The notes under the pieces were generated by a model that was not told where the DNA came from, made no database searches, and saw nothing but the letters and a program-made list of their open reading frames with translations. Position numbers and translations under genes: made by a program. A DNA stretch of 58,225 bases from Actinomycetota bacterium (GTDB lineage Bacteria > Actinomycetota > Acidimicrobiia > Acidimicrobiales > AC-14): assembly GCA_040754375.1 (NCBI GenBank), contig JBFMCT010000019.1, forward strand, positions 1 to 58,225. The letters run 5' to 3'. Numbering within the stretch: position 1 is the stretch's first letter; every line of letters begins with the position of its first letter. This document shows positions 1 through 58,225 of the stretch, piece by piece.

Positions 1-819
1 GACGTCGAGAACATCCTGCTCAAGCTGATCCAGGCCGCCGACTACGACGTCAAGAAGGCCGAGACCGGCATCATCTACATCGACGAGATCGACAAGATCG
101 CCCGCAAGAGCGAGAACCCGTCGATCACCCGTGACGTGTCGGGTGAGGGCGTGCAGCAGGCCCTGCTCAAGATCCTGGAGGGGACCACCGCCTCGGTACC
201 CCCTCAGGGGGGACGCAAGCACCCCCACCAGGAGTTCATCCAGATCGACACGACCAACATCCTGTTCATCTGCGGTGGGGCGTTCGCCGGCCTGGAGCGC
301 ATCATCGAGAGCCGCATCGGTCACAAGGGCGTGGGCTTCGGGGCCGAGCTGCGCCGGGCCAACGACAAGGACCTGGGGGCCATCCTGGCCCAGGTGCTGC
401 CCGAGGACCTGCTCAAGTTCGGCCTGATCCCCGAGTTCGTGGGCCGGCTGCCGGTCATCGGGGCGGTGTCCAACCTCGACAAAGAGGCGCTCGTGCGGAT
501 CCTCATGGAGCCCAAGAACGCCCTGATCAAGCAGTACCGCAAGTTCTTCGAGTTCGACGGGGTGGAGCTGGAGCTCACCCAGGACGCCCTGGAGACGGTG
601 GCCGAGCAGGCCCTGCTGCGAGGCACGGGCGCCCGTGGCCTACGGGCCATCCTCGAAGAGGTCCTGCTCAACGTGATGTACGACCTGCCCAGCCGGTCCG
701 ACATCGGCAAGTGCGTGATCGACCGTTCCGTGGTGCTCAAGAAGGTCAACCCGACCCTCGTGCCCCGAGGCGAGTCCGACCGCACCTCCACCCCCCGCCC
801 CCGCCGCGCCGCTTCCTGA
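1..819 (+). CDS. clpX: ATP-dependent Clp protease ATP-binding subunit ClpX (3' part)
   Basis: AAA+ unfoldase that recognises tagged proteins, unfolds them and threads them into the ClpP chamber in the cytoplasm. The frame is open from the first base, so the gene begins upstream; about 272 residues are present. Visible are Walker B ([12 protein letters not shown]), the pore-loop/arginine region [16 protein letters not shown], the sensor-1 stretch [17 protein letters not shown] and the sensor-2 motif GARGLRAI. The N-terminal zinc-binding domain and Walker A lie outside the window. The C-terminus ends in a short Arg/Pro-rich tail. folC and ndk downstream are common actinobacterial neighbours of clpX. 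Confidence 0.97.
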
Positions 820-990
820 TCGCGCCGCGGCCTTCGACCTGCCGCAGACCATGGCGAGCTGGCACCGGCGAGAACGCAGGGAAGTGCATGAAGGGGCGGC
901 TGCGGTTGGTTCGCCCTCCCGGCCCGGGACCGGCGCGACCTGACCATTCCCGCGAGAGCACGTAGAGGGGTATCGTGGGTTGCCATTGCG

Positions 991-1869
991 ATGGTGGCCC
1001 TCGGCGCTGCGTGTGGCGGCGAGGGCCCGGGCGCCAAGGCAGGGCCTCCCCTCGAGTTCGCCAACAGTGACCCATTCGGGGTCCTTGATGCATTCGGGGG
1101 CACCGACGCCATCGAACGCCTCCACGCGGTCCAGAACGAGCGCACACGGGACTGCATGGTCGAGCGAGGATTCCGATTCGACCTGGCTCCTGCGGACACG
1201 GTCGGCCTGGCACGAGCCGCTCGGGAACGCAACCTCACCTTCGGCCTGGCGCCGGGTGCAGCCACGACGGGCAACTTCGGCCTCGCCGCAACTGAGGCGG
1301 AGTACCGCCAGGCGATCAGCAACCCGAGCGCAGCCTTTCTTGCCACGCAGGATCCGGCCTACCGGAATGCCTGGTATGCCGCTGTGGATGGTCACGGTGG
1401 CCGGCGGGAGTCGTTCGGAGAGCGCCCGGAGATCTCCGTCGGGATCGACGGCTGCGATGCCCACGCCCTCGTCGAGGTCTACGGCGACCTGGCTACGGCA
1501 CTGAGGATCCAGTTCCTCACGAGTGTCGTCCGCGAGGATTCGATCGCTGCGGTCTTCGCTGCGCCCCAGGTCACTTCCGCCCTCGCCCGATGGGTGCGCT
1601 GCGCGGCCGACGCAGGTCACCGCGTCGCGAACCCGGGGGAGGCGTACAGGCTGATCGAGGCCAAGGCGATGGCGGCCGACCTCGACGATCTCTCCGGTGT
1701 TTCACGCGACGAGCACGCGATGTACCAGTTGTTCCGAGGATGTGAGGAGAGGTCCCAGCTCCACGCTGTTGCGTGGCCGCTCGTCGGGGCCGAAGTCGAG
1801 GCCGCCCTGCTACGGCGCAGCGACGACGTCGCCTTGCTCAAGGCGGCAATCACGAGAGCGGGACCGTGA
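991..1869 (+). CDS. hypothetical protein, probable secreted lipoprotein
   Basis: Family not recognised. From the ATG the protein is 292 residues; the first codons encode a short hydrophobic stretch ending ALGAAC-GGEG, which looks like a lipoprotein signal peptide cut short. The frame stays open upstream (VSWVAIA before the ATG) without an ATG, GTG or TTG in a useful place, although a good Shine-Dalgarno-like AGAGGGG lies at 964-970. The true start may therefore be a rare codon or the 5' end may carry a frameshift. The segment RDCMVERGFRFDL resembles the CM-x-x-x-GF pattern of many actinobacterial secreted proteins. Codon use is less GC-biased than in the neighbours. It stands alone between clpX and a basic protein. 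Confidence 0.7.
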   Translation: MVALGAACGGEGPGAKAGPPLEFANSDPFGVLDAFGGTDAIERLHAVQNERTRDCMVERGFRFDLAPADTVGLARAARERNLTFGLAPGAATTGNFGLAATEAEYRQAISNPSAAFLATQDPAYRNAWYAAVDGHGGRRESFGERPEISVGIDGCDAHALVEVYGDLATALRIQFLTSVVREDSIAAVFAAPQVTSALARWVRCAADAGHRVANPGEAYRLIEAKAMAADLDDLSGVSRDEHAMYQLFRGCEERSQLHAVAWPLVGAEVEAALLRRSDDVALLKAAITRAGP

Positions 1870-2073
1870 GCAACCCGTCCAGGCTCTGGGAAGACGGTGA
1901 AGGCCGCTTGTTCGGGCCTCTCGATCGACACTCTGTTCAGTTCGGGGGAAGCCCGACGCGAGGTCACGGCCCGCCCACCCCTCGCGGATCGCGGTTTCCC
2001 GCGCTGGCCCAGGGGGATAAGTATTGACGCGCGCTCGCGCCCGCGGTTCAACCACGCGACGCAGGAGGAGCTC

Positions 2074-2604
2074 ATGGGCAAGGCCGTGAAGTACGCACTG
2101 TTAGCCGGGACTGCCGGGGGAGCCGTGGTCGTCGTGAAGTCGATGCGGCGCACCGACGAGGAACCGGGCACCGAGAGCATCGTGAAGAAGGCGGCGACCA
2201 CCGCCGTCGGGGCGGCGGCCGTGGGGGGGCTGACCGGCCTTCTGCTCGACCGCCGGGCGTCGCGCCGGCTCAGCCGCAAGAGCCGCAAGCTGGCCAAGGC
2301 CCTCAAGGCGGCGGCCGTCATGGAGGCGGCCAAGGCGGCCGGTCCCGTGATCGGGCGCAAGGCCAAGAAGACCCAGAAGGCGGCTAGCAAGGCGGCCCAC
2401 AAGGCGGCCAAGGCCTCCCGGGCGGCGGCCAAGGCGGCCGGCAAGTCGGCCCGGCCCAAGGTCGAGAAGGCTGCCCGGCGGGCTCAGGTGGCTGCCGTTG
2501 GCTTCGCCGAGGCCCACCGCCCCCAGGTCGAGCACGCGGCCGAGGTCGCCCGCCAGCGTGCCCACCACGCCTTCGAGCTGGCCCAGCAGCGCCGGGCGTC
2601 CTGA
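2074..2604 (+). CDS. Ala/Lys-rich basic protein with N-terminal hydrophobic segment, histone H1-like tail
   Basis: A 176-residue protein of unknown function. The start is fixed by a strong AGGAGGAG at 2063-2070. The first ~55 residues hold two weakly hydrophobic stretches (YALLAGTAGGAVVVVKS and TTAVGAAAVGGLTGLLL), while residues ~65-176 are dominated by KAAKA-type repeats with many Lys, Arg and Ala, as in histone H1-like or nucleoid-associated tails. The composition fits binding of DNA or another polyanion, perhaps from the membrane side; this is inference only. It is followed by a clear intrinsic terminator and so forms its own transcription unit. Confidence 0.78.
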   Translation: MGKAVKYALLAGTAGGAVVVVKSMRRTDEEPGTESIVKKAATTAVGAAAVGGLTGLLLDRRASRRLSRKSRKLAKALKAAAVMEAAKAAGPVIGRKAKKTQKAASKAAHKAAKASRAAAKAAGKSARPKVEKAARRAQVAAVGFAEAHRPQVEHAAEVARQRAHHAFELAQQRRAS

Positions 2605-2615
2605 ACCCGGTTTCG

Positions 2616-2662
2616 ACCGGCGGTCTCCCTGCTCCGATGAGCGTGGGGGGCCGCCGGTTTTT
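2616..2662 (+). terminator. intrinsic terminator after the basic protein gene
   Basis: ACCGGCGG (2616-2623) pairs perfectly with CCGCCGGT (2651-2658), followed by TTTT. The loop is long (27 bases). It sits 11 bases past the stop codon and 25 bases before folC. Confidence 0.72.
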
Positions 2663-2687
2663 CGCGCCGGCCCTCATCGGTGGTTGA

Positions 2688-4010
2688 GTGTGCGCGCCCG
2701 TGACCGACATCTCCTCCGCCCTGGCCTGGCTGGCCGACCACGTCAACTTCGAGGCCGACCGCTCGGGGCTGGCGGCCGCCCGCCGCCTCGACCGCATGCG
2801 GCGGCTGACGGCCCTCATGGGCGACCCCCAGTCGGCCTACCCGGTCGTCCACATAACCGGGACCAACGGCAAGGGCTCCACGGCCCGCATGGTCACGGCC
2901 CTTCTGCGTGCCCAGGGCCTGTCGGTGGGCACATACACCAGCCCCCACCTCCAGCGCGTGAACGAGCGCATGGCGTGGGACGGCCAGCCCATCGCCGACG
3001 ATGCCCTGGCCGAAGCGCTGGCCTCGGTGGCCGCCCTGGAGCCGCTGGTGGAGCCGGACGAGGGCCGGCTGACCCACTTCGAGATCCTCACGGCAGCCGC
3101 CTTGCGGTGGTTCGCCGACGTGGCCGCCGACGTGGCGGTGCTCGAGGTCGGCCTAGGCGGTCGGTGGGACGCCACCAACGTGGCCGACGGCCAGGTGGCG
3201 GTCGTCACGAACGTGGCCCTCGACCACGCCGAGACCATCGGGCCCGCTTTGGCCGACATCGCCCGCGAGAAGGCGGGGATAATCAAGGCTGGCTGCACAC
3301 TCGTGCTGGGCGAGACGGTGGACGACCTGGCAGCCGTCTTCGAAGCCGCGGCGGCCGACGTGGGTGCCGCGGTGTGGCGCAGGGGCCGTGACTTCGGGTG
3401 GACAGCCAACCGCCTGGCCGTCGGGGGCCGGGCGCTCGACCTGTTCTCTCCGGGGGCGACCTACCGGGGCGTCTTCCTGCCCGCCCACGGCCGCTTCCAG
3501 GGGGACAACGCGGCGACGGCGGTGGCGGCCGTCAACGCCTTCTTCGGGGTCCCGCTGGCCCACGAGACCGTTGACGCTGCGCTGTACGGGGCGAAGGTCC
3601 CGGGGCGGCTCGAGGTCGTCGGCCACGGACCGCTGCGCATCCTCGACGGGGCCCACAACCCAGCGGGGGCGGCGGCTGCGGCCGAGGCCATCGACGAGGC
3701 CTTCGGCACGTCCCAGCCCCGGGTCCTGGTCGTGGGCATGGTCGCCGGCCGGGACCCCGTCGAGATGCTCGAAGCCATGGGCGCGGGCCGGGCGCGGCTG
3801 GTCGTGGCCTGCCCGCCACCCTCACCCCGGGCCCTGGCTCCCGAGCAGGTGGCGGCCGCGGCCGAGTCGTTGGGTACCGCCAGCCGCGTCGCCACCGGGG
3901 TGGAGGAGGCGGTCGAGATGGCGCTCTCGGAGGCGACCACCGACGACCTCGTGCTGATCACCGGCTCGCTCTACGTGGTCGGCGCGGCCCGTTCCTGGCT
4001 TCTGGGCTAG
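2688..4010 (+). CDS. folC: bifunctional folylpolyglutamate synthase / dihydrofolate synthase
   Basis: Mur-ligase-like ATP enzyme that joins glutamate to dihydropteroate and adds further glutamates to folates in the cytoplasm. 440 residues, the normal length. The nucleotide loop HITGTNGKGSTARM lies near residues 55-68; TSPHLQRVNERM, LEVGLGGRWDATN and the later ILDGAHNPAG are hallmark FolC motifs. The start given is GTG 2688; GTG 2700 (MTDISSALAW) is equally possible. A terminator precedes it, so it probably has its own promoter. A decayed PIN gene overlaps its stop codon on the other strand. Confidence 0.94.
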   Translation: MCAPVTDISSALAWLADHVNFEADRSGLAAARRLDRMRRLTALMGDPQSAYPVVHITGTNGKGSTARMVTALLRAQGLSVGTYTSPHLQRVNERMAWDGQPIADDALAEALASVAALEPLVEPDEGRLTHFEILTAAALRWFADVAADVAVLEVGLGGRWDATNVADGQVAVVTNVALDHAETIGPALADIAREKAGIIKAGCTLVLGETVDDLAAVFEAAAADVGAAVWRRGRDFGWTANRLAVGGRALDLFSPGATYRGVFLPAHGRFQGDNAATAVAAVNAFFGVPLAHETVDAALYGAKVPGRLEVVGHGPLRILDGAHNPAGAAAAAEAIDEAFGTSQPRVLVVGMVAGRDPVEMLEAMGAGRARLVVACPPPSPRALAPEQVAAAAESLGTASRVATGVEEAVEMALSEATTDDLVLITGSLYVVGAARSWLLG

Positions 4011-4219
4011 GAGGCTCGTGCCTTTCGCGTCCGGCCCACTGGCGGCCCTGAGGTGACGGGAGCCACGGGGACGGCGGTCGCAACGTCGGGGTGGAGGGCC
4101 ACGAGCCCGGTGTCGAAGGTCGCCAGCAGACCGCCGCGGTGGCGGCCCAGGGCGGCGAGGTAGGCGTCAGTGACCCGTGGGCCGATCGGACGGCCGTTCG
4201 AGGGGCCGCTACTGAGGCG
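4007..4219 (-). pseudogene. remnant of a VapC-type PIN-domain toxin (C-terminal part)
   Basis: The minus strand between in-frame stops at 4222-4220 and 4009-4007 reads GRPIGPRVTDAYLAALGRHR followed by GGLLATFDTGLVALHPDV. This is the typical end of a VapC/PIN ribonuclease: the TDAYLAALA helix with the third catalytic Asp, then the LATFD strand with the fourth. No start codon precedes it and the N-terminal half with the first catalytic Asp is missing, so it is a gene fragment. Its beginning overlaps the ndk promoter and its stop overlaps the folC stop, so a former toxin gene appears mostly deleted from this spot. Confidence 0.62.
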
Positions 4220-4226
4220 CTAGCCT
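4197..4226 (+). promoter_or_regulatory. candidate promoter of ndk
   Basis: TTCGAG (4197-4202), an 18-base spacer and TAGCCT (4221-4226). The GTG start of ndk follows only 9 bases after the -10 box, which predicts a leaderless transcript. Confidence 0.52.
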
Positions 4227-4235
4227 GCGGCCCCC

Positions 4236-4646
4236 GTGGACCGCACCCTTGTCATCTGCAAGCCCGACGCCGTCGAACGCCGCCTCGTCGGTGAGATCGT
4301 GCGCCGGTTCGAGGCCAAGGGCCTGGCCCTGGTGGCGGCCGAGCTGCGCACCATCGACGCGGCCACGGCTGCCACCCACTATGCCGAGCACGCCGGCAAG
4401 CCGTTCTACGACGACCTGGTGGCCTTCATAACCCGAGGCCCGGCCCTGGTGGCGGTGGTCGAAGGCCCGGAGGACACCTACAAGGTCGTGCGCCTGATGG
4501 TCGGGGCCACCAACCCCCGCGAGGCCGCGCCGGGGACCATTCGCGGCGACCTGGCGGTGGAGCGCACCGAGAACCTGGTGCACGCCAGCGACAGCCCCGA
4601 GTCGGCGGCGCGCGAGATCGAGCTGTTCTTCCCGGGCCTGCCCTGA
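4236..4646 (+). CDS. ndk: nucleoside diphosphate kinase
   Basis: Transfers the terminal phosphate of ATP to other nucleoside diphosphates through a phosphohistidine, keeping NTP and dNTP pools balanced in the cytoplasm. 136 residues, full length for the bacterial family. It starts RTLVICKPDAVERRLVGEI, and the active-site block NLVHASDSPESAAREI near residues 112-127 carries the catalytic His. GTG 4236 is chosen because it gives the standard N-terminus and sits 9 bases after a -10 box. No ribosome-binding site is visible, in line with a leaderless message. Confidence 0.97.
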   Translation: MDRTLVICKPDAVERRLVGEIVRRFEAKGLALVAAELRTIDAATAATHYAEHAGKPFYDDLVAFITRGPALVAVVEGPEDTYKVVRLMVGATNPREAAPGTIRGDLAVERTENLVHASDSPESAAREIELFFPGLP

Positions 4647-4676
4647 CCGCCCCCGGGGGCAGTCCCGTCCCAGGGG

Positions 4677-4705
4677 TTGAGCTTTGGGCCCGATGGGCCT
4701 AGCCT
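4677..4705 (+). promoter_or_regulatory. promoter of the mreBCD-mrdA-rodA operon
   Basis: TTGAGC (4677-4682), 17 bases, TAGCCT (4700-4705). The spacing is ideal and the -35 is close to consensus. Transcription should begin near 4712, leaving a leader of about 40 bases before the mreB ATG at 4753. Confidence 0.65.
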
Positions 4706-4752
4706 CTGGGAAGGCCCGCGCCGGGCCCACAGTGCCGGGAGCCCCATCTCGC

Positions 4753-5790
4753 ATGACGGACAACTTCTTCTCCGCATTCCTCGGCCGTGACATGGCTGTC
4801 GACCTCGGTACCGCCAACACGCTGGTCTACGTGCGGGGCCGGGGGATCGTGCTCAACGAACCGTCGGTGGTGGCCGTCAACGTGCGCGACGGCCGGCCCC
4901 TGGCCGTGGGCCTCGAGGCCAAGCGCATGATCGGGCGGACGCCCAACCACATCCAGGCCGTCCGCCCCCTCAAGGACGGGGTGATCAACAACTTCGAGAT
5001 CACCGAGAAGATGCTGCGCTACTTCATCCAGCGGGTGCACCAGCGCCGTTGGGCCAAGCCCCGCATGGTGATCTGCGTCCCCTCGGGCGTGACCGGGGTG
5101 GAGAAGCGGGCCGTGCAGGAGGCGGCGGAGTACGCCGGGGCCCGCAAGACACCGTTCATCATCGAAGAGCCGATGGCCGCGGCCATCGGGGCTGGCCTGC
5201 CCGTCCACGAGCCCACCGGCAACATGGTCGTCGACATCGGCGGCGGCACCACCGAGGTGGCGGTCATCTCCCTGGGGGGCATCGTCGTCTCCAAGTCAGA
5301 GCGCATCGGGGGCGACGAGCTCGACGAGGCGGTTATCCAGTACGTGAAGAAGGAGTACAGCCTGGCGCTGGGGGAGCGCACGGCCGAGGAGATCAAGATC
5401 GCCCTGGGTTCGGCCTACCCCCTCGAGCAGGAGGTCTACGCCGAGATCCGGGGCCGCGACTTGGTGACCGGGCTCCCCAAGACGATCGTGATCTCCACCG
5501 AGGAAGTGCGAAAGGCCCTGGAGGAACCGGTGGCGTCCATCGTCGACGCCGTCAAGGTGACCCTCGACAAGACCCCGCCCGAGCTGGCGGCCGACATCAT
5601 GGAGCAGGGGATCGTGCTCACGGGCGGCGGTGCCCTGCTCACGGGCCTCGACGTGCGTCTCTCCCAGGAGACAGGCATGCCTATCGTGGTGGCCAACAAC
5701 CCCCTCCACTCCGTGGCCATCGGATCGGGACAATGCCTCGAGGAGTTCAATGTCCTTCGGCAGGTGCTGGCGAACTCAGGCGAGCGGTAG
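4753..5790 (+). CDS. mreB: rod shape-determining actin homologue MreB
   Basis: Bacterial actin that polymerises on the inner face of the membrane and guides lateral wall synthesis. 345 residues, typical length. The start at ATG 4753 gives MTDNFFSAFLGRDMAVDLGT; an upstream in-frame TTG would add an unlikely 23-residue tail. Phosphate-1 motif DLGTANT is at residues 17-23 and phosphate-2 VDIGGGTTEV near 160-169; the adenosine motif GIVLTGGGALL is near the C-terminus. It is first in an operon with mreC, mreD, mrdA and rodA. MreB is absent from many actinobacteria, so the gene is informative about lineage and predicts a rod-shaped cell with dispersed elongation. Confidence 0.97.
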   Translation: MTDNFFSAFLGRDMAVDLGTANTLVYVRGRGIVLNEPSVVAVNVRDGRPLAVGLEAKRMIGRTPNHIQAVRPLKDGVINNFEITEKMLRYFIQRVHQRRWAKPRMVICVPSGVTGVEKRAVQEAAEYAGARKTPFIIEEPMAAAIGAGLPVHEPTGNMVVDIGGGTTEVAVISLGGIVVSKSERIGGDELDEAVIQYVKKEYSLALGERTAEEIKIALGSAYPLEQEVYAEIRGRDLVTGLPKTIVISTEEVRKALEEPVASIVDAVKVTLDKTPPELAADIMEQGIVLTGGGALLTGLDVRLSQETGMPIVVANNPLHSVAIGSGQCLEEFNVLRQVLANSGER

Positions 5791-5863
5791 ACCTCTACCC
5801 GCCGCGCCCCGCCAGCGGGCCGCTTCCGCTCCGAACCACCCAGATCCGGCCCGGTAACGCCTG

Positions 5864-6700
5864 GTGGCCGTCTACCGGCGTTCCCGACGCCACCGGTTCC
5901 TGCTGGTGCTGCTCGTCCTTACCTCGGTGACGGCCATCACGCTCGATTACCGGGGGGTCGACGGGGGGAGCCTCGACTCGGTGCGGGGAGCGGCCCGGGA
6001 CGCCCTGGCCCCCGTCCAGGCGGCCGCCTCCCGGGTGCTCGAACCGGTGGGCAACTTCTTCGGCGGCATCGGTCGCTACCGGTCCCTGCAACAGGAGAAC
6101 GCCCGGTTGCGGGCCGACCTCGACGCCCTCCGGGGCAGCCAGCTCGCCAACGAGGGGGCCGAGAGGGAGCGCCAGGCCCTGCTCGAGCTGCTGCGGCTCG
6201 ACGTCGCGGCCGCGGTGCCGGGGGTGGCGGCCCGGGTCATCTCGGTGTCACCGTCGAACTTCCAGAACACGATCGTCATCGACCGGGGGTCGGACAACCG
6301 GCTGGCTGTCGGTATGCCGGTGGTGACCGGGGGTGGGCTGGTAGGGCGGGTGCTCGAGACGTCGCGCACCCGGGCGACCATCCAGCTCATCACCGACCGT
6401 TCGGCCAGCGTCGGGGTGCGCATGACCGGCTCGGGCGAGGTGGGCGTGGCCACGGGGTCGGGGGCCACCGAGGCCCTCAAGGTCGACTTCGTGGCGGCCA
6501 CAGCCACGGTCGCCCCGGGTGAGGCAGTCGTCACCAGCGGGCTGGAGGGCAGTCCCTACCCGCCCGAGATCCCGGTGGGCACGGTGCGCTCGACCGACAG
6601 GCCGCCCGGTGCCGTGCAACAGGAGATCCGAGTCGACCCGGCCGTCGACCTGGGCCGCCTCGAGTTCGTGAAGGTCCTCTTGTGGGGCCAGGGCCCGTGA
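5864..6700 (+). CDS. mreC: rod shape-determining protein MreC
   Basis: Membrane-anchored periplasmic scaffold of the elongasome that links MreB/MreD to the transpeptidase PBP2. 278 residues: a short basic cytoplasmic tail, one membrane helix (FLLVLLVLTSVTAITL, residues ~11-27), a coiled coil (YRSLQQENARLRADLDAL, ~65-95) and the paired beta-barrel domains, with the family motifs VISVSPSNFQNTIVIDRG and VVTGGGLVGRV. GTG 5864 starts 73 bases after the mreB stop. The C-terminus ends LEFVKVLLWGQGP, in the usual position for MreC. Confidence 0.94.
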   Translation: MAVYRRSRRHRFLLVLLVLTSVTAITLDYRGVDGGSLDSVRGAARDALAPVQAAASRVLEPVGNFFGGIGRYRSLQQENARLRADLDALRGSQLANEGAERERQALLELLRLDVAAAVPGVAARVISVSPSNFQNTIVIDRGSDNRLAVGMPVVTGGGLVGRVLETSRTRATIQLITDRSASVGVRMTGSGEVGVATGSGATEALKVDFVAATATVAPGEAVVTSGLEGSPYPPEIPVGTVRSTDRPPGAVQQEIRVDPAVDLGRLEFVKVLLWGQGP

Positions 6701-6716
6701 CCCGTGCGGGCGCGAG

Positions 6717-7232
6717 GTGATGCTGGCCGACGTCCGCTTCCGGGTACCTTTGGTCCTCCTGCTCGCCTTGGTCGTCCACACCACGGTCTTCCCGAGCCTG
6801 CGCATCGCGGGGGTGATGCCCGACCTCATGCTGCTCGTCGCTATCGCCGCCGGCCTCACCGCCGGCCCCGGCCTCGGGGCGGCCGTGGGCTTCGCCTCGG
6901 GGGTGCTGGCCGATCTCGTCCTGCCCACGCCCCTGGGCCTGTCCGCCCTGGTGTTCACCCTCACCGGTTACGCGGTGGGTATCGCCAAGGGAGGCCTGCT
7001 CCTGTCGGCGTGGTGGTTCCCGGGGGTGGTGGCCTTCGTGGCCAGCTCCCTGGGGGTGGCCGCCTACGCCCTCATCGGGTCGATGATCGGGGAGCGGGGC
7101 CTGCTCACGGGCCGCCTGCCCACGATCATGCTGGTCGTGGCTGTCCTCAACGCCCTGCTGGCTGCGCCCGTGGTGCGCCTCGTGCGGTGGGCGGCCGCCG
7201 GCCTTTCCCCGGGACGGGCCTACGTCGAATGA
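6717..7232 (+). CDS. mreD: rod shape-determining membrane protein MreD
   Basis: Integral membrane component of the elongasome. 171 residues with about five hydrophobic segments, beginning with VRFRVPLVLLLALVVHTTVF and including GVMPDLMLLVAIAAGLTAG and an LADLVLPTPLGL turn, all typical of MreD. GTG 6717 and ATG 6720 are both possible starts. It follows mreC by 16 bases, and its stop codon overlaps the ATG of mrdA (ATGA), so the two are translationally coupled. Confidence 0.88.
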   Translation: MMLADVRFRVPLVLLLALVVHTTVFPSLRIAGVMPDLMLLVAIAAGLTAGPGLGAAVGFASGVLADLVLPTPLGLSALVFTLTGYAVGIAKGGLLLSAWWFPGVVAFVASSLGVAAYALIGSMIGERGLLTGRLPTIMLVVAVLNALLAAPVVRLVRWAAAGLSPGRAYVE

Positions 7233-9145
7233 ACCGGGTCATGTCCTCGACGAGGGACTCGTCCCGGCTGCGCCTGGGGATCCTGGGCGTAGTCGTGCTC
7301 TCGCTGTTCGCCACCCTGCTGGCCCGCCTGTGGTACCTCCAGGTGCTGGTCGCCCCCGACTTCCAGGTCGAGGCCCAGGCCAACAGCGTCCGGCTGGTCT
7401 ACACCGAAGCTCCCAGGGGACGCATCTTGGACCGCAACGGCGACGTCCTCGTGGAGAACCGGATCGTGCCCACGGTGGTCGTCGACCGGGTGGCCGTGGC
7501 CCGCGACCCCGACCTCCTGCCCCGCCTGGGCGCCTACCTGGGCAAGGACCCGGCCGAGCTCCAGCGCCGCGTCGACGACCTGCGCTTCAGCCAGTACCGG
7601 CCCGCCCCGGTGGCCGACGATGTCCGCAAGGAGCAGGTCGTCTACCTGCGTGAGCACCAGGCCGAGTTCCCCGGGGTCGACGTCGTGCAGCTCACCCAGC
7701 GCCACTACCCCCACGGCGAGCTGGCCGCTCACGTGCTGGGTTACGTGGGCGCGATCAACGATCGTGAGCTGGAGCCCCGCCGCAACCAGGGCTACCGGCC
7801 GGGCGACTCCATCGGCAAGTCGGGGGTGGAGCTGGCCTACGAGCAGGCCCTGCGGGGCCAGCCCGAGGTCGAGAAGCTCCAGGTCGACTCCCGCGACCGG
7901 GTGCTGCGCTCGCTGGGCAAGCAGCCCTCGGTGCCCGGTCACGACGTCGTGCTGACCATCGACATCGACGTCCAGGCGCTGGCCGAGGAGTCGCTGCGCC
8001 AGGGCCTGGAGACGGCCCGCCAGACGTGGGACCCTGACCAGCTCAAGCGGTTCCTGGCCCCGGCCGGCTCGGTCGTCGTCCAGGACCCCCGCGACGGGGC
8101 CATCTTGGCCATGGCCTCGTACCCGACCTACGACCCCACGACGTTCGCCAACGGGATAAGCACCAGCCACTTCCAGTTCCTGCAGGACCCGGCCAACCAC
8201 TACCCGCTGAACAACCGGGCGCTCCAGGGCCTGTACGCCCCGGCGTCGACGTTCAAGCTGGTGACGGCGATCGCGGCCCTGAGCAACCAGGCCATCGCGG
8301 CCAACACCACCATCATCGACAACGGCAGCATCGCCGTGGGTGACCCGCCCACGGTCTTCCGCAACGCCTTCGGAACGGCCCACGGGCGGGTCGACATGGC
8401 CCGGGCCATCAGCCTGTCGAGCGACGTCTACTTCTACGAGCTCGGGGCCAAGCTCGACAACCCCCGCAAGCCCTACCCCATCCAGGAGACGGCCCGGTCG
8501 TTCGGCATGGGGCGCATCACCGACGTCGAGCTGCCGTTCGAGGCCGAGGGCCGGGTGCCCGACCCCGAGTCCAAGCAGAAGCTGCACGAGGCCAACCCCG
8601 AGGCCTTCCCGTACGGGGAGTGGTTCACGGGCGACAACATCAACCTGTCGATTGGCCAGGGTGACCTGGTGGTCACTCCCTTGCAGCTAATCAACGCCTA
8701 CTCGGCGTTCGCCAACGGGGGGACCGTATGGGTGCCCCGGGTGGGGGGGGCCGTCCGCGACGTCGTCCACGGGACGAGCCGAGCCATCGAGGGCCGCCAG
8801 CACTCCAAAGCGGCCATGGAGAACGGCCACCGCGACGCCGTGATGGCCGGCCTGCGCCGGGTGGTCTCCGACGAGGAGGGCACGGCGTCGGCCGCCTTCG
8901 CCGGTTTCCCCCTCTCACGGTTCTCCCTGGCCGGCAAGACAGGAACGGCCGAGGTCGCCGGCAAGCAGGACACGGCCCTGTACGTCGGGTTCGGTCCCAT
9001 CGAGGACCCCCGCTACGCCGTGGCTGTGGTCATGGAGGAATCAGGGTTCGGTTCCTCGGCGGCCGCGCCCGTGGCCCGGAGGATCTTCGACGGCCTCGTG
9101 GGTAACCCGCCGGGGCCGGTGGCCCGGGTGGCGGGGCGGGACTGA
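7229..9145 (+). CDS. mrdA: penicillin-binding protein 2 (elongasome transpeptidase)
   Basis: Monofunctional class B transpeptidase that crosslinks new lateral peptidoglycan as the partner of RodA. 638 residues: a short cytoplasmic tail, one membrane helix (LGILGVVVLSLFATLLARLW), the pedestal domain beginning with the PRGRILDRNGDVLVEN motif, and the penicillin-binding domain with STFK at residues 340-343 (catalytic Ser340), SSD at 397-399 in the SxN position, and KTGT at 570-573. ATG 7229 overlaps the mreD stop; ATG 7241 is a possible alternative. A C-terminal LASSR-like tail is not seen. Confidence 0.95.
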   Translation: MNRVMSSTRDSSRLRLGILGVVVLSLFATLLARLWYLQVLVAPDFQVEAQANSVRLVYTEAPRGRILDRNGDVLVENRIVPTVVVDRVAVARDPDLLPRLGAYLGKDPAELQRRVDDLRFSQYRPAPVADDVRKEQVVYLREHQAEFPGVDVVQLTQRHYPHGELAAHVLGYVGAINDRELEPRRNQGYRPGDSIGKSGVELAYEQALRGQPEVEKLQVDSRDRVLRSLGKQPSVPGHDVVLTIDIDVQALAEESLRQGLETARQTWDPDQLKRFLAPAGSVVVQDPRDGAILAMASYPTYDPTTFANGISTSHFQFLQDPANHYPLNNRALQGLYAPASTFKLVTAIAALSNQAIAANTTIIDNGSIAVGDPPTVFRNAFGTAHGRVDMARAISLSSDVYFYELGAKLDNPRKPYPIQETARSFGMGRITDVELPFEAEGRVPDPESKQKLHEANPEAFPYGEWFTGDNINLSIGQGDLVVTPLQLINAYSAFANGGTVWVPRVGGAVRDVVHGTSRAIEGRQHSKAAMENGHRDAVMAGLRRVVSDEEGTASAAFAGFPLSRFSLAGKTGTAEVAGKQDTALYVGFGPIEDPRYAVAVVMEESGFGSSAAAPVARRIFDGLVGNPPGPVARVAGRD

Positions 9146-9147
9146 CG

Positions 9148-10302
9148 ATGGCCGTGACCACGCGCTATTCCGCGGGTACGGCCCGGGGAGGGCGGGACGC
9201 GGGTGCTCCCCAGCGCCACCTAGACATCGTCCTGTTGGTATCGGTGCTGTGCCTGACCGCCATCGGCCTGCTGATGATCTACTCGTCCACCCGCTCCCAG
9301 CAGGCGGCTGCCGGCCTCGACCCCCAAAACTTCCTGAAGCGCCAGGCCACCTTCGCGGCGATCGGGCTGGTGGTGATGGTCGTCGTGATGTTCATCGACT
9401 ACCGGGCCATGCGCGACGTGGCGCCCGTGATCTGGGTCGTGATCGTGGTGGCCCTCCTGGCCGTGCTCACCCCCCTGGGCAGTGCTGCCCGGGGCGCCCA
9501 CGCCTGGTTCCAGGTCGGGCCGCTCGACTTCCAGCCGTCCGAGGCGGCCAAGGTAGGGCTGATCATCGTGCTGGCCGCCTACCTGTCGGTGCACCGCGGC
9601 CGCCTCGAAGGCCCGCAGGTCTTGACCGCCCTGGCGCTGGCCGCCGTCCCCATGGGCCTCATCGCCATGCAGCCCGACATGGGCACCAACATGGTCTTCG
9701 TGGCCATGCTCATGGGCCTGCTCCTGGTGGCCGGCGCCCGCCCCCGCCACATCGGCGCCCTCACCGCCGTGGGGCTCGTGGGGGTGGTGGCCGTGTTCCA
9801 ACTGGGGATGCTCCAGGAGTACCAGCTCGACCGGCTCACGGCCTTCCTCGACCCTGCCGGCGACCCCCAGCGGTCGGCCTACAACCTGCGCCAGTCCCAG
9901 ATCGCCATCGCCGCCGGTGGCCTGACCGGCAAAGGCGTGTTCCAGGGGACCCAGACAAACCTGTCGTTCGTGCCCGAGCAGCACACCGACTTCATCTTCA
10001 CGGCGGTGGGCGAGGAGCTCGGCTTCCTGGGGGCGGCCACCCTGCTGGCCCTGTTCGGGCTGGTCATGTGGCGGACGTGGCGAGCAGCCTGCCTGGCCAA
10101 GGACGACTTCGGGACGCTCCTGTGCGTCGGTGTGCTGGCCGTGCTCCTGTTCCAGATATTCGAGAACATCGGCATGACCATGGGCATCACCCCCATCGCC
10201 GGCATCCCGTTGCCGTTCGTCTCCTACGGGGGCTCGTCCCTCCTGGCCATGTTCGCGGCCATCGGCCTTGTGCTCAACGTCCACATGCGGCGGTTCACCT
10301 GA
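9148..10302 (+). CDS. rodA: rod shape-determining peptidoglycan polymerase RodA (SEDS family)
   Basis: SEDS glycosyltransferase that polymerises lipid II at the lateral wall together with PBP2. 384 residues with about ten membrane helices. Family signatures are HAWFQVGPLDFQPSEAAKVG, EQHTDFIFTAVGEELGFLG and GITPIAGIPLPFVSYGGSS near the C-terminus. The gene starts 2 bases after mrdA and its stop overlaps the ATG of the SRAP gene. The position directly after mrdA makes it RodA and not FtsW. Confidence 0.95.
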   Translation: MAVTTRYSAGTARGGRDAGAPQRHLDIVLLVSVLCLTAIGLLMIYSSTRSQQAAAGLDPQNFLKRQATFAAIGLVVMVVVMFIDYRAMRDVAPVIWVVIVVALLAVLTPLGSAARGAHAWFQVGPLDFQPSEAAKVGLIIVLAAYLSVHRGRLEGPQVLTALALAAVPMGLIAMQPDMGTNMVFVAMLMGLLLVAGARPRHIGALTAVGLVGVVAVFQLGMLQEYQLDRLTAFLDPAGDPQRSAYNLRQSQIAIAAGGLTGKGVFQGTQTNLSFVPEQHTDFIFTAVGEELGFLGAATLLALFGLVMWRTWRAACLAKDDFGTLLCVGVLAVLLFQIFENIGMTMGITPIAGIPLPFVSYGGSSLLAMFAAIGLVLNVHMRRFT

Positions 10303-11021
10303 TGTGCGGCCGGGTCACGCTCGCCCGTCCCCTGGACGCCCTGGCCGAGCTGTTCGACGCGGCGGCTAGCCCCGTGCTGGCCGGCTCCTACGCCCCGAGC
10401 TGGAACATCGCGCCGACCTGCCCGGTAGTGGGGGTGGCGGCCACCGACCCGGACGGCCGGGAGCTGGACTACTACGTGTGGGGGTTGCGGGGCCGGTTCT
10501 TCAACGCCCGGGCCGAGACCATCGCGTCCAACGGGATCTTCGCGCCCGCCCTGCGCCAGCGGCGGCTGGCGGTCGTCGCCGACGGCTTCTACGAATGGGA
10601 GAAGGTCGACGGCGGGCGCCGCCCCTTTCTGTTCCGGCGGGCCGACGGCGGGCCCCTGGCCCTGGCCGGCCTGTGGGAGCCGTGGCGGGGCGAGGTACCG
10701 GCGGCCTCGGCGGCCGCCACTGCCGGCCGGACCGGTCCCCCGCGGGCGGCCACGGTTGTCACCACGGGCGCCGGGCCGGACATCGAGGGCGTCCATGACC
10801 GGATGCCGGCGGTGCTGGGGCCGGCCGAGCTGGACGAGTGGCTGTCGGCGGGGGTGCTGGGCCCCGCCGAGCTGTCGGCCCTCGTCCGCCCGGCACCCGC
10901 GGGCACGCTCGTCAGCCACCGCGTGAGCCCCCGGGTGGGGGACGCCCGTAACGACGGCCCTGGCCTCGTCGAGCCCTACGACGAGCCCGACGGCCCGGAG
11001 CCCCTCCGCCTCTTCGGCTGA
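10302..11021 (+). CDS. SOS response-associated peptidase (SRAP, YedK/HMCES family)
   Basis: The family forms a thiazolidine crosslink with abasic sites in single-stranded DNA, shielding them during replication. 239 residues. After removal of Met1, Cys2 (MCGRVTLARP) is the catalytic nucleophile; also present are NIAPT, RFFNARAETIASNG, VVADGFYEWEK (active-site Glu) and GVHDRMPAVL with the catalytic His, in the standard order. The ATG overlaps the rodA stop (TGATG), so it is the last gene of the mre operon. Why a DNA-repair gene sits there is unclear; the link may be transcriptional only. Confidence 0.93.
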   Translation: MCGRVTLARPLDALAELFDAAASPVLAGSYAPSWNIAPTCPVVGVAATDPDGRELDYYVWGLRGRFFNARAETIASNGIFAPALRQRRLAVVADGFYEWEKVDGGRRPFLFRRADGGPLALAGLWEPWRGEVPAASAAATAGRTGPPRAATVVTTGAGPDIEGVHDRMPAVLGPAELDEWLSAGVLGPAELSALVRPAPAGTLVSHRVSPRVGDARNDGPGLVEPYDEPDGPEPLRLFG

Positions 11022-11601
11022 CCCCGGAGCTTGGCGCAGGGGAGAGCGGCCGGCTCGGCACGAGATTGGGGCCGGCTATAGGTGCCACTCGGCCGGTCGG
11101 CTCCCAGTGGAGAGCCCCCGGGCCGAGCTTCTCGCGCCCGTGGGCCACTTCCGGCCGGCCCCGGCCGGTATACTCAGCCCGTCTTGATGAAGCTCCTCTG
11201 GTCTCGGGCCCTGCCGGTCCTGGCCAAGGTGCAGGCACTCGGCCGGTGGGCACGGGGTGGTGACGGAGCGCGCGGGTCGACGCCGCGAAGTGTGAGCGTC
11301 GCCCGGGTGGCCGGTTACCGACTCCTGCCGGTCGCAGCGTCCCGCCTTGCCGGACCTCACCTTCCGACCCTTTCCGCGGTCTGCCACGTCCTTCGTCGGG
11401 CCCCGGCACCCACCCCTGCTCAGCAACATCGCACAACGCCGGACGGGGCACCCCCCACGGGCAACCTCCCCGGTTGCAGTCGCCCCCTCCGGTTTACCCC
11501 CTCGACATGGCGCGCCGGCGCGCCCCCGGGCTCGCCCCCGGGGGCCGGCGACGGGCGCGCCGCACGCCCCGGCGCGTGCCCCTTCAGAAGGGACGCATCC
11601 C
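11022..11601 (+). other. 580-bp non-coding stretch / long rne leader
   Basis: No convincing gene is seen. A TATACT box lies at 11169-11174, which would give rne a leader of about 420 bases. Within the leader are a small hairpin (GCAACC 11461-11466 with GGTTGC 11472-11477) and GC palindromes around 11520-11550 just before the rne ribosome-binding site. An open frame from ATG 11187 runs into rne (to 11741), but its Arg/Pro-rich composition looks like a non-coding GC-rich frame. Confidence 0.45.
11169..11174 (+). promoter_or_regulatory. candidate -10 box of rne
   Basis: TATACT is one of the best -10 matches in the window, in an otherwise very GC-rich stretch. No clear -35 is seen at 17 bases. 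It predicts transcription starting near 11181. Confidence 0.4.
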
Positions 11602-13893
11602 ATGTCCGACCCCACACCGGCCCCCCTGCCTCGCGACCCGGCTGCGGCTCCGCCCGCGCCGGCACCGGCGGCCGCTCCAGTCTCTCCAGGCTCTTCGGGG
11701 CCCCCTCCGGCCACCCGGCCGGCCCCCCTACCCACACCTGAGGCCCATGCCGGCGAGGGCGTAGGCGGCGGTGTAGGCGGCGGCGCTCAAGGGCCCGCCG
11801 GTCCGTCGGAGCGAGCTGGCGGGGAATCGGGTGGGCCGCCCGACGCCGGCCCCGGTCCCCGTCGCCGGAGGCGAGGAAAGCGGGGCGGGCGTAACCGCCG
11901 GCCCGCCGGCCCGGCCGGCGCCGGTCCGGCCGACGGCGATAGTGACGGCGATGCCACTGACGACGATGCCCGCGCCAGCGATGCCCGCGACAGCGATGCC
12001 CATGACAGCGATGCCCGCGACCGGGGGACCCGCCCTGGGGGAGCCAACGCCCCCCGGCCCGGCCCCGGGGACGGGGGTGGCAACCGGCGGCGGGCGGGCT
12101 CGGCCCCCGGCGCAGCAGTGGCCGGGGCGGCCGGTACGGCCGGCGACCGGGGCGAGGGTGACGGCCAAGGCTCGGCGACCGGGGGTGCGGGCGGTCCCGC
12201 TCGTTCACCCTCCGGTTCGCGCTCGCGGGGAGCGGGGCGGTCCCGCCGGTCGGCCGGGACAGGAGGCGAAGCCCGTGCCCCCGGGGCCAGCCGCAACCCC
12301 GACGAGCTACCCGACCCACCCGGGGAAGGTCGTCCCTCGGCCGAGGCGGCCGAGCGGGCCCTGGTCCGCAAGCCCAGGATCGGCGACACCCGGCCGGCCC
12401 CGGCCCCGGCTCCGGCCGGGCCCAAGAGCGGGCGGGTGGCCGAGGGCGACAGCGAGGATGGCGGGGGCGGACGGCGCCGGAGACGGCGAGGCTCCCGGGG
12501 TGGCCGGGGAGACCGCGGCCCCCAGTTCGTCGACGGAACGCCGGGGGCCGACGGCGGTTCTCCGGTCGTGCTCGACGAGGAGACCTTGGAGCGCCGGCGA
12601 GGCCGGGAGCGCAAGGGCAAGCCCATCGGGCGCTACCTCATGTGCGTCCACTCCCGTCCCCATGCCACCCAGATCGCGGTCCTCGAGGGCCGCAGCCTCA
12701 TCGAGCACTACGTGTCGCGTCCGGCCGACGACGCCGCCCAGATCCACGGCAACATCTACCTGGGCCGGGTGCAGAACGTCCTGCCGGGCATGGAGGCCGC
12801 CTTCGTCGACATCGGGACCCCGAAGAATGCCGTGCTCTACCGGGGCGACGTGCAGTACGACCCCGAGGACGTCGAGGAGAAGGGCGCGGCCCCGGCGGCC
12901 GCTCGGATCGAACAGCTCCTGCGCCCCGGCCAGGGTGTCCTTTGCCAGGTCACCAAGAACCCGATAGGGCACAAGGGCGCCCGGCTCACCCAGGAGGTCT
13001 CCCTGGCCGGCCGGTTCGTCGTCCTGATCCCCCGGAGCACGACCTACGGGATCTCCAAGCGCTTGGCCGACGACGAGCGCAAGCGGCTGCGGCGCATCCT
13101 CGACGAGGTGAGGCCCAAGGGCCACGGGCTCATCGTCCGTACCGCGGCCGAGGGGGCGACGGCCGAGGAGCTACGGCGTGACATCGAGCGGCTGCAGCGC
13201 CAGTGGCAGCAGATCGAGGCCCTGGCCGCCAAGTCGCGGGCGCCCTCGCTGCTCTATCGCGAGCCCACCCTGGCCGTCCGGGTCATCCGCGAGGAGTTCA
13301 ACAAGGACTACCGGGGGGTGATCCTCGACGACCCGGTCCTCTACCAGGAGGTCAAGGACTACATCGAGGCCTTGATCCCCGAGCTGGCTGACCGGGTCGA
13401 GCTCTACGACGACCCCACGTTGCCTATCTTCGAGCGCCAGCACGTCCACGAGCAGCTCCACAAGGCCCTCGACCGCAAGGTGTGGCTGCCGTCGGGCGGT
13501 TCGATAATCATCGAGCGCACCGAAGCCCTCACGGTCATCGACGTGAACACCGGCAAGAACGTCGGCTCGTCCAACCTCGAGGACACCGTGTTCGTCAACA
13601 ACCTGGAGGCGGCCGAGGAGATCGCCCGCCAGCTCCGGCTGCGCGACGTCGGCGGCATCATCGTCATCGACTTCATCGACATGGAGGTCCGCCGCAACCG
13701 CGAAGAGGTGGTGCGGTCTTTCAAGGACGCCCTCAGCCGGGACAAGACCCGCACCCAGGTCTTCGAGATGTCGGAGCTGGGCCTGGTCGAGATGACCCGC
13801 AAGCGGGTCTCCGAAGGCCTTGTCGAGTCGTTCTCGGCCACGTGCCCCACTTGTGCAGGCCGGGGCATCGTTCTCGACGACACCTTGCTCTGA
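11602..13893 (+). CDS. rne: ribonuclease E/G
   Basis: Endoribonuclease of mRNA decay and rRNA processing. 763 residues. Residues ~1-340 are a disordered Ala/Pro/Gly and Arg-rich arm with an acidic SDARDSDAHDSDARD repeat and RRRRRG clusters that may bind RNA. The conserved core follows: an S1 domain (IHGNIYLGRVQNVLPGMEAA), the RNase H-like and 5'-sensor parts, catalytic Asp residues in LTVIDVNTGKNVG and GGIIVIDFIDM, and the zinc-link cysteines CPTCAGRG near the end. ATG 11602 is chosen because AGAAGGGA lies just upstream and the added 85 residues from 11347 look non-coding. A perfect 14-bp hairpin follows. Confidence 0.94.
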   Translation: MSDPTPAPLPRDPAAAPPAPAPAAAPVSPGSSGPPPATRPAPLPTPEAHAGEGVGGGVGGGAQGPAGPSERAGGESGGPPDAGPGPRRRRRGKRGGRNRRPAGPAGAGPADGDSDGDATDDDARASDARDSDAHDSDARDRGTRPGGANAPRPGPGDGGGNRRRAGSAPGAAVAGAAGTAGDRGEGDGQGSATGGAGGPARSPSGSRSRGAGRSRRSAGTGGEARAPGASRNPDELPDPPGEGRPSAEAAERALVRKPRIGDTRPAPAPAPAGPKSGRVAEGDSEDGGGGRRRRRRGSRGGRGDRGPQFVDGTPGADGGSPVVLDEETLERRRGRERKGKPIGRYLMCVHSRPHATQIAVLEGRSLIEHYVSRPADDAAQIHGNIYLGRVQNVLPGMEAAFVDIGTPKNAVLYRGDVQYDPEDVEEKGAAPAAARIEQLLRPGQGVLCQVTKNPIGHKGARLTQEVSLAGRFVVLIPRSTTYGISKRLADDERKRLRRILDEVRPKGHGLIVRTAAEGATAEELRRDIERLQRQWQQIEALAAKSRAPSLLYREPTLAVRVIREEFNKDYRGVILDDPVLYQEVKDYIEALIPELADRVELYDDPTLPIFERQHVHEQLHKALDRKVWLPSGGSIIIERTEALTVIDVNTGKNVGSSNLEDTVFVNNLEAAEEIARQLRLRDVGGIIVIDFIDMEVRRNREEVVRSFKDALSRDKTRTQVFEMSELGLVEMTRKRVSEGLVESFSATCPTCAGRGIVLDDTLL

Positions 13894-13909
13894 GAGCGCC
13901 CCCAGAAAG

Positions 13910-13941
13910 ACCACAGGCCCGCCGGGTGGCGGGCCTGTGGT
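13910..13941. terminator. bidirectional terminator between rne and the Ser/Thr-rich protein gene
   Basis: Perfect 14-bp inverted repeat (arms 13910-13923 and 13928-13941, core AGGCCCGCC/GGCGGGCCT) with a 4-base loop, lying between two convergent stop codons. No long T-run is present on the plus strand; the minus strand continues TCTTTCT. Confidence 0.82.
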
Positions 13942-13966
13942 CGGATCGGGTTGACGCCTACAAGGT

Positions 13967-14449
13967 CTACGTGGGGCTGCCGTTGGGCGACGAGCAGCCC
14001 GAGCTCACCATGATCTGGGCGATGGCGGCGGCCACCTCCGGGCTGCTGGCACTGTTGTAGTGCGACAGGAGGGCGGCACAGCGGGTGCTGGGCGTGGTGG
14101 TCGTCGTCGTGCTCGTCGAGGTGGTCGACGTGGACGTCGAAGTGGAAGTCGACGTCGACGAGGTGGAGGTCGAGGTCGAGGTGGACGAGGTGGAGGTGGA
14201 CGTGGTGGGGGCCGTCGACGTGGTCGTCTCGGGCACGGTGCAGCCACGGCCGATCATCTGGGCCTCGAGGGTGGCGATGACCGCCGGGTCGGTGGCCTCT
14301 ACATAGGCCGCCTGCAGCGTGGTGCAGCCGGGGGGCTCGGGCACGGCGCCCGCGCCGAGACCGGTAACGCCGATGCCGGCCGCCAACGATGCGGCGAAGA
14401 GCATGGCCACGAAGGCCGAACGCCGTTTGGTAGCTACCTGGTCCGCCAT
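13967..14449 (-). CDS. secreted protein with two matching C-x27-C modules joined by a Ser/Thr-rich linker
   Basis: Unknown function. 160 residues with a clear export signal (basic MADQVATKRR, then a hydrophobic SAFVAMLFAASLAAGIGV). Residues 42-70 and 124-152 are two copies of a 29-residue module. Each begins and ends with Cys and shares Tyr8, Pro14, Val16, Met24 and Gly28, so each probably forms one helical disulfide loop. They are joined by ~45 residues of almost pure Ser/Thr, a likely extended or glycosylated linker. The start has a good GGGGGAGG upstream on the minus strand. It is transcribed divergently from rplU. Confidence 0.76.
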   Translation of the reverse strand: MADQVATKRRSAFVAMLFAASLAAGIGVTGLGAGAVPEPPGCTTLQAAYVEATDPAVIATLEAQMIGRGCTVPETTTSTAPTTSTSTSSTSTSTSTSSTSTSTSTSTSTTSTSTTTTTTPSTRCAALLSHYNSASSPEVAAAIAQIMVSSGCSSPNGSPT

Positions 14450-14549
14450 CGGACCTCCCCCTGTGTCGAAGAATCGCCTGATCGGAGCACCGGGACCCTA
14501 CACCGTCCGTGGGCGCCGAGCACGGACATGGGCCGGCCCACCGGTGCGG

Positions 14550-14555
14550 TACGCT
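14550..14555 (+). promoter_or_regulatory. candidate -10 box of rplU-rpmA
   Basis: TACGCT ends 8 bases before the GTG start of rplU. This matches the leaderless arrangement seen at several other genes here. No clear -35 is visible. Confidence 0.45.
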
Positions 14556-14563
14556 GCCCCCTT

Positions 14564-14911
14564 GTGTACGCAGTGATCCGAACAGGTGGCAAGCAGTACC
14601 GGGTGGCCGAGGGCGACCGGGTCGACGTCGAGTTGCTGACGCTGGCGGGCGGCCGCGGCGACGTGACCTTCACGCCCGTCCTGGTCGTCGACGGAGCCCG
14701 GGTGGTGGCTGCGGCCACCGACCTGGCCGGCGCCGAGGTGCGGGCCAGGGTGGTCGGAGAGGCCAAGGGCCCCAAGATCCGGGGCTTCACCTACAAGAAC
14801 AAGTCCAACCAGCGCAAGCGCTGGGGCCACCGCCAGAAGTACACGACGATCGAGGTCACGGCCATCTCGGCGACTGGCTCGTCCCAGACCTCGACGGCCC
14901 AGGAGGGTTAG
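14564..14911 (+). CDS. rplU: 50S ribosomal protein L21
   Basis: Binds 23S rRNA together with L20 in the large subunit. 115 residues. The N-terminus [18 protein letters not shown] and the C-terminal [21 protein letters not shown] are the L21 signatures; a short Ser/Thr-rich extension follows. GTG 14564 is selected because it gives exactly the family N-terminus, while upstream codons of the open frame are antisense to the Ser/Thr-rich gene. No ribosome-binding site is seen, which suggests a leaderless start. It is followed after 2 bases by rpmA. Confidence 0.96.
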
Positions 14912-14913
14912 AG

Positions 14914-15165
14914 ATGTCCAAGACCAAGGGGGGCGGCTCCACCCGCAACGGCCGCGACTCGGCCGCCCAGCGGCTCGGCGTCAAGGTCTACGACGGCGGG
15001 CGGGTCACGGCCGGGGCCATCATCGTCCGCCAGCGGGGCACCCACTTCCACCCCGGCGAGCAGGTCGGGCGCGGTGGCGACGACACCCTGTTCGCGCTGG
15101 CCGACGGCACCGTGGCTTTCGCCCACCGCAAGGGCCGCCGGGTCGTCGACGTCCTGCCCCAGTAG
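14914..15165 (+). CDS. rpmA: 50S ribosomal protein L27
   Basis: Large-subunit protein whose N-terminus reaches the peptidyl-transferase centre. 83 residues, normal length; the core [20 protein letters not shown] and [20 protein letters not shown] are diagnostic. AGGAGGG at 14901-14907 inside the end of rplU serves as its ribosome-binding site. It begins MSKTKGG and has no cleavable N-terminal extension of the Firmicutes type. Confidence 0.97.
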
Positions 15166-15218
15166 CAACCGGCCGTCCCTGGCCCCGGTGGCAGGGGCTC
15201 CGATGACTCTTTTCTTCC

Positions 15219-16463
15219 ATGGCTGAACTCGTCGACGACGTGCTCGTCTGTGTGAAGGGCGGCGACGGGGGAGCGGGCTCGGTGTCCTTCCGCCGGGAGT
15301 CCCACGTGCCCAAGGGCGGCCCCGACGGGGGCGACGGCGGGCGGGGGGGCGACGTCTGGTTCGTGGCCGACGTGCAGGTGGCTTCGCTGCTGGCCTTCCA
15401 GGACCATCCCCACCGCCGGGCCGACAACGGCGTCCACGGGCAGGGCAAGGCCCGCCACGGGGCTTCGGGCCGCGACCTGCGGGTCGCCTTGCCGGTGGGC
15501 ACGGTCGTCAGGGACCGCAACGGTGACCTGCTGGCCGACCTGGCCTCGCCGGGGGACGAGTGGATGGCGGCCCGGGGCGGCCGGGGCGGCCGGGGCAACG
15601 CCCGCTTCCTGTCCAACCGGCGCCGGGCCCCGTCGTTCGCCGAGCAGGGCGAGGTCGGCGAGGAGCGCTGGCTGCGGCTGGAGTTGAAGCTGGTGGCCGA
15701 CGTGGCCCTCGTGGGGTTCCCCAACGCGGGCAAGAGCACCCTCATCTCCCGCATATCGGCGGCCCGGCCCAAGGTCGGGGACTACCCGTTCACCACGCTG
15801 CGCCCCCACCTGGGCGTGGTGCGGGCCGGTGACGGGGAAGTGGTCGTGGCCGACGTCCCCGGGCTGATCGAGGGGGCCAGCGAGGGCCGGGGCCTGGGCC
15901 ACCAGTTCCTCCGCCACGTCGAGCGGGCCCGCGCCCTGGTCGTCCTCATCGACCTCGGGCCGGCCGCCGACCGGCCCCCGGCCGAGCAGGAGCGGGTGCT
16001 GCTCGACGAACTGGGCCGTTACCAGGCCGAGCTGCTGGAGCGGCCCCGCCTGGTGGTGGGCAGCAAGGCCGACGTGGCCGGGGCCACGCCCTGGGATGGC
16101 CTTCGCATCTCGGCCGTCACCGGGGAGGGCGTGCCCGAGCTCGTGGGGCGGATGGCCGGGCTGGTGGACGAGGCCAGGGCGGCCGAGCCCCTCGTGGGCG
16201 GGGCCCGCCACGTGGTCCACCGGCCCGAGCCCGAGGGGGTGCGGGTGGAGCGCGACCAGACCGGGGCGCTGGTGGTCCTGGGCCGGGAGGCCGAGCGGGC
16301 CGTGGCCCTCAGTGACCTCACCGACGCCCAGGCCCTGGAGTACGTGCACGCCCGCCTGCGCCGGCTGGGCGTCGACCGGGCCCTGGTCCGGGCCGGCGCC
16401 CGTGACGGCGACGTCGTGCGCATCGGGGCGTTCTCGTTCGACTACCAGGAGGGGGCCTTCTGA
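15219..16463 (+). CDS. obgE: GTPase ObgE/CgtA
   Basis: Essential GTPase that binds the 50S subunit during late assembly and responds to ppGpp. 414 residues. The glycine-rich Obg fold occupies ~1-158 (SFRRESHVPKGGPDGGDGGR, GGRGGRGNARF). The G domain carries G1 GFPNAGKST, the switch region DYPFTTLRPHLG and G3 DVPGLIEGA. An OCT domain forms the last ~75 residues (HRPEPEGVRVERDQ, FDYQEGAF). It lies 53 bases after rpmA and its stop codon overlaps the proB start. Confidence 0.97.
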   Translation: MAELVDDVLVCVKGGDGGAGSVSFRRESHVPKGGPDGGDGGRGGDVWFVADVQVASLLAFQDHPHRRADNGVHGQGKARHGASGRDLRVALPVGTVVRDRNGDLLADLASPGDEWMAARGGRGGRGNARFLSNRRRAPSFAEQGEVGEERWLRLELKLVADVALVGFPNAGKSTLISRISAARPKVGDYPFTTLRPHLGVVRAGDGEVVVADVPGLIEGASEGRGLGHQFLRHVERARALVVLIDLGPAADRPPAEQERVLLDELGRYQAELLERPRLVVGSKADVAGATPWDGLRISAVTGEGVPELVGRMAGLVDEARAAEPLVGGARHVVHRPEPEGVRVERDQTGALVVLGREAERAVALSDLTDAQALEYVHARLRRLGVDRALVRAGARDGDVVRIGAFSFDYQEGAF

Positions 16464-17551
16464 ACGTCGTCGTCAAGATCGGCACGTCGTCGATCACCGA
16501 CGAGCGGGGCGAGATCGCGCTGGCCGCGGTCGACAAGCTGTGCTCCGAGGTGGCCGCCCTGCGGTCGTCGGGCCACCGCGTGGTGATCGTCACGTCGGGG
16601 GCCATCGCCGCCGGCCTGCCCGCCCTGGGCCTGTCGGGCCGGCGCCCAGCCGACGTGGCCACCCTCCAGGCCATCTCGGCTGTCGGCCAGAGCCGGCTCA
16701 TGCGGGTCTACGACGACACGATGGCCCGCCACGGCCTCATCGGCGGCCAGGTGCTGCTGGCCCCCCTCGACTTCGTGCACCGCGACCAGTACGTGCACGC
16801 CCAAGAGACGCTGCTGCGCCTGGCCCAGCTGGGCGTGGTGCCCGTGGTCAACGAGAACGACGCCGTGGCCAACGACGAGATCCGCTTCGGGGACAACGAC
16901 CTGCTGGCCGCCCTGGTGTCCAACCTGGTCTCGGCCGACCTGCTGGTGCTGCTCACCGACACCCCCGGCCTGCTGTCGGCCGACCCCCGCCTGCGCTCGG
17001 ACGGTTCGCTCATCGAGGAGATCGTCGAGATCGACAGGGAGATGGAGAGGGTCGGGGCGGGCGCGGGGACCGTGCGGGGGAGCGGGGGCATGGCCTCCAA
17101 GCTGGCGGCCGCCAAGGTGGCGTCGTGGTCGGGCGTACGGGTCGTGATCGCGGCCGCCGGCCGGCCCGGGGTCCTGGCCGGGGCCGTCGACGGGGAGGCG
17201 GGCGTCGGCACCGTGGTGCGGCCCCGGGAGCGCAGGCTGGCGGCCCGCAAGCTGTGGATCGCGTTCGCCGTGAAGGCCTCGGGCACGATCACGGTCGACG
17301 CCGGGGCCCGGGCTGCCCTCCTCGACGGCCGGCGCTCGCTGCTGGCCGCCGGGGTGGTGGCGGTCGACGGCCGCTTCGACCCCGAGGCGGCCGTCGAGAT
17401 CGCCGACCCCACCGGCCAGGTCTTCGCCAAGGGGATGGTGGCCGTCGGCTCCGACCAGCTACGGGCCGTGGCCGGCCGCCGTACCGCCGACCTGCCCGAC
17501 GGAATGCCCCACGAGGTCGTCCATCGCGACGACCTCGTCACCTTCGGCTGA
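16460..17551 (+). CDS. proB: glutamate 5-kinase
   Basis: Phosphorylates glutamate in the first step of proline synthesis. 363 residues with an amino-acid-kinase domain (VVVKIGTSSITD at the start, VIVTSGAIAAGL, VVNENDAVANDEIRFGDND, RGSGGMASKLAAAK) and a C-terminal PUA domain (residues ~275-363). The beta-strand VVVKIGTSS is needed for activity, yet no ATG, GTG or TTG precedes it. The only fitting start is CTG 16460, which overlaps the obgE stop as CTGA and lies 5 bases after AGGAGGGGG. A GTG at 16550 would remove the ATP-binding strand. proA lies 5 kb downstream. Confidence 0.95.
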   Translation: MNVVVKIGTSSITDERGEIALAAVDKLCSEVAALRSSGHRVVIVTSGAIAAGLPALGLSGRRPADVATLQAISAVGQSRLMRVYDDTMARHGLIGGQVLLAPLDFVHRDQYVHAQETLLRLAQLGVVPVVNENDAVANDEIRFGDNDLLAALVSNLVSADLLVLLTDTPGLLSADPRLRSDGSLIEEIVEIDREMERVGAGAGTVRGSGGMASKLAAAKVASWSGVRVVIAAAGRPGVLAGAVDGEAGVGTVVRPRERRLAARKLWIAFAVKASGTITVDAGARAALLDGRRSLLAAGVVAVDGRFDPEAAVEIADPTGQVFAKGMVAVGSDQLRAVAGRRTADLPDGMPHEVVHRDDLVTFG

Positions 17552-17596
17552 GCCCTATAACCGACGCGGCAGGCACGGCTGGCGCGGCGGCCCTGC

Positions 17597-17620
17597 TAGT
17601 GCCTCCACGGTCAAGCACTA
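17597..17620. terminator. weak hairpin between convergent proB and pspA
   Basis: TAGTGC (17597-17602) pairs with GCACTA (17615-17620) across a 12-base loop, in the 80-base gap between two convergent genes. There is no T-run, so this is only a candidate. Confidence 0.28.
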
Positions 17621-17631
17621 CCCGTCGTGCG

Positions 17632-18438
17632 TCAGGTGGTGGAGCCGGTCGTGCCCGGGGCGTCTTCGGTACCGGCGTCGACCGCGGCCGCGGGCTCGGG
17701 GGCGGGCGCGGTTGCGGGGGCGATGCCGAGCTGGGCGCGGATGGTGTCGAGGCGGCTCTGGGCCTCGCTGCTCATGGCCGCCTGCTCGACCTCGAGCATG
17801 CGGTTCTCGACCGACTGGCCGGTGAGCTCGGCCGAACCCATGGCCTTGGCGTAGCGGGCCTCGATCTTCTCGCGCACCTCGTCGAGGGTGGGCACATCCT
17901 GGCCGACCGACTGGGTGAGGGTGGTCATGGCCGCGTTGACCTGCTCCTGCATCTTGGCCTGGTCGAGCTGGCTGAGCAGCTTCTGGCGCTCGGAGAGGCG
18001 CCGCTGCAGGGTGGTGGAGTTCTGCTGCACGGCCGCCTTGGCCTGGTCGGACGCCTGGGTGGCCTGGAGGTGGAGGGTCTTGAGGTTCTCCACGTCCTGC
18101 TCGATGGCGATGAGCCGGTTGGCGAACGACTCGGCCGACGACGTGTACTCGGTGGCCTTGCGGGCGTCGCCCGCCTTGGCCGCGTCGTCGGCCATGCGCA
18201 CGGCCTGGCGGGCCAGCCCGGTGAGCTTCTCCATCTCCTCCATGGCCCGGTTGAGGCGCATCTCAGTCTGCTTCTGGTTGGCGATGACGTTGGCCGCCTG
18301 CTCGACCAGCCGCCGGTGCTGGTCTTGGGCCTCGGTGATCGCCTGCTCCAGCTGCACCTTGGGGTCGGCCCGCTCGTTGAACGACCCGGTGAGCTTGGCG
18401 GTCAGGTACTTCCACCACTTCTGGATCAGCTTGAGCAT
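17632..18438 (-). CDS. pspA: PspA/IM30 (ESCRT-III-like) membrane stress protein
   Basis: Peripheral membrane protein that forms helical assemblies and protects the cytoplasmic membrane. 268 residues, nearly all helical coiled coil. It begins MLKLIQKWWKYLTAKLTGSF and continues with DPKVQLEQAITEAQDQHRRL, the conserved PspA N-terminal amphipathic helix and first hairpin, ending in an Ala/Pro-rich tail of ~35 residues. ATG 18438 is chosen over longer frames because it gives this N-terminus and lies 7 bases after a TAGCAT box. It is divergent from the glutamate-cysteine ligase gene. No PspF- or PspN-like partner is adjacent. Confidence 0.9.
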   Translation of the reverse strand: MLKLIQKWWKYLTAKLTGSFNERADPKVQLEQAITEAQDQHRRLVEQAANVIANQKQTEMRLNRAMEEMEKLTGLARQAVRMADDAAKAGDARKATEYTSSAESFANRLIAIEQDVENLKTLHLQATQASDQAKAAVQQNSTTLQRRLSERQKLLSQLDQAKMQEQVNAAMTTLTQSVGQDVPTLDEVREKIEARYAKAMGSAELTGQSVENRMLEVEQAAMSSEAQSRLDTIRAQLGIAPATAPAPEPAAAVDAGTEDAPGTTGSTT

Positions 18439-18445
18439 GCCTGCG

Positions 18446-18451
18446 ATGCTA
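18446..18451 (-). promoter_or_regulatory. candidate -10 box of pspA
   Basis: TAGCAT on the minus strand, with 7 bases between it and the ATG at 18438; predicts a leaderless transcript. No -35 is recognised. Confidence 0.38.
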
Positions 18452-18508
18452 CGGCGTCGGGAGGCGGCGCCGCGGTTCGACGGCCCAGGCGAGGGGAACG
18501 ACACGACA

Positions 18509-19639
18509 GTGAACATCGAGTTCAAGGCGTCGCCCAGGTGCACCCTGGGGGTGGAGGTCGAGCTCCAGCTCGTGGACCGGGCCACGGGCGCGCTGGCCAG
18601 CGTTGCCTCGGCGGTCCTGGCCGAACTGGGCGGGCCCCATCCCCAGGGGGAGCACCCCAAGGCCAAGCACGAGCTGTTCGAGTGCTGCATCGAGATCGTC
18701 ACCGGCATCTGCGAGACGGCCGGCGAGGCGCGCGCCGACCTGGCCGCCACCCTGGCCGAGGTGACCGCCGCCTGCGACCGCCGGGGGGTCGACGTCCTGT
18801 CGGCCGGCACCCACCCCTTCTCCAGCTGGCACGACGCCCGGGTCAGCCCCAACCCCCGCTACGAGGCCCTGGTCGACGAGATGGCGTGGGTGGCCCGGCG
18901 CCTGCAGATCTTCGGCGTCCACTTCCACGTGGGTGTGCGCTCGGGGGAGAAGGCCATCGCCATCGCCAACGTCCTGCGGGGCTACATCCCCCACTTCCTC
19001 GCCCTGTCGGCGTCCAGCCCGTTCTGGGAGGGCCGGGACACGGGCATGGCGTCGAGCCGTAGCCCGGTGTTCGAGAACCTGCCCACGGCCGGCCTGCCCT
19101 ACGTGCTGGCCGGCTGGGGGGAGTTCGAGAACTTCATGGCCACGCTCATCAGCGCCGGGGCCATCTCGACGATCCGCGAGGTGTGGTGGGACATCCGCCC
19201 CCACCCCGACTTCGGCACCGTCGAGCTTCGCATCTGCGACGGGGTTTCCACGCTGAGAGAGGTGGCCGGGCTGGCCGCTCTGGCCCAGTGCCTGGTCCAC
19301 TGGGTCGACCGGCGCCTCGACGCCGGTGTCCCCCTGTGGGTGCCCAAGCAGTGGACGGTGCGCCAGAACAAGTGGCGGGCGGCCCGCCACGGGACAGCGG
19401 CCATGGTCATCGCCGACGAGACCGGTCGCCAGGTGGCCCTGCCCGACGCCGTGGCCGAACTGCTCGACCAGCTCGCCCCGGTGGCCGCCGAGCTGGGGTG
19501 CAGCGACGAGCTGGCGGGCCTGCACGAGGTGCTCGACCGGGGCCCCAGCTACTCCCGCCAGCGGGCCGTGGTCGACGCCGGCGGCGACCTCACCGACGTC
19601 GTGGCCTCGCTGGTGGCCGAGCTGAAGTCCGACCAATAG
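18509..19639 (+). CDS. YbdK-type carboxylate-amine ligase (glutamate-cysteine ligase 2 family)
   Basis: ATP-dependent ligase of the GCS2 family; members join glutamate to cysteine or to other amines. 376 residues. It begins FKASPRCTLGVEVELQLVD with the metal/ATP-binding Glu pair, followed by HELFECCIEIVTGIC, FGVHFHVGVRSGEKAI, WWDIRPHPDFGTVELRICDG and KQWTVRQNKWRAARHG, all in family order. GTG 18509 is preceded by GAGGGG. In actinobacteria such genes may serve mycothiol- or ergothioneine-related or unknown amide products; no further thiol gene is nearby, so the substrate is open. Confidence 0.9.
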   Translation: MNIEFKASPRCTLGVEVELQLVDRATGALASVASAVLAELGGPHPQGEHPKAKHELFECCIEIVTGICETAGEARADLAATLAEVTAACDRRGVDVLSAGTHPFSSWHDARVSPNPRYEALVDEMAWVARRLQIFGVHFHVGVRSGEKAIAIANVLRGYIPHFLALSASSPFWEGRDTGMASSRSPVFENLPTAGLPYVLAGWGEFENFMATLISAGAISTIREVWWDIRPHPDFGTVELRICDGVSTLREVAGLAALAQCLVHWVDRRLDAGVPLWVPKQWTVRQNKWRAARHGTAAMVIADETGRQVALPDAVAELLDQLAPVAAELGCSDELAGLHEVLDRGPSYSRQRAVVDAGGDLTDVVASLVAELKSDQ

Positions 19640-19644
19640 CGGGC

Positions 19645-19674
19645 CCCGCCGGTCGCCCGCGGGTCACCGGCGGG
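19645..19674. terminator. bidirectional terminator between convergent genes
   Basis: CCCGCCGGT (19645-19653) pairs perfectly with ACCGGCGGG (19666-19674); the 12-base loop itself contains CCCGCGGG. It fills the gap between the stop at 19639 and the minus-strand stop at 19675. Confidence 0.62.
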
Positions 19675-20385
19675 TCAAGGCCGGCCGGTCTCCTCCAGGG
19701 CCTGGCGCAGGGCCTCGAGCTCGTGGACCACGCCCTCCACATCGGTGCCGAGGGGCGCCAGCGCGCCGTCGTGGGCGCCCGAGACCGACAGTTCGACGGC
19801 CCGGGCCACCGATTCGTCGAGCTCGGCGTTGAGCCGCTCGAGGCGGGTACGTGCGTCTTCGGCTACCGCCGCCAGTCGTTCGGCCGACTCGACCTGGCTG
19901 CGCAGCGAGCGCACGATGGCCTCCTGGTCGGGGCCTGCGCCCGCCTGCTCGGCCGCCGCCAACTGGGCCCGCACCGAGGAAAGGTCGATGGCCCGCGCCG
20001 CCTTGTCGATCGAGTGGCCCCGCTTGGCCACCTCCCAGGCCTCCCGCACGGCCGCGTCGACCCGGTCCTGCACCTCCTCCAGGCGTTCCCGCAGGGGGCC
20101 GGCCTTGGTCCGGCCCACCGCCTCGGCGAAGCGCCGGGCCGTCCACTGGGCCTTGTTGACCAGTTGGCGCCAGGGTTCCTGGATGGTGAACGGGTCGATG
20201 CGCTCCGCCCGGGGCCGGCGGGCGAACGTGAAGGCCACCCAGCCGCCCCACGCCATCACAGCCAGCAGCACGCCGCCCAGGACGCCCCCACCGGCCAGCA
20301 CACCGACCGCCCCCCCAGCGACTGCTACGGCCAGCCCGGCGGGGGACAGGGCGGCCTTGGCCACGGCCGGCGTGCGGTCGTTCAT
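19675..20385 (-). CDS. membrane protein with C-terminal coiled coil, unknown function
   Basis: 236 residues, no recognised family. Residues ~12-55 form a hydrophobic hairpin (LAVAVAGGAVGVLAGGGVLG, then VLLAVMAWGGWVAFTFA). The rest is charged and helical, with heptad-rich stretches such as ERLEEVQDRVDAAVREAWEV and LAAVAEDARTRLERLNAELD. This resembles a membrane-anchored cytoplasmic coiled coil. The ATG overlaps the stop of a 16-codon leader ORF (TGATG), so its translation is probably coupled to that leader. PspA, another membrane-associated helical protein, is encoded 2 kb away, but a functional link is only a guess. Confidence 0.72.
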   Translation of the reverse strand: MNDRTPAVAKAALSPAGLAVAVAGGAVGVLAGGGVLGGVLLAVMAWGGWVAFTFARRPRAERIDPFTIQEPWRQLVNKAQWTARRFAEAVGRTKAGPLRERLEEVQDRVDAAVREAWEVAKRGHSIDKAARAIDLSSVRAQLAAAEQAGAGPDQEAIVRSLRSQVESAERLAAVAEDARTRLERLNAELDESVARAVELSVSGAHDGALAPLGTDVEGVVHELEALRQALEETGRP

Positions 20386-20435
20386 CAGCGGCGGCCGCTC
20401 ACGGTTGTGACGAGGCAGTCGTCGTCGGGGGCCAC
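20385..20435 (-). CDS. small leader ORF (16 residues) coupled to the coiled-coil membrane protein
   Basis: From GTG 20435 the minus strand reads MAPDDDCLVTTVSGRR and stops with TGA overlapping the ATG of the next gene. A TACCCT box ends 6 bases before the GTG, the same spacing as other leaderless genes here. The downstream gene has no ribosome-binding site of its own, so termination-reinitiation is the likely way it is translated. The peptide is too short to classify and may only act as a translation device. Confidence 0.42.
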   Translation of the reverse strand: MAPDDDCLVTTVSGRR

Positions 20436-20441
20436 GGTCGA

Positions 20442-20447
20442 AGGGTA
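20442..20447 (-). promoter_or_regulatory. candidate -10 box of the leader ORF and coiled-coil protein
   Basis: TACCCT on the minus strand, 6 bases before GTG 20435. It lies in the 27-base gap downstream of the MFS gene stop (20463). Confidence 0.35.
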
Positions 20448-20462
20448 GAGCAACGGACGCTC

Positions 20463-21668
20463 TCAGTCCGGTTGCCTCGGGGGCCGGCGCAGCAGGCCCC
20501 GGGCCGAGACCACCAGGCCGGCGGCGCACAGGGCGGCCAGGGCCCGCAGGCCCGTCCCTGCCCGGAAGGGCACGACGGTGGCCACGGCCGCCCCACCCAC
20601 CCACCACAGCTGGAAGATGGTCTCGTAGCGGGAGAAGGTGCGGCCCCGGACATGGCCGGGAGCCTCCCGCTGCAGGAGGCTGTCGAAAGCCAGCCGCCCG
20701 GCACCGGTGCCGGCGCCCACGGTGGCGGCCACCACGGCCGCCGATGTGACACTGAAGGACCCCGCGGCCCACCAGGCGGTGACGGCCATGGCGGCCAGGC
20801 TGGTCAGCAGCAGGACGGGCTCGCGCATCACCGCCCGTAGCGCAGGGGCCAGGACGGAGCCCGCGAAGCCTCCCACCCCGGCGGCCGCCACGACCAGGGC
20901 CAGGCTTCTCACGCCCTCGCCTTCGGCCCGCAGGACGAAGGCCAACAGGAAGGTGAGGAAGCCCACGGCTCCCCGGCTGGTGGCCATGGCCACCCCGCCG
21001 GCCAGCAACCGGGAACTGAGCAGTGCCCGGTAGTCCTTGTCGCGGCTCACCTCCCTGTCGGGACGCGCCGGTGGCAGCCGCACGGCCGTCACCGCCAAGG
21101 CCCCGAAGACCAGGGCGGCGACCAGGAGGCTGAGGCGGGCGCCGCTCAGGACGTTGAGCCCGGCCGCCACCCCCGCCCCGGCCGCGCCTCCGGCCACGGA
21201 GACGACCGCCAGCCAGGCGTTGCCCCACATCACGCTGCGCTCGGGGGGCAACACCTCGGGGACCAAGGCACTGCGGCTGACCCCGTGCGCCCTCGACATC
21301 ACCAGCAGGCCGAAGGCCAGCGGGTAGAGGCTGAGCCCGCCCGTGCGGGTGCTGAGCAGCACGGCCAGGCCGACCCGTGCCGCTCCCGCCACCACGATCG
21401 CCCACCGGTAGGAGTCCCGCCAGCGGTCGAGCAGCGGGCCCACGAGCGGGGACAGGACGGCGAAGGGCGCCATGGTCAGCACCAGGTAGAGGGCGACCTT
21501 GTCGCGGGCCTGGCCCACGGGCACCGCGAAGAACAGGGTGTCGGCCAGGGCCACGGCCACCATCGCGTCGCCGGCGGCGTGGGCCGCCTGGGCCACGGCC
21601 AGGCGCCGGATGGCCCCTCCGCTCTCGACCGCCTCTCTCCCGCGTTCCGCCCTCGCCCCCCGGCCCAT
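20463..21668 (-). CDS. major facilitator superfamily transporter (MFS), probable exporter
   Basis: 401 residues with about 12 predicted membrane helices. The loop after helix 2 reads LSPLVGPLLDRWRDSYRW, an MFS motif-A-like D-R segment, and a second LAFDSLLQREAPGHVRGRTFSRYETIFQL in the C-half is typical of actinobacterial MFS proteins related to MdfA/enterobactin-exporter types. The central loop (PPARPDREVSRDKDYRALLS) is short and charged. Substrate unknown. ATG 21668 lies 6 bases after a TAGCTT box, which supports this start. The GNAT gene is transcribed divergently from the same 70-base gap. Confidence 0.88.
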   Translation of the reverse strand: MGRGARAERGREAVESGGAIRRLAVAQAAHAAGDAMVAVALADTLFFAVPVGQARDKVALYLVLTMAPFAVLSPLVGPLLDRWRDSYRWAIVVAGAARVGLAVLLSTRTGGLSLYPLAFGLLVMSRAHGVSRSALVPEVLPPERSVMWGNAWLAVVSVAGGAAGAGVAAGLNVLSGARLSLLVAALVFGALAVTAVRLPPARPDREVSRDKDYRALLSSRLLAGGVAMATSRGAVGFLTFLLAFVLRAEGEGVRSLALVVAAAGVGGFAGSVLAPALRAVMREPVLLLTSLAAMAVTAWWAAGSFSVTSAAVVAATVGAGTGAGRLAFDSLLQREAPGHVRGRTFSRYETIFQLWWVGGAAVATVVPFRAGTGLRALAALCAAGLVVSARGLLRRPPRQPD

Positions 21669-21674
21669 GTCGTC

Positions 21675-21680
21675 AAGCTA
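21675..21680 (-). promoter_or_regulatory. candidate -10 box of the MFS gene
   Basis: TAGCTT on the minus strand with 6 bases to ATG 21668; leaderless-type spacing, no clear -35. Confidence 0.38.
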
Positions 21681-21738
21681 CGCCCGGCATCCAGCTGGCG
21701 ATGGGCGCGATGCTCTGGGGCGTGGGAGGGACGGGCGC

Positions 21739-22542
21739 TTGGGGCTGACCACGGGCTGGGAGCCCGCCACGAGCATCGACGACACCCTCCTGCGCCGGTT
21801 CGTGTACGCCTTCGCCTCCCGCCTGGAGGCTATGGCCGACGCCCGGGGCGGGCGCCGCCAGCGCACGGACGCGGCCGCCTTCGCCGACCCGGGCTCGGCC
21901 TTCGTGTTCGACAACGCCGTCACCCTGCTCCAGCCGCCCATCGGCGACGCGATCGACGAGGTGGTCGACAGCGGGTCCCGGTTCTTCCCCGACGAGCGCA
22001 CCTGGGTGCTGGTCTCGCCATGGCCCACGCCCGACCTGTCGGGCCACGGCCTGGAGCTGGTGGGCCACCCACCGTTCATGGCCCGCCTGGGCCCACCCCC
22101 GCGGGCGCCGGCACCGCCACCCGCTCTGCGGGTGCACGAGGTGACCGCCGCGTCGAACCTGGAGGACTTCGACCGGGTGCTGGTCGAGGGTTACCCCATG
22201 CCCCCGGCCGGTGCCATCGTCGACCCGCGCCTGCTCGGGGGCCAGGTGCGTCTGTGGACGGGCTACGAGGAACAGCCCGGGGGCGGGGCCCGCCCGGTGG
22301 CTGTCTCGGGGGCGAACGTGGCCCATGGGGTCGTCGAGGTGGAGTGGGTGGCGGTCCTGCCCGAGGCCCGGGGCCGGGGCTACGGGCGGGCCATTACCGA
22401 GGTGGCCGCGTCATGCGCTCCCGGTCTGCCCGCCGTGCTCCTGGCCAGCGACGACGGCCGGCCCGTCTATGAACGCATGGGCTTCGTAGCCCTTCAGCGC
22501 TTCACCCTCTGGTGGCGGCCGGCGCCTACCCTGAGCCCATGA
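21739..22542 (+). CDS. GNAT-family N-acetyltransferase-like protein
   Basis: 267 residues. The C-terminal half has the GNAT core: [21 protein letters not shown] contains the acetyl-CoA pyrophosphate-binding R-G-x-G-x-G/A pattern, followed by [17 protein letters not shown], the usual YER-x-GF end. The N-terminal half (residues ~1-110) is a second, degenerate domain seen in two-domain actinobacterial GNAT proteins. Substrate unknown. TTG 21739 is the best start, preceded by GGGAGGG at 21724-21730; longer frames run into the divergent MFS gene. Its end overlaps the proA start by 4 bases. Confidence 0.76.
22527..22532 (+). promoter_or_regulatory. candidate -10 box of proA
   Basis: TACCCT inside the end of the GNAT gene, 6 bases before ATG 22539; predicts leaderless proA mRNA. 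Confidence 0.45.
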
Positions 22543-23786
22543 CGAGCTCGCCCATGCAGGAACTGGGGCGGCGGGCCAAAGCCGCCTCCCGCGCCCTGGC
22601 CAAGGCGTCGACGGGCGCCAAGGACGCTGCCCTCCATGCGGCCGCCGACCTGCTCTGCCAGCGGTCGGCCGACATCCTGGAGGCCAATGCCGCCGATATC
22701 GCGGCGGCCGAGACGGCCGGGGTGTCGCCCACGGTCGTCGACCGGCTTCGGCTCAACCCGGCCCGGGTGGAGTCGATGGCCGCCGGGCTCCGCCAGGTGG
22801 CCGCCTTGGCCGACCCCGTGGGCGAGGTCGTCGGGGGCTGGACGAGGCCCAACGGCCTGCTCATCGAGAAGGTACGCGTGCCCCTCGGGGTGGTCGCCAT
22901 CATCTACGAGAACCGTCCCAACGTGACCAGCGACGCCTTCGGCCTGTGCCTCAAGTCGGGCAACGCCGCCCTGCTGCGGGGCTCGTCGGGCGCCATCTCG
23001 TCCAACGTCGCCATCGCCGCCGTCCTGCGGGAGGGCGTAGCCAAGGCGGGCCTGCCCGAGGACTCGGTGGTGCTCGTGGAGGACACCAGCCGGGAGGCGG
23101 CCGTCGAGTTCATGCGGCTGCGGGGCTACGTCGACTGCCTGGTCCCCCGGGGCGGCCCGTCGCTGATCGCCAGCATCCTCGACAACGCCACCGTTCCCTA
23201 CGTGATCGACGGCGACGGCAACTGCCACGTCTACGTGGACGAGTCGGCCGACCTGGACGAGGCCCTGGCCATCGTGGTCAACGCCAAGACGCAGCGGCCG
23301 TCGGTCTGCAACGCGGCCGAGTCGCTGGTCGTGCACGAGGCGGTGGCCGCCGAGTTCCTGCCCCGGGCAGCGACCGCCCTCGAGGGCGTGGAACTGGTGG
23401 GCGACGACCAGGCCCGGGCCCTGGTGGCGTCCATCGGGAGGGCGACCGAGGAGGACTTCGCCACCGAGTTCCTCGACCTGAAGATGTCGGTGGCGGTGGT
23501 CGGTTCGCTCGACGCCGCCATCGACCACGTGAACCGCTACGGGTCGGGCCACACCGAGGCCATCTGCACCCGAGACCTCGACGCCGCCCGCCGCTTCGCC
23601 CGCGAGGTGGACGCCGCCGCCGTCATGGTCAACGCCTCCACCCGCTTCACCGACGGCGAGCAGTTCGGCTTCGGGGCCGAGATCGGCATCAGCACCCAGA
23701 AGCTGCACGCCCGCGGTCCCATGGGCCTGCGTGAGCTGACCACCGTGAAGTACGTGGTGACCGGGGACGGCCAGGTCAGGACCTGA
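22539..23786 (+). CDS. proA: gamma-glutamyl phosphate reductase
   Basis: NADPH-dependent reduction of glutamyl 5-phosphate to the semialdehyde, the second step of proline synthesis in the cytoplasm. 415 residues. Family blocks: [48 protein letters not shown], the catalytic-Cys segment [17 protein letters not shown] and [23 protein letters not shown] 22539 gives the standard start; the longer frame from 22512 lies within the GNAT gene. proB lies 5 kb upstream, separated by pspA, the ligase, MFS and GNAT genes, so the pair is split here. Confidence 0.96.
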
Positions 23787-23787
23787 C

Positions 23788-24327
23788 GTGGCCAGCGGGG
23801 GCGGGACGGCACCGGCGAGGACCGGGCCGGCGGGGACCGGGCCGGCGGGGACCGGGCCGGCGGGGACCGGGCTGGTGGGGCCTGCGGGTGCCGAAGGGCC
23901 GTTGGCGGTGGTTGGGCCGGGCAGGGTGGCCCGCTCGTTCGTGCGGTCGTTCCTGGTCCTGTTCGTGTTCTGTGGGCTGACGGGGACGGTCCTGTGGCCG
24001 CTGAGCGGTTGGCACCTGTTCAGCCACGTCCGCACCGACCGGGCCCATGGTTGGGAGGTGGTCGCGGTCGACCGGGCGGGCGCTGAGCGGCCGGTGCCCT
24101 TCGGGGACCTGGGCGCGGGTTTACGGGGCGCTCCCCACGTGGCTGCCGGGTTGGCAGGGCTCCCTCTGGCCGAACGCCGGGCGACGTGCGAGGCGTGGGC
24201 CGAAGCGGCCACGTCCGCCGGGCTGGAGGCCGCCGAGGTGCGGGTCTACGCAGTGGAGGGCCCCGTGGCTGGCTCCGGTCCGTGGTCCAGAGAGCTGCGC
24301 TTCACCTGCCCGGTCCGAGTGCGGTAG
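23788..24327 (+). CDS. small membrane protein paired with an HTTM-like protein
   Basis: 179 residues, unknown function. The first ~35 residues are a GTGPA repeat encoded by four copies of a 15-bp unit; one membrane helix follows (FVRSFLVLFVFCGLTGTVLWPLSGW, ~48-73). An outer or loop domain of ~100 residues contains HLFSHVRTDRAHGWEVVAVD and ends RELRFTCPVRVR. GTG 23788 starts one base after the proA stop. It is separated by only 9 bases from the HTTM-like gene, so the two proteins probably work together. Confidence 0.68.
   Translation: MASGGGTAPARTGPAGTGPAGTGPAGTGLVGPAGAEGPLAVVGPGRVARSFVRSFLVLFVFCGLTGTVLWPLSGWHLFSHVRTDRAHGWEVVAVDRAGAERPVPFGDLGAGLRGAPHVAAGLAGLPLAERRATCEAWAEAATSAGLEAAEVRVYAVEGPVAGSGPWSRELRFTCPVRVR
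23821..23880 (+). repeat. 15-bp tandem repeat in coding sequence
   Basis: Four copies of the unit ACCGGGCCGGCGGGG, the last with two changes. It encodes Thr-Gly-Pro-Ala-Gly repeats near the N-terminus of the small membrane protein. Confidence 0.85.
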
Positions 24328-24336
24328 GGCCTAGGG

Positions 24337-25263
24337 GTGAGGCGGGCCGAGCGATGGTTGTTCGGGGCAGAGACGCCCCGCCGCCTGGTCCTGGTGCAAG
24401 TCGCGCTGGCGGTGGTGATCGGCCTCCGGGTCGCTCTCGGTCCCTACCGGGAGCTGGCCGGTCAACCGGCGGCCCTGTTCCGGCCCGTGTGGTTCCTCAG
24501 GGCCTTGGACGCCATGCCCGGGGTCGAGGCCATCGCGGCCCTCCAGGTGGTGGGCACGGTGGGGGCCGTCGTGGCCGTCGTGGGGCGGGGCCGGTCCCGC
24601 CGGGCGGGGCTGGTGGTGGCGTGGCTGTGCCTGCTGGTGCTGGCCGGGCTGCGGGGCAGCCGGGGCAAGGTCATGCACAACGACGCCTTGCTCCTGCTGG
24701 CGACCGTACCCCTGCTCGTGGCCCCGCTGGTGGCCCGGTCCTCCGACCGCCGGCCCTCGACCCGCTACGGCTGGCCGCTGCGGACGTCGATGGTCGTGGT
24801 GGCCGGGGCTTACTTCTTCGCCGGGTTCCACAAGCTGGTCGAGTCGGGCCCGGCATGGGTGGTGAGCGACAACCTGTCCAACGTGCTGGCCGTGGCCGCC
24901 CGCAGCGGCCGGGTCGCGTTCCCGTGGCTGCCCGAGGCGGTGGCTGGCCTGCCCGTCGTGCCCGTCGTGGTGGCCGGGCTCGTGCTGGCGCTGGAGGTGA
25001 CCTTCCCGCTCGCCCTGGTATGGGCCCGGCTCCGCCCCGGGTACGCGGTGGGGGCCGTGGCGTTGCACTCGGCCACGTGGTTGCTCCTGGGCCTCGACTA
25101 CTGGGCGTGGGCGGCCGTCACCCCCCTGGTCCTGGTCGACTGGCCGGCGTGGGCGCGCGGTAGACGGCGCCGACCGCGTCCTGGTCGACGAGCACCAGGC
25201 CCAGAGCGTCCGCCAGTTCCTGCGGGGTCGGGAGCGCCACCAGCCGCGACGGCGGTCGCGTGA
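24337..25263 (+). CDS. HTTM-like polytopic membrane protein (vitamin K-dependent carboxylase-like fold)
   Basis: 308 residues with about eight hydrophobic segments. The stretch VVVAGAYFFAGFHKLVESGP followed by AWVVSDNL, and the loop RGKVMHNDALLLLATVPLLV, are typical of the HTTM group, membrane proteins related to vitamin K-dependent gamma-carboxylase and mostly of unknown role in bacteria. The last ~50 residues are Arg/Pro/Ala-rich and are encoded by DNA that is antisense to the end of the glycosyltransferase-like gene. The frame remains open for 146 bases of overlap. It probably pairs with the membrane protein encoded 9 bases upstream. Confidence 0.74.
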   Translation: MRRAERWLFGAETPRRLVLVQVALAVVIGLRVALGPYRELAGQPAALFRPVWFLRALDAMPGVEAIAALQVVGTVGAVVAVVGRGRSRRAGLVVAWLCLLVLAGLRGSRGKVMHNDALLLLATVPLLVAPLVARSSDRRPSTRYGWPLRTSMVVVAGAYFFAGFHKLVESGPAWVVSDNLSNVLAVAARSGRVAFPWLPEAVAGLPVVPVVVAGLVLALEVTFPLALVWARLRPGYAVGAVALHSATWLLLGLDYWAWAAVTPLVLVDWPAWARGRRRRPRPGRRAPGPERPPVPAGSGAPPAATAVA

Positions 25264-27085
25264 AGTAGACGACCAGCCCACCGGCGTGCAGCCTCTGGGC
25301 CATGGCCGCCAACTCGGCTTCGTACCTGGGGTTGGGGCGGCCCGAGTAGAAGTCGGACTTCTCGGGCAGGAGGGTGGCCACCCGCCCGGTGTGGTGCCAG
25401 AGGGCGTCGACCTGGTTGGTGTAGACGGGCTGGGACAGCGACAGGGCGCGGACGGCCTCGGTCCCGGCCGACGAGGCGAAGGCGGGCGACGTGAACCCGC
25501 CGGGCCGGACCTCGGGGTCGCGCAGGGCGTCCCACGACCAGGCCGCGCCCGAGGCCACCTGGCCGGCGACGACCACTACGAGGGCGGCCCGGGCCAGCCG
25601 GGCCCCCGCCGTTCGGCTCAGGGCCAGGGCGGCCATCACGACGGCAGCCATGTGCACCGGGAACAGGAACCGCTGGTCGAGCCGTCCCGTCACCTCGAAC
25701 ACCGCCCGGTTGGCCACCAGTACCCCGACGTAGGCAGCGGCGAGGACGGCCGTGAGGGCCACGACCACCGAAACCTGCGCGGGAACCGTGGGTGAAACGC
25801 CCACGGTTCCCGCGCAGGTTTCGTGGGGTGGGGCCTGCGCCGGGCGTCCCGGCCCGTTCCGGTCCCGGACGCCGGCCCGCACGGCGGCGACGGCCAGGGC
25901 GGTGACGATCAGGACGGCCCCGGCCAGGCGGGCCACCTCGGGGACCTCGGCGGGCACGAACCAGGCGGACGCCGTCCGGGCCCCGGCCGCGAACCAGTCG
26001 AGCCCCGGCGGGTGCCAGCCGGCCGTCCGGTTGACGACCTGGCCGCCGGTGCCCCCAGCCCACGCCAGCCATCCCGCCAGGGGCGCCAGGGCGATGGCCG
26101 CGAAGGCGGCCGCCCCCAGTAGCCGGGCCCGCAACGTCAGCCGGGCCGTTGGTTCGGCACCTTCCGCCGCTCCTGACGCCGCCCCGCCATCGGCCGGCCC
26201 TGACGCCGCCCCGCCATCGGCCGGCCCTGACGCCGCCCCGCCATCGGCCGGCCCTGACGCCGCCCCGCCATCGGCCGGCCCTGACGCCGCCCCGCCATCG
26301 GCTGGCCCGCCCACCGCCCCGCCATCGGCTGGCCCGCCCACCGCCGACTCGTCCCCCGCCGGCTCCGCGGGCCTAGGACGGCGACCGGGGTGGCGCGCGA
26401 CCATGAGGGCCAAGGCGCCGCCCGCGACCAGGGCTATGCCCACGTAGCGGGTGAGGCAGGCGGCGCCGGCCAGGAGGGCGGCCACGGCCAGGAGGGCGGA
26501 TCGCTGTCCCGTCCGGGCCGGGGAACTCGCGGTGGCCAGGGCGGCGGCTGTCAGGACCGCCAGCAACACGAACAGGGGCTCGCTCAGTCCCGAGGTTGTG
26601 AAGGCCAGGAAGTCGAGCCCGGCCGCCACCAGGACCTGGGCGGCCACGGCCAGCCCCAGGGCCCGCGTCAGCCGGTGGACGCCCACACCCACGGCCAGTA
26701 CCACCAGGCCTCCGAGGACGGGGTTGAGGACCTGGACGACCGTGAACGGGCTGGGGCCGAGCGAGCTGAAGGCGGCGACCAACAGGGTGAACAGGGGCGG
26801 GAAGTTGGCCACCGGAGGAGACCCGGGGGGCGGGGTGAAGCCGTCGCCGCCGGCCAGGTTGGCGGCCGTGCCCAGGTAAGCCAGGGCGTCGGGGCTCGTG
26901 TAGACGCCGCGTCGAGAGATAGCCAGGGCCAACGCGGTGGCGGCCACCGCAGGGAGGGCCAGGGCCAGGAGGTCGGCCGACCTCCCCTTGACGAGCCCCC
27001 TGGTAGAGCCGGGTCGCGGCCAACGGGGCGGTCGGCCGCTTAGGGAGGGTTCAGAGGTCAGCCGCCTACTGGGGCTGATTGGCAT
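25118..27085 (-). CDS. large membrane protein, probable GT-C-type glycosyltransferase
   Basis: 655 residues, about 11-12 membrane helices. Just after helix 1 lies SRRGVYTSPDALAYLGTAAN, with the acidic loop (SPDALAY) typical of GT-C enzymes such as ArnT and mannosyltransferases that use lipid-linked sugars. TSGLSEPLF also fits. A soluble end (~560-655) carries LSLSQPVYTNQVDALWHHTG. Two insertions break the core: residues ~249-304 are a GPADGGAAS tandem repeat, and residues ~421-438 (ETCAGTVGVSPTVPAQVS) are a 55-bp palindromic element. Exact acceptor and sugar are unknown. A well-spaced promoter gives a leaderless start at ATG 27085. Confidence 0.76.
   Translation of the reverse strand: MPISPSRRLTSEPSLSGRPPRWPRPGSTRGLVKGRSADLLALALPAVAATALALAISRRGVYTSPDALAYLGTAANLAGGDGFTPPPGSPPVANFPPLFTLLVAAFSSLGPSPFTVVQVLNPVLGGLVVLAVGVGVHRLTRALGLAVAAQVLVAAGLDFLAFTTSGLSEPLFVLLAVLTAAALATASSPARTGQRSALLAVAALLAGAACLTRYVGIALVAGGALALMVARHPGRRPRPAEPAGDESAVGGPADGGAVGGPADGGAASGPADGGAASGPADGGAASGPADGGAASGPADGGAASGAAEGAEPTARLTLRARLLGAAAFAAIALAPLAGWLAWAGGTGGQVVNRTAGWHPPGLDWFAAGARTASAWFVPAEVPEVARLAGAVLIVTALAVAAVRAGVRDRNGPGRPAQAPPHETCAGTVGVSPTVPAQVSVVVALTAVLAAAYVGVLVANRAVFEVTGRLDQRFLFPVHMAAVVMAALALSRTAGARLARAALVVVVAGQVASGAAWSWDALRDPEVRPGGFTSPAFASSAGTEAVRALSLSQPVYTNQVDALWHHTGRVATLLPEKSDFYSGRPNPRYEAELAAMAQRLHAGGLVVYFTRPPSRLVALPTPQELADALGLVLVDQDAVGAVYRAPTPASRPGPGG
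25769..25823. repeat. 55-bp palindromic element, copy 1 (in frame inside a membrane protein gene)
   Basis: Perfect 24-bp inverted repeat (arms 25769-25792 and 25800-25823, beginning CGAAACCTGCGCGGGAACC) around the 7-base loop TGAAACG. A second copy at 44848-44902 differs at one loop base. It is read in frame as ETCAGTVGVSPTVPAQVS in the glycosyltransferase-like protein, between membrane segments. The sharp edges and second copy point to a mobile or dispersed element and not to a terminator. Confidence 0.85.
26174..26340 (-). repeat. 27-bp minisatellite in coding sequence
   Basis: Five near-identical 27-bp units starting TGACGCCGCCCCGCCATCGG at 26174, 26201, 26228, 26255 and 26282, then two variant units. 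They encode GPADGGAAS repeats in a loop of the glycosyltransferase-like protein. The unit length is a multiple of three, so copy-number change would keep the frame. Confidence 0.88.
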
Positions 27086-27093
27086 TGAGCAGA

Positions 27094-27123
27094 AATGTAC
27101 CGGAGAGGTTCATTTTTACTCAA
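27094..27123 (-). promoter_or_regulatory. promoter of the glycosyltransferase-like gene
   Basis: On the minus strand TTGAGT (27123-27118), 18 bases, TACATT (27099-27094), then 8 bases to ATG 27085. The region is notably AT-rich. It predicts a leaderless mRNA. Confidence 0.6.
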
Positions 27124-27152
27124 TGACCGGCGGTGGGGGGACGGCCGGTCAT
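27123..27152 (-). terminator. hairpin after DAHP synthase gene
   Basis: ATGACCGGC (27123-27131) pairs with GCCGGTCAT (27144-27152), 12-base loop. It lies between the DAHP synthase stop (27161) and the next promoter. No T-run follows on the minus strand. Confidence 0.5.
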
Positions 27153-27160
27153 CGAGCTAG

Positions 27161-28531
27161 CTAGTTGCGGAGAAGCTCCGCCACCCCGAAGGCGAGGTCG
27201 AGGGACTGGCGGGCATTGAGCCGGGGGTCGCACGTGGTCAGGTAGCGGTCCGGCAACTGGCTGTCGAGCACCGCGTCGGAGCCGCCGACGCACTCGGTCA
27301 CGTCCTCGCCGGTCAGCTCCACGTGGATCCCGCCTGGCCAGACGTCCTCGGCCCGGCAGGCTGAAAAAAAGCCGCGTACCTCGCCCAGCACGTCGTCGAA
27401 GCTGCGCGTCTTGCGGCCGGTGGGCGACAAGTAGGTGTTGCCGTGCATGGGGTCGCACATCCACACGACCGGGTGCCCGCTGTCGCGCACGGCCCGCAGC
27501 AGAGGGGGCAGGAGGTCTGCCACCCGGGTCGCGCCCATGCGTGCGATCAGGGTGAGCCGTCCCGGTACCCGGTGGGGGTTGAGGCGCTGACACAGGCCGA
27601 CGGCCTCATCGGCGGTGGTGCTGGGCCCGAGCTTGACCGCCACCGGGTTCTCCACACCGGTCAGGAAGGCCACGTGGGCCCCGTCGAGCTGGCGGGTCCG
27701 GTCCCCGATCCACAGTAGGTGGGCCGAGCAGTCGTACCACCGGCCGGTTAGCGACTCCTCGCGCGTGAGGGCCTCCTCGTAGCCCAGCAGAAGGGCCTCG
27801 TGGCACGTCCAGAAGTCGACTTCATGCAGGATGGCCTCGGTCCCCAGGTCGATCCCGCAGGCGGCCATGAAGCGCAGCGCCCGGTCGATGTCGGCGGCCG
27901 TGTGCTCGTAGCGGGTGCCCTGGGGACTGGAGCGCACGAACTGCTGGTTCCACGTGTGGACTTCGCGCAGGTCGGCGAAGCCGCCCTTGGTGAAGGCCCG
28001 TAGCAGGTTCATGGTCGACGCCGACTGGTGGTAGGCCTGCAGCAGGCGCTCGGGGTTGGCCACCCGGGCCTCGGCCGTCGGGGCGTCGTCGTTGACCATG
28101 GGCCCCCGGAAGGCGGGCAGGACGAGGCCGTTGCCCACGTCCTCGGTGGGCGACGAGCGGGGCTTGGCGAACTGGCCGGCGATGCGCCCCATCTTCACCA
28201 CCGGCACGCCCGCGCCGTAGGTGAGCACGACGGCCATCTGGAGGATGACCTTGAGCTTGTCGCGGATGGCGTCGGCCGAGAAGTCGAACGACTCGGCACA
28301 GTCCCCGGCCTGGAGGACGAAGGCCTTACCTTCGCTCACCTGGGCGAGGGCCGCCGTGAGGTTGCGCATCTCGCCCGCGAACACCAGCGGAGGCAGGGAC
28401 CCGAGGCGGGCGAGCACGTCCTCTAGGGCGCCCGGGTCGGGCCATTCCGGCTGCTGGAGGGCGGGACTGGCCCTCCAGGTGCGCGGGGTCCACGGCTCAG
28501 GCGGGACGGTCGAGGTTGGGGAGGTGCTCAT
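27161..28531 (-). CDS. aroG: 3-deoxy-7-phosphoheptulonate synthase, class II
   Basis: Condenses phosphoenolpyruvate with erythrose 4-phosphate, the first step of the shikimate pathway. 456 residues, full length for the plant-like class II enzyme found in actinobacteria. Motifs: LVFAGEMRNLTAAL, FVLQAGDCAESF (metal-binding Cys), VVKMGRIAGQFAKPRSSPTE, ILHEVDFWTCHEALLLGYEE, HLLWIGDRTRQLDGAHV, VAVKLGPSTTADE, LIARMGA and WMCDPMHGNT with metal-binding Asp and His. ATG 28531 yields the usual N-terminus starting WTPRTWRASPALQQPEW about 12 residues in. It is divergent from nadD. Confidence 0.96.
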   Translation of the reverse strand: MSTSPTSTVPPEPWTPRTWRASPALQQPEWPDPGALEDVLARLGSLPPLVFAGEMRNLTAALAQVSEGKAFVLQAGDCAESFDFSADAIRDKLKVILQMAVVLTYGAGVPVVKMGRIAGQFAKPRSSPTEDVGNGLVLPAFRGPMVNDDAPTAEARVANPERLLQAYHQSASTMNLLRAFTKGGFADLREVHTWNQQFVRSSPQGTRYEHTAADIDRALRFMAACGIDLGTEAILHEVDFWTCHEALLLGYEEALTREESLTGRWYDCSAHLLWIGDRTRQLDGAHVAFLTGVENPVAVKLGPSTTADEAVGLCQRLNPHRVPGRLTLIARMGATRVADLLPPLLRAVRDSGHPVVWMCDPMHGNTYLSPTGRKTRSFDDVLGEVRGFFSACRAEDVWPGGIHVELTGEDVTECVGGSDAVLDSQLPDRYLTTCDPRLNARQSLDLAFGVAELLRN

Positions 28532-28596
28532 AAGTGCTCACTAGACGGTAGCGGCCTGGCCGCCCCACGGAGCCCGGTTTAGCGGTGGCCGGCCCA

Positions 28597-28602
28597 TATG
28601 CT
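28597..28602 (+). promoter_or_regulatory. candidate -10 box of nadD
   Basis: TATGCT ends 7 bases before GTG 28610. The box contains the alternative ATG 28598, which argues that GTG 28610 is the real start. Confidence 0.45.
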
Positions 28603-28609
28603 CGCCCTG

Positions 28610-29194
28610 GTGGAGCGGGTGGGGGTCTTCGGGGGCACGTTCGACCCGGTGCACGTGGGGCACCTGGTGGCGGCCGTGAACGCCCGTCATGCCCTCGGCC
28701 TCGACCGGGTGCTCATGGTCGTGGCCCACGACCCATGGCAGAAGAGCGACCGGCGGGTGACCCCGGCCGAGGACCGCTTCGCCATGGTCGAGGCCGCGGT
28801 GGCCGGCCACGACGGCCTGGAGGCCAGCCGCCTCGAGATCGACCGGGGCGGCGTCTCCTACACGGCCGACACGCTGGAGGCGCTGGCCACCGCCCGTCCC
28901 GGGGCCGAGCTGTTCCTGGTCGTGGGGTCCGACGTAGCCGCCGACCTCGGCACTTGGGAACGTCCCGAGGATGTACGGCGCCTGGCCACGCTGGCCGTGG
29001 TCGACAGGCCGGGGGCTGCCATCGCCGACCTGGGCCCGGGGTGGCGGACGCGCCGGGTGGCCATCCCCCACCTCGAAGTGTCGGGGTCCGACCTGCGTAG
29101 GCGAGCCGCGGCCGGCCTGCCCCTGGACTGGCTCGTGCCCGCGCCGGTGATCGCCTACATCTCGGCCCGCGGTCTGTACGCTGGAGGCAGATGA
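28610..29194 (+). CDS. nadD: nicotinate-mononucleotide adenylyltransferase
   Basis: Transfers AMP to nicotinate mononucleotide in NAD synthesis. 194 residues from GTG 28610, beginning MERVGVFGGTFDPVHVGHLV, which contains the nucleotidyltransferase GTFDPxHxGH signature. SRLEIDRGGVSYTADTLEAL and the C-terminal EVSGSDLRRRAAAGLPLDWL (the ISSTxIR-like site) complete it. The 12-base shorter start is chosen because the upstream ATG sits inside the -10 box. rsfS follows in the same direction, the standard nadD-rsfS order. Confidence 0.95.
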   Translation: MERVGVFGGTFDPVHVGHLVAAVNARHALGLDRVLMVVAHDPWQKSDRRVTPAEDRFAMVEAAVAGHDGLEASRLEIDRGGVSYTADTLEALATARPGAELFLVVGSDVAADLGTWERPEDVRRLATLAVVDRPGAAIADLGPGWRTRRVAIPHLEVSGSDLRRRAAAGLPLDWLVPAPVIAYISARGLYAGGR

Positions 29195-29277
29195 AGCTCC
29201 CCGTCGCCGATCGCACCCCCTGCGGGCGCTGGTGACCGGTCGAGCCGTCCCCTTGTGCGACCAACCGGAGGGATCCC

Positions 29278-29676
29278 ACGTCCACCCAGACTGAACGCGA
29301 CCTGGAACAAGTCCGCCACCTGGCCCGCGTGGCAGCCCGCGCCGCCGACGCCAAAGGGGGGGAGGACACCGTCGTCATCGAGATCGGGCCCGTCCTGGCC
29401 ATCTGTGACGCCTTCGTGCTGACCAGCGGCCGCAACCACCGGCAGGTGAAGACCATCGCCGAGGAGGTCGAGGCCAAGGTGAAGGAGGCCGGCGGCGGGC
29501 CGCCCCTGCGCGTCGAAGGCCGCGAGCACGCCGAGTGGGCCGTGCTCGACTTCGGTGACTTCGCCGTCCACGTGTTCCTCGATGAGACCCGCCGCTACTA
29601 CGAACTGGAGCGGTTGTGGCCCGACGCGCCCCGCATCGAGTGGCAGCAGGCCGGGGCAGCCGCCGAGATCGAGTGA
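29278..29676 (+). CDS. rsfS: ribosomal silencing factor RsfS
   Basis: Binds L14 on the 50S subunit and blocks joining with the 30S subunit in starvation. 132 residues. The core EDTVVIEIGPVLAICDAFVL with TSGRNHRQVKTIAEEVEAKV, and REHAEWAVLDFGDFAVHVFL with DETRRYYELERLW, is diagnostic. The family helix before it (TERDLEQVRHLARVAARAAD) has no ATG, GTG or TTG at its beginning. GGAGGG at 29267-29272 lies 5 bases before ACG 29278 (ACG-TCC-ACC), so an ACG start is the simplest reading. GTG 29329 would delete most of the first helix. Confidence 0.92.
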   Translation, partial: TSTQTERDLEQVRHLARVAARAADAKGGEDTVVIEIGPVLAICDAFVLTSGRNHRQVKTIAEEVEAKVKEAGGGPPLRVEGREHAEWAVLDFGDFAVHVFLDETRRYYELERLWPDAPRIEWQQAGAAAEIE

Positions 29677-29810
29677 GCCTGTCGCGGCGTCCCCTCCCCG
29701 AGGCCCTTTCTTGGGGTCCTCTCCCGAGCCGGCGGTAGGGCATCGGGCGGGTGACCAGGATCGAGCCGGGCCTCGGGGTGGGCCAGGGCCGGGATGGCCA
29801 GGCCGGTCGG

Positions 29811-30671
29811 CTAGTGGGGTGAGGGCCGGGGCTCGGGGGGGCCGAGGCCCAGGGCGGCCCGGATGGCGGTGCGGCCCTCGGTGACGTTCATGGCCACGAG
29901 CTGGGGGAGCGACAAGCCCAGCTCCTTGACCAGCTCGTCGGCCAGGTAGAAGCCCACCCGCCACTGGCCTTCGATCATGCCGCCCCCGAAGTAGGTCTCG
30001 GTCGTGTCGGGTGCGTCGATCGAGGCCCGGAAGTGGTCGAGCAGGCTCTGGCGGTGTTCGGTGCACCAGCTAAGCCACGTCTCGACGTCGGGGTGGCCGT
30101 ACCAGAAGTAGTCGAGCTCGGGCCGGCCGGGGTAGACGGCCCGGCTGGCGGCGATGGCGATGCCCTCGGAGAAGGCCATCCAGGCGGCGTCGTTCTCGGG
30201 CGGGCTGGTGCCCAGGGCCAGCTCGTGCCAGGCGTGGGTCGTCTCGTGGGCCACCAGCACCTGGGTGCCCTCGGCCGACTGGAACCATTCCAGGCAGTGG
30301 AAGACGGCGATGTCGTCACCGATACGCCCCACGGCTGCGTTGGTCGTAAGCGTGCCGACCATGAGGACGTGCAGTGGTGACGGCACCTCGGGGCGGTCGA
30401 GCAGGCCGGGCAGGATCTTCTCGGTGTCGGCCACCGCCCTGCGCACGACGCCGGCCGCTTCCTCGGCCCGGGCGCGCACGCGTGACAGCTCACGCACGAC
30501 GGCGGCCCGCCCCGAAGGTGAGCCGTGGGTCGCGTAAAAGGCCTCGAAGACCTCGGGGTGAGCCCCCTCGTACTTGTCGACCCACAGGCCCTCACGCATG
30601 TAAGGGGTCTCGATGGCGGCCTTGCGGGCGAACGCCTCGAAGGCGGCTGTGGTGTCCAGGAGGCGGGGCAT
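29811..30671 (-). CDS. putative zinc-dependent metalloprotease (gluzincin-like, DUF2268-type)
   Basis: 286 residues with no signal peptide. VLVAHETTHAWHELALG carries the HExxH zinc site, and AWMAFSEGIAIAASR about 35 residues later supplies the third ligand Glu, the arrangement of DUF2268/YjaZ-like predicted proteases. C-terminal FGGGMIEGQWRVGFYLADEL with VKELGLSLPQLVAMNVTEG is also typical. Substrate unknown, probably cytoplasmic. ATG 30671 is selected; the longer open frame upstream is antisense to the pilus genes. It is divergent from the pilus operon and convergent with rsfS. Confidence 0.78.
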   Translation of the reverse strand: MPRLLDTTAAFEAFARKAAIETPYMREGLWVDKYEGAHPEVFEAFYATHGSPSGRAAVVRELSRVRARAEEAAGVVRRAVADTEKILPGLLDRPEVPSPLHVLMVGTLTTNAAVGRIGDDIAVFHCLEWFQSAEGTQVLVAHETTHAWHELALGTSPPENDAAWMAFSEGIAIAASRAVYPGRPELDYFWYGHPDVETWLSWCTEHRQSLLDHFRASIDAPDTTETYFGGGMIEGQWRVGFYLADELVKELGLSLPQLVAMNVTEGRTAIRAALGLGPPEPRPSPH

Positions 30672-30754
30672 GAGCGGCCAGTTTCGCGCAGCCGCCCACC
30701 TGCGTGGCCCTGGACCGGGTAGTCGCGAGCGCCGAAAAAAGTACGGGTTACCTC

Positions 30755-30784
30755 TTGAACACGTCTGATGGCATCTCATACAGT
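30755..30784 (+). promoter_or_regulatory. promoter of the Flp/Tad pilus operon
   Basis: TTGAAC (30755-30760), 18 bases, TACAGT (30779-30784), in a locally AT-rich patch that also holds an A6 run at 30735-30740. Transcription should begin near 30791, which excludes the ATG at 30768 as the start of the first gene. Confidence 0.6.
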
Positions 30785-30824
30785 GGGTGTGGACCGGTGG
30801 AGAGGCGGAAAGGGGCGGGAGCGG

Positions 30825-31664
30825 ATGGCGGAGGCGGGAGCGGCGGTGAGGGCGGGCAACGAACGGCACAACGGCCGTGCCCGCTCGCCAGCGATGGCCG
30901 CGGGCGCCGCCCGGCGGCGGGGCGGGGACCGCCGGCGCCCTCTGCCCGGAGGCCGTGCCGTTCTCGGTGGCCTGCTGGTGGCCGCCTCGGTGGTCGGGCT
31001 GTTCTACGCCTCGACCCGCACCGACGAGGGCCCCACTGCGTCTTATGTGGTCGCCCGCCACGATCTGCCGCCGGGCGCTCGCCTGACCGCCGGCGACCTG
31101 GTGCGAGCGACCATGGAGCTTCCTCCGGGCCACAGCGAGCGGGTGTTCACCGACCCCGCAGTCCTCGAAGGGGCGACCACGGTGGCCCCGCTGGCCGCCG
31201 GCGACCTCGTGCAGTCCAGTTCCGTGGTGGCCAAGCCCAGCGGTCCGTCCTCCCGGGAGGTGACGTTCTCGGTGCCGCGTTCCACGCTGGCGCCCACCCT
31301 CGAGCACGGCGAGCGGGTCGACGTGCTGGCCACCTACGGTTCGGGGGCCGACGCCTTCACCACCGTCGTGCTGCACCAGGCGCTGGTCGTCGCCCTCGAC
31401 CGAGGCCGCGACCGGGTGGGCGAGCAAGCAGACACGGCCGTCACCGTGGCCGTCGACGATGCTGCCGATGCGGTGGCCCTGGCCCACGCTCTCCAGCTGG
31501 CCAAGCTGACGGTCGTCCGTGCCACGGGGTCCGCCCCGGTCGACGGCGGGGGGGCGGCCTTCCGCCAACCCGCGCCCCCACCGCCGCCTGCGGGGACATC
31601 GGCGGCGACATCGGCGGGGACATCGGCGGGGACATCGGCGGCGACATCGGCGGGGCGGCCCTGA
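30825..31664 (+). CDS. cpaB: Flp pilus assembly protein CpaB/RcpC-like (SAF domain)
   Basis: Periplasmic or cell-wall-side component of Tad pilus machines. 279 residues: basic cytoplasmic tail, one membrane helix (AVLGGLLVAASVVGLFYAST), then an SAF domain (ASYVVARHDLPPGARLTAGD, PLAAGDLVQSSSVV) and an RcpC-like part with VTFSVPRSTLAPTLEHGERV. The tail ends in Pro-rich and Thr-Ser-Ala repeats. ATG 30825 is preceded by GGGGCGGGAG and lies downstream of the predicted transcription start. Its stop overlaps the next ATG (TGATG). Confidence 0.8.
   Translation: MAEAGAAVRAGNERHNGRARSPAMAAGAARRRGGDRRRPLPGGRAVLGGLLVAASVVGLFYASTRTDEGPTASYVVARHDLPPGARLTAGDLVRATMELPPGHSERVFTDPAVLEGATTVAPLAAGDLVQSSSVVAKPSGPSSREVTFSVPRSTLAPTLEHGERVDVLATYGSGADAFTTVVLHQALVVALDRGRDRVGEQADTAVTVAVDDAADAVALAHALQLAKLTVVRATGSAPVDGGGAAFRQPAPPPPPAGTSAATSAGTSAGTSAATSAGRP
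31591..31650 (+). repeat. 12-bp tandem repeat at the 3' end of cpaB
   Basis: Five copies of CGGGGACATCGG (two copies with C for G at position 4), encoding Gly-Thr-Ser-Ala type repeats immediately before the cpaB stop. Confidence 0.85.
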
Positions 31665-32974
31665 TGGCAGGCGAGCGGTTCGTCGTCCTGGGCCTGGCCC
31701 CGGCCCGGGCCAACTGGTTCCGTTCGGTGGGGGCGTGGGCCAACTCGGGGGCACTGCCCGCCGAGTTCGTCAAGTGCCTCTCGGCCGAGGAGGTGGGCGC
31801 CCGGCTCGCCTCGGGCCGGCCCTTCTCGGCCCTGGTGGCCGACGCCAGCCTGCCCGTGGTCGACCGCGACCTGCTCTCGCGGGCGGCGGCCGCCGGGTGC
31901 GCCGTGCTCGTGGTCGACGACCGCCGGGTGAGCCGCGACTGGGCGGCCCTGGGCGTGGCCCGCGTCCTGCCGGCCGACTTCGGGCGCGACGACCTGCTCC
32001 ACGCGCTCACGTCGCACGCCCGTGTGGTCCAGCGCAGCCACGCACGGGCCGACGACCTGGCGGGCCGGGCCGTGCCCACCGGGTGGCGGGGCACCGTGGT
32101 AGCCGTGACCGGCCCTGGCGGCACGGGGGCCTCCACCGCGGCCATGGCCCTGGCCCAGGCCATGGGCGACGACGTACGCCAGGCCGGCATGGTCGTGCTC
32201 GCCGACCTGCGCCTTCACGCCGAGCTGGCCATGCTCCACGACGTCGGCGACCTCGGGCCCGGCGTCCAGGAGCTGGTCGAGGCCCACCGGGCCGGTCTGC
32301 CCGCGGCCGACGAGGTGAGAGGGCTGCTGACCGAGCCCCCGGGGCGTCCTTACCAGCTCCTGCTCGGCCTGCGCCGGGCCCGGCACTGGGCCACGCTGCG
32401 GCCCCAGGCCTTCGTGGCCGCCTTCGACTCGCTGGAGCGCACCTTCCGGGTGGTCGTGTGCGACGTCGACCCCGACGTCGAGGGGGAGGACGACGGCGGG
32501 TCGCTCGACGTGGAGGAGCGGCACGTGATGGCCCGCACGGCGGCCGAGCGGGCGCAGGTCGTGGTGGTCGTGGGTCTGCCGACCATGAAGGGCCTCCACG
32601 CCATGGTCCGGGTTTTCGACGGGCTTCTCGGGTTCGGGGTGGCGCCCGACCGGCTCCTACCGGTGGTCAACCGGGCGCCCCGCTCCGGCCGTTCCCGGGC
32701 GAGCCTGGCCGCCGCGCTGGCCGAGCTGTGCGAGCCCGTCGTCATGGCTGCCGGTGGGTTGGGCCTACCGAGCCCCCTGTTCCTGCCCGAGCGGCGCCTC
32801 GAGGAACCGATGCGCGACGCCACCCGCCTGCCATCGGCCCTGGGCCACCCGCTGGCCGGGGCCGTGCGGGCGGTGGTCGACCGGGCCGCCCAGCCGGCGA
32901 CGGACGAGACCGTGCCCGAGCCCGTCAGGCCCGGCTCCCTGGGCCACTGGACGGCGGAGGCCGCGGGGTCGTGA
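31664..32974 (+). CDS. cpaE: pilus localisation ATPase-like protein CpaE/TadZ
   Basis: Places the Tad pilus machine at its cellular site. 436 residues: an atypical receiver-like N-domain (residues ~1-135) and a ParA/MinD-like domain. The P-loop region reads VVAVTGPGGTGASTAAMALA; both lysines of the normal KGGxGKT motif are replaced (Pro and Ala), so ATP hydrolysis is doubtful, as in several TadZ proteins. FRVVVCDVDPDVEG marks the Walker B region. It is coupled to cpaB (TGATG) and to cpaF (GTGA overlap). Confidence 0.86.
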   Translation: MAGERFVVLGLAPARANWFRSVGAWANSGALPAEFVKCLSAEEVGARLASGRPFSALVADASLPVVDRDLLSRAAAAGCAVLVVDDRRVSRDWAALGVARVLPADFGRDDLLHALTSHARVVQRSHARADDLAGRAVPTGWRGTVVAVTGPGGTGASTAAMALAQAMGDDVRQAGMVVLADLRLHAELAMLHDVGDLGPGVQELVEAHRAGLPAADEVRGLLTEPPGRPYQLLLGLRRARHWATLRPQAFVAAFDSLERTFRVVVCDVDPDVEGEDDGGSLDVEERHVMARTAAERAQVVVVVGLPTMKGLHAMVRVFDGLLGFGVAPDRLLPVVNRAPRSGRSRASLAAALAELCEPVVMAAGGLGLPSPLFLPERRLEEPMRDATRLPSALGHPLAGAVRAVVDRAAQPATDETVPEPVRPGSLGHWTAEAAGS

Positions 32975-34323
32975 ACGGCGGCGAGGCCAGCCCCCTCCAG
33001 GAGATCGAGCGCCGGGTCCAGGCCCGGGCCAAGGAGATCTCCCTGGAGATGGCCGGCGACGCCGGCAAGGCCAAGCTGCGGGCGCTGATCGACGACGAGG
33101 TCCGACGCTGGTCTTCGGATTACCAGCGGGGCCTGCACACCTTCGACCTCGCCGACCCCGAGGTCGTGGCCGAACGGGCCTTCCGCAACCTGGCCGGCTA
33201 CGGCCCCCTCGAACCCCTCCTGGCCGACGACGACGTGTGGGAGATCATGATCAACGCCCCCGACCTGATCTTCGTGCGCCGCCACGTCGGGCCCAGCGGC
33301 TACCACGACGAGGTCTTCAACGACGACGAGCACGTCGTGCGCACCCTCACCAAGATCCTCGACGACGCCACCGTCTCGCACCGCAAGCTCGACCCGGCCG
33401 AGGGCCTCCAGGACGCCCAGCTCGACACCGGGGCCCGGTTGCACATCGTCCACGGCGACGTGGGACGCGACGGCCACCTGCTGGTCAACATCCGCAAGTT
33501 CACGGGCGTGGCCTTCCGGAGCCTCGACGAGCTCGTGGCCCGGGGCATGTTCGACCGCCACGTGGCCGCCTTCCTGCGGGCGTGCGTGCGCGCCCGGCTG
33601 TCGATGGTGTTCTCGGGGGCGCCCGGGGCGGGCAAGACCACCCTGCTGTCGTGCTGCGCGGCCGAGCTCGACCCCGGGCTGCGGGTGGTGGTGGCCGAGG
33701 AGGTCTTCGAGGCCGACGTGCCCCTGCCCAACGTGGCTTCGATGCAGACCCGTCCGCCCCGGGCCGACCGCCGGGAGGTCGACCTGCGCCGGCTGGTGGC
33801 CGGGTTCCTGCGTATGGCCCCCGACGTGGCCATCGTGGGCGAGGTCCGAGACCGAGAGGCCCTCCCCCTACTTCTGACCCTGTCGTCGGGGGTCAAGGGG
33901 TTCACGACCATCCACGCCGGGTCGGCCCGCCAGGCTCTCACCCGCCTGCGGTTCATATGCCAGCTGGCCGACACGTCCACCGAGCTACCCCTCTCGGCCC
34001 TGAGCGCGCTGGTGAGCGAGGCCGTCGACCTGGTCGTCCACTGCAGCCGGTCCGGGGCCGAGGTGAAGGTCCACGAGATCCTGGCCGTCGAGGAGCTCCA
34101 GACCGGGCGGGAGTCGGTGGCCTTCACGACCACCGAGCTGTTCACCCGGGCCCGCCAGGGCGAGCCCCTACGGTGGACGGGGTACCTCCCGGTCCGGGCC
34201 GGGCGCCTGCTGGAGGACGCGGGCTACGAGGTCCGGGCGCTGCTCGACACCGAGGCCAAGCGGCCCCGAACGCTGACCCCTGGGGCGGGGGCCGGCCGCC
34301 GGCCCCGCAAGGTCGTGCCGTGA
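32971..34323 (+). CDS. cpaF: pilus secretion ATPase CpaF/TadA
   Basis: Hexameric type II/IV secretion ATPase that powers assembly and retraction of Flp pili at the inner face of the membrane. 450 residues. The N-domain has GYGPLEPLLADDDVWEIMIN, then SMVFSGAPGAGKTTLLSCCA (Walker A near residues 216-224), an Asp box around VVVAEEVFEADV, Walker B DVAIVGEVRDREAL and the His box GFTTIHAGSARQALTRL. GTG 32971 overlaps the cpaE stop by 4 bases. Confidence 0.95.
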   Translation: MNGGEASPLQEIERRVQARAKEISLEMAGDAGKAKLRALIDDEVRRWSSDYQRGLHTFDLADPEVVAERAFRNLAGYGPLEPLLADDDVWEIMINAPDLIFVRRHVGPSGYHDEVFNDDEHVVRTLTKILDDATVSHRKLDPAEGLQDAQLDTGARLHIVHGDVGRDGHLLVNIRKFTGVAFRSLDELVARGMFDRHVAAFLRACVRARLSMVFSGAPGAGKTTLLSCCAAELDPGLRVVVAEEVFEADVPLPNVASMQTRPPRADRREVDLRRLVAGFLRMAPDVAIVGEVRDREALPLLLTLSSGVKGFTTIHAGSARQALTRLRFICQLADTSTELPLSALSALVSEAVDLVVHCSRSGAEVKVHEILAVEELQTGRESVAFTTTELFTRARQGEPLRWTGYLPVRAGRLLEDAGYEVRALLDTEAKRPRTLTPGAGAGRRPRKVVP

Positions 34324-35201
34324 CCCGACTTCTCCTCGCCGTGGCCGGCGCCTACGGGGTCTTCCTCCTCTACACGGCCGTGGCCTTCGGCTGGCGAGGG
34401 GCGGGCGTGTCCCCGGGGTTGGGGCGGCGCTCCCGGCGGCGGGCCGACGTCCAGCAGTGGCTGGCCCAGGCCGGGCTCGACGGGGTGCGGCCCTCGCAGT
34501 TCTTCGCGGCGGTGGTCCTCATCTTCGTCGTGGCCACCGCCCTCGGTTACGCCCTGCTGGGCGGGGCACTCCCGGCACTGGCCATCGGGGGCTTCGCGGC
34601 CACCTACCCAGCGGTCTCCTACCGGGCCCGGCGGCGCCGGCGGCGCCAGGCGACGGCCGAGGCCTGGCCCCGGATGATCGAGGAGATGGCCCTGCTGACC
34701 GGGTCTCTCGGGCGTTCGGTGCCCCAGGCCCTGTTCGAGGTGGGCCTGCGGGGCCCGCAGGAGATGCGGCCGGCCTTCGCAGCCGCCCACCGCGAGTGGC
34801 TGCTGACGACCGACTTCGAGCGGACCGTCGAGGTGCTCAAGGCCCGCCTGGCCGACGCCACCGCCGACGCCGCCTGCGAGACGCTCCTCGTGGCTCACGA
34901 GATCGGTGGCACCGACCTGGAGAAGCGGCTGGCTGCGCTCGTCGACGACCGGGCGGCCGACATCCAAGGCCGCAAGGACGCCCAGGCCCAGCAGGCGGGC
35001 GTGCGCTTCGCCCGCCGGTTCGTGCTGATCGTGCCCGTAGGCATGGCCCTGGCCGGCCTCTCGATCGGCGACGGCCGAGCCGCCTTCCGTAGCCCGGCCG
35101 GCCAGATGGCCGCCCTGCTGGCGGTGTCGGTGGTCATCGGCTGCTGGCTGTGGTCGGGGCGGATCATGCGCCTGCCCGACGAGGAGCGGGTGTTCGGGTG
35201 A
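34320..35201 (+). CDS. tadB: Flp pilus membrane platform protein TadB
   Basis: Polytopic T2SSF-family protein that forms the membrane platform for pilus assembly with TadC. 293 residues. Hydrophobic segments are near residues 1-20, 60-100 and at the C-terminus; the cytoplasmic T2SSF domain contains WPRMIEEMALLTGSLGRSVP, VEVLKARLADATADAACETL and GGTDLEKRLAALVDDRAAD. GTG 34320 overlaps the cpaF stop (GTGA). Confidence 0.92.
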   Translation: MTRLLLAVAGAYGVFLLYTAVAFGWRGAGVSPGLGRRSRRRADVQQWLAQAGLDGVRPSQFFAAVVLIFVVATALGYALLGGALPALAIGGFAATYPAVSYRARRRRRRQATAEAWPRMIEEMALLTGSLGRSVPQALFEVGLRGPQEMRPAFAAAHREWLLTTDFERTVEVLKARLADATADAACETLLVAHEIGGTDLEKRLAALVDDRAADIQGRKDAQAQQAGVRFARRFVLIVPVGMALAGLSIGDGRAAFRSPAGQMAALLAVSVVIGCWLWSGRIMRLPDEERVFG

Positions 35202-36103
35202 GGCTGGCCGTGGCCTCGGGCCTCACGCTGTGGGCGGGGATGACACTTGTGCTGTCGCAGGTGCGCTGGTTCGTCCGGCCCCGCCTGGCCGACCGCCTAC
35301 GGCCCTACGTCCCCGGGGGCCAGCGGACGGTGGGCCGTCGCCATGTTCTCTCGGTCGACTCGTTCCGGGACGTGATCGGCCCGCTGTGCCGGGGGATCGG
35401 CGAGCGGGCGGCCCGCGCCCTGGGCGTCACCGAGGAACTGTCGGTGCGCCTCGAGCGCCTTCACTCCCCCCTGGACGTGACCGCCTTCCGCCTGCGCCAG
35501 GTGGGGTGGAGCCTGGCCGGGTTCGGGGCGGCCGCCGGGCTGGCCCTCGTGCTGCGCCCGCCGCCGGCGGCCGGGCTCATCGTGGTGCTGGCCGGCCCGC
35601 TGCTGGCCTTTCTCGTCCTCGAGCAGCGCCTGGCGGCGGCGTCGGAGACGTGGAAGCGGCGGCTCTTCCTCGAACTGCCGGTGGTGGCCGAGCAGATGGC
35701 CATGCTGCTGGCCGCTGGCTACTCCCTGGGGGCGGCCCTCAACCGCCTGGCCGCCCGCGGCAACGGCGTCGCGGCCCGTGACCTGGCCCGGGTGTGCGGG
35801 CGCATCCGCCAAGGCCTTACGGAGGTCGAGGCCCTGCGGGAGTGGGCGGCGGTGGCCGACGTGGAGGCCTTGGCCCGGCTGGTGCCGGTGCTCGCCCTCA
35901 ACCGCGAGGCCAGCGACCTCGGGCGCCTGGTGTCCGAGGAGGCCCGGGCCATCCGCCGCGACGCCCACCGGGCCCTGGTGGCGACCATCGAACGGCGCTC
36001 GCAGCAGGTCTGGATCCCCGTGACGGTGGCCGCCCTGGTGCCCGGTGTGCTGTTCCTGGTCGTCCCGTTCATGGAGGCGCTGCGCCTCTACTCCCAGTCA
36101 TGA
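35198..36103 (+). CDS. tadC: Flp pilus membrane platform protein TadC
   Basis: Second T2SSF-family platform protein. 301 residues with N-terminal (VASGLTLWAGMTLVLSQVRW), central (AGLIVVLAGPLLAFLVLEQR) and C-terminal (VTVAALVPGVLFLVVPFMEA) membrane helices, and the domain signature LELPVVAEQMAMLLAAGYSL followed by GAALNRLAAR. GTG 35198 overlaps the tadB stop. The next gene, the pilin, follows after 38 bases, an unusually AT-rich gap in this operon. Confidence 0.92.
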   Translation: MRLAVASGLTLWAGMTLVLSQVRWFVRPRLADRLRPYVPGGQRTVGRRHVLSVDSFRDVIGPLCRGIGERAARALGVTEELSVRLERLHSPLDVTAFRLRQVGWSLAGFGAAAGLALVLRPPPAAGLIVVLAGPLLAFLVLEQRLAAASETWKRRLFLELPVVAEQMAMLLAAGYSLGAALNRLAARGNGVAARDLARVCGRIRQGLTEVEALREWAAVADVEALARLVPVLALNREASDLGRLVSEEARAIRRDAHRALVATIERRSQQVWIPVTVAALVPGVLFLVVPFMEALRLYSQS

Positions 36104-36141
36104 CCCCAAGTCCTCGCAAACAACCAAACAAGGAGCGAGCA

Positions 36142-36351
36142 ATGGCAGACACCGTCCTGTTCACTTATGTGTGGCTGCGGGCCCAGGCCGGCCGGGCCGT
36201 GCGCGACGAGCGGGGTGAGGGCGTCATATCGGCGGCCATCGCCGTGCTCATCATGGCCGCGCTGGGGGCCATCATGTGGGTCGGCATCCAGCAGCTGTGG
36301 GGCGACGCCAGCAGCCAGACCAGCGACCAGATCGCCAAGATCGGCAACTGA
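36142..36351 (+). CDS. flp: Flp-type pilin
   Basis: Major pilin candidate. 69 residues: a leader of about 27 residues, then DERGEGVISAAIAVLIMAAL continuing GAIMWVGIQQLW, a single hydrophobic helix preceded by a Gly-Glu pair as in Flp prepilins (cleavage by a TadV-type peptidase before or within this Gly-Glu-Gly segment is inferred). AGGAG at 36131-36135 and an A-rich leader (36112-36141) favour strong translation. No prepilin peptidase gene is seen in the window. Confidence 0.86.
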   Translation: MADTVLFTYVWLRAQAGRAVRDERGEGVISAAIAVLIMAALGAIMWVGIQQLWGDASSQTSDQIAKIGN

Positions 36352-36354
36352 CCG

Positions 36355-36771
36355 GTGGCGGCTCGGTGCCGCCGGGCAGTCTCGTGCCGATCGGAACGCG
36401 GTAGCGGGGCCATCTCGACGTGGATCGGCTTCGTGGTCTTCCTGGGCACGCTGCTGTTCACGGTCCAGGCGCTGTTCAACCTCTACACCACGACCGTCCT
36501 GACGTCGGTCGCCTACGACGCGGCCCGGATGGTGGCCGGGTCTGACCGGGCCACGGCCGACTTCGCGGGGGCCGAGGACCACGCCCGCCAGCTCCTGGGG
36601 CGCTTCGGCCAGGAGGTGACCTTCGACTGGTCGGCCAGCAACGACGACGACGTGGTCCTGCGCGTGCGGGGCCAGGTGCCCAGGGTGGTCCTGCCTTCGA
36701 TGGGCGGCGGCCAGTTGCCCTTCGGGGACATCGACCGCACCGTCCGCCTGCGGGTCGAGAGGTTCCGGTGA
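36355..36771 (+). CDS. tadE: TadE-like minor pilin
   Basis: 138 residues. It begins with a short basic leader and SERGSGAISTWIGFVVFLGT, a pseudopilin-type helix with Gly before the hydrophobic stretch, then YTTTVLTSVAYDAARMVAGS, the usual A-Y-x-A-AR pattern of TadE proteins, and a small beta-rich outer domain. GTG 36355 lies 3 bases after the flp stop; the stop overlaps the next start. Confidence 0.82.
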   Translation: MAARCRRAVSCRSERGSGAISTWIGFVVFLGTLLFTVQALFNLYTTTVLTSVAYDAARMVAGSDRATADFAGAEDHARQLLGRFGQEVTFDWSASNDDDVVLRVRGQVPRVVLPSMGGGQLPFGDIDRTVRLRVERFR

Positions 36772-37331
36772 CCCGGTTGTGGCCCGCAGGCGGGCGGGCG
36801 GGGCTCTGGGGCCGCAGGGCCGGGGGCCGGGCTCGCAACCGGCAGGGCCGGCCCGGCGTGGCCGGGCCGGCCTCGTCGTGCAGCGGCCGTCGGCGGCCGA
36901 GGCGGGACGAGGCGGGCCAGCTGGCGGGGGCTGAGGCCCTGCCCTTCGCCCTGCTGGTCTTCGTGGCCGGCACGTTGCTGGTGGCCAACGCATGGGCGGT
37001 GGTCGACGCCAAGGCAGCCGCCTCGTCGGCCGCCCGGGAGGCGACGCGCGCCTACGTCGAGTCGCCCGTGAGCTCGGACCCCCGGGCCCGGGCCGACGCC
37101 GCCGGGCGCGAAGCCGTGCGGGGTATGGGCCGCGACCCGGACAAGCTCCAGCTTGTGAGCTTGGAGGCCGACTTCTCCCGCTGCGCCCAGGTCCGCTTCG
37201 AGGCCCGCTACCCGGTGCCCGCGCTGACCATCCCGTTCGTGGGACGGTTCGGCACCGGCTTTTGGGCGGTGGCCCGCCACGGCGAGATCGTCGACCCCTA
37301 CCGCAGCGGCGTCCCACGAGGCGGGTGCTGA
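36768..37331 (+). CDS. TadE/TadF-like minor pilin
   Basis: 187 residues. A long Arg/Gly-rich leader (~50 residues) is followed by RRDEAGQLAGAEALPFALLV and FVAGTLLVANAWAVVDAKAA, then ASSAAREATRAYVES, the helix and AAREA motif of TadE/F pilins, and an outer domain ending in Cys. The unusually long leader could mean that translation really starts inside the frame. GTG 36768 overlaps the preceding stop by 4 bases and the stop overlaps the next ATG. Confidence 0.74.
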   Translation: MTRLWPAGGRAGLWGRRAGGRARNRQGRPGVAGPASSCSGRRRPRRDEAGQLAGAEALPFALLVFVAGTLLVANAWAVVDAKAAASSAAREATRAYVESPVSSDPRARADAAGREAVRGMGRDPDKLQLVSLEADFSRCAQVRFEARYPVPALTIPFVGRFGTGFWAVARHGEIVDPYRSGVPRGGC

Positions 37332-37786
37332 TGCGCCGGCGGGAGCGGGGCAGTGTGCTGCTGTTGTTCCCCGCCGGGGTGATGATCGTGATCGTGCTGG
37401 CCGCGGTGGCCGTCGACTCGTCGATCGCGTTCCTGGGCGAACGGGAGGTGGCGGCTGCCGTGGCCGCGGCGGCCAACGACGCGGCCACCGAGGCGTTGGC
37501 CGACGACGCGTTCTACGGGCGGGGGACCGTCGAGCTTCACGACGACGAGGTGGCACGGGTGGCCGAGGCCCGGGTGCGGGCCAGCCTCGACCCCGGGCGC
37601 TACCGGTCGCTGCAGGTGCGGGCCGAGGTCGTGCGCCCCCCGGGCGGGTGCACGTGGTCGCTGCGGGTCGAGGCCTCGGCCTGGGTGCGCTACCTGTTCG
37701 CTCCCGCCCTGCCGGGCGGGCCCGACGACGCCCTCGTCGACGCGGCCACGACCTCGCGACCCGTGCAGGAGGGCGCGTCGTGCTGA
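37331..37786 (+). CDS. TadG/TadE-like minor pilin or pilus-associated protein
   Basis: 151 residues. RRRERGSVLLLFPAGVMIVI with VLAAVAVDSSIAFLGEREVA is the RGS-x hydrophobic helix and acidic turn of TadG-type Flp pilus proteins; AAAVAAAANDAATEALADDA follows. There is no von Willebrand A domain, so it is a short form. The ATG overlaps the previous stop (TGATG). Last gene of the pilus operon. Confidence 0.7.
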   Translation: MRRRERGSVLLLFPAGVMIVIVLAAVAVDSSIAFLGEREVAAAVAAAANDAATEALADDAFYGRGTVELHDDEVARVAEARVRASLDPGRYRSLQVRAEVVRPPGGCTWSLRVEASAWVRYLFAPALPGGPDDALVDAATTSRPVQEGASC

Positions 37787-37958
37787 GGCCGGCCCCAGTG
37801 GCGACCGACGGCCGGGCTCCCGCAGCAGGAACGGCCACCGGGCGTGCCCCCCGAGGGGAACGGCCAATGGGGTGCCCTCCCTGGCGGACATCGCCTCCTG
37901 TCGGATTGCCCGCTGGCAGCAACGCTCGCGGCTGGCGGCGGGCCCCTCCCGCCCAGTG

Positions 37959-37973
37959 ACAAGGTGACCTTGT
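37959..37973. promoter_or_regulatory. candidate operator of the AbrB/PIN-like toxin-antitoxin pair
   Basis: Perfect palindrome ACAAGGT-G-ACCTTGT, 35 bases before the antitoxin ATG. CCTTGTG recurs 21 bases further (37968 and 37989), two helical turns apart. This is the layout expected for autoregulation by an AbrB-fold antitoxin. Confidence 0.5.
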
Positions 37974-38008
37974 GCATCGTCCCGTTCGCCTTGTGAGAGC
38001 ATCTGTCC

Positions 38009-38251
38009 ATGACCGTGTCGAACTACCGCGTCTCAGAGCGAGGCCAGATGGCGCTCCCCGCCGAGGCGCGTCGGCGATGGAACCTGACCGAAGGCGGCGA
38101 TGTCGAGATAGCGGACCTGGGTGCCGCCCTCGTCATCGTCCCCGCCGGTCGGGGCGGGCTAAGGGCACTCCTAAGAGCGGCGATCGAAGACGCCGGGGGA
38201 TATCCCGAGCTGGCTTCACGTATCGCTGCTGACGAGCCCGAGCTCGCTTGA
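38009..38251 (+). CDS. AbrB/SpoVT-fold antitoxin (VapB-like)
   Basis: 80 residues. The first 45 residues (YRVSERGQMALPAEARRRWN, then LTEGGDVEIADLGAALVIVP) are a swapped-hairpin AbrB DNA-binding domain; the remainder is a helical tail likely to bind the toxin (LRALLRAAIEDAGGYPELAS). Its stop overlaps the start of the toxin gene, as usual for type II pairs. Base composition is less GC-rich than in the pilus operon, suggesting acquisition. Confidence 0.82.
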   Translation: MTVSNYRVSERGQMALPAEARRRWNLTEGGDVEIADLGAALVIVPAGRGGLRALLRAAIEDAGGYPELASRIAADEPELA

Positions 38252-38691
38252 TGGTCACGGTTCTCGTCGACGACCACCTTCTCTTGCGGGTCCTCCTCGA
38301 CGACGAGCCTCAGACCCTGCGGCCAGCCGGAGCCATCATCGCCACGACCGGCCTCTGGTACCACCGTCTGTGCCGAGCGCTCACGGGCCCAGCAGTGGTG
38401 GGTTCGATGTCGCGCCGGCTTGGTGCGGTCAACGAGGATCTCGCTGCGCAGGCCGTTGCCGCGGTCATCGAGCTTCCGGCCACGATCGAACTGCTGTCAT
38501 TTCGTACCCTCGGCTGGCCGATGGGACAACTCGTCGGCGAGCGAGCACGCCTCAACCTTCTGTCGCTGGAGGCGCTCGCGGCAGCACATCACCTCGAGGC
38601 CGAGGTCTGCCTTGCCGCGGCTGACGACAACCCACCCCTTCGATCCGCGGCCAGTGCCCTCGGGGTCCCAGTCCGCACGATCGCCCGATGA
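38251..38691 (+). CDS. probable toxin, divergent PIN-like protein
   Basis: 146 residues. MVTVLVDDHLLLRVLLDD places acidic residues at the end of the first strand, and LLSLEALAAAHHLEAEVCLA with ADDNPPLRSAASALGVPVRT is the layout of the last helix, strand and acidic residues of PIN nucleases. The match is weak, with a long middle region, so the nuclease assignment is inferred mainly from pairing with an AbrB antitoxin. ATG 38251 overlaps the antitoxin stop (TGATG). Confidence 0.62.
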   Translation: MVTVLVDDHLLLRVLLDDEPQTLRPAGAIIATTGLWYHRLCRALTGPAVVGSMSRRLGAVNEDLAAQAVAAVIELPATIELLSFRTLGWPMGQLVGERARLNLLSLEALAAAHHLEAEVCLAAADDNPPLRSAASALGVPVRTIAR

Positions 38692-38806
38692 CCAGCCTCG
38701 CCCTGGTGGCCGACGCCGGACGCGCGTGGCGCCGGCAGATCAGCGCCCTCCGCGTCGTGCTGAGGTTTGCCACAGTGGTAGTGGGGGTGACCGGACGGGA
38801 GGACGT

Positions 38807-39958
38807 ATGAGCGATCTCAGGGACCTGCTCGAACTGTTGCACGGGCCGCCCGACCGATGGGCGACGGTTCGCCTGGCTGTCAGGCGGTGGACCGACAGCG
38901 AGGCCACCGGGCGGGCCATGGAGCGGGCGGCTGAGCGGTCTCGAGCCGCCGGCGCCACGGTGGTGAGCTCCCGCCGGAGCCACGGCGACGACAGCCCGGT
39001 GTGGGAGTCGTTGGTGCGGGCCTGGGTCGACAAGCCCGGCCGGCGGTCGAGGGCCGAGGCCGACGGTCCCCACGGGGCCAGCCTGCATGTGACCCGGGGC
39101 GAGCTGTGGTGGTCGTACACCGAGCTGAGCGGGGCCATCACCAACGAGGACGAGCCCGAGGTGCGTGGTGGGGGAGGGCTCCACGAGGTGGACTGGATGC
39201 TCGACCCCTCGTACCTGCTGGGGGGCTACCGGTTCTCCGTGACCGGTCCGCGGGAGGTGGCCGGGCGACCGGCCGTGGGGGCGCGGGCCGTACGCCGGCC
39301 GGAGACCGCGCCGGGCCGCCTGCTGGTGGCCGAGCCCGCATTTGGCGCCGACGAGCTGGCGCTGGCCGTCGACCGGGCCACCGGGGTGGTCCTGCGGGGC
39401 GAGGCTCGCTCGTCAGGGGAGGTATTCGCCTTGTGGGAGGCGGTCGAAGCGGCCTTCGACGTGCCCTTGGACGACGGCCTCTTCCGGTTCGAGGCGCCCG
39501 ACGGCTCGGTCGCCCGCTCGCCCGGCGGGGTCTTCGCCCGGCCCCGGCCCCTGTCGGTCGAGGAGGCAGCCCGGCGGGCCTCGTTCACGGTCGTCATCCC
39601 CGCCTTGGTGCCCCGGGGGTGGACGATGGCCGTGCTCTACGTTCCCGCCGCCGACCGCCCACCTCGGGGCGACACGGTCATGGTCCATCTGGGCGAGGAC
39701 GGACGGGCGCCCCGGGTGCGCCTCCATGAGACGGCCGAGCCCATCGCCGACAACCTGGCCTGGGAGGCGGTGGAACACCGGGGCCGGGCCATCGAGGTGG
39801 TCGAGACACCGGGCGGGCTGTCGTCGAGCCTGGTCGAGGCCCGGGCCGAGGTGGCCGGCACCCACGTGCGGGCCAGCGGCGAGGTCGAGCGCCGGGCCCT
39901 GCTCGACATCGTGGCCAGCCTGGCACCCGCGCCCCGTGACCTCCCACCGTTCGATTAG
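38807..39958 (+). CDS. LolA/RseB-like domain protein without signal peptide
   Basis: 383 residues, function unknown. The middle (~140-240) has GGYRFSVTGPREVAGRPAVG, then ELALAVDRATGVVLRGEARS and LDDGLFRFEAPDG, the strand pattern of LolA/RseB-like proteins that bind lipid or peptide. The C-terminal ~120 residues (VVIPALVPRGWTMAVLYVPA) resemble the second domain of RseB-like anti-sigma regulators. No signal sequence or membrane helix is seen, so it is probably cytoplasmic, unlike true LolA. GGGAGG precedes ATG 38807; the longer frame overlaps the toxin gene. Confidence 0.7.
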   Translation: MSDLRDLLELLHGPPDRWATVRLAVRRWTDSEATGRAMERAAERSRAAGATVVSSRRSHGDDSPVWESLVRAWVDKPGRRSRAEADGPHGASLHVTRGELWWSYTELSGAITNEDEPEVRGGGGLHEVDWMLDPSYLLGGYRFSVTGPREVAGRPAVGARAVRRPETAPGRLLVAEPAFGADELALAVDRATGVVLRGEARSSGEVFALWEAVEAAFDVPLDDGLFRFEAPDGSVARSPGGVFARPRPLSVEEAARRASFTVVIPALVPRGWTMAVLYVPAADRPPRGDTVMVHLGEDGRAPRVRLHETAEPIADNLAWEAVEHRGRAIEVVETPGGLSSSLVEARAEVAGTHVRASGEVERRALLDIVASLAPAPRDLPPFD

Positions 39959-39975
39959 CGGATAGGCACAAAATG

Positions 39976-40004
39976 TTGTGTGAAGCATGAAATAGCACTA
40001 TACT
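39976..40004 (+). promoter_or_regulatory. promoter of the pseudokinase-LysM operon
   Basis: TTGTGT (39976-39981), 17 bases, TATACT (39999-40004) in an AT-rich island (39959-40025). GTG 40014 follows 9 bases after the -10 box, so the transcript is probably leaderless. Confidence 0.68.
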
Positions 40005-40013
40005 GGCTCTACT

Positions 40014-42146
40014 GTGAAGGTAGAGCATGGCGTGGACGGTCGGGGCCGACCGGTGGCGGTCAAGCGGGCGGAGTCGGCCGACGACTCTGCTCGTCTGCGG
40101 CGGGAGGCCGACCTGCTCGACGTGGCCGGCCACCCCGCTCTGGTCGAGCTCTTGGAGTTCGACGACGGGCCGCCGGCGGTGATGCACACCGCCTGGGTCG
40201 CGGGCCGGAGACTGGACGAACGGCCCCTGGAAGTGGAGGAGGTGGCCGGGGTGGTGGCCGCCTTGGCCTCGACCCTGGCCGACCTCCACGCCATGGGGAT
40301 CGTTCACGGGGCGGTCGAGCCCGATCACGTGCTGCTCGACGAGGGCGGCCGCCCCGTCCTGTGCAGCCTGGGCCGCGGCGGCCTGACCGGCGAACGGCTC
40401 GCGCCCCGCCCAACGGCCGTGGTCGAAGGCACCGCCGCCCCGGGGACTGCCTACCCGGGCACGGGCGGCCCAGGGAACGCTGGCTCGGGGAACGCTGGCT
40501 CGGGCACGGGCGGCACGGGAACAGGCGGCCCGGGCACAGGCGGCTCGGGCACCGGCGGCTCGGGGAACGCTGGCTCGGGCACCGGCGGCTCGGGAACAGG
40601 CGGCCCGGGAACGGGCGGCCCGGGAAACGCTGGCTCGGGCACCGGCGGCTCGGGAACAGGCGGCCCGGGAACGGGCGGCACGGGCACGGGCACGGGCGGC
40701 GCAGCGCTCGGGAACGCCGGGTCGGGGAGCGCCGCCCCGGGCACCGCCTACCCGGGCACCGCCTACCCGGGCACCGCCTACCCGGGCACCGCCGGACCGG
40801 GCATCGCCTACCCGGGCACCGCCTACCCGGGCACCGCCGGACCGGGCACCGCCGGACCGGGCACCGCCGGACCGGGCGCGGGCGGGGCGGCCTTGGGGAA
40901 CGCCGGGTCGGCTGGGGGCGGGGGCGTCGACCACTGGAGCGGCACACCGGAGGAGCCGGTCGACGTGCTTGCTCCGGCAGCCGACGTCGTCGGGCTGGGC
41001 AGGGTACTCGTGGCCCTCTTGGCGGCCGGGGGGCGGGCCCACGGGGGGAACGCCGACGCTCTGCACCGGATCGCCGACCGGGCCATGGCCGCCCCGGTCG
41101 AAGACCGTCCGTCGGCCCGAGACGTGGCCGATGCCGTGCACGACGCCGTCCCCGGGGCACGGTTGCCCCGCGACAGCCCGTCCGGCCCACCGGGGCCACC
41201 GCCTTCGAGCCGTCGGGAGCGCCGCCAGCGCCAGCGCCCGCTCGAGATGTGGCGGCGCGACCAGGTGCAATCGCGCCGGAAAGCGCCGTCACGCCGTCAC
41301 CTGCCGGTAATCGCTGCAGTGGTGGTGGCCGCGGGTGTCGGAGCCGGGGCGTTGGTCGCCACCGGCGGGGCCAGCCCCAACTCGGCGAGCGGGCTCGGCA
41401 CGGCGGCAGCCGCCGGCCCCTCCTCTCGCGACGGCCAGGGCCCGGCCGCCCCGGGGCCAGACGGCTCTGGAGCCCGGCCCAGTGACGGCGGTGGCGCCGG
41501 GCCCGGTGGCGCCGGGCCCAGCGGTGGCACGCCCGGGGGGCACGGGAACGGAGCCGCCCGGAACGGAGCGGCCGGGGACGCACCGGGGGCGGGAGCCGCC
41601 GGAGCCGGTGCTCCGGGCGACGGTGGGGCAGTCGCAGCCGGGCCGGTGGGCGGGAGCGGTGGTACGGGCAGCCATGCCGGGCCGGGGCCGGCGGCCGGCG
41701 AAGCTCGGTCGCCAGGAGAAGCGGGCGCCGTCCCCGGGGGTCAGCAGGTGCGTGTGCCGGCCGGGTGCCCGCCGGTCCAGGGGTCGCTGGCGGCCGACGT
41801 GGACGGCGACGGGTGCCCGGAGGCTCTGAGGGTGGGCGACGGTTTCGTGGAGTCCGGTGAGCGGCGGTGGGTGGTCGGTGCTCCCGGTGACCTGCTCGCC
41901 CTGGGCGACTGGAACTGTTCGGGGGCAAGGTCTCTGGCCGTCCTGCGGCCCAGCACGGGCGAGGTCTTCGTCTTCGACGGGTGGGCGGCCGAAGGTGACG
42001 ACCGCGTGGCGCCGCTGCTGGGCCGGGTCGATGGGGCCAGCACGATCCGGGCCGCCGACCTCGATGCCGACGGGTGCAACGAGATCGTGGTCGAGCGTGT
42101 GGGTGCCGTCCCGGTCGTCCTGAGGGCCCCCGGGAGCGGGCGATGA
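40014..42146 (+). CDS. membrane pseudokinase with glycine-rich insert and FG-GAP-like extracellular domain
   Basis: 710 residues. Residues 1-125 match the N-lobe and catalytic region of a Ser/Thr kinase (VAVKR with Lys17, LRREADLL, GIVHGAVEPDHVLLDE at 96-110). The HRDLKPEN loop reads HGAVEPDH and DFG reads SLG, so the catalytic Asp, Lys and metal-binding residues are lost. A repeat of GSGTGG/GTAYP units (~143-300) replaces the activation segment, and the C-lobe resumes at APAADVVGLGRVLVALLAAG with DRPSARDVADAVHDAV. One membrane helix (~429-452), a Gly/Ala-rich stalk, and a C-terminal domain with DVDGDG (~595) and DLDADG Ca-binding loops follow. The stop overlaps the LysM gene. Confidence 0.78.
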   Translation: MKVEHGVDGRGRPVAVKRAESADDSARLRREADLLDVAGHPALVELLEFDDGPPAVMHTAWVAGRRLDERPLEVEEVAGVVAALASTLADLHAMGIVHGAVEPDHVLLDEGGRPVLCSLGRGGLTGERLAPRPTAVVEGTAAPGTAYPGTGGPGNAGSGNAGSGTGGTGTGGPGTGGSGTGGSGNAGSGTGGSGTGGPGTGGPGNAGSGTGGSGTGGPGTGGTGTGTGGAALGNAGSGSAAPGTAYPGTAYPGTAYPGTAGPGIAYPGTAYPGTAGPGTAGPGTAGPGAGGAALGNAGSAGGGGVDHWSGTPEEPVDVLAPAADVVGLGRVLVALLAAGGRAHGGNADALHRIADRAMAAPVEDRPSARDVADAVHDAVPGARLPRDSPSGPPGPPPSSRRERRQRQRPLEMWRRDQVQSRRKAPSRRHLPVIAAVVVAAGVGAGALVATGGASPNSASGLGTAAAAGPSSRDGQGPAAPGPDGSGARPSDGGGAGPGGAGPSGGTPGGHGNGAARNGAAGDAPGAGAAGAGAPGDGGAVAAGPVGGSGGTGSHAGPGPAAGEARSPGEAGAVPGGQQVRVPAGCPPVQGSLAADVDGDGCPEALRVGDGFVESGERRWVVGAPGDLLALGDWNCSGARSLAVLRPSTGEVFVFDGWAAEGDDRVAPLLGRVDGASTIRAADLDADGCNEIVVERVGAVPVVLRAPGSGR
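40440..40890 (+). repeat. glycine-rich coding repeat region of the pseudokinase
   Basis: Two repeat zones: irregular 12-18 bp units of the GGCTCGGGCACCGGC type (40440-40720), and units of the GGCACCGCCTACCCG type (40735-40870). They encode Gly-Ser-Gly-Thr and Gly-Thr-Ala-Tyr-Pro repeats. Confidence 0.82.
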
Positions 42147-42901
42147 GCCGGCCCCGCCTGGCGCTGCTCGGCTGGACGGTCGTTGTCGGCGCCTGCGCGA
42201 CAGCGCTCCGGCGGGCGGGTGCGGGCGAGCTGGCGCCTCCCCCGGTGCTCGACCCCCGAGGGTGGGGGGAGTGGGTGGCGGGGCGCGATCCGGTCGTGGC
42301 CGCCGTTGCCCTCCTACGGCTACTGGCCCTCGCGGCCGTCTGGTACCTGCTGGTGGCGGCAGCCGTGGGCCTCGTGCTGCGCGCCCTGCGGGCCGAGCGT
42401 CTCGTGGGCCTGGCCGACCTGTTCACGGTCGCCCCGCTGCGGAGGATGCTGGTTGGAGTGGCCGGGATAAGCCTCGCTTCGGGGGTGAACCCGTCGATGT
42501 TGCTCACGCCGCCGGCTGCCGCCCAGGTCACGGTCTCGACCAGCCCACCGTCAACGGTGGTCCCGGGTGGTACCCCTGGGCCCACGATCACCATGCGCCT
42601 GCTGCCCGGCCCCGAGGCCGGCCCCGTCCCGTCCCCGGCCCCGGCCGGCCCGGTGGTCGCCGCCCCGTCGGGCACCGCCGCTCAGGAGCGGACGTGGACG
42701 GTAAGGCCGGGGGACTGCTTCTGGTCGATCGCCGACGAAGTGCTGGCCCAGGCCTGGGGTACGCCGCCGAGCGACGCCGAGATCATCCCCTACTGGCGCG
42801 ACCTCATCGAGGTCAACCGCCACCTGCTGGCCGACCGTTCCAACGCCGACCTGATCTTCCCGGGCCAGGTGTTCACGCTCCCGCCGGTCCCGCCGCCATA
42901 G
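42143..42901 (+). CDS. LysM-domain membrane protein
   Basis: 252 residues. An N-terminal hydrophobic segment (LALLGWTVVVGACATALRRA) and a second one (AVALLRLLALAAVWYLLVAA with AVGLVLRAL) are followed by a Pro-rich stalk and a LysM domain at ~195-250 (WTVRPGDCFWSIADEVL, LIEVNRHLLADRSNADLIFP, GQVFTLP) that should bind peptidoglycan. Coupled to the pseudokinase by an ATGA overlap, so the two probably act together at the wall. LysM membrane proteins with this layout are frequent near actinobacterial pilus loci. Confidence 0.85.
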   Translation: MSRPRLALLGWTVVVGACATALRRAGAGELAPPPVLDPRGWGEWVAGRDPVVAAVALLRLLALAAVWYLLVAAAVGLVLRALRAERLVGLADLFTVAPLRRMLVGVAGISLASGVNPSMLLTPPAAAQVTVSTSPPSTVVPGGTPGPTITMRLLPGPEAGPVPSPAPAGPVVAAPSGTAAQERTWTVRPGDCFWSIADEVLAQAWGTPPSDAEIIPYWRDLIEVNRHLLADRSNADLIFPGQVFTLPPVPPP

Positions 42902-43224
42902 GCGTACCCGCGGCCAGCGCCTCGGCCCGGCGGCGAACGCCGGCCAGCATGTCCCGCGCCATCACGAAGTCGGCAGGCACGATGAGAAGCCAGGCAGCCG
43001 CCGTCACCCACCACGGGGCAGTCGACCAGCGCGATCGGAAGTGGAACCGTGACCGCCGGCCGCCGTCGAGGGCCTGTTACCCCCGTCGGTCGGCCGACCA
43101 GCCCGTCGCCTGGAAGTGGCTCCGTACGTTCCGCCGCGGTGGACCCGTAGGTCCGTCCGAGGCGCACGAGGGCCGCCTCGACGGCCGCTACTGCGACGAG
43201 GGCGGCGGCGACGCGTCTGCCCAC
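42873..43224 (-). pseudogene. decayed SRPBCC (START-like) family gene, core deleted
   Basis: From GTG 43224 the minus strand encodes VAAVEAALVRLGRTYGSTAA and ERTEPLPGDGLVGRPTGV, which matches the N-terminal membrane segment and LPGDxLVPxP motif of actinobacterial SRPBCC proteins. After ~55 codons the sense continues only in another frame as WWVTAAAWLLIVPADFVMAR and DMLAGVRRRAEAL, the family's C-terminal FVMxRxML-GI-RRAE motif, stopping at 42873. The central ligand-binding domain is missing, so a deletion and a frameshift have destroyed the gene. It overlaps the last 29 bases of the LysM gene. Confidence 0.6.
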
Positions 43225-43234
43225 CGAGCCCGCG

Positions 43235-43753
43235 TCAGCCTCGGCACCCGGCTTCGAACCACTTCTCGACCCGCTCGGCCGCGGCCCGGTAGGCGGGCTC
43301 GTCGAGCGACGAGGTGGCCTGCTCGAGGTCGCGCAGCAGGGCCGACGACGGTGGCTGGCCAGATGCGGGGTTGTAGCCCGAGCCGGCGAACACCCGGGCC
43401 ACGCGGGAGTAGCCCTCGACGACCACGTTGAGATCGCCGCGGATGGAGCTGGGCGCGGCCGCTGCGAACGCCTCGAGCTGGGCGATCGTGCGGGTGTAGT
43501 CCGCGTCCGCCCCCGTGATGGCCGCCCCGGCCGCGGCCGCCGCCTGGGACATGGCCACGGCTATCTCCACGCAGCGGGCCGTGCTCAGGGCGTCTTGACC
43601 ACCAGCGCCCGTCCCGCCCGCTGTACCCGAGCCCTGGCTTGCCGGGTCGGTAACCGGAGCTCCCGACGAGCTCCCCCCGCCGTCGCCCCCGCCGCACGCA
43701 CCCAGGACCAGGGCCACGCAGGCCACGACAACCGCGAAAACTCGAGATCTCAC
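43235..43753 (-). CDS. small secreted lipoprotein, unknown function
   Basis: 172 residues. A classic lipoprotein signal (RSRVFAVVVACVALVLGACG, lipobox LGAC with the lipidated Cys at residue 20), a Gly/Ser-rich linker, and a helical domain (~55-172) with Cys in ARCVEIAVAMSQAAAAA and Cys in EKWFEAGCRG that could form a disulfide. GTG 43753 is preceded on the minus strand by GAGGGGAC. No family recognised; such short actinobacterial lipoproteins are often cell-wall anchored helical bundles. Confidence 0.76.
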   Translation of the reverse strand: MRSRVFAVVVACVALVLGACGGGDGGGSSSGAPVTDPASQGSGTAGGTGAGGQDALSTARCVEIAVAMSQAAAAAGAAITGADADYTRTIAQLEAFAAAAPSSIRGDLNVVVEGYSRVARVFAGSGYNPASGQPPSSALLRDLEQATSSLDEPAYRAAAERVEKWFEAGCRG

Positions 43754-44148
43754 AGCGTCCCCTCTCCCTCGGGGCCACCCTACCGTCGGAGACCCCGCCC
43801 GCCCGCCCGCCGGCCGGCAACCCCGCAGCGGCGGCAGGCGCGCGCCGTCCCGGGGGATGGACGGCGCATGCGGTGCAGGGTCGGTGGTACGAGCGTCCGG
43901 ACCGATCGTACGGACTGCTCACCACTCCCAACCCCCCGGCTGGAGCGGTTCCCCTCCACGCGGGGCCTCGCTCCGTGGCCATCTTGGTCGTGGAGCCGTC
44001 CCGAACGACAGGGTGCCAGCCGGCGTCTTCTGCCCGGGGTGCTAGCACCACCGGGGCCTACGATGGCGGGACGGGCCCAGAACCCACTACCGACCAGGCC
44101 GGTGGCTCACCGGCCGCCCACCCCGGAGACGGCGGGCCGGCCCTGCGC

Positions 44149-44805
44149 GTGGTCGTGGCCGACGACTGGTACCTGGTGCGAGAGGGCGCCCGCAGCGCCC
44201 TGTCGACGGTGCCGGGCGTCGAGGTGGTGGGTGTGGCGGCCGACGCCGACGAGCTAATGGGTGTGCTGGAGGCCACCCAGCCCGATGCCGTGCTGTTGGA
44301 CGTGCGGATGCCGCCCACGCACCGGACCGAGGGGATCGACGCCGCCCATGCCATCCGGGAGCGGTGGCCGTCCATGGGAGTGGTGATCCTTTCGCAGTTC
44401 GACGACCCCGAGTACGCCCTCGAACTGCTCAAGGGTGGCTCCAACGGCCGGGCCTACATGCTCAAGGAGCGCCTGGGGGCGCCCATGCAGCTGGCCGAGG
44501 CGTTGCGGGAGGTGGCTGCCGGAGGCTCCATCCTCGATCCCAAGGTGGTCGACGGCCTGCTCGAGGCCCAGCGCCGGCGCAGCCGGTCGAAGCTTCACGG
44601 CCTGACCGATCGCGAGCACGAGGTGCTGGCCCTCATGGCCGGCGGGCGCACCAACGCGGCCATCGCCCGGGCGCTGGTGCTGACCGAGCGGGCCGTCGAA
44701 AAGCACATCAACGCCATCTTCCGCAAGCTGGGGCTCAACGAGGAGCTGGACATGAACCACCGGGTGGCGGCCGTGCTGATCTTCCTCCAGCGCCAGACGA
44801 GTTGA
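44149..44805 (+). CDS. NarL/FixJ-type response regulator
   Basis: Two-component transcription regulator. Receiver domain with VVVADDWYLVREGARSALST, the phosphorylated Asp in AVLLDVRMPP and the later VVILSQFDD and AYMLKERLG (switch Lys), then a LuxR-type helix-turn-helix (LTDREHEVLALMAGGRTNAA, IARALVLTERAVEKHINAIF). The start is unclear: GTG 44149 is the shortest form, but the first strand begins LRVVV, so a CTG at 44143 or a start further up (frame open to 43873, for example TTG 43985) is possible. It converges with the histidine kinase gene, its probable partner. Confidence 0.86.
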   Translation: MVVADDWYLVREGARSALSTVPGVEVVGVAADADELMGVLEATQPDAVLLDVRMPPTHRTEGIDAAHAIRERWPSMGVVILSQFDDPEYALELLKGGSNGRAYMLKERLGAPMQLAEALREVAAGGSILDPKVVDGLLEAQRRRSRSKLHGLTDREHEVLALMAGGRTNAAIARALVLTERAVEKHINAIFRKLGLNEELDMNHRVAAVLIFLQRQTS

Positions 44806-44844
44806 CGGCCGGCCCCGGCCCCAAGCCCCGGCCCCAGCCCCACG

Positions 44845-46677
44845 TCACGAAACCTGCGCGGGAACCGTGGGCGTTTCGCCCACGGTTCCCGCGCAGGTTT
44901 CGGTCCCGGGGGCTGGCGGGACCGGGAACGTGGCGACCACCGACGTCCCGTGCCCGGGCCGGGACTCGATGCGCAGGTCCCCACCGAAGGAGCGGGCCCT
45001 GTCCTCCATGTGGAGCAGGCCCCCGTTCCGCCCGGTGCTCTTGGCGTCGAAGCCGCGGCCGTCGTCGGTGACCGATACCCGCAGGCGGCCCTCGGACACG
45101 TCCAGGGCCAAGGCCAGCTCAGTGGCACCCGAGTGCTTCAGGGCGTTGGTGACCGCCTCGAACATCAGGAAGTAGGCGGCCGTCTCGACGTCGGCGGGCA
45201 GGGCCGGCAGGGGGTCGGGCGACAGGTCGAGAGAGCTAGGAAGGGGAAGGCGGCTGGCGTAGCTGCGCAGGGCGGCAGTCAGGCCTCGGTCCCGCAGGAT
45301 GGCCGGGTAGAGGTTGTGGCTGACCTCCCGCAACTGCTCGATCGTCCGGTCCAGCTCGGCGGCCAGAGCGTCGGCCCCCGCCCCGTCCTCGATGCCCAGG
45401 TTGACCGTCATGCGCAGCACCAACAGTTGCTGCTGGATCCCGTCGTGCAGGTCGCGGGCCAGGCGGCGCCGTTCCTCGTCCTGGGCCGTGACCACCCGCT
45501 GGGAGCTCTCGCGTAACTGGGCGGCTTGGCGTTCGACGAGAGCCAGCTTGGCCTCCAGCTCGGTCCGCATGCGGTCCAGGGCGACGGCCAGCCGCCCGAT
45601 CTCGTCGCTGCTGCGGGCCACGAAGGGCCGGCCCCGCTCTCCGGAGGCGATGCGCTCGGCCGTGCCCGCCAGCTCGACCAGCGGCCTGACCATGGCCCTG
45701 AACAGCAGCCAGCCCAGGGCCACCGCCAGCGCGGCCATCACCGACCCGGCCACCACCCGGCGCACGGCCAGCGCCCGGGCCAGGTCGGCGGCCGGGTCGG
45801 GCAGGGCGATCCCCAGGGCGCCACCCACGGGGCTGGCCGCGGACCGCCCCACGGGCACGTAGGCCACGAGGCTGTCCTCGCCCGCCAGCCGGGTCACCCG
45901 GGGCCGGTCAGGCAGCTCGCCCGTGCGGTCGTCGCGCCCCGGGGGCTCGGTCACCGGGTGGCTCAGGGTGCTGCCGGCCACGGCGTCGCCCACGACCAGG
46001 ATGACCCCGGCCAGGCCGCCCAGCTGGCGCCGCAGGCGGAAGGCCAGGTTGTCGCCGAACTCCCGGCCCCCGACCAGGACCAGGGCGTCTGGCCCGGTCC
46101 CCACGGTGACCGGGACGGCCTGGACGAACACGCCGTTCACCGTGGCCACCAGCCGGCTGGTCGGTTCGGTGGTGAAACCCGCGCCCCGCCCGAAGGGGAG
46201 GACGGGCGACAGGGCGCCCACGCTGACCGGCGGGTCGAGGGCCGCGCCCGTGCCGTCGACGACGTCGAGCTGGTCGAGCTCGAGGTTGGTGACCTCCACG
46301 CCCAGCCGGGCGATCAGTTCCGGGCGGCGGGCGGGGTCGGTGAGGCCGTCGCTGTCCAGGCGGCTGCCGAGGTTGCGAAGGGCCAGCACCAGCTCCCGCT
46401 GACGTTCGGTGAACGCCTCCTGGAGGACCCGCAGGTTGCTGTCGGCCACGTCGCGCGTCTGGCCGGCCACCGCGGCCCGTGTCAGGCGGGCGTCGACCAC
46501 GGCCGTGACCGCGGTGGACACCACCAGGACCAGCACCAGCGCCGCCAGGACCTTACCCAGGACCGAGGACCGCAGGGGCCGGGGGGTGGCCCGCGACAGA
46601 AGGCACTGGTCGCCTGGCTCACGGCCACCCCCGCCCCCAGGCCCGGCCACACCACCGCCCGCAGGCCCGCGGCTCAC
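44845..46677 (-). CDS. sensor histidine kinase (HisKA_3 type)
   Basis: 610 residues. Two membrane helices (LGKVLAALVLVLVVSTAVTA; VVAGSVMAALAVALGWLLFR) enclose a ~240-residue extracytoplasmic sensor region. A HAMP-like linker and DEERRRLARDLHDGIQQQLL with phospho-His411 follow, then the ATPase domain (EAVTNALKHSG, VTDDGRGFD). GTG 46677 overlaps the stop of the binding-protein gene (GTGA), giving translational coupling. The last 18 residues, ETCAGTVGETPTVPAQVS, come from a 55-bp palindromic element whose edge abuts the TGA stop. The response regulator is the convergent neighbour. Confidence 0.9.
   Translation of the reverse strand: MSRGPAGGGVAGPGGGGGREPGDQCLLSRATPRPLRSSVLGKVLAALVLVLVVSTAVTAVVDARLTRAAVAGQTRDVADSNLRVLQEAFTERQRELVLALRNLGSRLDSDGLTDPARRPELIARLGVEVTNLELDQLDVVDGTGAALDPPVSVGALSPVLPFGRGAGFTTEPTSRLVATVNGVFVQAVPVTVGTGPDALVLVGGREFGDNLAFRLRRQLGGLAGVILVVGDAVAGSTLSHPVTEPPGRDDRTGELPDRPRVTRLAGEDSLVAYVPVGRSAASPVGGALGIALPDPAADLARALAVRRVVAGSVMAALAVALGWLLFRAMVRPLVELAGTAERIASGERGRPFVARSSDEIGRLAVALDRMRTELEAKLALVERQAAQLRESSQRVVTAQDEERRRLARDLHDGIQQQLLVLRMTVNLGIEDGAGADALAAELDRTIEQLREVSHNLYPAILRDRGLTAALRSYASRLPLPSSLDLSPDPLPALPADVETAAYFLMFEAVTNALKHSGATELALALDVSEGRLRVSVTDDGRGFDAKSTGRNGGLLHMEDRARSFGGDLRIESRPGHGTSVVATFPVPPAPGTETCAGTVGETPTVPAQVS
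44848..44902. repeat. 55-bp palindromic element, copy 2 (forms the C-terminus of the histidine kinase)
   Basis: Perfect 24-bp inverted repeat (44848-44871 and 44879-44902) with the 7-base loop CGTTTCG. It matches copy 1 at 25769-25823 except for one loop base when reverse-complemented. The kinase frame runs through it and stops at the base after its edge. Confidence 0.85.
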
Positions 46678-47921
46678 GGCGGGGCCAGCGAGGACACGGC
46701 CCGGGACTGGGCCTCGGCCAGGGCGGTGCGGGCGTCGGCCCGCTCCCTGAGGACGCGGGACAGGGCGTCGCCGAAGGCCTGGGACGCCTCGTGCAGCGCC
46801 CCCAGGATCGGGGGGTGAGCGGTGGCCAGCTGTTCGACGAAGACCCTGAGCTGGGGATCGGCGAAGTGAGGGTCGGACAGCACCCGGGGGCGGACCGGCA
46901 GGCGGCCTTCCTCCTTGGCGAACCGCAGGGCGTAGGGGTCGGACGTGAGCAGCAGCATGAACTCGAAGGCCAGCTCGCGGTTGGGCGAACCCTTGGGCAC
47001 CCACAGGCTGCTGCCGCCCATCGACGACCCGGCGGTGGCCCCGGTCAGGCCCCGGGGCATGAGGGCCACCCCGAAGTCGCCGTCGGGCACCTCCCTGGTC
47101 ACCCTGACCAGGTCCCACGAGCCGCTGGTGTACATGGCCACCTGGCCGGAGCGGAAGAGGGCGTAGGCGTCGGTGGAGCGGGCATCGGGCCCGAGGGGAC
47201 CGAAGGCCACGCCCGAGTCGATCAGCCTGCCCAGGTAGTCGAGCGTGCCCACCACGGCCGGGCTGTCGAAGGTGAACACCGGCGTCCCCCCGGGCTCGAC
47301 CCGGAGCAGGTCCCCGCCGTTGGCCCGTACCCAGCCGAACGTGACCCAGGTGTCGACCGGCACGACCAGCCCCCGCCGGGCCCCGTCGGGGCTCGTGAGC
47401 TGGCCGGCCAGGCGCTCGAAGTCCACGAACGACAGCGGCCCGGTGGGCGGGGACAGGCCCAGTTCCCGGAAGCGGGTGGTGTTGTAGAGCACGGCCATGG
47501 CGTTGCTGTCGAGGGGCACGCCGTAGCGGCGGCCGGCCCAGGTGACGTCGGCCACCGCGCCGGGCAAGAACTCGTCGGCCGTGAGGCCGTGGTGGTCCCA
47601 CAGGTCGTCGAGCGGTTCGGCCAGGTCCTGGCCGGCTCCCGTGTGAGCGTGGCCCTGGATCACGTCGGGCGGGGAGCCGCCGGCGATGCCGGCCCGGACG
47701 ACGTCGGCCATCCTGCCGATCGGGCCCCGGTCGATGTCCACCCGCACCCGCGGGTGGGTGCGCTCGAACTCCCGGACGGCGTCGGTGAAGGGGGCCGTTA
47801 CCCAGTCGTCGGTCATGACCACCCTGAGGACCGTCGTCGGTCCGGCCCGGGCCCCCGTCTCCCCGCCGCAGGCAGCCGAGACGGCGGCTGCCACAACCAG
47901 GACCGGCAGGAACCGCCTCAT
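46674..47921 (-). CDS. sugar-type ABC solute-binding lipoprotein, likely sensor partner of the kinase
   Basis: Family 1 (UgpB/MalE-like) extracellular binding protein. 415 residues: signal peptide MRRFLPVLVVAAAVSAACGG with lipidated Cys18, then VLRVVMTDDWVTAPFTDAVR, GRRYGVPLDSNAMAVLYNTT, DYLGRLIDSGVAFGPLGPDA, FRSGQVAMYTSGSWDLVRVT and SSMGGSSLWVPKGSPNRELA, all typical of the family. No permease or ATPase gene is adjacent; the gene is instead coupled by a 4-base overlap to a histidine kinase. It probably delivers ligand status to the kinase instead of a transporter. Ligand unknown. Confidence 0.88.
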   Translation of the reverse strand: MRRFLPVLVVAAAVSAACGGETGARAGPTTVLRVVMTDDWVTAPFTDAVREFERTHPRVRVDIDRGPIGRMADVVRAGIAGGSPPDVIQGHAHTGAGQDLAEPLDDLWDHHGLTADEFLPGAVADVTWAGRRYGVPLDSNAMAVLYNTTRFRELGLSPPTGPLSFVDFERLAGQLTSPDGARRGLVVPVDTWVTFGWVRANGGDLLRVEPGGTPVFTFDSPAVVGTLDYLGRLIDSGVAFGPLGPDARSTDAYALFRSGQVAMYTSGSWDLVRVTREVPDGDFGVALMPRGLTGATAGSSMGGSSLWVPKGSPNRELAFEFMLLLTSDPYALRFAKEEGRLPVRPRVLSDPHFADPQLRVFVEQLATAHPPILGALHEASQAFGDALSRVLRERADARTALAEAQSRAVSSLAPP

Positions 47922-47930
47922 CGGCCGTAC

Positions 47931-47936
47931 ATAGTA
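47931..47936 (-). promoter_or_regulatory. candidate -10 box of the binding protein-kinase operon
   Basis: TACTAT on the minus strand, 9 bases before ATG 47921; leaderless-type spacing. Confidence 0.42.
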
Positions 47937-47986
47937 CGAGCGGTCGACGCCGGCTGCCCAGCCCTAACCTCCCGGCCGTATGGGGG

Positions 47987-48532
47987 TCAGTGGCTGAGCC
48001 TGAGCTCCAGGTCCTCGAGGCGCTCGACCAGGGCGCCCGGTTCGGTGCCGAACATCCCGGCGATGGCCCGGATGTCGTCGCGCCGGATGGTCAGCATCCG
48101 CCCGTTGAAGTCCTGGCGCATGACCTGGATGCTGTTCAGGTACTGGCGGACCATCTCCAGCTCGGGGTCTTCGACGTCGCGGAAGCGAGCGAGGTCGAAG
48201 GTGATCTTCTCGCTGGCCCCGCTCCGCGCCCGGCCGCCGCCGTCGCCCTGGGGAGAGGCCAGGGCACGGTCGAGCTCGCCGGTGGGCGGCAGCAACTGGT
48301 CGACGGGGACGCTGTAGTAGCTGGCCAACCGCTGGAGGCGGGGCACCGAGATTATGCGCTCGCCCCGCTCGTAGGCGCCCAGGACCGACGCCTTGAACTC
48401 GTGGCCGGACGCGGCCTCCACGTCCTGGAGTGAAAGGCCCTTCTGACGCCGGATCCCCCGCAACCGCTGGCCCACCTTCTGGGCATACGTCTGCAGGGGG
48501 CTGGGGGTTACGCCCCCACCTTCATCGCTCAC
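47987..48532 (-). CDS. BldD-like transcription regulator with c-di-GMP-type signature
   Basis: 181 residues. N-terminal XRE helix-turn-helix (KVGQRLRGIRRQKGLSLQDV, ASVLGAYERGERIISVPRLQ, RLASYYSVPVDQLLPP) with the spacing of BldD, a linker, and a C-terminal domain. The latter contains RQD (139-141), eight residues, then RRDD (150-153), close to the RxD-x8-RxxD signature through which BldD binds a c-di-GMP tetramer. It is therefore predicted to be a c-di-GMP-responsive repressor. GTG 48532 has AGGGG 6 bases upstream. In streptomycetes BldD controls development; the target genes here are unknown. Confidence 0.85.
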   Translation of the reverse strand: MSDEGGGVTPSPLQTYAQKVGQRLRGIRRQKGLSLQDVEAASGHEFKASVLGAYERGERIISVPRLQRLASYYSVPVDQLLPPTGELDRALASPQGDGGGRARSGASEKITFDLARFRDVEDPELEMVRQYLNSIQVMRQDFNGRMLTIRRDDIRAIAGMFGTEPGALVERLEDLELRLSH

Positions 48533-48634
48533 CCAGTCCCCTTTTTTGTGCCTTCTACAGACTACCGCCGCGGTGAGGGCCGCGACAACGACGGAAAGTG
48601 ACGAAATGGGGGTTTCTTAGCCGGGCCCGGACGC

Positions 48635-49378
48635 TCAGGGGGGCCCGCCGGCCCCACCGGTGGGGGAGACGAGGCCGGCCCGCAGCCCACACAGCAGGGC
48701 CCCGGCGGCCAGGGCGGCCGTCTCGGCCCGCAGCACGTGCGGCCCGAGGCCCACCCGACCTAGGCCGCGGCCGGCCGCCAGGTCCAACTCGGCCGCCGAC
48801 CACCCCCCTTCGGGGCCTATGAGGACGGCGCTGGCCCCCGCCGGGAGCGGGGGGCCCCCGGGTACCGCGATCAGCGGGGGCGGTGCCCCGGCGGCCACCG
48901 CCGCGAAGGTGGACACTTCGTCCACGACCGGCAGCCACACCCGCCTCGACTGCGCGGCCGCCTCCCGGGCGATGCGCCGCCACCGTTCTACGGCCGCCTC
49001 GGCCCGCCGGTTGTCCCAGCGCACGACCGATCGCTCGGCCGCGAAGGCCACGATGCGGTCGACGCCTAGTTCGCACAGCTTCTGCACGGCCCACTCCGGG
49101 CGCTCGCCCTTGGTCAGGGCGAAGGCCACGGTGACCGCGGGCGCGGGCCGGGCCACGGTGAGGACCTCGCCGTCGAGGGCCAGACCGGGCCCGGGGCCGA
49201 ACCGGCACGGCCGCCAGCGCCCGGCCCCGTCCGAGGCGGCCACCAGGTCACCGGGGTGCAGGCGCAGGACCCGGCGCAGGTGGTGGTCGTCGGCGGCCGA
49301 CAGCCGGGGGCCGTCGAGGTCCTCCACGAAAACGAGGGCCCGGGCATCGGTGGCCGGCCCCGGCCCCGGCGCCGGCAC
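48635..49378 (-). CDS. rsmE: 16S rRNA (uracil1498-N3)-methyltransferase
   Basis: SPOUT methyltransferase that modifies U1498 of 16S rRNA. 247 residues: an N-terminal PUA-like part (DDHHLRRVLRLHPGDLVAAS), then ALTKGERPEWAVQKLCELGV, WRRIAREAAAQSRRVWLPVV, VLIGPEGGWSAAEL and LGPHVLRAETAALAAG forming the SAM-binding knot. GTG 49378 lies 6 bases after the dnaJ stop, so hrcA-dnaJ-rsmE form one operon, a widespread arrangement. Confidence 0.95.
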   Translation of the reverse strand: MPAPGPGPATDARALVFVEDLDGPRLSAADDHHLRRVLRLHPGDLVAASDGAGRWRPCRFGPGPGLALDGEVLTVARPAPAVTVAFALTKGERPEWAVQKLCELGVDRIVAFAAERSVVRWDNRRAEAAVERWRRIAREAAAQSRRVWLPVVDEVSTFAAVAAGAPPPLIAVPGGPPLPAGASAVLIGPEGGWSAAELDLAAGRGLGRVGLGPHVLRAETAALAAGALLCGLRAGLVSPTGGAGGPP

Positions 49379-49384
49379 GAGCGG

Positions 49385-50530
49385 CTACTTGAAGGCCGAG
49401 CGGATCTTGTCGAAGAAGCCGGTGCCAGCAGGGGCAACTTCTTCGCCCCGCTCGGCGGCCAGCAGGCGCAGGAGGTTGTCCTGCTCCTTGCTGAGCTTGT
49501 CGGGCGTCTCCACCGTGACCTGCACGAGCAGGTCGCCCCGGCCCCGGCCGTCGACATGGGGCACACCCCGGCCCCGGAGGTGGAAGACCCGCCCGGTCTG
49601 GGTGCCCCTGGGTATCACCAGGTCCTCGGTGCCGTCGAGGGTCTCGAAGCGCAGGTGGGCGCCCAGGGCGGCCTGGGTCATGGGCACGGTCAGGTTGTGC
49701 ACGAGGTCGGCGCCTTGGCGGGTGAACCGGTCGTCGGGCCGGACCCGCAGGTGGACGTAGAGGTCGCCCCGGGGACCGCCTCGGGGCCCGGCCCCGCCCC
49801 GGCCCGGGACCCGAAGCACGTTGCCGTGGTCGACCCCGGCCGGGACCTCGACGGGGTAGACCTGCTCGGCCGTGCGCCGTCCCTCTCCCCGGCAGTCGGC
49901 GCAGGGGTCGGCGACGACCTCGCCCAGGCCCGAGCACCGGTTGCAGCGGGTGGTCGTCATCATCTGGCCCAGGATCGACTGGCGCACCTGGCGCACCTGG
50001 CCCGTCCCGCTGCATGTGGGGCATGTCTCGGGCCGGGTGCCCGGCTTGGCCCCGGTGGCCTCACACGTCTCGCAGGGCAGGGCGACGCGGGCCTTGACCT
50101 CCCGGGTGCCGCCGAACACGGCGTCTCGGAACCCGAGCTCCAGGGCGACTTCGATGTCGGGCCCGGGAGTGGGCCCTGCCCGCCGCCGGCCCCCCCCGCC
50201 GCCCCCACCGAAGGGGTTGCCGCCGAAGACGGTCTCGAAGAGGTCGCCGAGGTTGGCCGCGAACGAGTCGGCGCCGAACCCGCCCGCGCCCCCGCCGCCC
50301 CCGCCCGCCCCGCGGACGGCCTCGGGCCCGAACATGTCATAGCGCCGGCGCCGCTCGGGGTCGCGCAGGGTCTCGTAGGCGACGGTCACCTTCTTGAAGC
50401 GTTCCTCGGCCTCGGGGTCGCTGTTGGTGTCAGGGTGCAGCTCGCGGGCCAGGCGCCGGTAGGCGCGCTTGAGCTCGTCCTCGGTGGCGGTGCGGCCCAC
50501 CCCCAGCAGGCCGTAGAAGTCGTCGTCCAC
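49385..50530 (-). CDS. dnaJ: chaperone DnaJ
   Basis: Hsp40 co-chaperone that delivers clients to DnaK and stimulates its ATPase. 381 residues. J domain with HPD (RRLARELHPDTNSDPEAEER), Gly-rich region (~75-120), four zinc-finger repeats (CETCEATG, CPTCSGTG, CNRCSGLG, CADCRGEG) and the C-terminal substrate-binding domains (VPHVDGRGRGDLLVQVTVET). One Cys repeat is slightly altered (ATGAKPG in place of GTGxxPG), but all eight cysteines are kept. It lies 9 bases after hrcA. Confidence 0.96.
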   Translation of the reverse strand: MDDDFYGLLGVGRTATEDELKRAYRRLARELHPDTNSDPEAEERFKKVTVAYETLRDPERRRRYDMFGPEAVRGAGGGGGGAGGFGADSFAANLGDLFETVFGGNPFGGGGGGGRRRAGPTPGPDIEVALELGFRDAVFGGTREVKARVALPCETCEATGAKPGTRPETCPTCSGTGQVRQVRQSILGQMMTTTRCNRCSGLGEVVADPCADCRGEGRRTAEQVYPVEVPAGVDHGNVLRVPGRGGAGPRGGPRGDLYVHLRVRPDDRFTRQGADLVHNLTVPMTQAALGAHLRFETLDGTEDLVIPRGTQTGRVFHLRGRGVPHVDGRGRGDLLVQVTVETPDKLSKEQDNLLRLLAAERGEEVAPAGTGFFDKIRSAFK

Positions 50531-50539
50531 GGGGTGCGG

Positions 50540-51544
50540 TCAGCCCTCGCGCAGGGCCTTGCCGAGGCGCTGGCTGACGACCCCCACGGCCGCCATGGCC
50601 TGGGGGTAGTTCATACGGGTGGGCCCGAGCACCCCGATGGTGCCCACGGTGGTGCCGTCGACCTCGTAGGGGGCGACGACGATCGAGCACTGGGCCAGCG
50701 GTTCGACCCCGTGCTCGGTGCCGATGGACACCGTGAGGCCGTCGTCGTGGATGGCCTCGCGCAGCAGGGTGACGAGCAGGTACTGCTGCTCGAGCATGGC
50801 CAAGACCCGGCGGACGGTGTCGATGGCGTCGAACGTGCTGGCCATCTGGGCCGCGCCACCCACGAACAGCTGCTCACCCCCACCCGCGCCCGAGACCGTA
50901 CGCCCCAGGGCGGCGTGGGCCAGAGCGGCAGCCCGGTCGGTCACGTCGTCGCCTGTGGGCGGGATGGTCACCTCGGCTTCGAGGGGATGGCCCCCGAGGT
51001 GGGCGGCCAGGTGGGCGCCGGCCACCGCTAGGCGGTCGTCGCCTGTGCGCGAGCCGATGTCGAGGACGGCCTTTTTCACCGAACCGTCGGACAGGACGGC
51101 CACGACCAGCGCCACATGGGCGCCGAGGCTCACGATCTGGACCGACCGTACGGTGGCCGCCTCGCGTTGGGGGGCGACCACGACCGCCGCGTAGTTCGTG
51201 AGGTCGGAGAGCAACCGGGTGGTGTCGTCGAGCATCTTCTCGATCTCACCGTGGGCACGGGCGAAGAAGTCCTTGACCTGCTGGCGCTGCGTCGACGGCA
51301 AGGCAGGTGTGAGGTGGTCGACGAAGAACCGGTAGCCCTTGTCGGTCGGGACCCGCCCAGCGCTGGTGTGGGGATGGTCGAGGAAGCCGTCGCGCTCGAG
51401 AACCGACAGCTCGTTGCGGACGGTCGCGGTCGAAACGGGCAGGCTGGTCGCCCTCACGACCGAGGCCGAGCCCACTGGCTGCGCCGTCTGGATGTACTCC
51501 TCGACGACCGCCTTGAGGATGGCGGCCTTGCGTTCGTCCAGCAT
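50540..51544 (-). CDS. hrcA: heat-inducible transcription repressor HrcA
   Basis: Represses heat-shock operons by binding CIRCE elements. 334 residues. MLDERKAAILKAVVEEYIQT, AQPVGSASVVRATSLPVSTA and TVRNELSVLERDGFLDHPHT with SAGRVPTDKGYRFFVD form the winged helix; the C-terminal GAF-like domain follows. ATG 51544 gives the standard start; a TATCAT box lies 11 bases upstream. No CIRCE repeat (TTAGCACTC-n9-GAGTGCTAA) is seen before hrcA or elsewhere in the window. Confidence 0.96.
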   Translation of the reverse strand: MLDERKAAILKAVVEEYIQTAQPVGSASVVRATSLPVSTATVRNELSVLERDGFLDHPHTSAGRVPTDKGYRFFVDHLTPALPSTQRQQVKDFFARAHGEIEKMLDDTTRLLSDLTNYAAVVVAPQREAATVRSVQIVSLGAHVALVVAVLSDGSVKKAVLDIGSRTGDDRLAVAGAHLAAHLGGHPLEAEVTIPPTGDDVTDRAAALAHAALGRTVSGAGGGEQLFVGGAAQMASTFDAIDTVRRVLAMLEQQYLLVTLLREAIHDDGLTVSIGTEHGVEPLAQCSIVVAPYEVDGTTVGTIGVLGPTRMNYPQAMAAVGVVSQRLGKALREG

Positions 51545-51555
51545 CGTGGCACCCG

Positions 51556-51561
51556 ATGATA
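51556..51561 (-). promoter_or_regulatory. candidate -10 box of hrcA-dnaJ-rsmE
   Basis: TATCAT on the minus strand, 11 bases before ATG 51544. No clear -35. Confidence 0.4.
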
Positions 51562-51646
51562 CCGACTGGCGGGCACCAACCCCGGTGGCCGCGGGCCGGC
51601 CCGGTAAGGTACGCCCCTCGCCGAGACGTCCGCCAGGAGGCGCACA

Positions 51647-51910
51647 GTGGCCGCCAAGTTCGAGTATTGGACCGCCGTTTTCGGTGTTGGCCTCGAGGGG
51701 TTCTCCGACTACGACCACGACGAGCTCAACGCCATCGCGGCCGAAGGGTGGGAGCCGGTGAACATGACGGCTATCCACAACGGGTTCGCGACCGTCGTGC
51801 TGTTCCGCCGGGAGGTGGCTCCCGCGCCCCGGACGGCCAAGGCGGCCGCCGGCAAGGCGGCGGCGAGCAAGGCGGCGGCGAGCAAGGCGGCGGCCAAGAA
51901 GGCCCGCTGA
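51647..51910 (+). CDS. small DUF4177-like protein with Lys/Ala tail
   Basis: 87 residues. The first ~55 residues (KFEYWTAVFGVGLEGFSDYD, HDELNAIAAEGWEPVNMTAI, HNGFATVVLFRREV) match the DUF4177 pattern, in which a short strand is followed by L-N-x-x-x-x-E-GWE and a final hydrophobic strand with FRR. A KAAASKAAASKAAAKKA tail follows, similar in style to the basic protein at 2074-2604. Role unknown. AGGAGG at 51635-51640 supports GTG 51647. Confidence 0.82.
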   Translation: MAAKFEYWTAVFGVGLEGFSDYDHDELNAIAAEGWEPVNMTAIHNGFATVVLFRREVAPAPRTAKAAAGKAAASKAAASKAAAKKAR

Positions 51911-51918
51911 CTGGGGCC

Positions 51919-52608
51919 GTGGCCCCGGCGCGGCTGCGAGTGGCCGGCCTGCGGGTGGTCTACCGGTCGGCCGTGGCTCTCGAAGGGCTCGATCTCGCTC
52001 TCGGGGCCGGCCAGGTGCTGACCGTGACTGGTCCCAACGGGGCCGGCAAGTCCTCGCTGCTGCGGGCCGTGTCCGGGCTGCTGGGCTTGGCCGGCGGCCG
52101 GGTGGTGGGTGGCTCGGCCGAGGTGGACGGCGTTGCCATCGACCCCGACGACCCGGCGGCGGCCGTCAGGCGGGGTGTCGGCCACGCCCTGGAGGGACGG
52201 CGGGTGTTCCGCGACCTGTCGGTGGGGGACAACCTGGCGGCCGGGGGGTTCGTGCTGACCGCGGGCCGGGCGGCCCAGCGGGTGGGCTGGGCGTTGGACC
52301 GGTTCCCGGCCCTGGCCGCCCGGTGTTCGACTCCCGCCGGACACCTCTCGGGCGGCGAGCAGCAGCTCCTGGTCATCGCCCGGGCCATGGTGGCCGAGCC
52401 CCGCCTGCTCCTTCTCGACGAACCCACCGTCGGCCTGGCCGACGCCTCGGTGGAGCTGGTGGCCGCGGCCGTCGCCGAGGTGGCGGCCGCCGGGGGCGCG
52501 GTGGTGGTGGCCGAACAGGAGCTCCGCCTGATGCCGTCCTCGGACGTGGTGCGTCTCGACCGGGGCCGCCGGGCCGGGGTCCCGGCCCCGGCCCCGGCCC
52601 CGGCATGA
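51919..52608 (+). CDS. livF: branched-chain amino-acid-type ABC transporter ATPase LivF
   Basis: Cytoplasmic ATPase of a HAAT-family importer. 229 residues: Walker A VTGPNGAGKSSLLRAVSGL, Q-loop region GVGHALEGRRVFRDLSVGDN (LivF-type EGRRxF), signature LSGGEQQLLVIARAMV, Walker B LLLLDEPTVGLA. It ends in an Ala-Pro repeat. GTG 51919 is the most likely start, 8 bases after the previous stop; CTG 51911 is an alternative. It is first of five genes in the order livF-G-H-M-K. Confidence 0.92.
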   Translation: MAPARLRVAGLRVVYRSAVALEGLDLALGAGQVLTVTGPNGAGKSSLLRAVSGLLGLAGGRVVGGSAEVDGVAIDPDDPAAAVRRGVGHALEGRRVFRDLSVGDNLAAGGFVLTAGRAAQRVGWALDRFPALAARCSTPAGHLSGGEQQLLVIARAMVAEPRLLLLDEPTVGLADASVELVAAAVAEVAAAGGAVVVAEQELRLMPSSDVVRLDRGRRAGVPAPAPAPA

Positions 52609-52615
52609 TCGGGCT

Positions 52616-52634
52616 CCCCACACCGGTTGTGGGG
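52616..52634 (+). promoter_or_regulatory. hairpin covering the livG ribosome-binding region
   Basis: CCCCACA (52616-52622) pairs with TGTGGGG (52628-52634), 5-base loop. The 3' arm contains the only G-rich stretch before GTG 52637, so pairing would hide the livG ribosome-binding site. It could also act as a weak terminator after livF. Confidence 0.42.
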
Positions 52635-52636
52635 AC

Positions 52637-53362
52637 GTGAGCGCGCCTGGGCCGTTGCTGGCCGTCGAGGGGCTGGTGCGGCGGTTCGGGGGGGTGGCCG
52701 CTCTCGACGGGGCCAGCTTCTCGGTGGGGGCGGGTGAGCGGGTCGCCCTGGTGGGGCCCAACGGGGCCGGCAAGACCACCGTGCTCAACTGCATCAGCGG
52801 CGACGAGCGTCCCGACGCCGGCCGGGTGGTGCTGGCCGGGCGGGACCTGGCCGGGCTGGGGCCGGCCCCGCGGGTTGCCCTCGGGGTGTCGCGCTCCCTC
52901 CAGGGCCTGGGCCTGGTCGAGGGCCTGGACGTGACCGCCAACCTCCTGCTCGGGCGCCACCACCTCATGAGGTCGGGGCTGGTGGCCGGCGCCCTGCGCC
53001 TGCGCAGTGCCCGGGCCGAGGAGTCAACCCACCGGGAACGTTGCCAGCAGGTGGCCCGGACGCTCGGTCTCGAACCGCGGGCCCCCGTCCGGTCCCTCGA
53101 TGCCGGGGCGCGCAAGCGGCTGGAGCTGGGCCGGGTGCTGGCCGGCGACGCCGTGCTGTTGCTGCTGGACGAGCCCTTCGCCGGGGCCGGGCCGGGCGAC
53201 GTCGAGCTGATGGTGGCTGCCATCGAGGCGGCCACCGGCCCGGGACGGGCAGCCGCGGTGGTCGTCGACCACGCCTTGGGCACCGTCTCGGCCCTGGCCG
53301 ACCGGTTGGTGACCCTCGACGGGGGCCGGACCGGACTGCAGGGCAGCGAGTTGGCCCGGTGA
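52637..53362 (+). CDS. livG: branched-chain amino-acid-type ABC transporter ATPase LivG
   Basis: 241 residues. Walker A LVGPNGAGKTTVLNCISGDE, Q-loop region GVSRSLQGLGLVEGLDVTAN, Walker B VLLLLDEPFAGAGPGD and an H-loop VVVDHALGTVSALADRL are in order. The signature motif is aberrant: LDAGARKRLELGRVLAG where LivG normally has LSYGQQRRLEIARAL-like sequence, so the Ser and Gln that contact ATP are replaced. This may lower activity of that site. The stop overlaps the livH start. Confidence 0.9.
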   Translation: MSAPGPLLAVEGLVRRFGGVAALDGASFSVGAGERVALVGPNGAGKTTVLNCISGDERPDAGRVVLAGRDLAGLGPAPRVALGVSRSLQGLGLVEGLDVTANLLLGRHHLMRSGLVAGALRLRSARAEESTHRERCQQVARTLGLEPRAPVRSLDAGARKRLELGRVLAGDAVLLLLDEPFAGAGPGDVELMVAAIEAATGPGRAAAVVVDHALGTVSALADRLVTLDGGRTGLQGSELAR

Positions 53363-54231
53363 CCGATCTCGCCCAGTTCGTGGTCAAGGGGGTGGCCCTG
53401 GGTGGGGTGTACGCCCTGGTGGCCCTGGGCTTCGTGGTCGTGTTCAAGGCCACCGGGGTGGTGAACTTCGCCCAGGGTTCGTTGCTGGCCGTGGGCGCCT
53501 ACCTCACCTACACGACCTCGGTGTTGTGGGGCCTGCCTTTCCCGGTGGCGGTCGCCGCGGCCACCGCGGGTGCGGTCGTGCTGGCCCTGGCCGTCGAGCG
53601 GGTGGTGGTGCGGCCGCTGGCCGGCCAGCCCGCCATCTCGGTGGTGCTGGCCACGCTGGGGGTGGCCATAGTCGTCGAGCAGCTCATCACGGTGGTGTGG
53701 GGGTTCCGGCCCCACCACATCGGCGACCCTTGGGGGGCCGGCAGTGTGCGGTTCGCGGGGCTGGTCCTGTCGCAGGTCGACGTGGCCACGCTGGTGATCG
53801 TGGCCACCCTCGTCGGGGGCCTGTCGGCCTTCTTCCTCCGCACCCGGCTGGGCCTGGCCCTGCGGGCCGCGGCGGCCGATGCGGAGGCCGCGGCCGCCCT
53901 GGGGATCAGCCCCCGGCTGGTGTCGCGGGTGGCGTGGGCCATGGCCGCGGTGGTGGCCACCGTAGCCGGGGTACTGCTGGCCTCGGGCCCGGCCGCGGCT
54001 GTCCCCAACCTCGGCGAGCACGCCCTGCGGGCCTTCCCGGCCGTGCTGCTGGGGGGGTTCACGTCCCTGGCCGGGGCGCTGGCCGGAGGGGTGATCATCG
54101 GGGTCGTGGAGGTGCTGACCGCCGGCTACGCGCCCGGCCAGGAGCTGGTCGTCCCCTATCTCGTGATGCTGGCTGTGCTGCTGGCCCGTCCCGACGGCCT
54201 GTTCACCGCTCGTGAGGCCCGGCGCCTGTGA
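53359..54231 (+). CDS. livH: branched-chain amino-acid-type ABC permease LivH
   Basis: Inner-membrane permease. 290 residues with about eight helices; GGVYALVALGFVVVFKATGV with VNFAQGSLLAVGAYLTY and the EAA-like cytoplasmic loop RTRLGLALRAAAADAEAAAA followed by LGISPRLV are diagnostic of LivH. GTG 53359 overlaps the livG stop by 4 bases and its own stop overlaps livM. Confidence 0.94.
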   Translation: MTDLAQFVVKGVALGGVYALVALGFVVVFKATGVVNFAQGSLLAVGAYLTYTTSVLWGLPFPVAVAAATAGAVVLALAVERVVVRPLAGQPAISVVLATLGVAIVVEQLITVVWGFRPHHIGDPWGAGSVRFAGLVLSQVDVATLVIVATLVGGLSAFFLRTRLGLALRAAAADAEAAAALGISPRLVSRVAWAMAAVVATVAGVLLASGPAAAVPNLGEHALRAFPAVLLGGFTSLAGALAGGVIIGVVEVLTAGYAPGQELVVPYLVMLAVLLARPDGLFTAREARRL

Positions 54232-55208
54232 CCCGCAACCGCGCCCTGGTGCTGGCCGCGGCGGTCATCTATGTCGTGCTTCCCCTGCGGGTGTCCGACC
54301 ATTGGCTGTCGGTGCTCAACCTGGCGGCCATCGCCGCCGTCGGCGCCTACGGGCTCAACCTGCTCACGGGCACCTGCGGGCAGCTCTCGCTGGGCCACGC
54401 CGCCTTCCTGGGGGCGGGCGCCTACACGGCCGCGGTCGTGGGCGGGCCGCTGCCGGTATGGCTGGGGGCGGCGGCCCTCGTGGGCGCGCTGGTCGGGCTG
54501 GCCGCCGGCCCGCTGGCCGTGCGGGTCAAGGGCCACACGGTGGCCATCGTCACCCTGGCCCTGGTGTTCGTGGGCCAGCACGTGTTCCGGCGATGGACGT
54601 GGTTCACGGGCGGCAACGCCGGCCGCTCCGACCTGCCGTCGCCGGCCCTGCCCGGCACCCACGACCAGGGTTGGTTCTGGCTGGCCTGGGCCCTGGTGGC
54701 GGTGGTGGCCTGGCTGGTGGCCAATGTCATGCGCTCGCGCTCGGGCCGGGCCATGGCCGCGGTACGCACCAGCGAGCGGGCGGCCGCGGTGATGGGGGTG
54801 GACGTGGCCCGCACCAAGGTGGCGGCCTTCGTAGCGTCCGGTGCTCTGGCGGGGGCCGCGGGTGCCCTGTACGGCTCCTACCGGGGTTATGTCGGGCCGC
54901 AGGAGTGGGGCCTGCTGGTCTCGGTGCAGTACCTGGCCATGGTCCTGATCGGCGGCCTGGGGACGCTGCGGGGCCCGGTGCTGGGTGCGTTGTTCGTGAC
55001 CGCCCTGCCCCACGCCGTGGACGCGGTGCTCGACGCCGGTCCTTCCGCCTTGGTCACCGAGGCCCAGGTCACCCAGTTGCTGTTCGGGGTGTCGATCGTG
55101 GCCGTCGTGCTCGTGCGGGCCCGGCGCCGCCCTCGGGCCGCAGTTCTGAGCGGGCCCGCTGGTCCTCATGTAACGGGGCCCGCGGCCCCGGAGGTCAACA
55201 CGGGGTGA
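54228..55208 (+). CDS. livM: branched-chain amino-acid-type ABC permease LivM
   Basis: 326 residues, about nine helices. AAIAAVGAYGLNLLTGTCGQ with LSLGHAAFLGAGAYTAA is the LivM signature, and SRSGRAMAAVRTSERAAAVM with GVDVARTKVAAF the loop that contacts the ATPases; VLIGGLGTLRGPVLGALF closes the core. The ~30-residue tail is hydrophilic. GTG 54228 overlaps livH; its stop overlaps the start of the binding protein. Confidence 0.94.
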   Translation: MTRNRALVLAAAVIYVVLPLRVSDHWLSVLNLAAIAAVGAYGLNLLTGTCGQLSLGHAAFLGAGAYTAAVVGGPLPVWLGAAALVGALVGLAAGPLAVRVKGHTVAIVTLALVFVGQHVFRRWTWFTGGNAGRSDLPSPALPGTHDQGWFWLAWALVAVVAWLVANVMRSRSGRAMAAVRTSERAAAVMGVDVARTKVAAFVASGALAGAAGALYGSYRGYVGPQEWGLLVSVQYLAMVLIGGLGTLRGPVLGALFVTALPHAVDAVLDAGPSALVTEAQVTQLLFGVSIVAVVLVRARRRPRAAVLSGPAGPHVTGPAAPEVNTG

Positions 55209-56443
55209 AACTGCCTCGACGCGTTCTACAACCGCTGCTCGCCCTCGCCCTCGTGGCCCTCGGCCTCTCCGGGTGTGGGCGCGACGCGGTGGCCGCCGCC
55301 CCCGGGTTCGACGGCCAGACCATCCGCCTCGGGGTGCTGACGCCGCTGCAGGGCCCGGTGGCCGCCATCGGTCGCCCCCTGACGGCCGGGGGCGAGCTCT
55401 ACTTCGAGTGGCTGAACGCCGAGCGGGGCGGCATCGCCGGGCGCTACCGGGTCGAGCTGGTCGTGGAGGACACGGGCTACAACGCCGACACGGCCATCGC
55501 CAAGTACCAGAAGATCAAGAACAGCGTGGTCATGTTCGAACAGGTCCTGGGGACGCCCATCGTCAAGGCGCTCCTGCCCCAGTTCAACCGGGACGGGATC
55601 GTCGCCTCACCCGCCTCCCTCGACGCCGAATGGGCCCGCGAGCGCCACCTCCTGGCCCTGGGCGCGCCCTACCAGGTGCAGTTCGCCAACACCTTGGACT
55701 ACTGGGTGAACGAGGCCGGGGGCCGGGGCCAGAAGGCGTGCTTCGCGGGAGTGGCCTCGCCTTATGGGGACGCCGGCCTGCAAGGCCTGGAGGCGGCGGC
55801 CGCCGAGCTGGGGGTAACAGTGGCCGCTCGCGCCCGCTACAACGCCGGGGACACGTCGTTCACCGGGCCGGTAACCCAGCTGCGCGACGCGGGTTGCGAC
55901 GCCGTGTTCATGGCCACCTTCGCGGGAGACACGTCGCGCATCGTGGGCGAGGCCGAGGCCCTGGAGTTCCGCCCGCAGTTCGCCGTGCAGGCCACCGGTT
56001 GGGACCCCTCGCTGGCCACCGGTCCGCTCGGCGCGGTCATGGCCCGGTCGGTGTGGGTCATGGGGGAGGGCACCGAGTGGGGAGACCGGTCCGTCAAGGG
56101 CCAGGCCGAGATGCTCCAACGCCTGGCCCGCTACCGCCCGTCACAGGCGCCCGACTACTACTTCGTGTTCGGGTACTACCAGGCCTGGGCCGCGGCCCAG
56201 GTCCTCGAACTGGCGGCCGAGCGTGGTGACCTGTCCCGGGCCGGCATCGTGTCGGCCATGGAGGCGGTCGACGTCCTGCGCTTCGAGGGCCTGTCGGGCG
56301 ACTACGTGTACGGCCCGGCCACCGAGCGGGTGCCCCCCCGGGCCAGCACGATCTTCTCCGTCGACCCCACCCGCCCGCTGGGCCTGGCTGCGCTGGTCGT
56401 CAACCTCGAGACCCGCACAGCCGCGGCCTACCCGTTCCCGTAG
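55205..56443 (+). CDS. livK: branched-chain amino-acid-type ABC solute-binding lipoprotein (LivK-like)
   Basis: 412 residues. Signal peptide LLALALVALGLSGCGRDAVA with lipobox LSGC, then IRLGVLTPLQGPVAAIGRPL, VEDTGYNADTAIAKYQKIKN, GQKACFAGVASPYGDAG, DAGCDAVFMATFAGDTSRIV and DYYFVFGYYQAWAAAQVLEL, the type I periplasmic-binding fold of amide/amino-acid importers. Ligand could be a branched amino acid, an amide, urea or an aromatic compound; the motif set does not decide. The GTG overlaps livM. It ends 23 bases before the convergent DUF4062 gene. Confidence 0.92.
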   Translation: MKLPRRVLQPLLALALVALGLSGCGRDAVAAAPGFDGQTIRLGVLTPLQGPVAAIGRPLTAGGELYFEWLNAERGGIAGRYRVELVVEDTGYNADTAIAKYQKIKNSVVMFEQVLGTPIVKALLPQFNRDGIVASPASLDAEWARERHLLALGAPYQVQFANTLDYWVNEAGGRGQKACFAGVASPYGDAGLQGLEAAAAELGVTVAARARYNAGDTSFTGPVTQLRDAGCDAVFMATFAGDTSRIVGEAEALEFRPQFAVQATGWDPSLATGPLGAVMARSVWVMGEGTEWGDRSVKGQAEMLQRLARYRPSQAPDYYFVFGYYQAWAAAQVLELAAERGDLSRAGIVSAMEAVDVLRFEGLSGDYVYGPATERVPPRASTIFSVDPTRPLGLAALVVNLETRTAAAYPFP

Positions 56444-56466
56444 GCCGCGGGCCCGAGCGAGTGCCG

Positions 56467-57600
56467 TCAGGGGTGGTCGGGCGCGGCCACCTGCTCGATG
56501 ATGGCCCGGCGGCGGTGTGCCCGGGCGGCCAGCTCGGCGTCCTCGCCGCTCTGGCGCAGCCAGGCCAGGGCCTCGTCCACCTGCAGGCCGGTGGTGGCCG
56601 CGTCGATGCAGTCGCGCACGGCCAGCACCTGGGCCCGTGAGACGGTGTCGGCTGCCCACACGCCCGCCGGCGTGGTGGCCAGCACGAGCTCGGACGTCCC
56701 CATCAACGAACGCATCTGGTTGGCCGTCACGCCCGCCGGGCAGGCCAGCACATGAACGGGCCCGATGGAACCGCCCAGGGCACCGGCCAAGAGGTGGTCA
56801 TGGCGGTGGAGCTGGCCGACGAGCTCGCGCGAGGCGGCCAGTGACAGCCCTTCGGGCGCGCCGTGGGCCACCATGAGGACCCTCTGGCCGCCGAGCTCGA
56901 CATGCACCGCCGGGCGGTTGGCGCCCGGTTCGCGATGGCCCTGCCCGCCGGTGGCGGCCACCAGGGCGGCGACGACGGCTTCCTCCATGGCGGCTTTGCG
57001 GCCGGCGAACGTGAGCCGCCGCCAGTCGAGGGCCGCGCCCTGGGAGTGGCGCCCCCGGCGCGACGAACCCACCCCGGCCAGGGCCAGCGCGTGGAGGGCG
57101 TCACCGACAGCGTCGACGGCCGCCTCGACGGCCTCGGCTCGCGTCCGGGCCGACGACGTGAGCGAACGTAGACCGTCGACGGCGGCCGCGAAGGCGTTAT
57201 CGGCCTTGGTGGGCCGGGGAGGGGACTGCACCAGCGGTCTGATGTCGACGATGCGCACCTTGGTGCGGGTGTCGGCCAGGGCCTCTTCGAGCTCGGCGTG
57301 GCAGACGCCGACGCCCCGGCCGGGGATGACCGTGCCCGCCTCGCCCGAGAACAGGACCAGCACGATCGTGGCGTCCCGGGCCCGCTCGGTGGAGCGGTCG
57401 TACCAATCGGACTCGGCGGGCAGGGCCTCGCTGTCCTCGTTGACCCAGACCGAAAGGCGGGGCTCCCCGTCGGGGCGGGCGAGCACGCTCTGGAGCCGTT
57501 CCTTGACCTCCCGGCGCAGGGCCGTGAGGTCCCCGCCGCCGGTCAGGGCCGTGCGGTTGCGGCTGGAGACCATGACCTCGATGAGGCGGGCCGCCGCCAT
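56467..57600 (-). CDS. DUF4062 protein with CHAT/caspase-like C-terminal domain (predicted effector)
   Basis: 377 residues, no signal peptide. Residues ~6-120 match DUF4062: LIEVMVSSRNRTALTGGGDL with LTALRREVKERLQ, VWVNEDSEALPAESDWYDRS and TIVLVLFSGEAG, a domain found at the N-terminus of many bacterial STAND and defence proteins. Residues ~125-225 are helical. The C-terminal part has VLMVAHGAPEGLSL (His246-Gly247), 41 residues later VHVLACPAG (Ala286-Cys287), then ELVLATTPAGVWAADTVSRA, the layout of clan CD proteases such as CHAT. No NTPase domain is present. The protease assignment is an inference from this layout. Confidence 0.72.
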   Translation of the reverse strand: MAAARLIEVMVSSRNRTALTGGGDLTALRREVKERLQSVLARPDGEPRLSVWVNEDSEALPAESDWYDRSTERARDATIVLVLFSGEAGTVIPGRGVGVCHAELEEALADTRTKVRIVDIRPLVQSPPRPTKADNAFAAAVDGLRSLTSSARTRAEAVEAAVDAVGDALHALALAGVGSSRRGRHSQGAALDWRRLTFAGRKAAMEEAVVAALVAATGGQGHREPGANRPAVHVELGGQRVLMVAHGAPEGLSLAASRELVGQLHRHDHLLAGALGGSIGPVHVLACPAGVTANQMRSLMGTSELVLATTPAGVWAADTVSRAQVLAVRDCIDAATTGLQVDEALAWLRQSGEDAELAARAHRRRAIIEQVAAPDHP

Positions 57601-57608
57601 GAGCGGCG

Positions 57609-58225
57609 CTAGTGCCCGCTGGGTTCGGAGCGGTCGACGGCGATGGCCACGCCGCCCCCCAAGGCGAGAAGCACGCCGAAGCCTATGGCCGAGGTCAGGC
57701 TGGGTGCACCCTCTCCCGCGGCCGACAGGGCCCGCTGGAGCTGGACTGTGTACAGCACGGCCACGGCGACCACCGTGCCGCCCAGGACGCGCCGGACCGC
57801 CACCTTGCCCCCCAAGACGGTGAGGACGGCCGCGCCGACGGCCAGGGCCAGTAGTACGAGGCCCACCTTGAGACCGCCTTCGGCCGCCCGGTAGTCCCAC
57901 AAGAAGTTGACGGGGACGTCGAAGGCGTTGCTACGCGCCCCGACGACTCGGATCCACGCCATGAGGGTCCCCAGGAGCACCACTGCGGCCCCGACGAGCG
58001 CCGGGCCGATCGCGAGACCGCCCACCCGGGGCATGCGGGACGAGGGGGGCGCGCCCTGGTCGGCGCTTCCCCACCACTGGTCGCCCGGGCCCTCGCCGAG
58101 GGCCGTTGCCGGCTCGGGGGGCGGCCGCCGCCGGAGCTGGTCCTGCTGCTTCTGGCGGGCCTTCTCCTTGGCGGCCTCGTCGAACGGGGACGGCTCGCCC
58201 CCGGTGTCCGGCCCGGGACGGGACG
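57609..58225 (-). CDS. membrane protein with charged N-terminal region (5' end outside the window)
   Basis: At least 204 residues, open to the end of the window. The visible N-terminal part is hydrophilic (SPFDEAAKEKARQKQQDQLR, Pro-rich), followed by four predicted membrane helices (IGPALVGAAVVLLGTLMAWI; GLVLLALAVGAAVLTVLGG; VLGGTVVAVAVLYTVQL; AIGFGVLLALGGGVAIAVD) and the end RSEPSGH. No family recognised; actinobacterial four-helix proteins of this type are common and uncharacterised. It ends 8 bases before the DUF4062 gene on the same strand, so the two may be co-transcribed. Confidence 0.72.
   Translation of the reverse strand, partial: SRPGPDTGGEPSPFDEAAKEKARQKQQDQLRRRPPPEPATALGEGPGDQWWGSADQGAPPSSRMPRVGGLAIGPALVGAAVVLLGTLMAWIRVVGARSNAFDVPVNFLWDYRAAEGGLKVGLVLLALAVGAAVLTVLGGKVAVRRVLGGTVVAVAVLYTVQLQRALSAAGEGAPSLTSAIGFGVLLALGGGVAIAVDRSEPSGH

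Follow-up and report, generated by a model that had tools for sequence, protein, structure and literature searches.

Two palindromes in the window

The stretch of DNA that was analyzed, in the following called the window, comprises 58,225 nucleotides of a contig from an Actinomycetota bacterium. It contains two long palindromes, each of which overlaps a gene on the minus strand. The features of the two regions are:

25118..27085, minus strand: gene of a PMT-like membrane protein, host of copy 1 (Pfam PF02366, 21.6 bits)
25759..25833, no strand: full unit of copy 1 of about 75 bp, including the outer flanks according to alignment A1; matches the covariance model R1 on both strands
25769..25823, no strand: palindrome copy 1, perfect 24-bp arms and a 7-base loop; in frame within the PMT-like gene, residues 422-439
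43873..44805, plus strand: LuxR-type response regulator gene, convergent, ending 42 bp before copy 2; open frame with uncertain start
44838..44912, no strand: full unit of copy 2 of about 75 bp, according to alignment A1
44845..46650, minus strand: histidine kinase gene (HAMP, HisKA_3, HATPase_c), C-terminus lengthened by copy 2
44848..44902, no strand: palindrome copy 2, perfect 26-bp arms and a 3-base loop; encodes the C-terminal 18 residues of the histidine kinase

Arms and loop of copy 1 are those given in the original prediction, and the arms of copy 2 were found to extend to 26 bp. The single mismatch in 55 bases that had been claimed between the copies is obtained when one of them is turned to its reverse complement, and the identity in direct register is 93%. 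As had also been claimed, both copies lie in coding frames and encode 18-residue peptides (ETCAGTVGVSPTVPAQVS and ETCAGTVGETPTVPAQVS), both frames being on the minus strand. The claim that they lie within genes holds for copy 1, which is located in frame inside the PMT-like gene, whereas copy 2 forms the C-terminus of the histidine kinase, whose frame stops directly behind it. The start of the kinase gene is a predicted one, and the open frame extends to 47601. The PMT-like protein has 655 residues; its match to PF02366 is just under the cut-off of 22.7 bits and it has no NCBIfam match.

The two copies are the only perfect inverted repeats in the window with arms of at least 16 bp and a loop of up to 10 bases. 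In 20 mononucleotide shuffles of the window no arm of this length occurred, the longest measuring 13 bp, and the two copies are far beyond chance. A search of the window against Rfam at gathering scores yielded zero matches and thus no known RNA family. By a simple scan of positions 40000-48000 neither a sigma-70-type promoter nor a U-run terminator was detected.

Two tandem arrays were also observed in the window. One of them, with a repeat unit of 27 bp that encodes the 9 residues GPADGGAAS, is located at 26133-26375 inside the PMT-like gene and is absent in the PMT-like orthologues of the relatives G003, G004, and G006. A long 15-bp repeat array with 24 registered copies in two blocks spans 40368-40950.

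A palindrome family throughout the genome

The genome to which the window belongs (G000) comprises 3.51 Mb in 105 contigs and is 97.5% complete. Its lineage is tentatively assigned to the Acidimicrobiia; for one protein of the window, the best matches with a name belong to MAGs labelled Actinomycetes and Acidimicrobiaceae, at 41-42%. Searching it with the 24-base arm and up to three mismatches gave 45 forward and 43 reverse matches, compared with 0 for the reversed-pattern control. The covariance model R1, which was built from 48 copies, reported 110 rows at E ≤0.1, which were collapsed by us into 54 sites and one weak one. With about 54 sites in the genome, an explanation by only two copies or by a local duplication was rejected, and the large copy number on which the suspected mobility depended was found.

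The consensus of the family is CCCCACCCC-n-CG-AAACCTGCGCGGGAATCGTGGGCG-TTT-CGCCCACGATTCCCGCGCAGGTTT-CG-n-GGGGT-n-GGG. The full unit forms a symmetric hairpin of about 75 bp, and most copies are centred on TTT or AAA. The core is highly uniform, with a mean pairwise identity of 91.5% and a minimum of 76% in 48 of the 54 copies. The 12-base outer flanks reach a mean identity of 51% among the same 48 copies, and the outer bases are also much weaker than the core if both strands are counted.

As RNA, copy 1 folds with -61.1 kcal/mol (z -10 against shuffles). When the columns of the alignment were shuffled, the observed percentage of pairs was attained in 239 of 500 cases, and the covariation score in 42 of 500. 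The alignment, whose pairing does not surpass that of its column shuffles, therefore does not demonstrate selection on the hairpin, and covariation was rejected as evidence that an RNA structure is under selection. Apart from the TTT of the arm, the aligned copies contain no T run.

In the stretches that were read, copies without a partner arm were interrupted by N gaps, by the end of a contig or, in one case, by a truncation. Single half-sites of the kind used in DNA uptake were rejected on these grounds, as the arms are paired except in cut copies and chance matches. The copy at L041:4012-4066 ends early within the second arm and is followed by unrelated sequence close to the contig end. Side-by-side pairs of copies were observed at L061:4067-4195 and L054:179-296, with starts 74 and 63 bp apart, which resemble REP dimers.

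Placement relative to genes

A home-made codon-based gene caller was used to classify 53 sites; a further site, on contig 43, was discovered afterwards and is not among them. The sites comprise 19 in convergent, 19 in tandem and 5 in divergent gaps, 4 at contig edges and 6 overlapping genes. From the intergenic length 7.3 convergent, 24.4 tandem and 11.3 divergent sites would be expected (chi-square p 7.5e-6), two of the convergent calls, on contig 37, having a neighbor 1 kb off and being possibly mis-called. Among the tandem copies, 17 of 19 sit 2-27 bp behind the upstream stop codon and the remaining two at 44 and 141 bp. A stop codon lies within 30 bp of 34 of the 47 non-overlapping sites, compared with 16% of intergenic positions. 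For start codons the same distance applies to 6 of 47 sites vs. 21% of intergenic positions, which is not significant (p 0.21). The palindrome is usually located directly behind a stop codon, and only 3 of the 53 classified copies are truly intragenic.

The strong bias toward positions just behind stops and toward convergent gaps, as well as the very stable hairpin, would fit a lineage-specific bidirectional terminator which is selected at gene ends and spread by recombination, with accidental copies in genes. This is regarded as distinctly unlikely. The hairpin is not followed by a T run as in an intrinsic terminator, no terminator motif was found, and the pairing does not exceed that of shuffles. 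Furthermore, a terminator needs no near-identity across the full 51 bp, and 5 of the 53 copies are located between divergent genes and some in frame within genes. Intrinsic terminators without a U-run occur in high-GC actinobacteria, and the palindrome resembles them in being a GC-rich hairpin directly 3′ of the stop codon. It differs from them in that one sequence recurs about 54 times nearly unchanged and is found inside genes as well.

Copies inside genes

Three of the six gene-overlapping copies are located at the 3′ end of the gene (copy 2 of the window as well as L056 and L066), and three are truly internal. The latter are found in the PMT-like gene of the window, in a two-domain GT4 gene and in the gene of an error-prone DNA polymerase. 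In the GT4 protein, the peptide lies between the domains Glyco_transf_4 (14-181) and Glycos_transf_1 (209-363). The polymerase matches NCBIfam PRK05672 with 1466 bits (cut-off 939) and carries the insert within its PHP domain, where a 10-N gap at the middle of the copy interrupts the peptide. In the PMT-like protein, the insert was placed between the hydrophobic segments 384-402 and 440-458 by a hydrophobicity plot. A fold model, in which the insert is a loop between the helices 383-407 and 436-466, agrees with the plot; it is a poor model (mean pLDDT 60) and was used for the loop only.

The three internal copies share one phase, (E/Q)TCAG(I/T)VG..PT(I/V)PAQVS. As any one of the six reading phases is free of stops in 41-46 of 48 copies, this agreement, which is expected by chance in about 1 of 9 cases, is only suggestive. 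The gene-overlapping copy L056 was read in another phase by the codon-based caller.

Short G/C-rich tandem units were observed next to two of the in-gene copies (L064:4060-4110 and L063, about 4000-4080). They are translated into HPHPHP and RPRPRP runs.

Empty sites in relatives

Orthologues were compared at four coding sites, namely the PMT-like, GT4, and polymerase genes and the tail of the kinase. The peptide is absent in the PMT-like orthologues of G003, G004, and G006, the three relatives compared at this site; an orthologue also exists in G008, outside this comparison. In G006 other residues occupy the position of the insert. An independent palindrome in the same loop was rejected for this genome, as no inverted repeat of more than 9 bp was found there with one mismatch allowed. 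For the polymerase gene, 7 of the 9 relatives have matches on both sides of the site, and all 7 skip the insert; the matches of G008 and G009 leave the site uncovered. Five of these relatives were aligned cleanly, and the evidence for G002 consists of the matched ranges alone. The polymerase of G003 is 84% identical in the main segment. The GT4 orthologue of G003 lacks the insert as well, and in G003, G004, and G006 the kinase has neither the extension nor this palindrome at its end. With this, the absence of the peptide from orthologues, the second sign of mobility that had been named beforehand, was found in those examined.

Sites between genes were also found empty. The convergent gap of L044, of which both genes are conserved, has no palindrome in G003, and neither have the 3′ flanks matching L034 and L062, which are followed by a different gene in that genome. 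The absence from these equivalent 3′ ends is a further point against a terminator selected at gene ends. With the stricter filters of a large search, the model R1 gave zero matches in nine same-family genomes, including the closest relative.

From the empty sites and the lack of a match in nine same-family genomes it follows that the copies either arose in this lineage or disappeared from every one of the genomes compared. Of the two, a gain is far simpler. Single recent jumps were not seen, since the closest relative belongs to a different genus. The relatives are too distant at the DNA level for exact borders of the inserts, and no target-site duplication could be demonstrated.

The assembly consists of 105 contigs and N gaps are present inside two copies (L032 and L063), which might point to an artefact of assembly or binning. 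This can practically be dismissed, as the flanks of each in-gene copy align on both sides to a single orthologue of a relative with the frame kept, and the 54 copies have different flanks.

Related palindromes in other genomes

A search for the exact paired pattern gave no match in 59 relatives or in the collections genome_contigs and viral_contigs, from which records very near the genome of the window may be excluded. Within the order, 297 other genomes were searched with the model R1, and two of them, G244 and G272, gave weak matches (E ≤1e-4). Within the class, two out of 394 others, G390 and G567, gave better matches (E ≤1e-6). At a laxer threshold, and after collapsing the rows by hand, about 15 sites were counted in G390, six in G567, four in G244 and two in G272, with a sequence specific to each genome. 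Of 12 loci that were read in G390 and G244, 10 are located in a convergent gap or at a stop; of the remaining two, one lies between divergent genes and the other is undecided. This similar placement of diverged palindromes speaks in favor of the bidirectional terminator discussed above.

The half-site pair GAAAnnTGCGCG..CGCGCAnnTTT was found in 5 of 395 genomes of the class (G000, G042, G124, G244, and G390), and its reversed control gave 0 in all 395. G042, G124, and G244 belong to one genus, in which the inner stems vary widely and two members, G179 and G203, have no half-site pair. In 4 of the 394 other class genomes the outer half-site GAAAnnTGCGCG is thus combined with different inner stems. 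The palindromes of G567 and G272 have the common build but not the half-site GAAAnnTGCGCG, and they may be unrelated.

A paired outer half-site with a differing inner stem would also be compatible with the binding site of a DNA protein, acting in the nucleoid, in segregation or in DNA uptake, which spread by the need for many sites. We consider this highly improbable, as entire hairpins are conserved and not merely half-sites, and as the pattern occurs in only five genomes of the class. Moreover, the copies are clustered instead of spaced, with 6 pairs at most 1.2 kb apart vs. 0.96 expected from random placement.

In G003, palindromes of its own were observed: AGGCAAAnnCCACCGG..CCGGTGGnnTTTGCCT has 3 copies in 661 kb (L171:4055-4089, L169:4046-4080, and L172:1088-1122), and a second family, CTGAGTGRAAATGGCTG.., likewise has 3 copies in 661 kb.

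Comparison with known repeat classes

The likeness to Rickettsia palindromic elements (RPEs) and REPs put forward in the original prediction was found to be apt, with regard to both the 3′ placement and the in-frame copies. Like RPEs, the palindrome is located both between genes and in frame within conserved genes, in this case three with empty orthologues. RPEs differ from it in length (100-150 bp vs. about 75 bp with near-perfect two-fold symmetry and no CGTC tag), in sequence and in lineage; this separation is made by description, and the exact pattern was unmatched in genome_contigs. RPE-4 and RPE-6 correspond to CGTC repeats (PMC2229807, PMC3733652), which apparently have no dedicated transposase (PMC3733652). 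A further source describes that the alpha chain of DNA polymerase III carries an insert in Rickettsia (PMC3767692).

The REP class is similar in that its members are interspersed palindromes of high copy number, here 54 sites and one weak one, at the 3′ ends of genes in convergent and tandem gaps. REPs tagged by GTAG or CGTC are described as high-copy hairpins at 3′ ends, between convergent and unidirectional genes (PMC3733652). The same study reports REPs inside genes of several species, in frame in some of them and including dnaE2, with some providing stop codons (PMC3733652, Di Nocera et al. 2013). As in-frame REPs, DnaE2 included, have already been published, this kind of element is known. 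REPs measure 20-40 bp, carry a conserved tetranucleotide at one end and are often accompanied by a RAYT, whereas the palindrome described here has about 55-75 bp and is symmetric and untagged. Neither GTAG nor CGTC was found at one end in 48-49 copies, whose flank consensus is C-rich/G-rich. A RAYT, which the original prediction had suggested to look for, was not encountered. The Y1 transposase family PF01797, the sole transposase family searched in G000, gave 0 matches there and matches in 5 of 14 control genomes, and RAYT was rejected as the mover in this genome.

Bacterial MITEs (NEMIS, ERIC, RUP, and YPAL) are comparable as small non-autonomous repeats with hairpin RNA. The palindrome could accordingly derive from a DDE-type insertion sequence, as a non-autonomous remnant that is moved via its terminal inverted repeats. 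With a length of about 75 bp, an inverted repeat that spans the whole unit and a high identity of the copies, it has the features of such an element, and in-frame fusions are recorded for some MITE families (PMC2229807). On the other hand, in the stretches of G000 that were read a single arm was never encountered at the end of an insertion sequence, and neither a target duplication nor a partner insertion sequence was demonstrated. This origin is considered rather unlikely; it overlaps with an origin as a REP- or RPE-like repeat and differs from it in the mover.

A prior description of the palindrome family was not found in the literature searched, and its novelty rests on those searches. A general REP survey tabulates Acidimicrobium ferrooxidans as one genome (PMC12306157). 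What is new is the palindrome family, its symmetry and its putative mover.

Proposed mechanism and significance

The palindrome of the window is very probably a copy of a REP/RPE-like palindromic repeat which multiplied in this lineage. Its gain and multiplication in the lineage, its concentration behind stop codons and its in-frame presence in three conserved genes are shown by the analysis. The copies may have been moved in trans by a factor recognizing the symmetric half-site with the outer core GAAAnnTGCGCG, which is the part also present in other species. A copy behind a gene would give the RNA a very stable hairpin, which could mark the ends of mRNAs, protect them or terminate transcription arriving from either direction, and due to this role insertions at such positions would be harmless or useful. 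Inside genes, all three phases are usually open, and an insertion that keeps the frame would add about 20-25 residues, in the polymerase presumably more due to the bordering repeats. Such insertions seem to survive in loops and linkers, and ribosomes trailing the RNA polymerase may prevent the hairpin from forming in translated genes.

More tentatively, and with less than even confidence, symmetric palindromic elements may exist across the class in lineage-specific versions that keep GAAAnnTGCGCG, are moved by an undescribed trans-acting enzyme other than RAYT and can place an identical peptide, in frame, in proteins that are not related to each other.

What moves palindromic repeats that have no dedicated transposase, like those of the Rickettsia type and the CGTC repeats, and how proteins tolerate them in frame is an open question in the field. 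This lineage offers a homogeneous family with three filled in-gene sites and empty counterparts in the same taxonomic family. An error-prone DNA polymerase gene is again a host, as for REPs elsewhere (PMC3733652). The half-site common to distant relatives could help to find the mover, and the in-gene copies would be translated as an extra loop in their host proteins.
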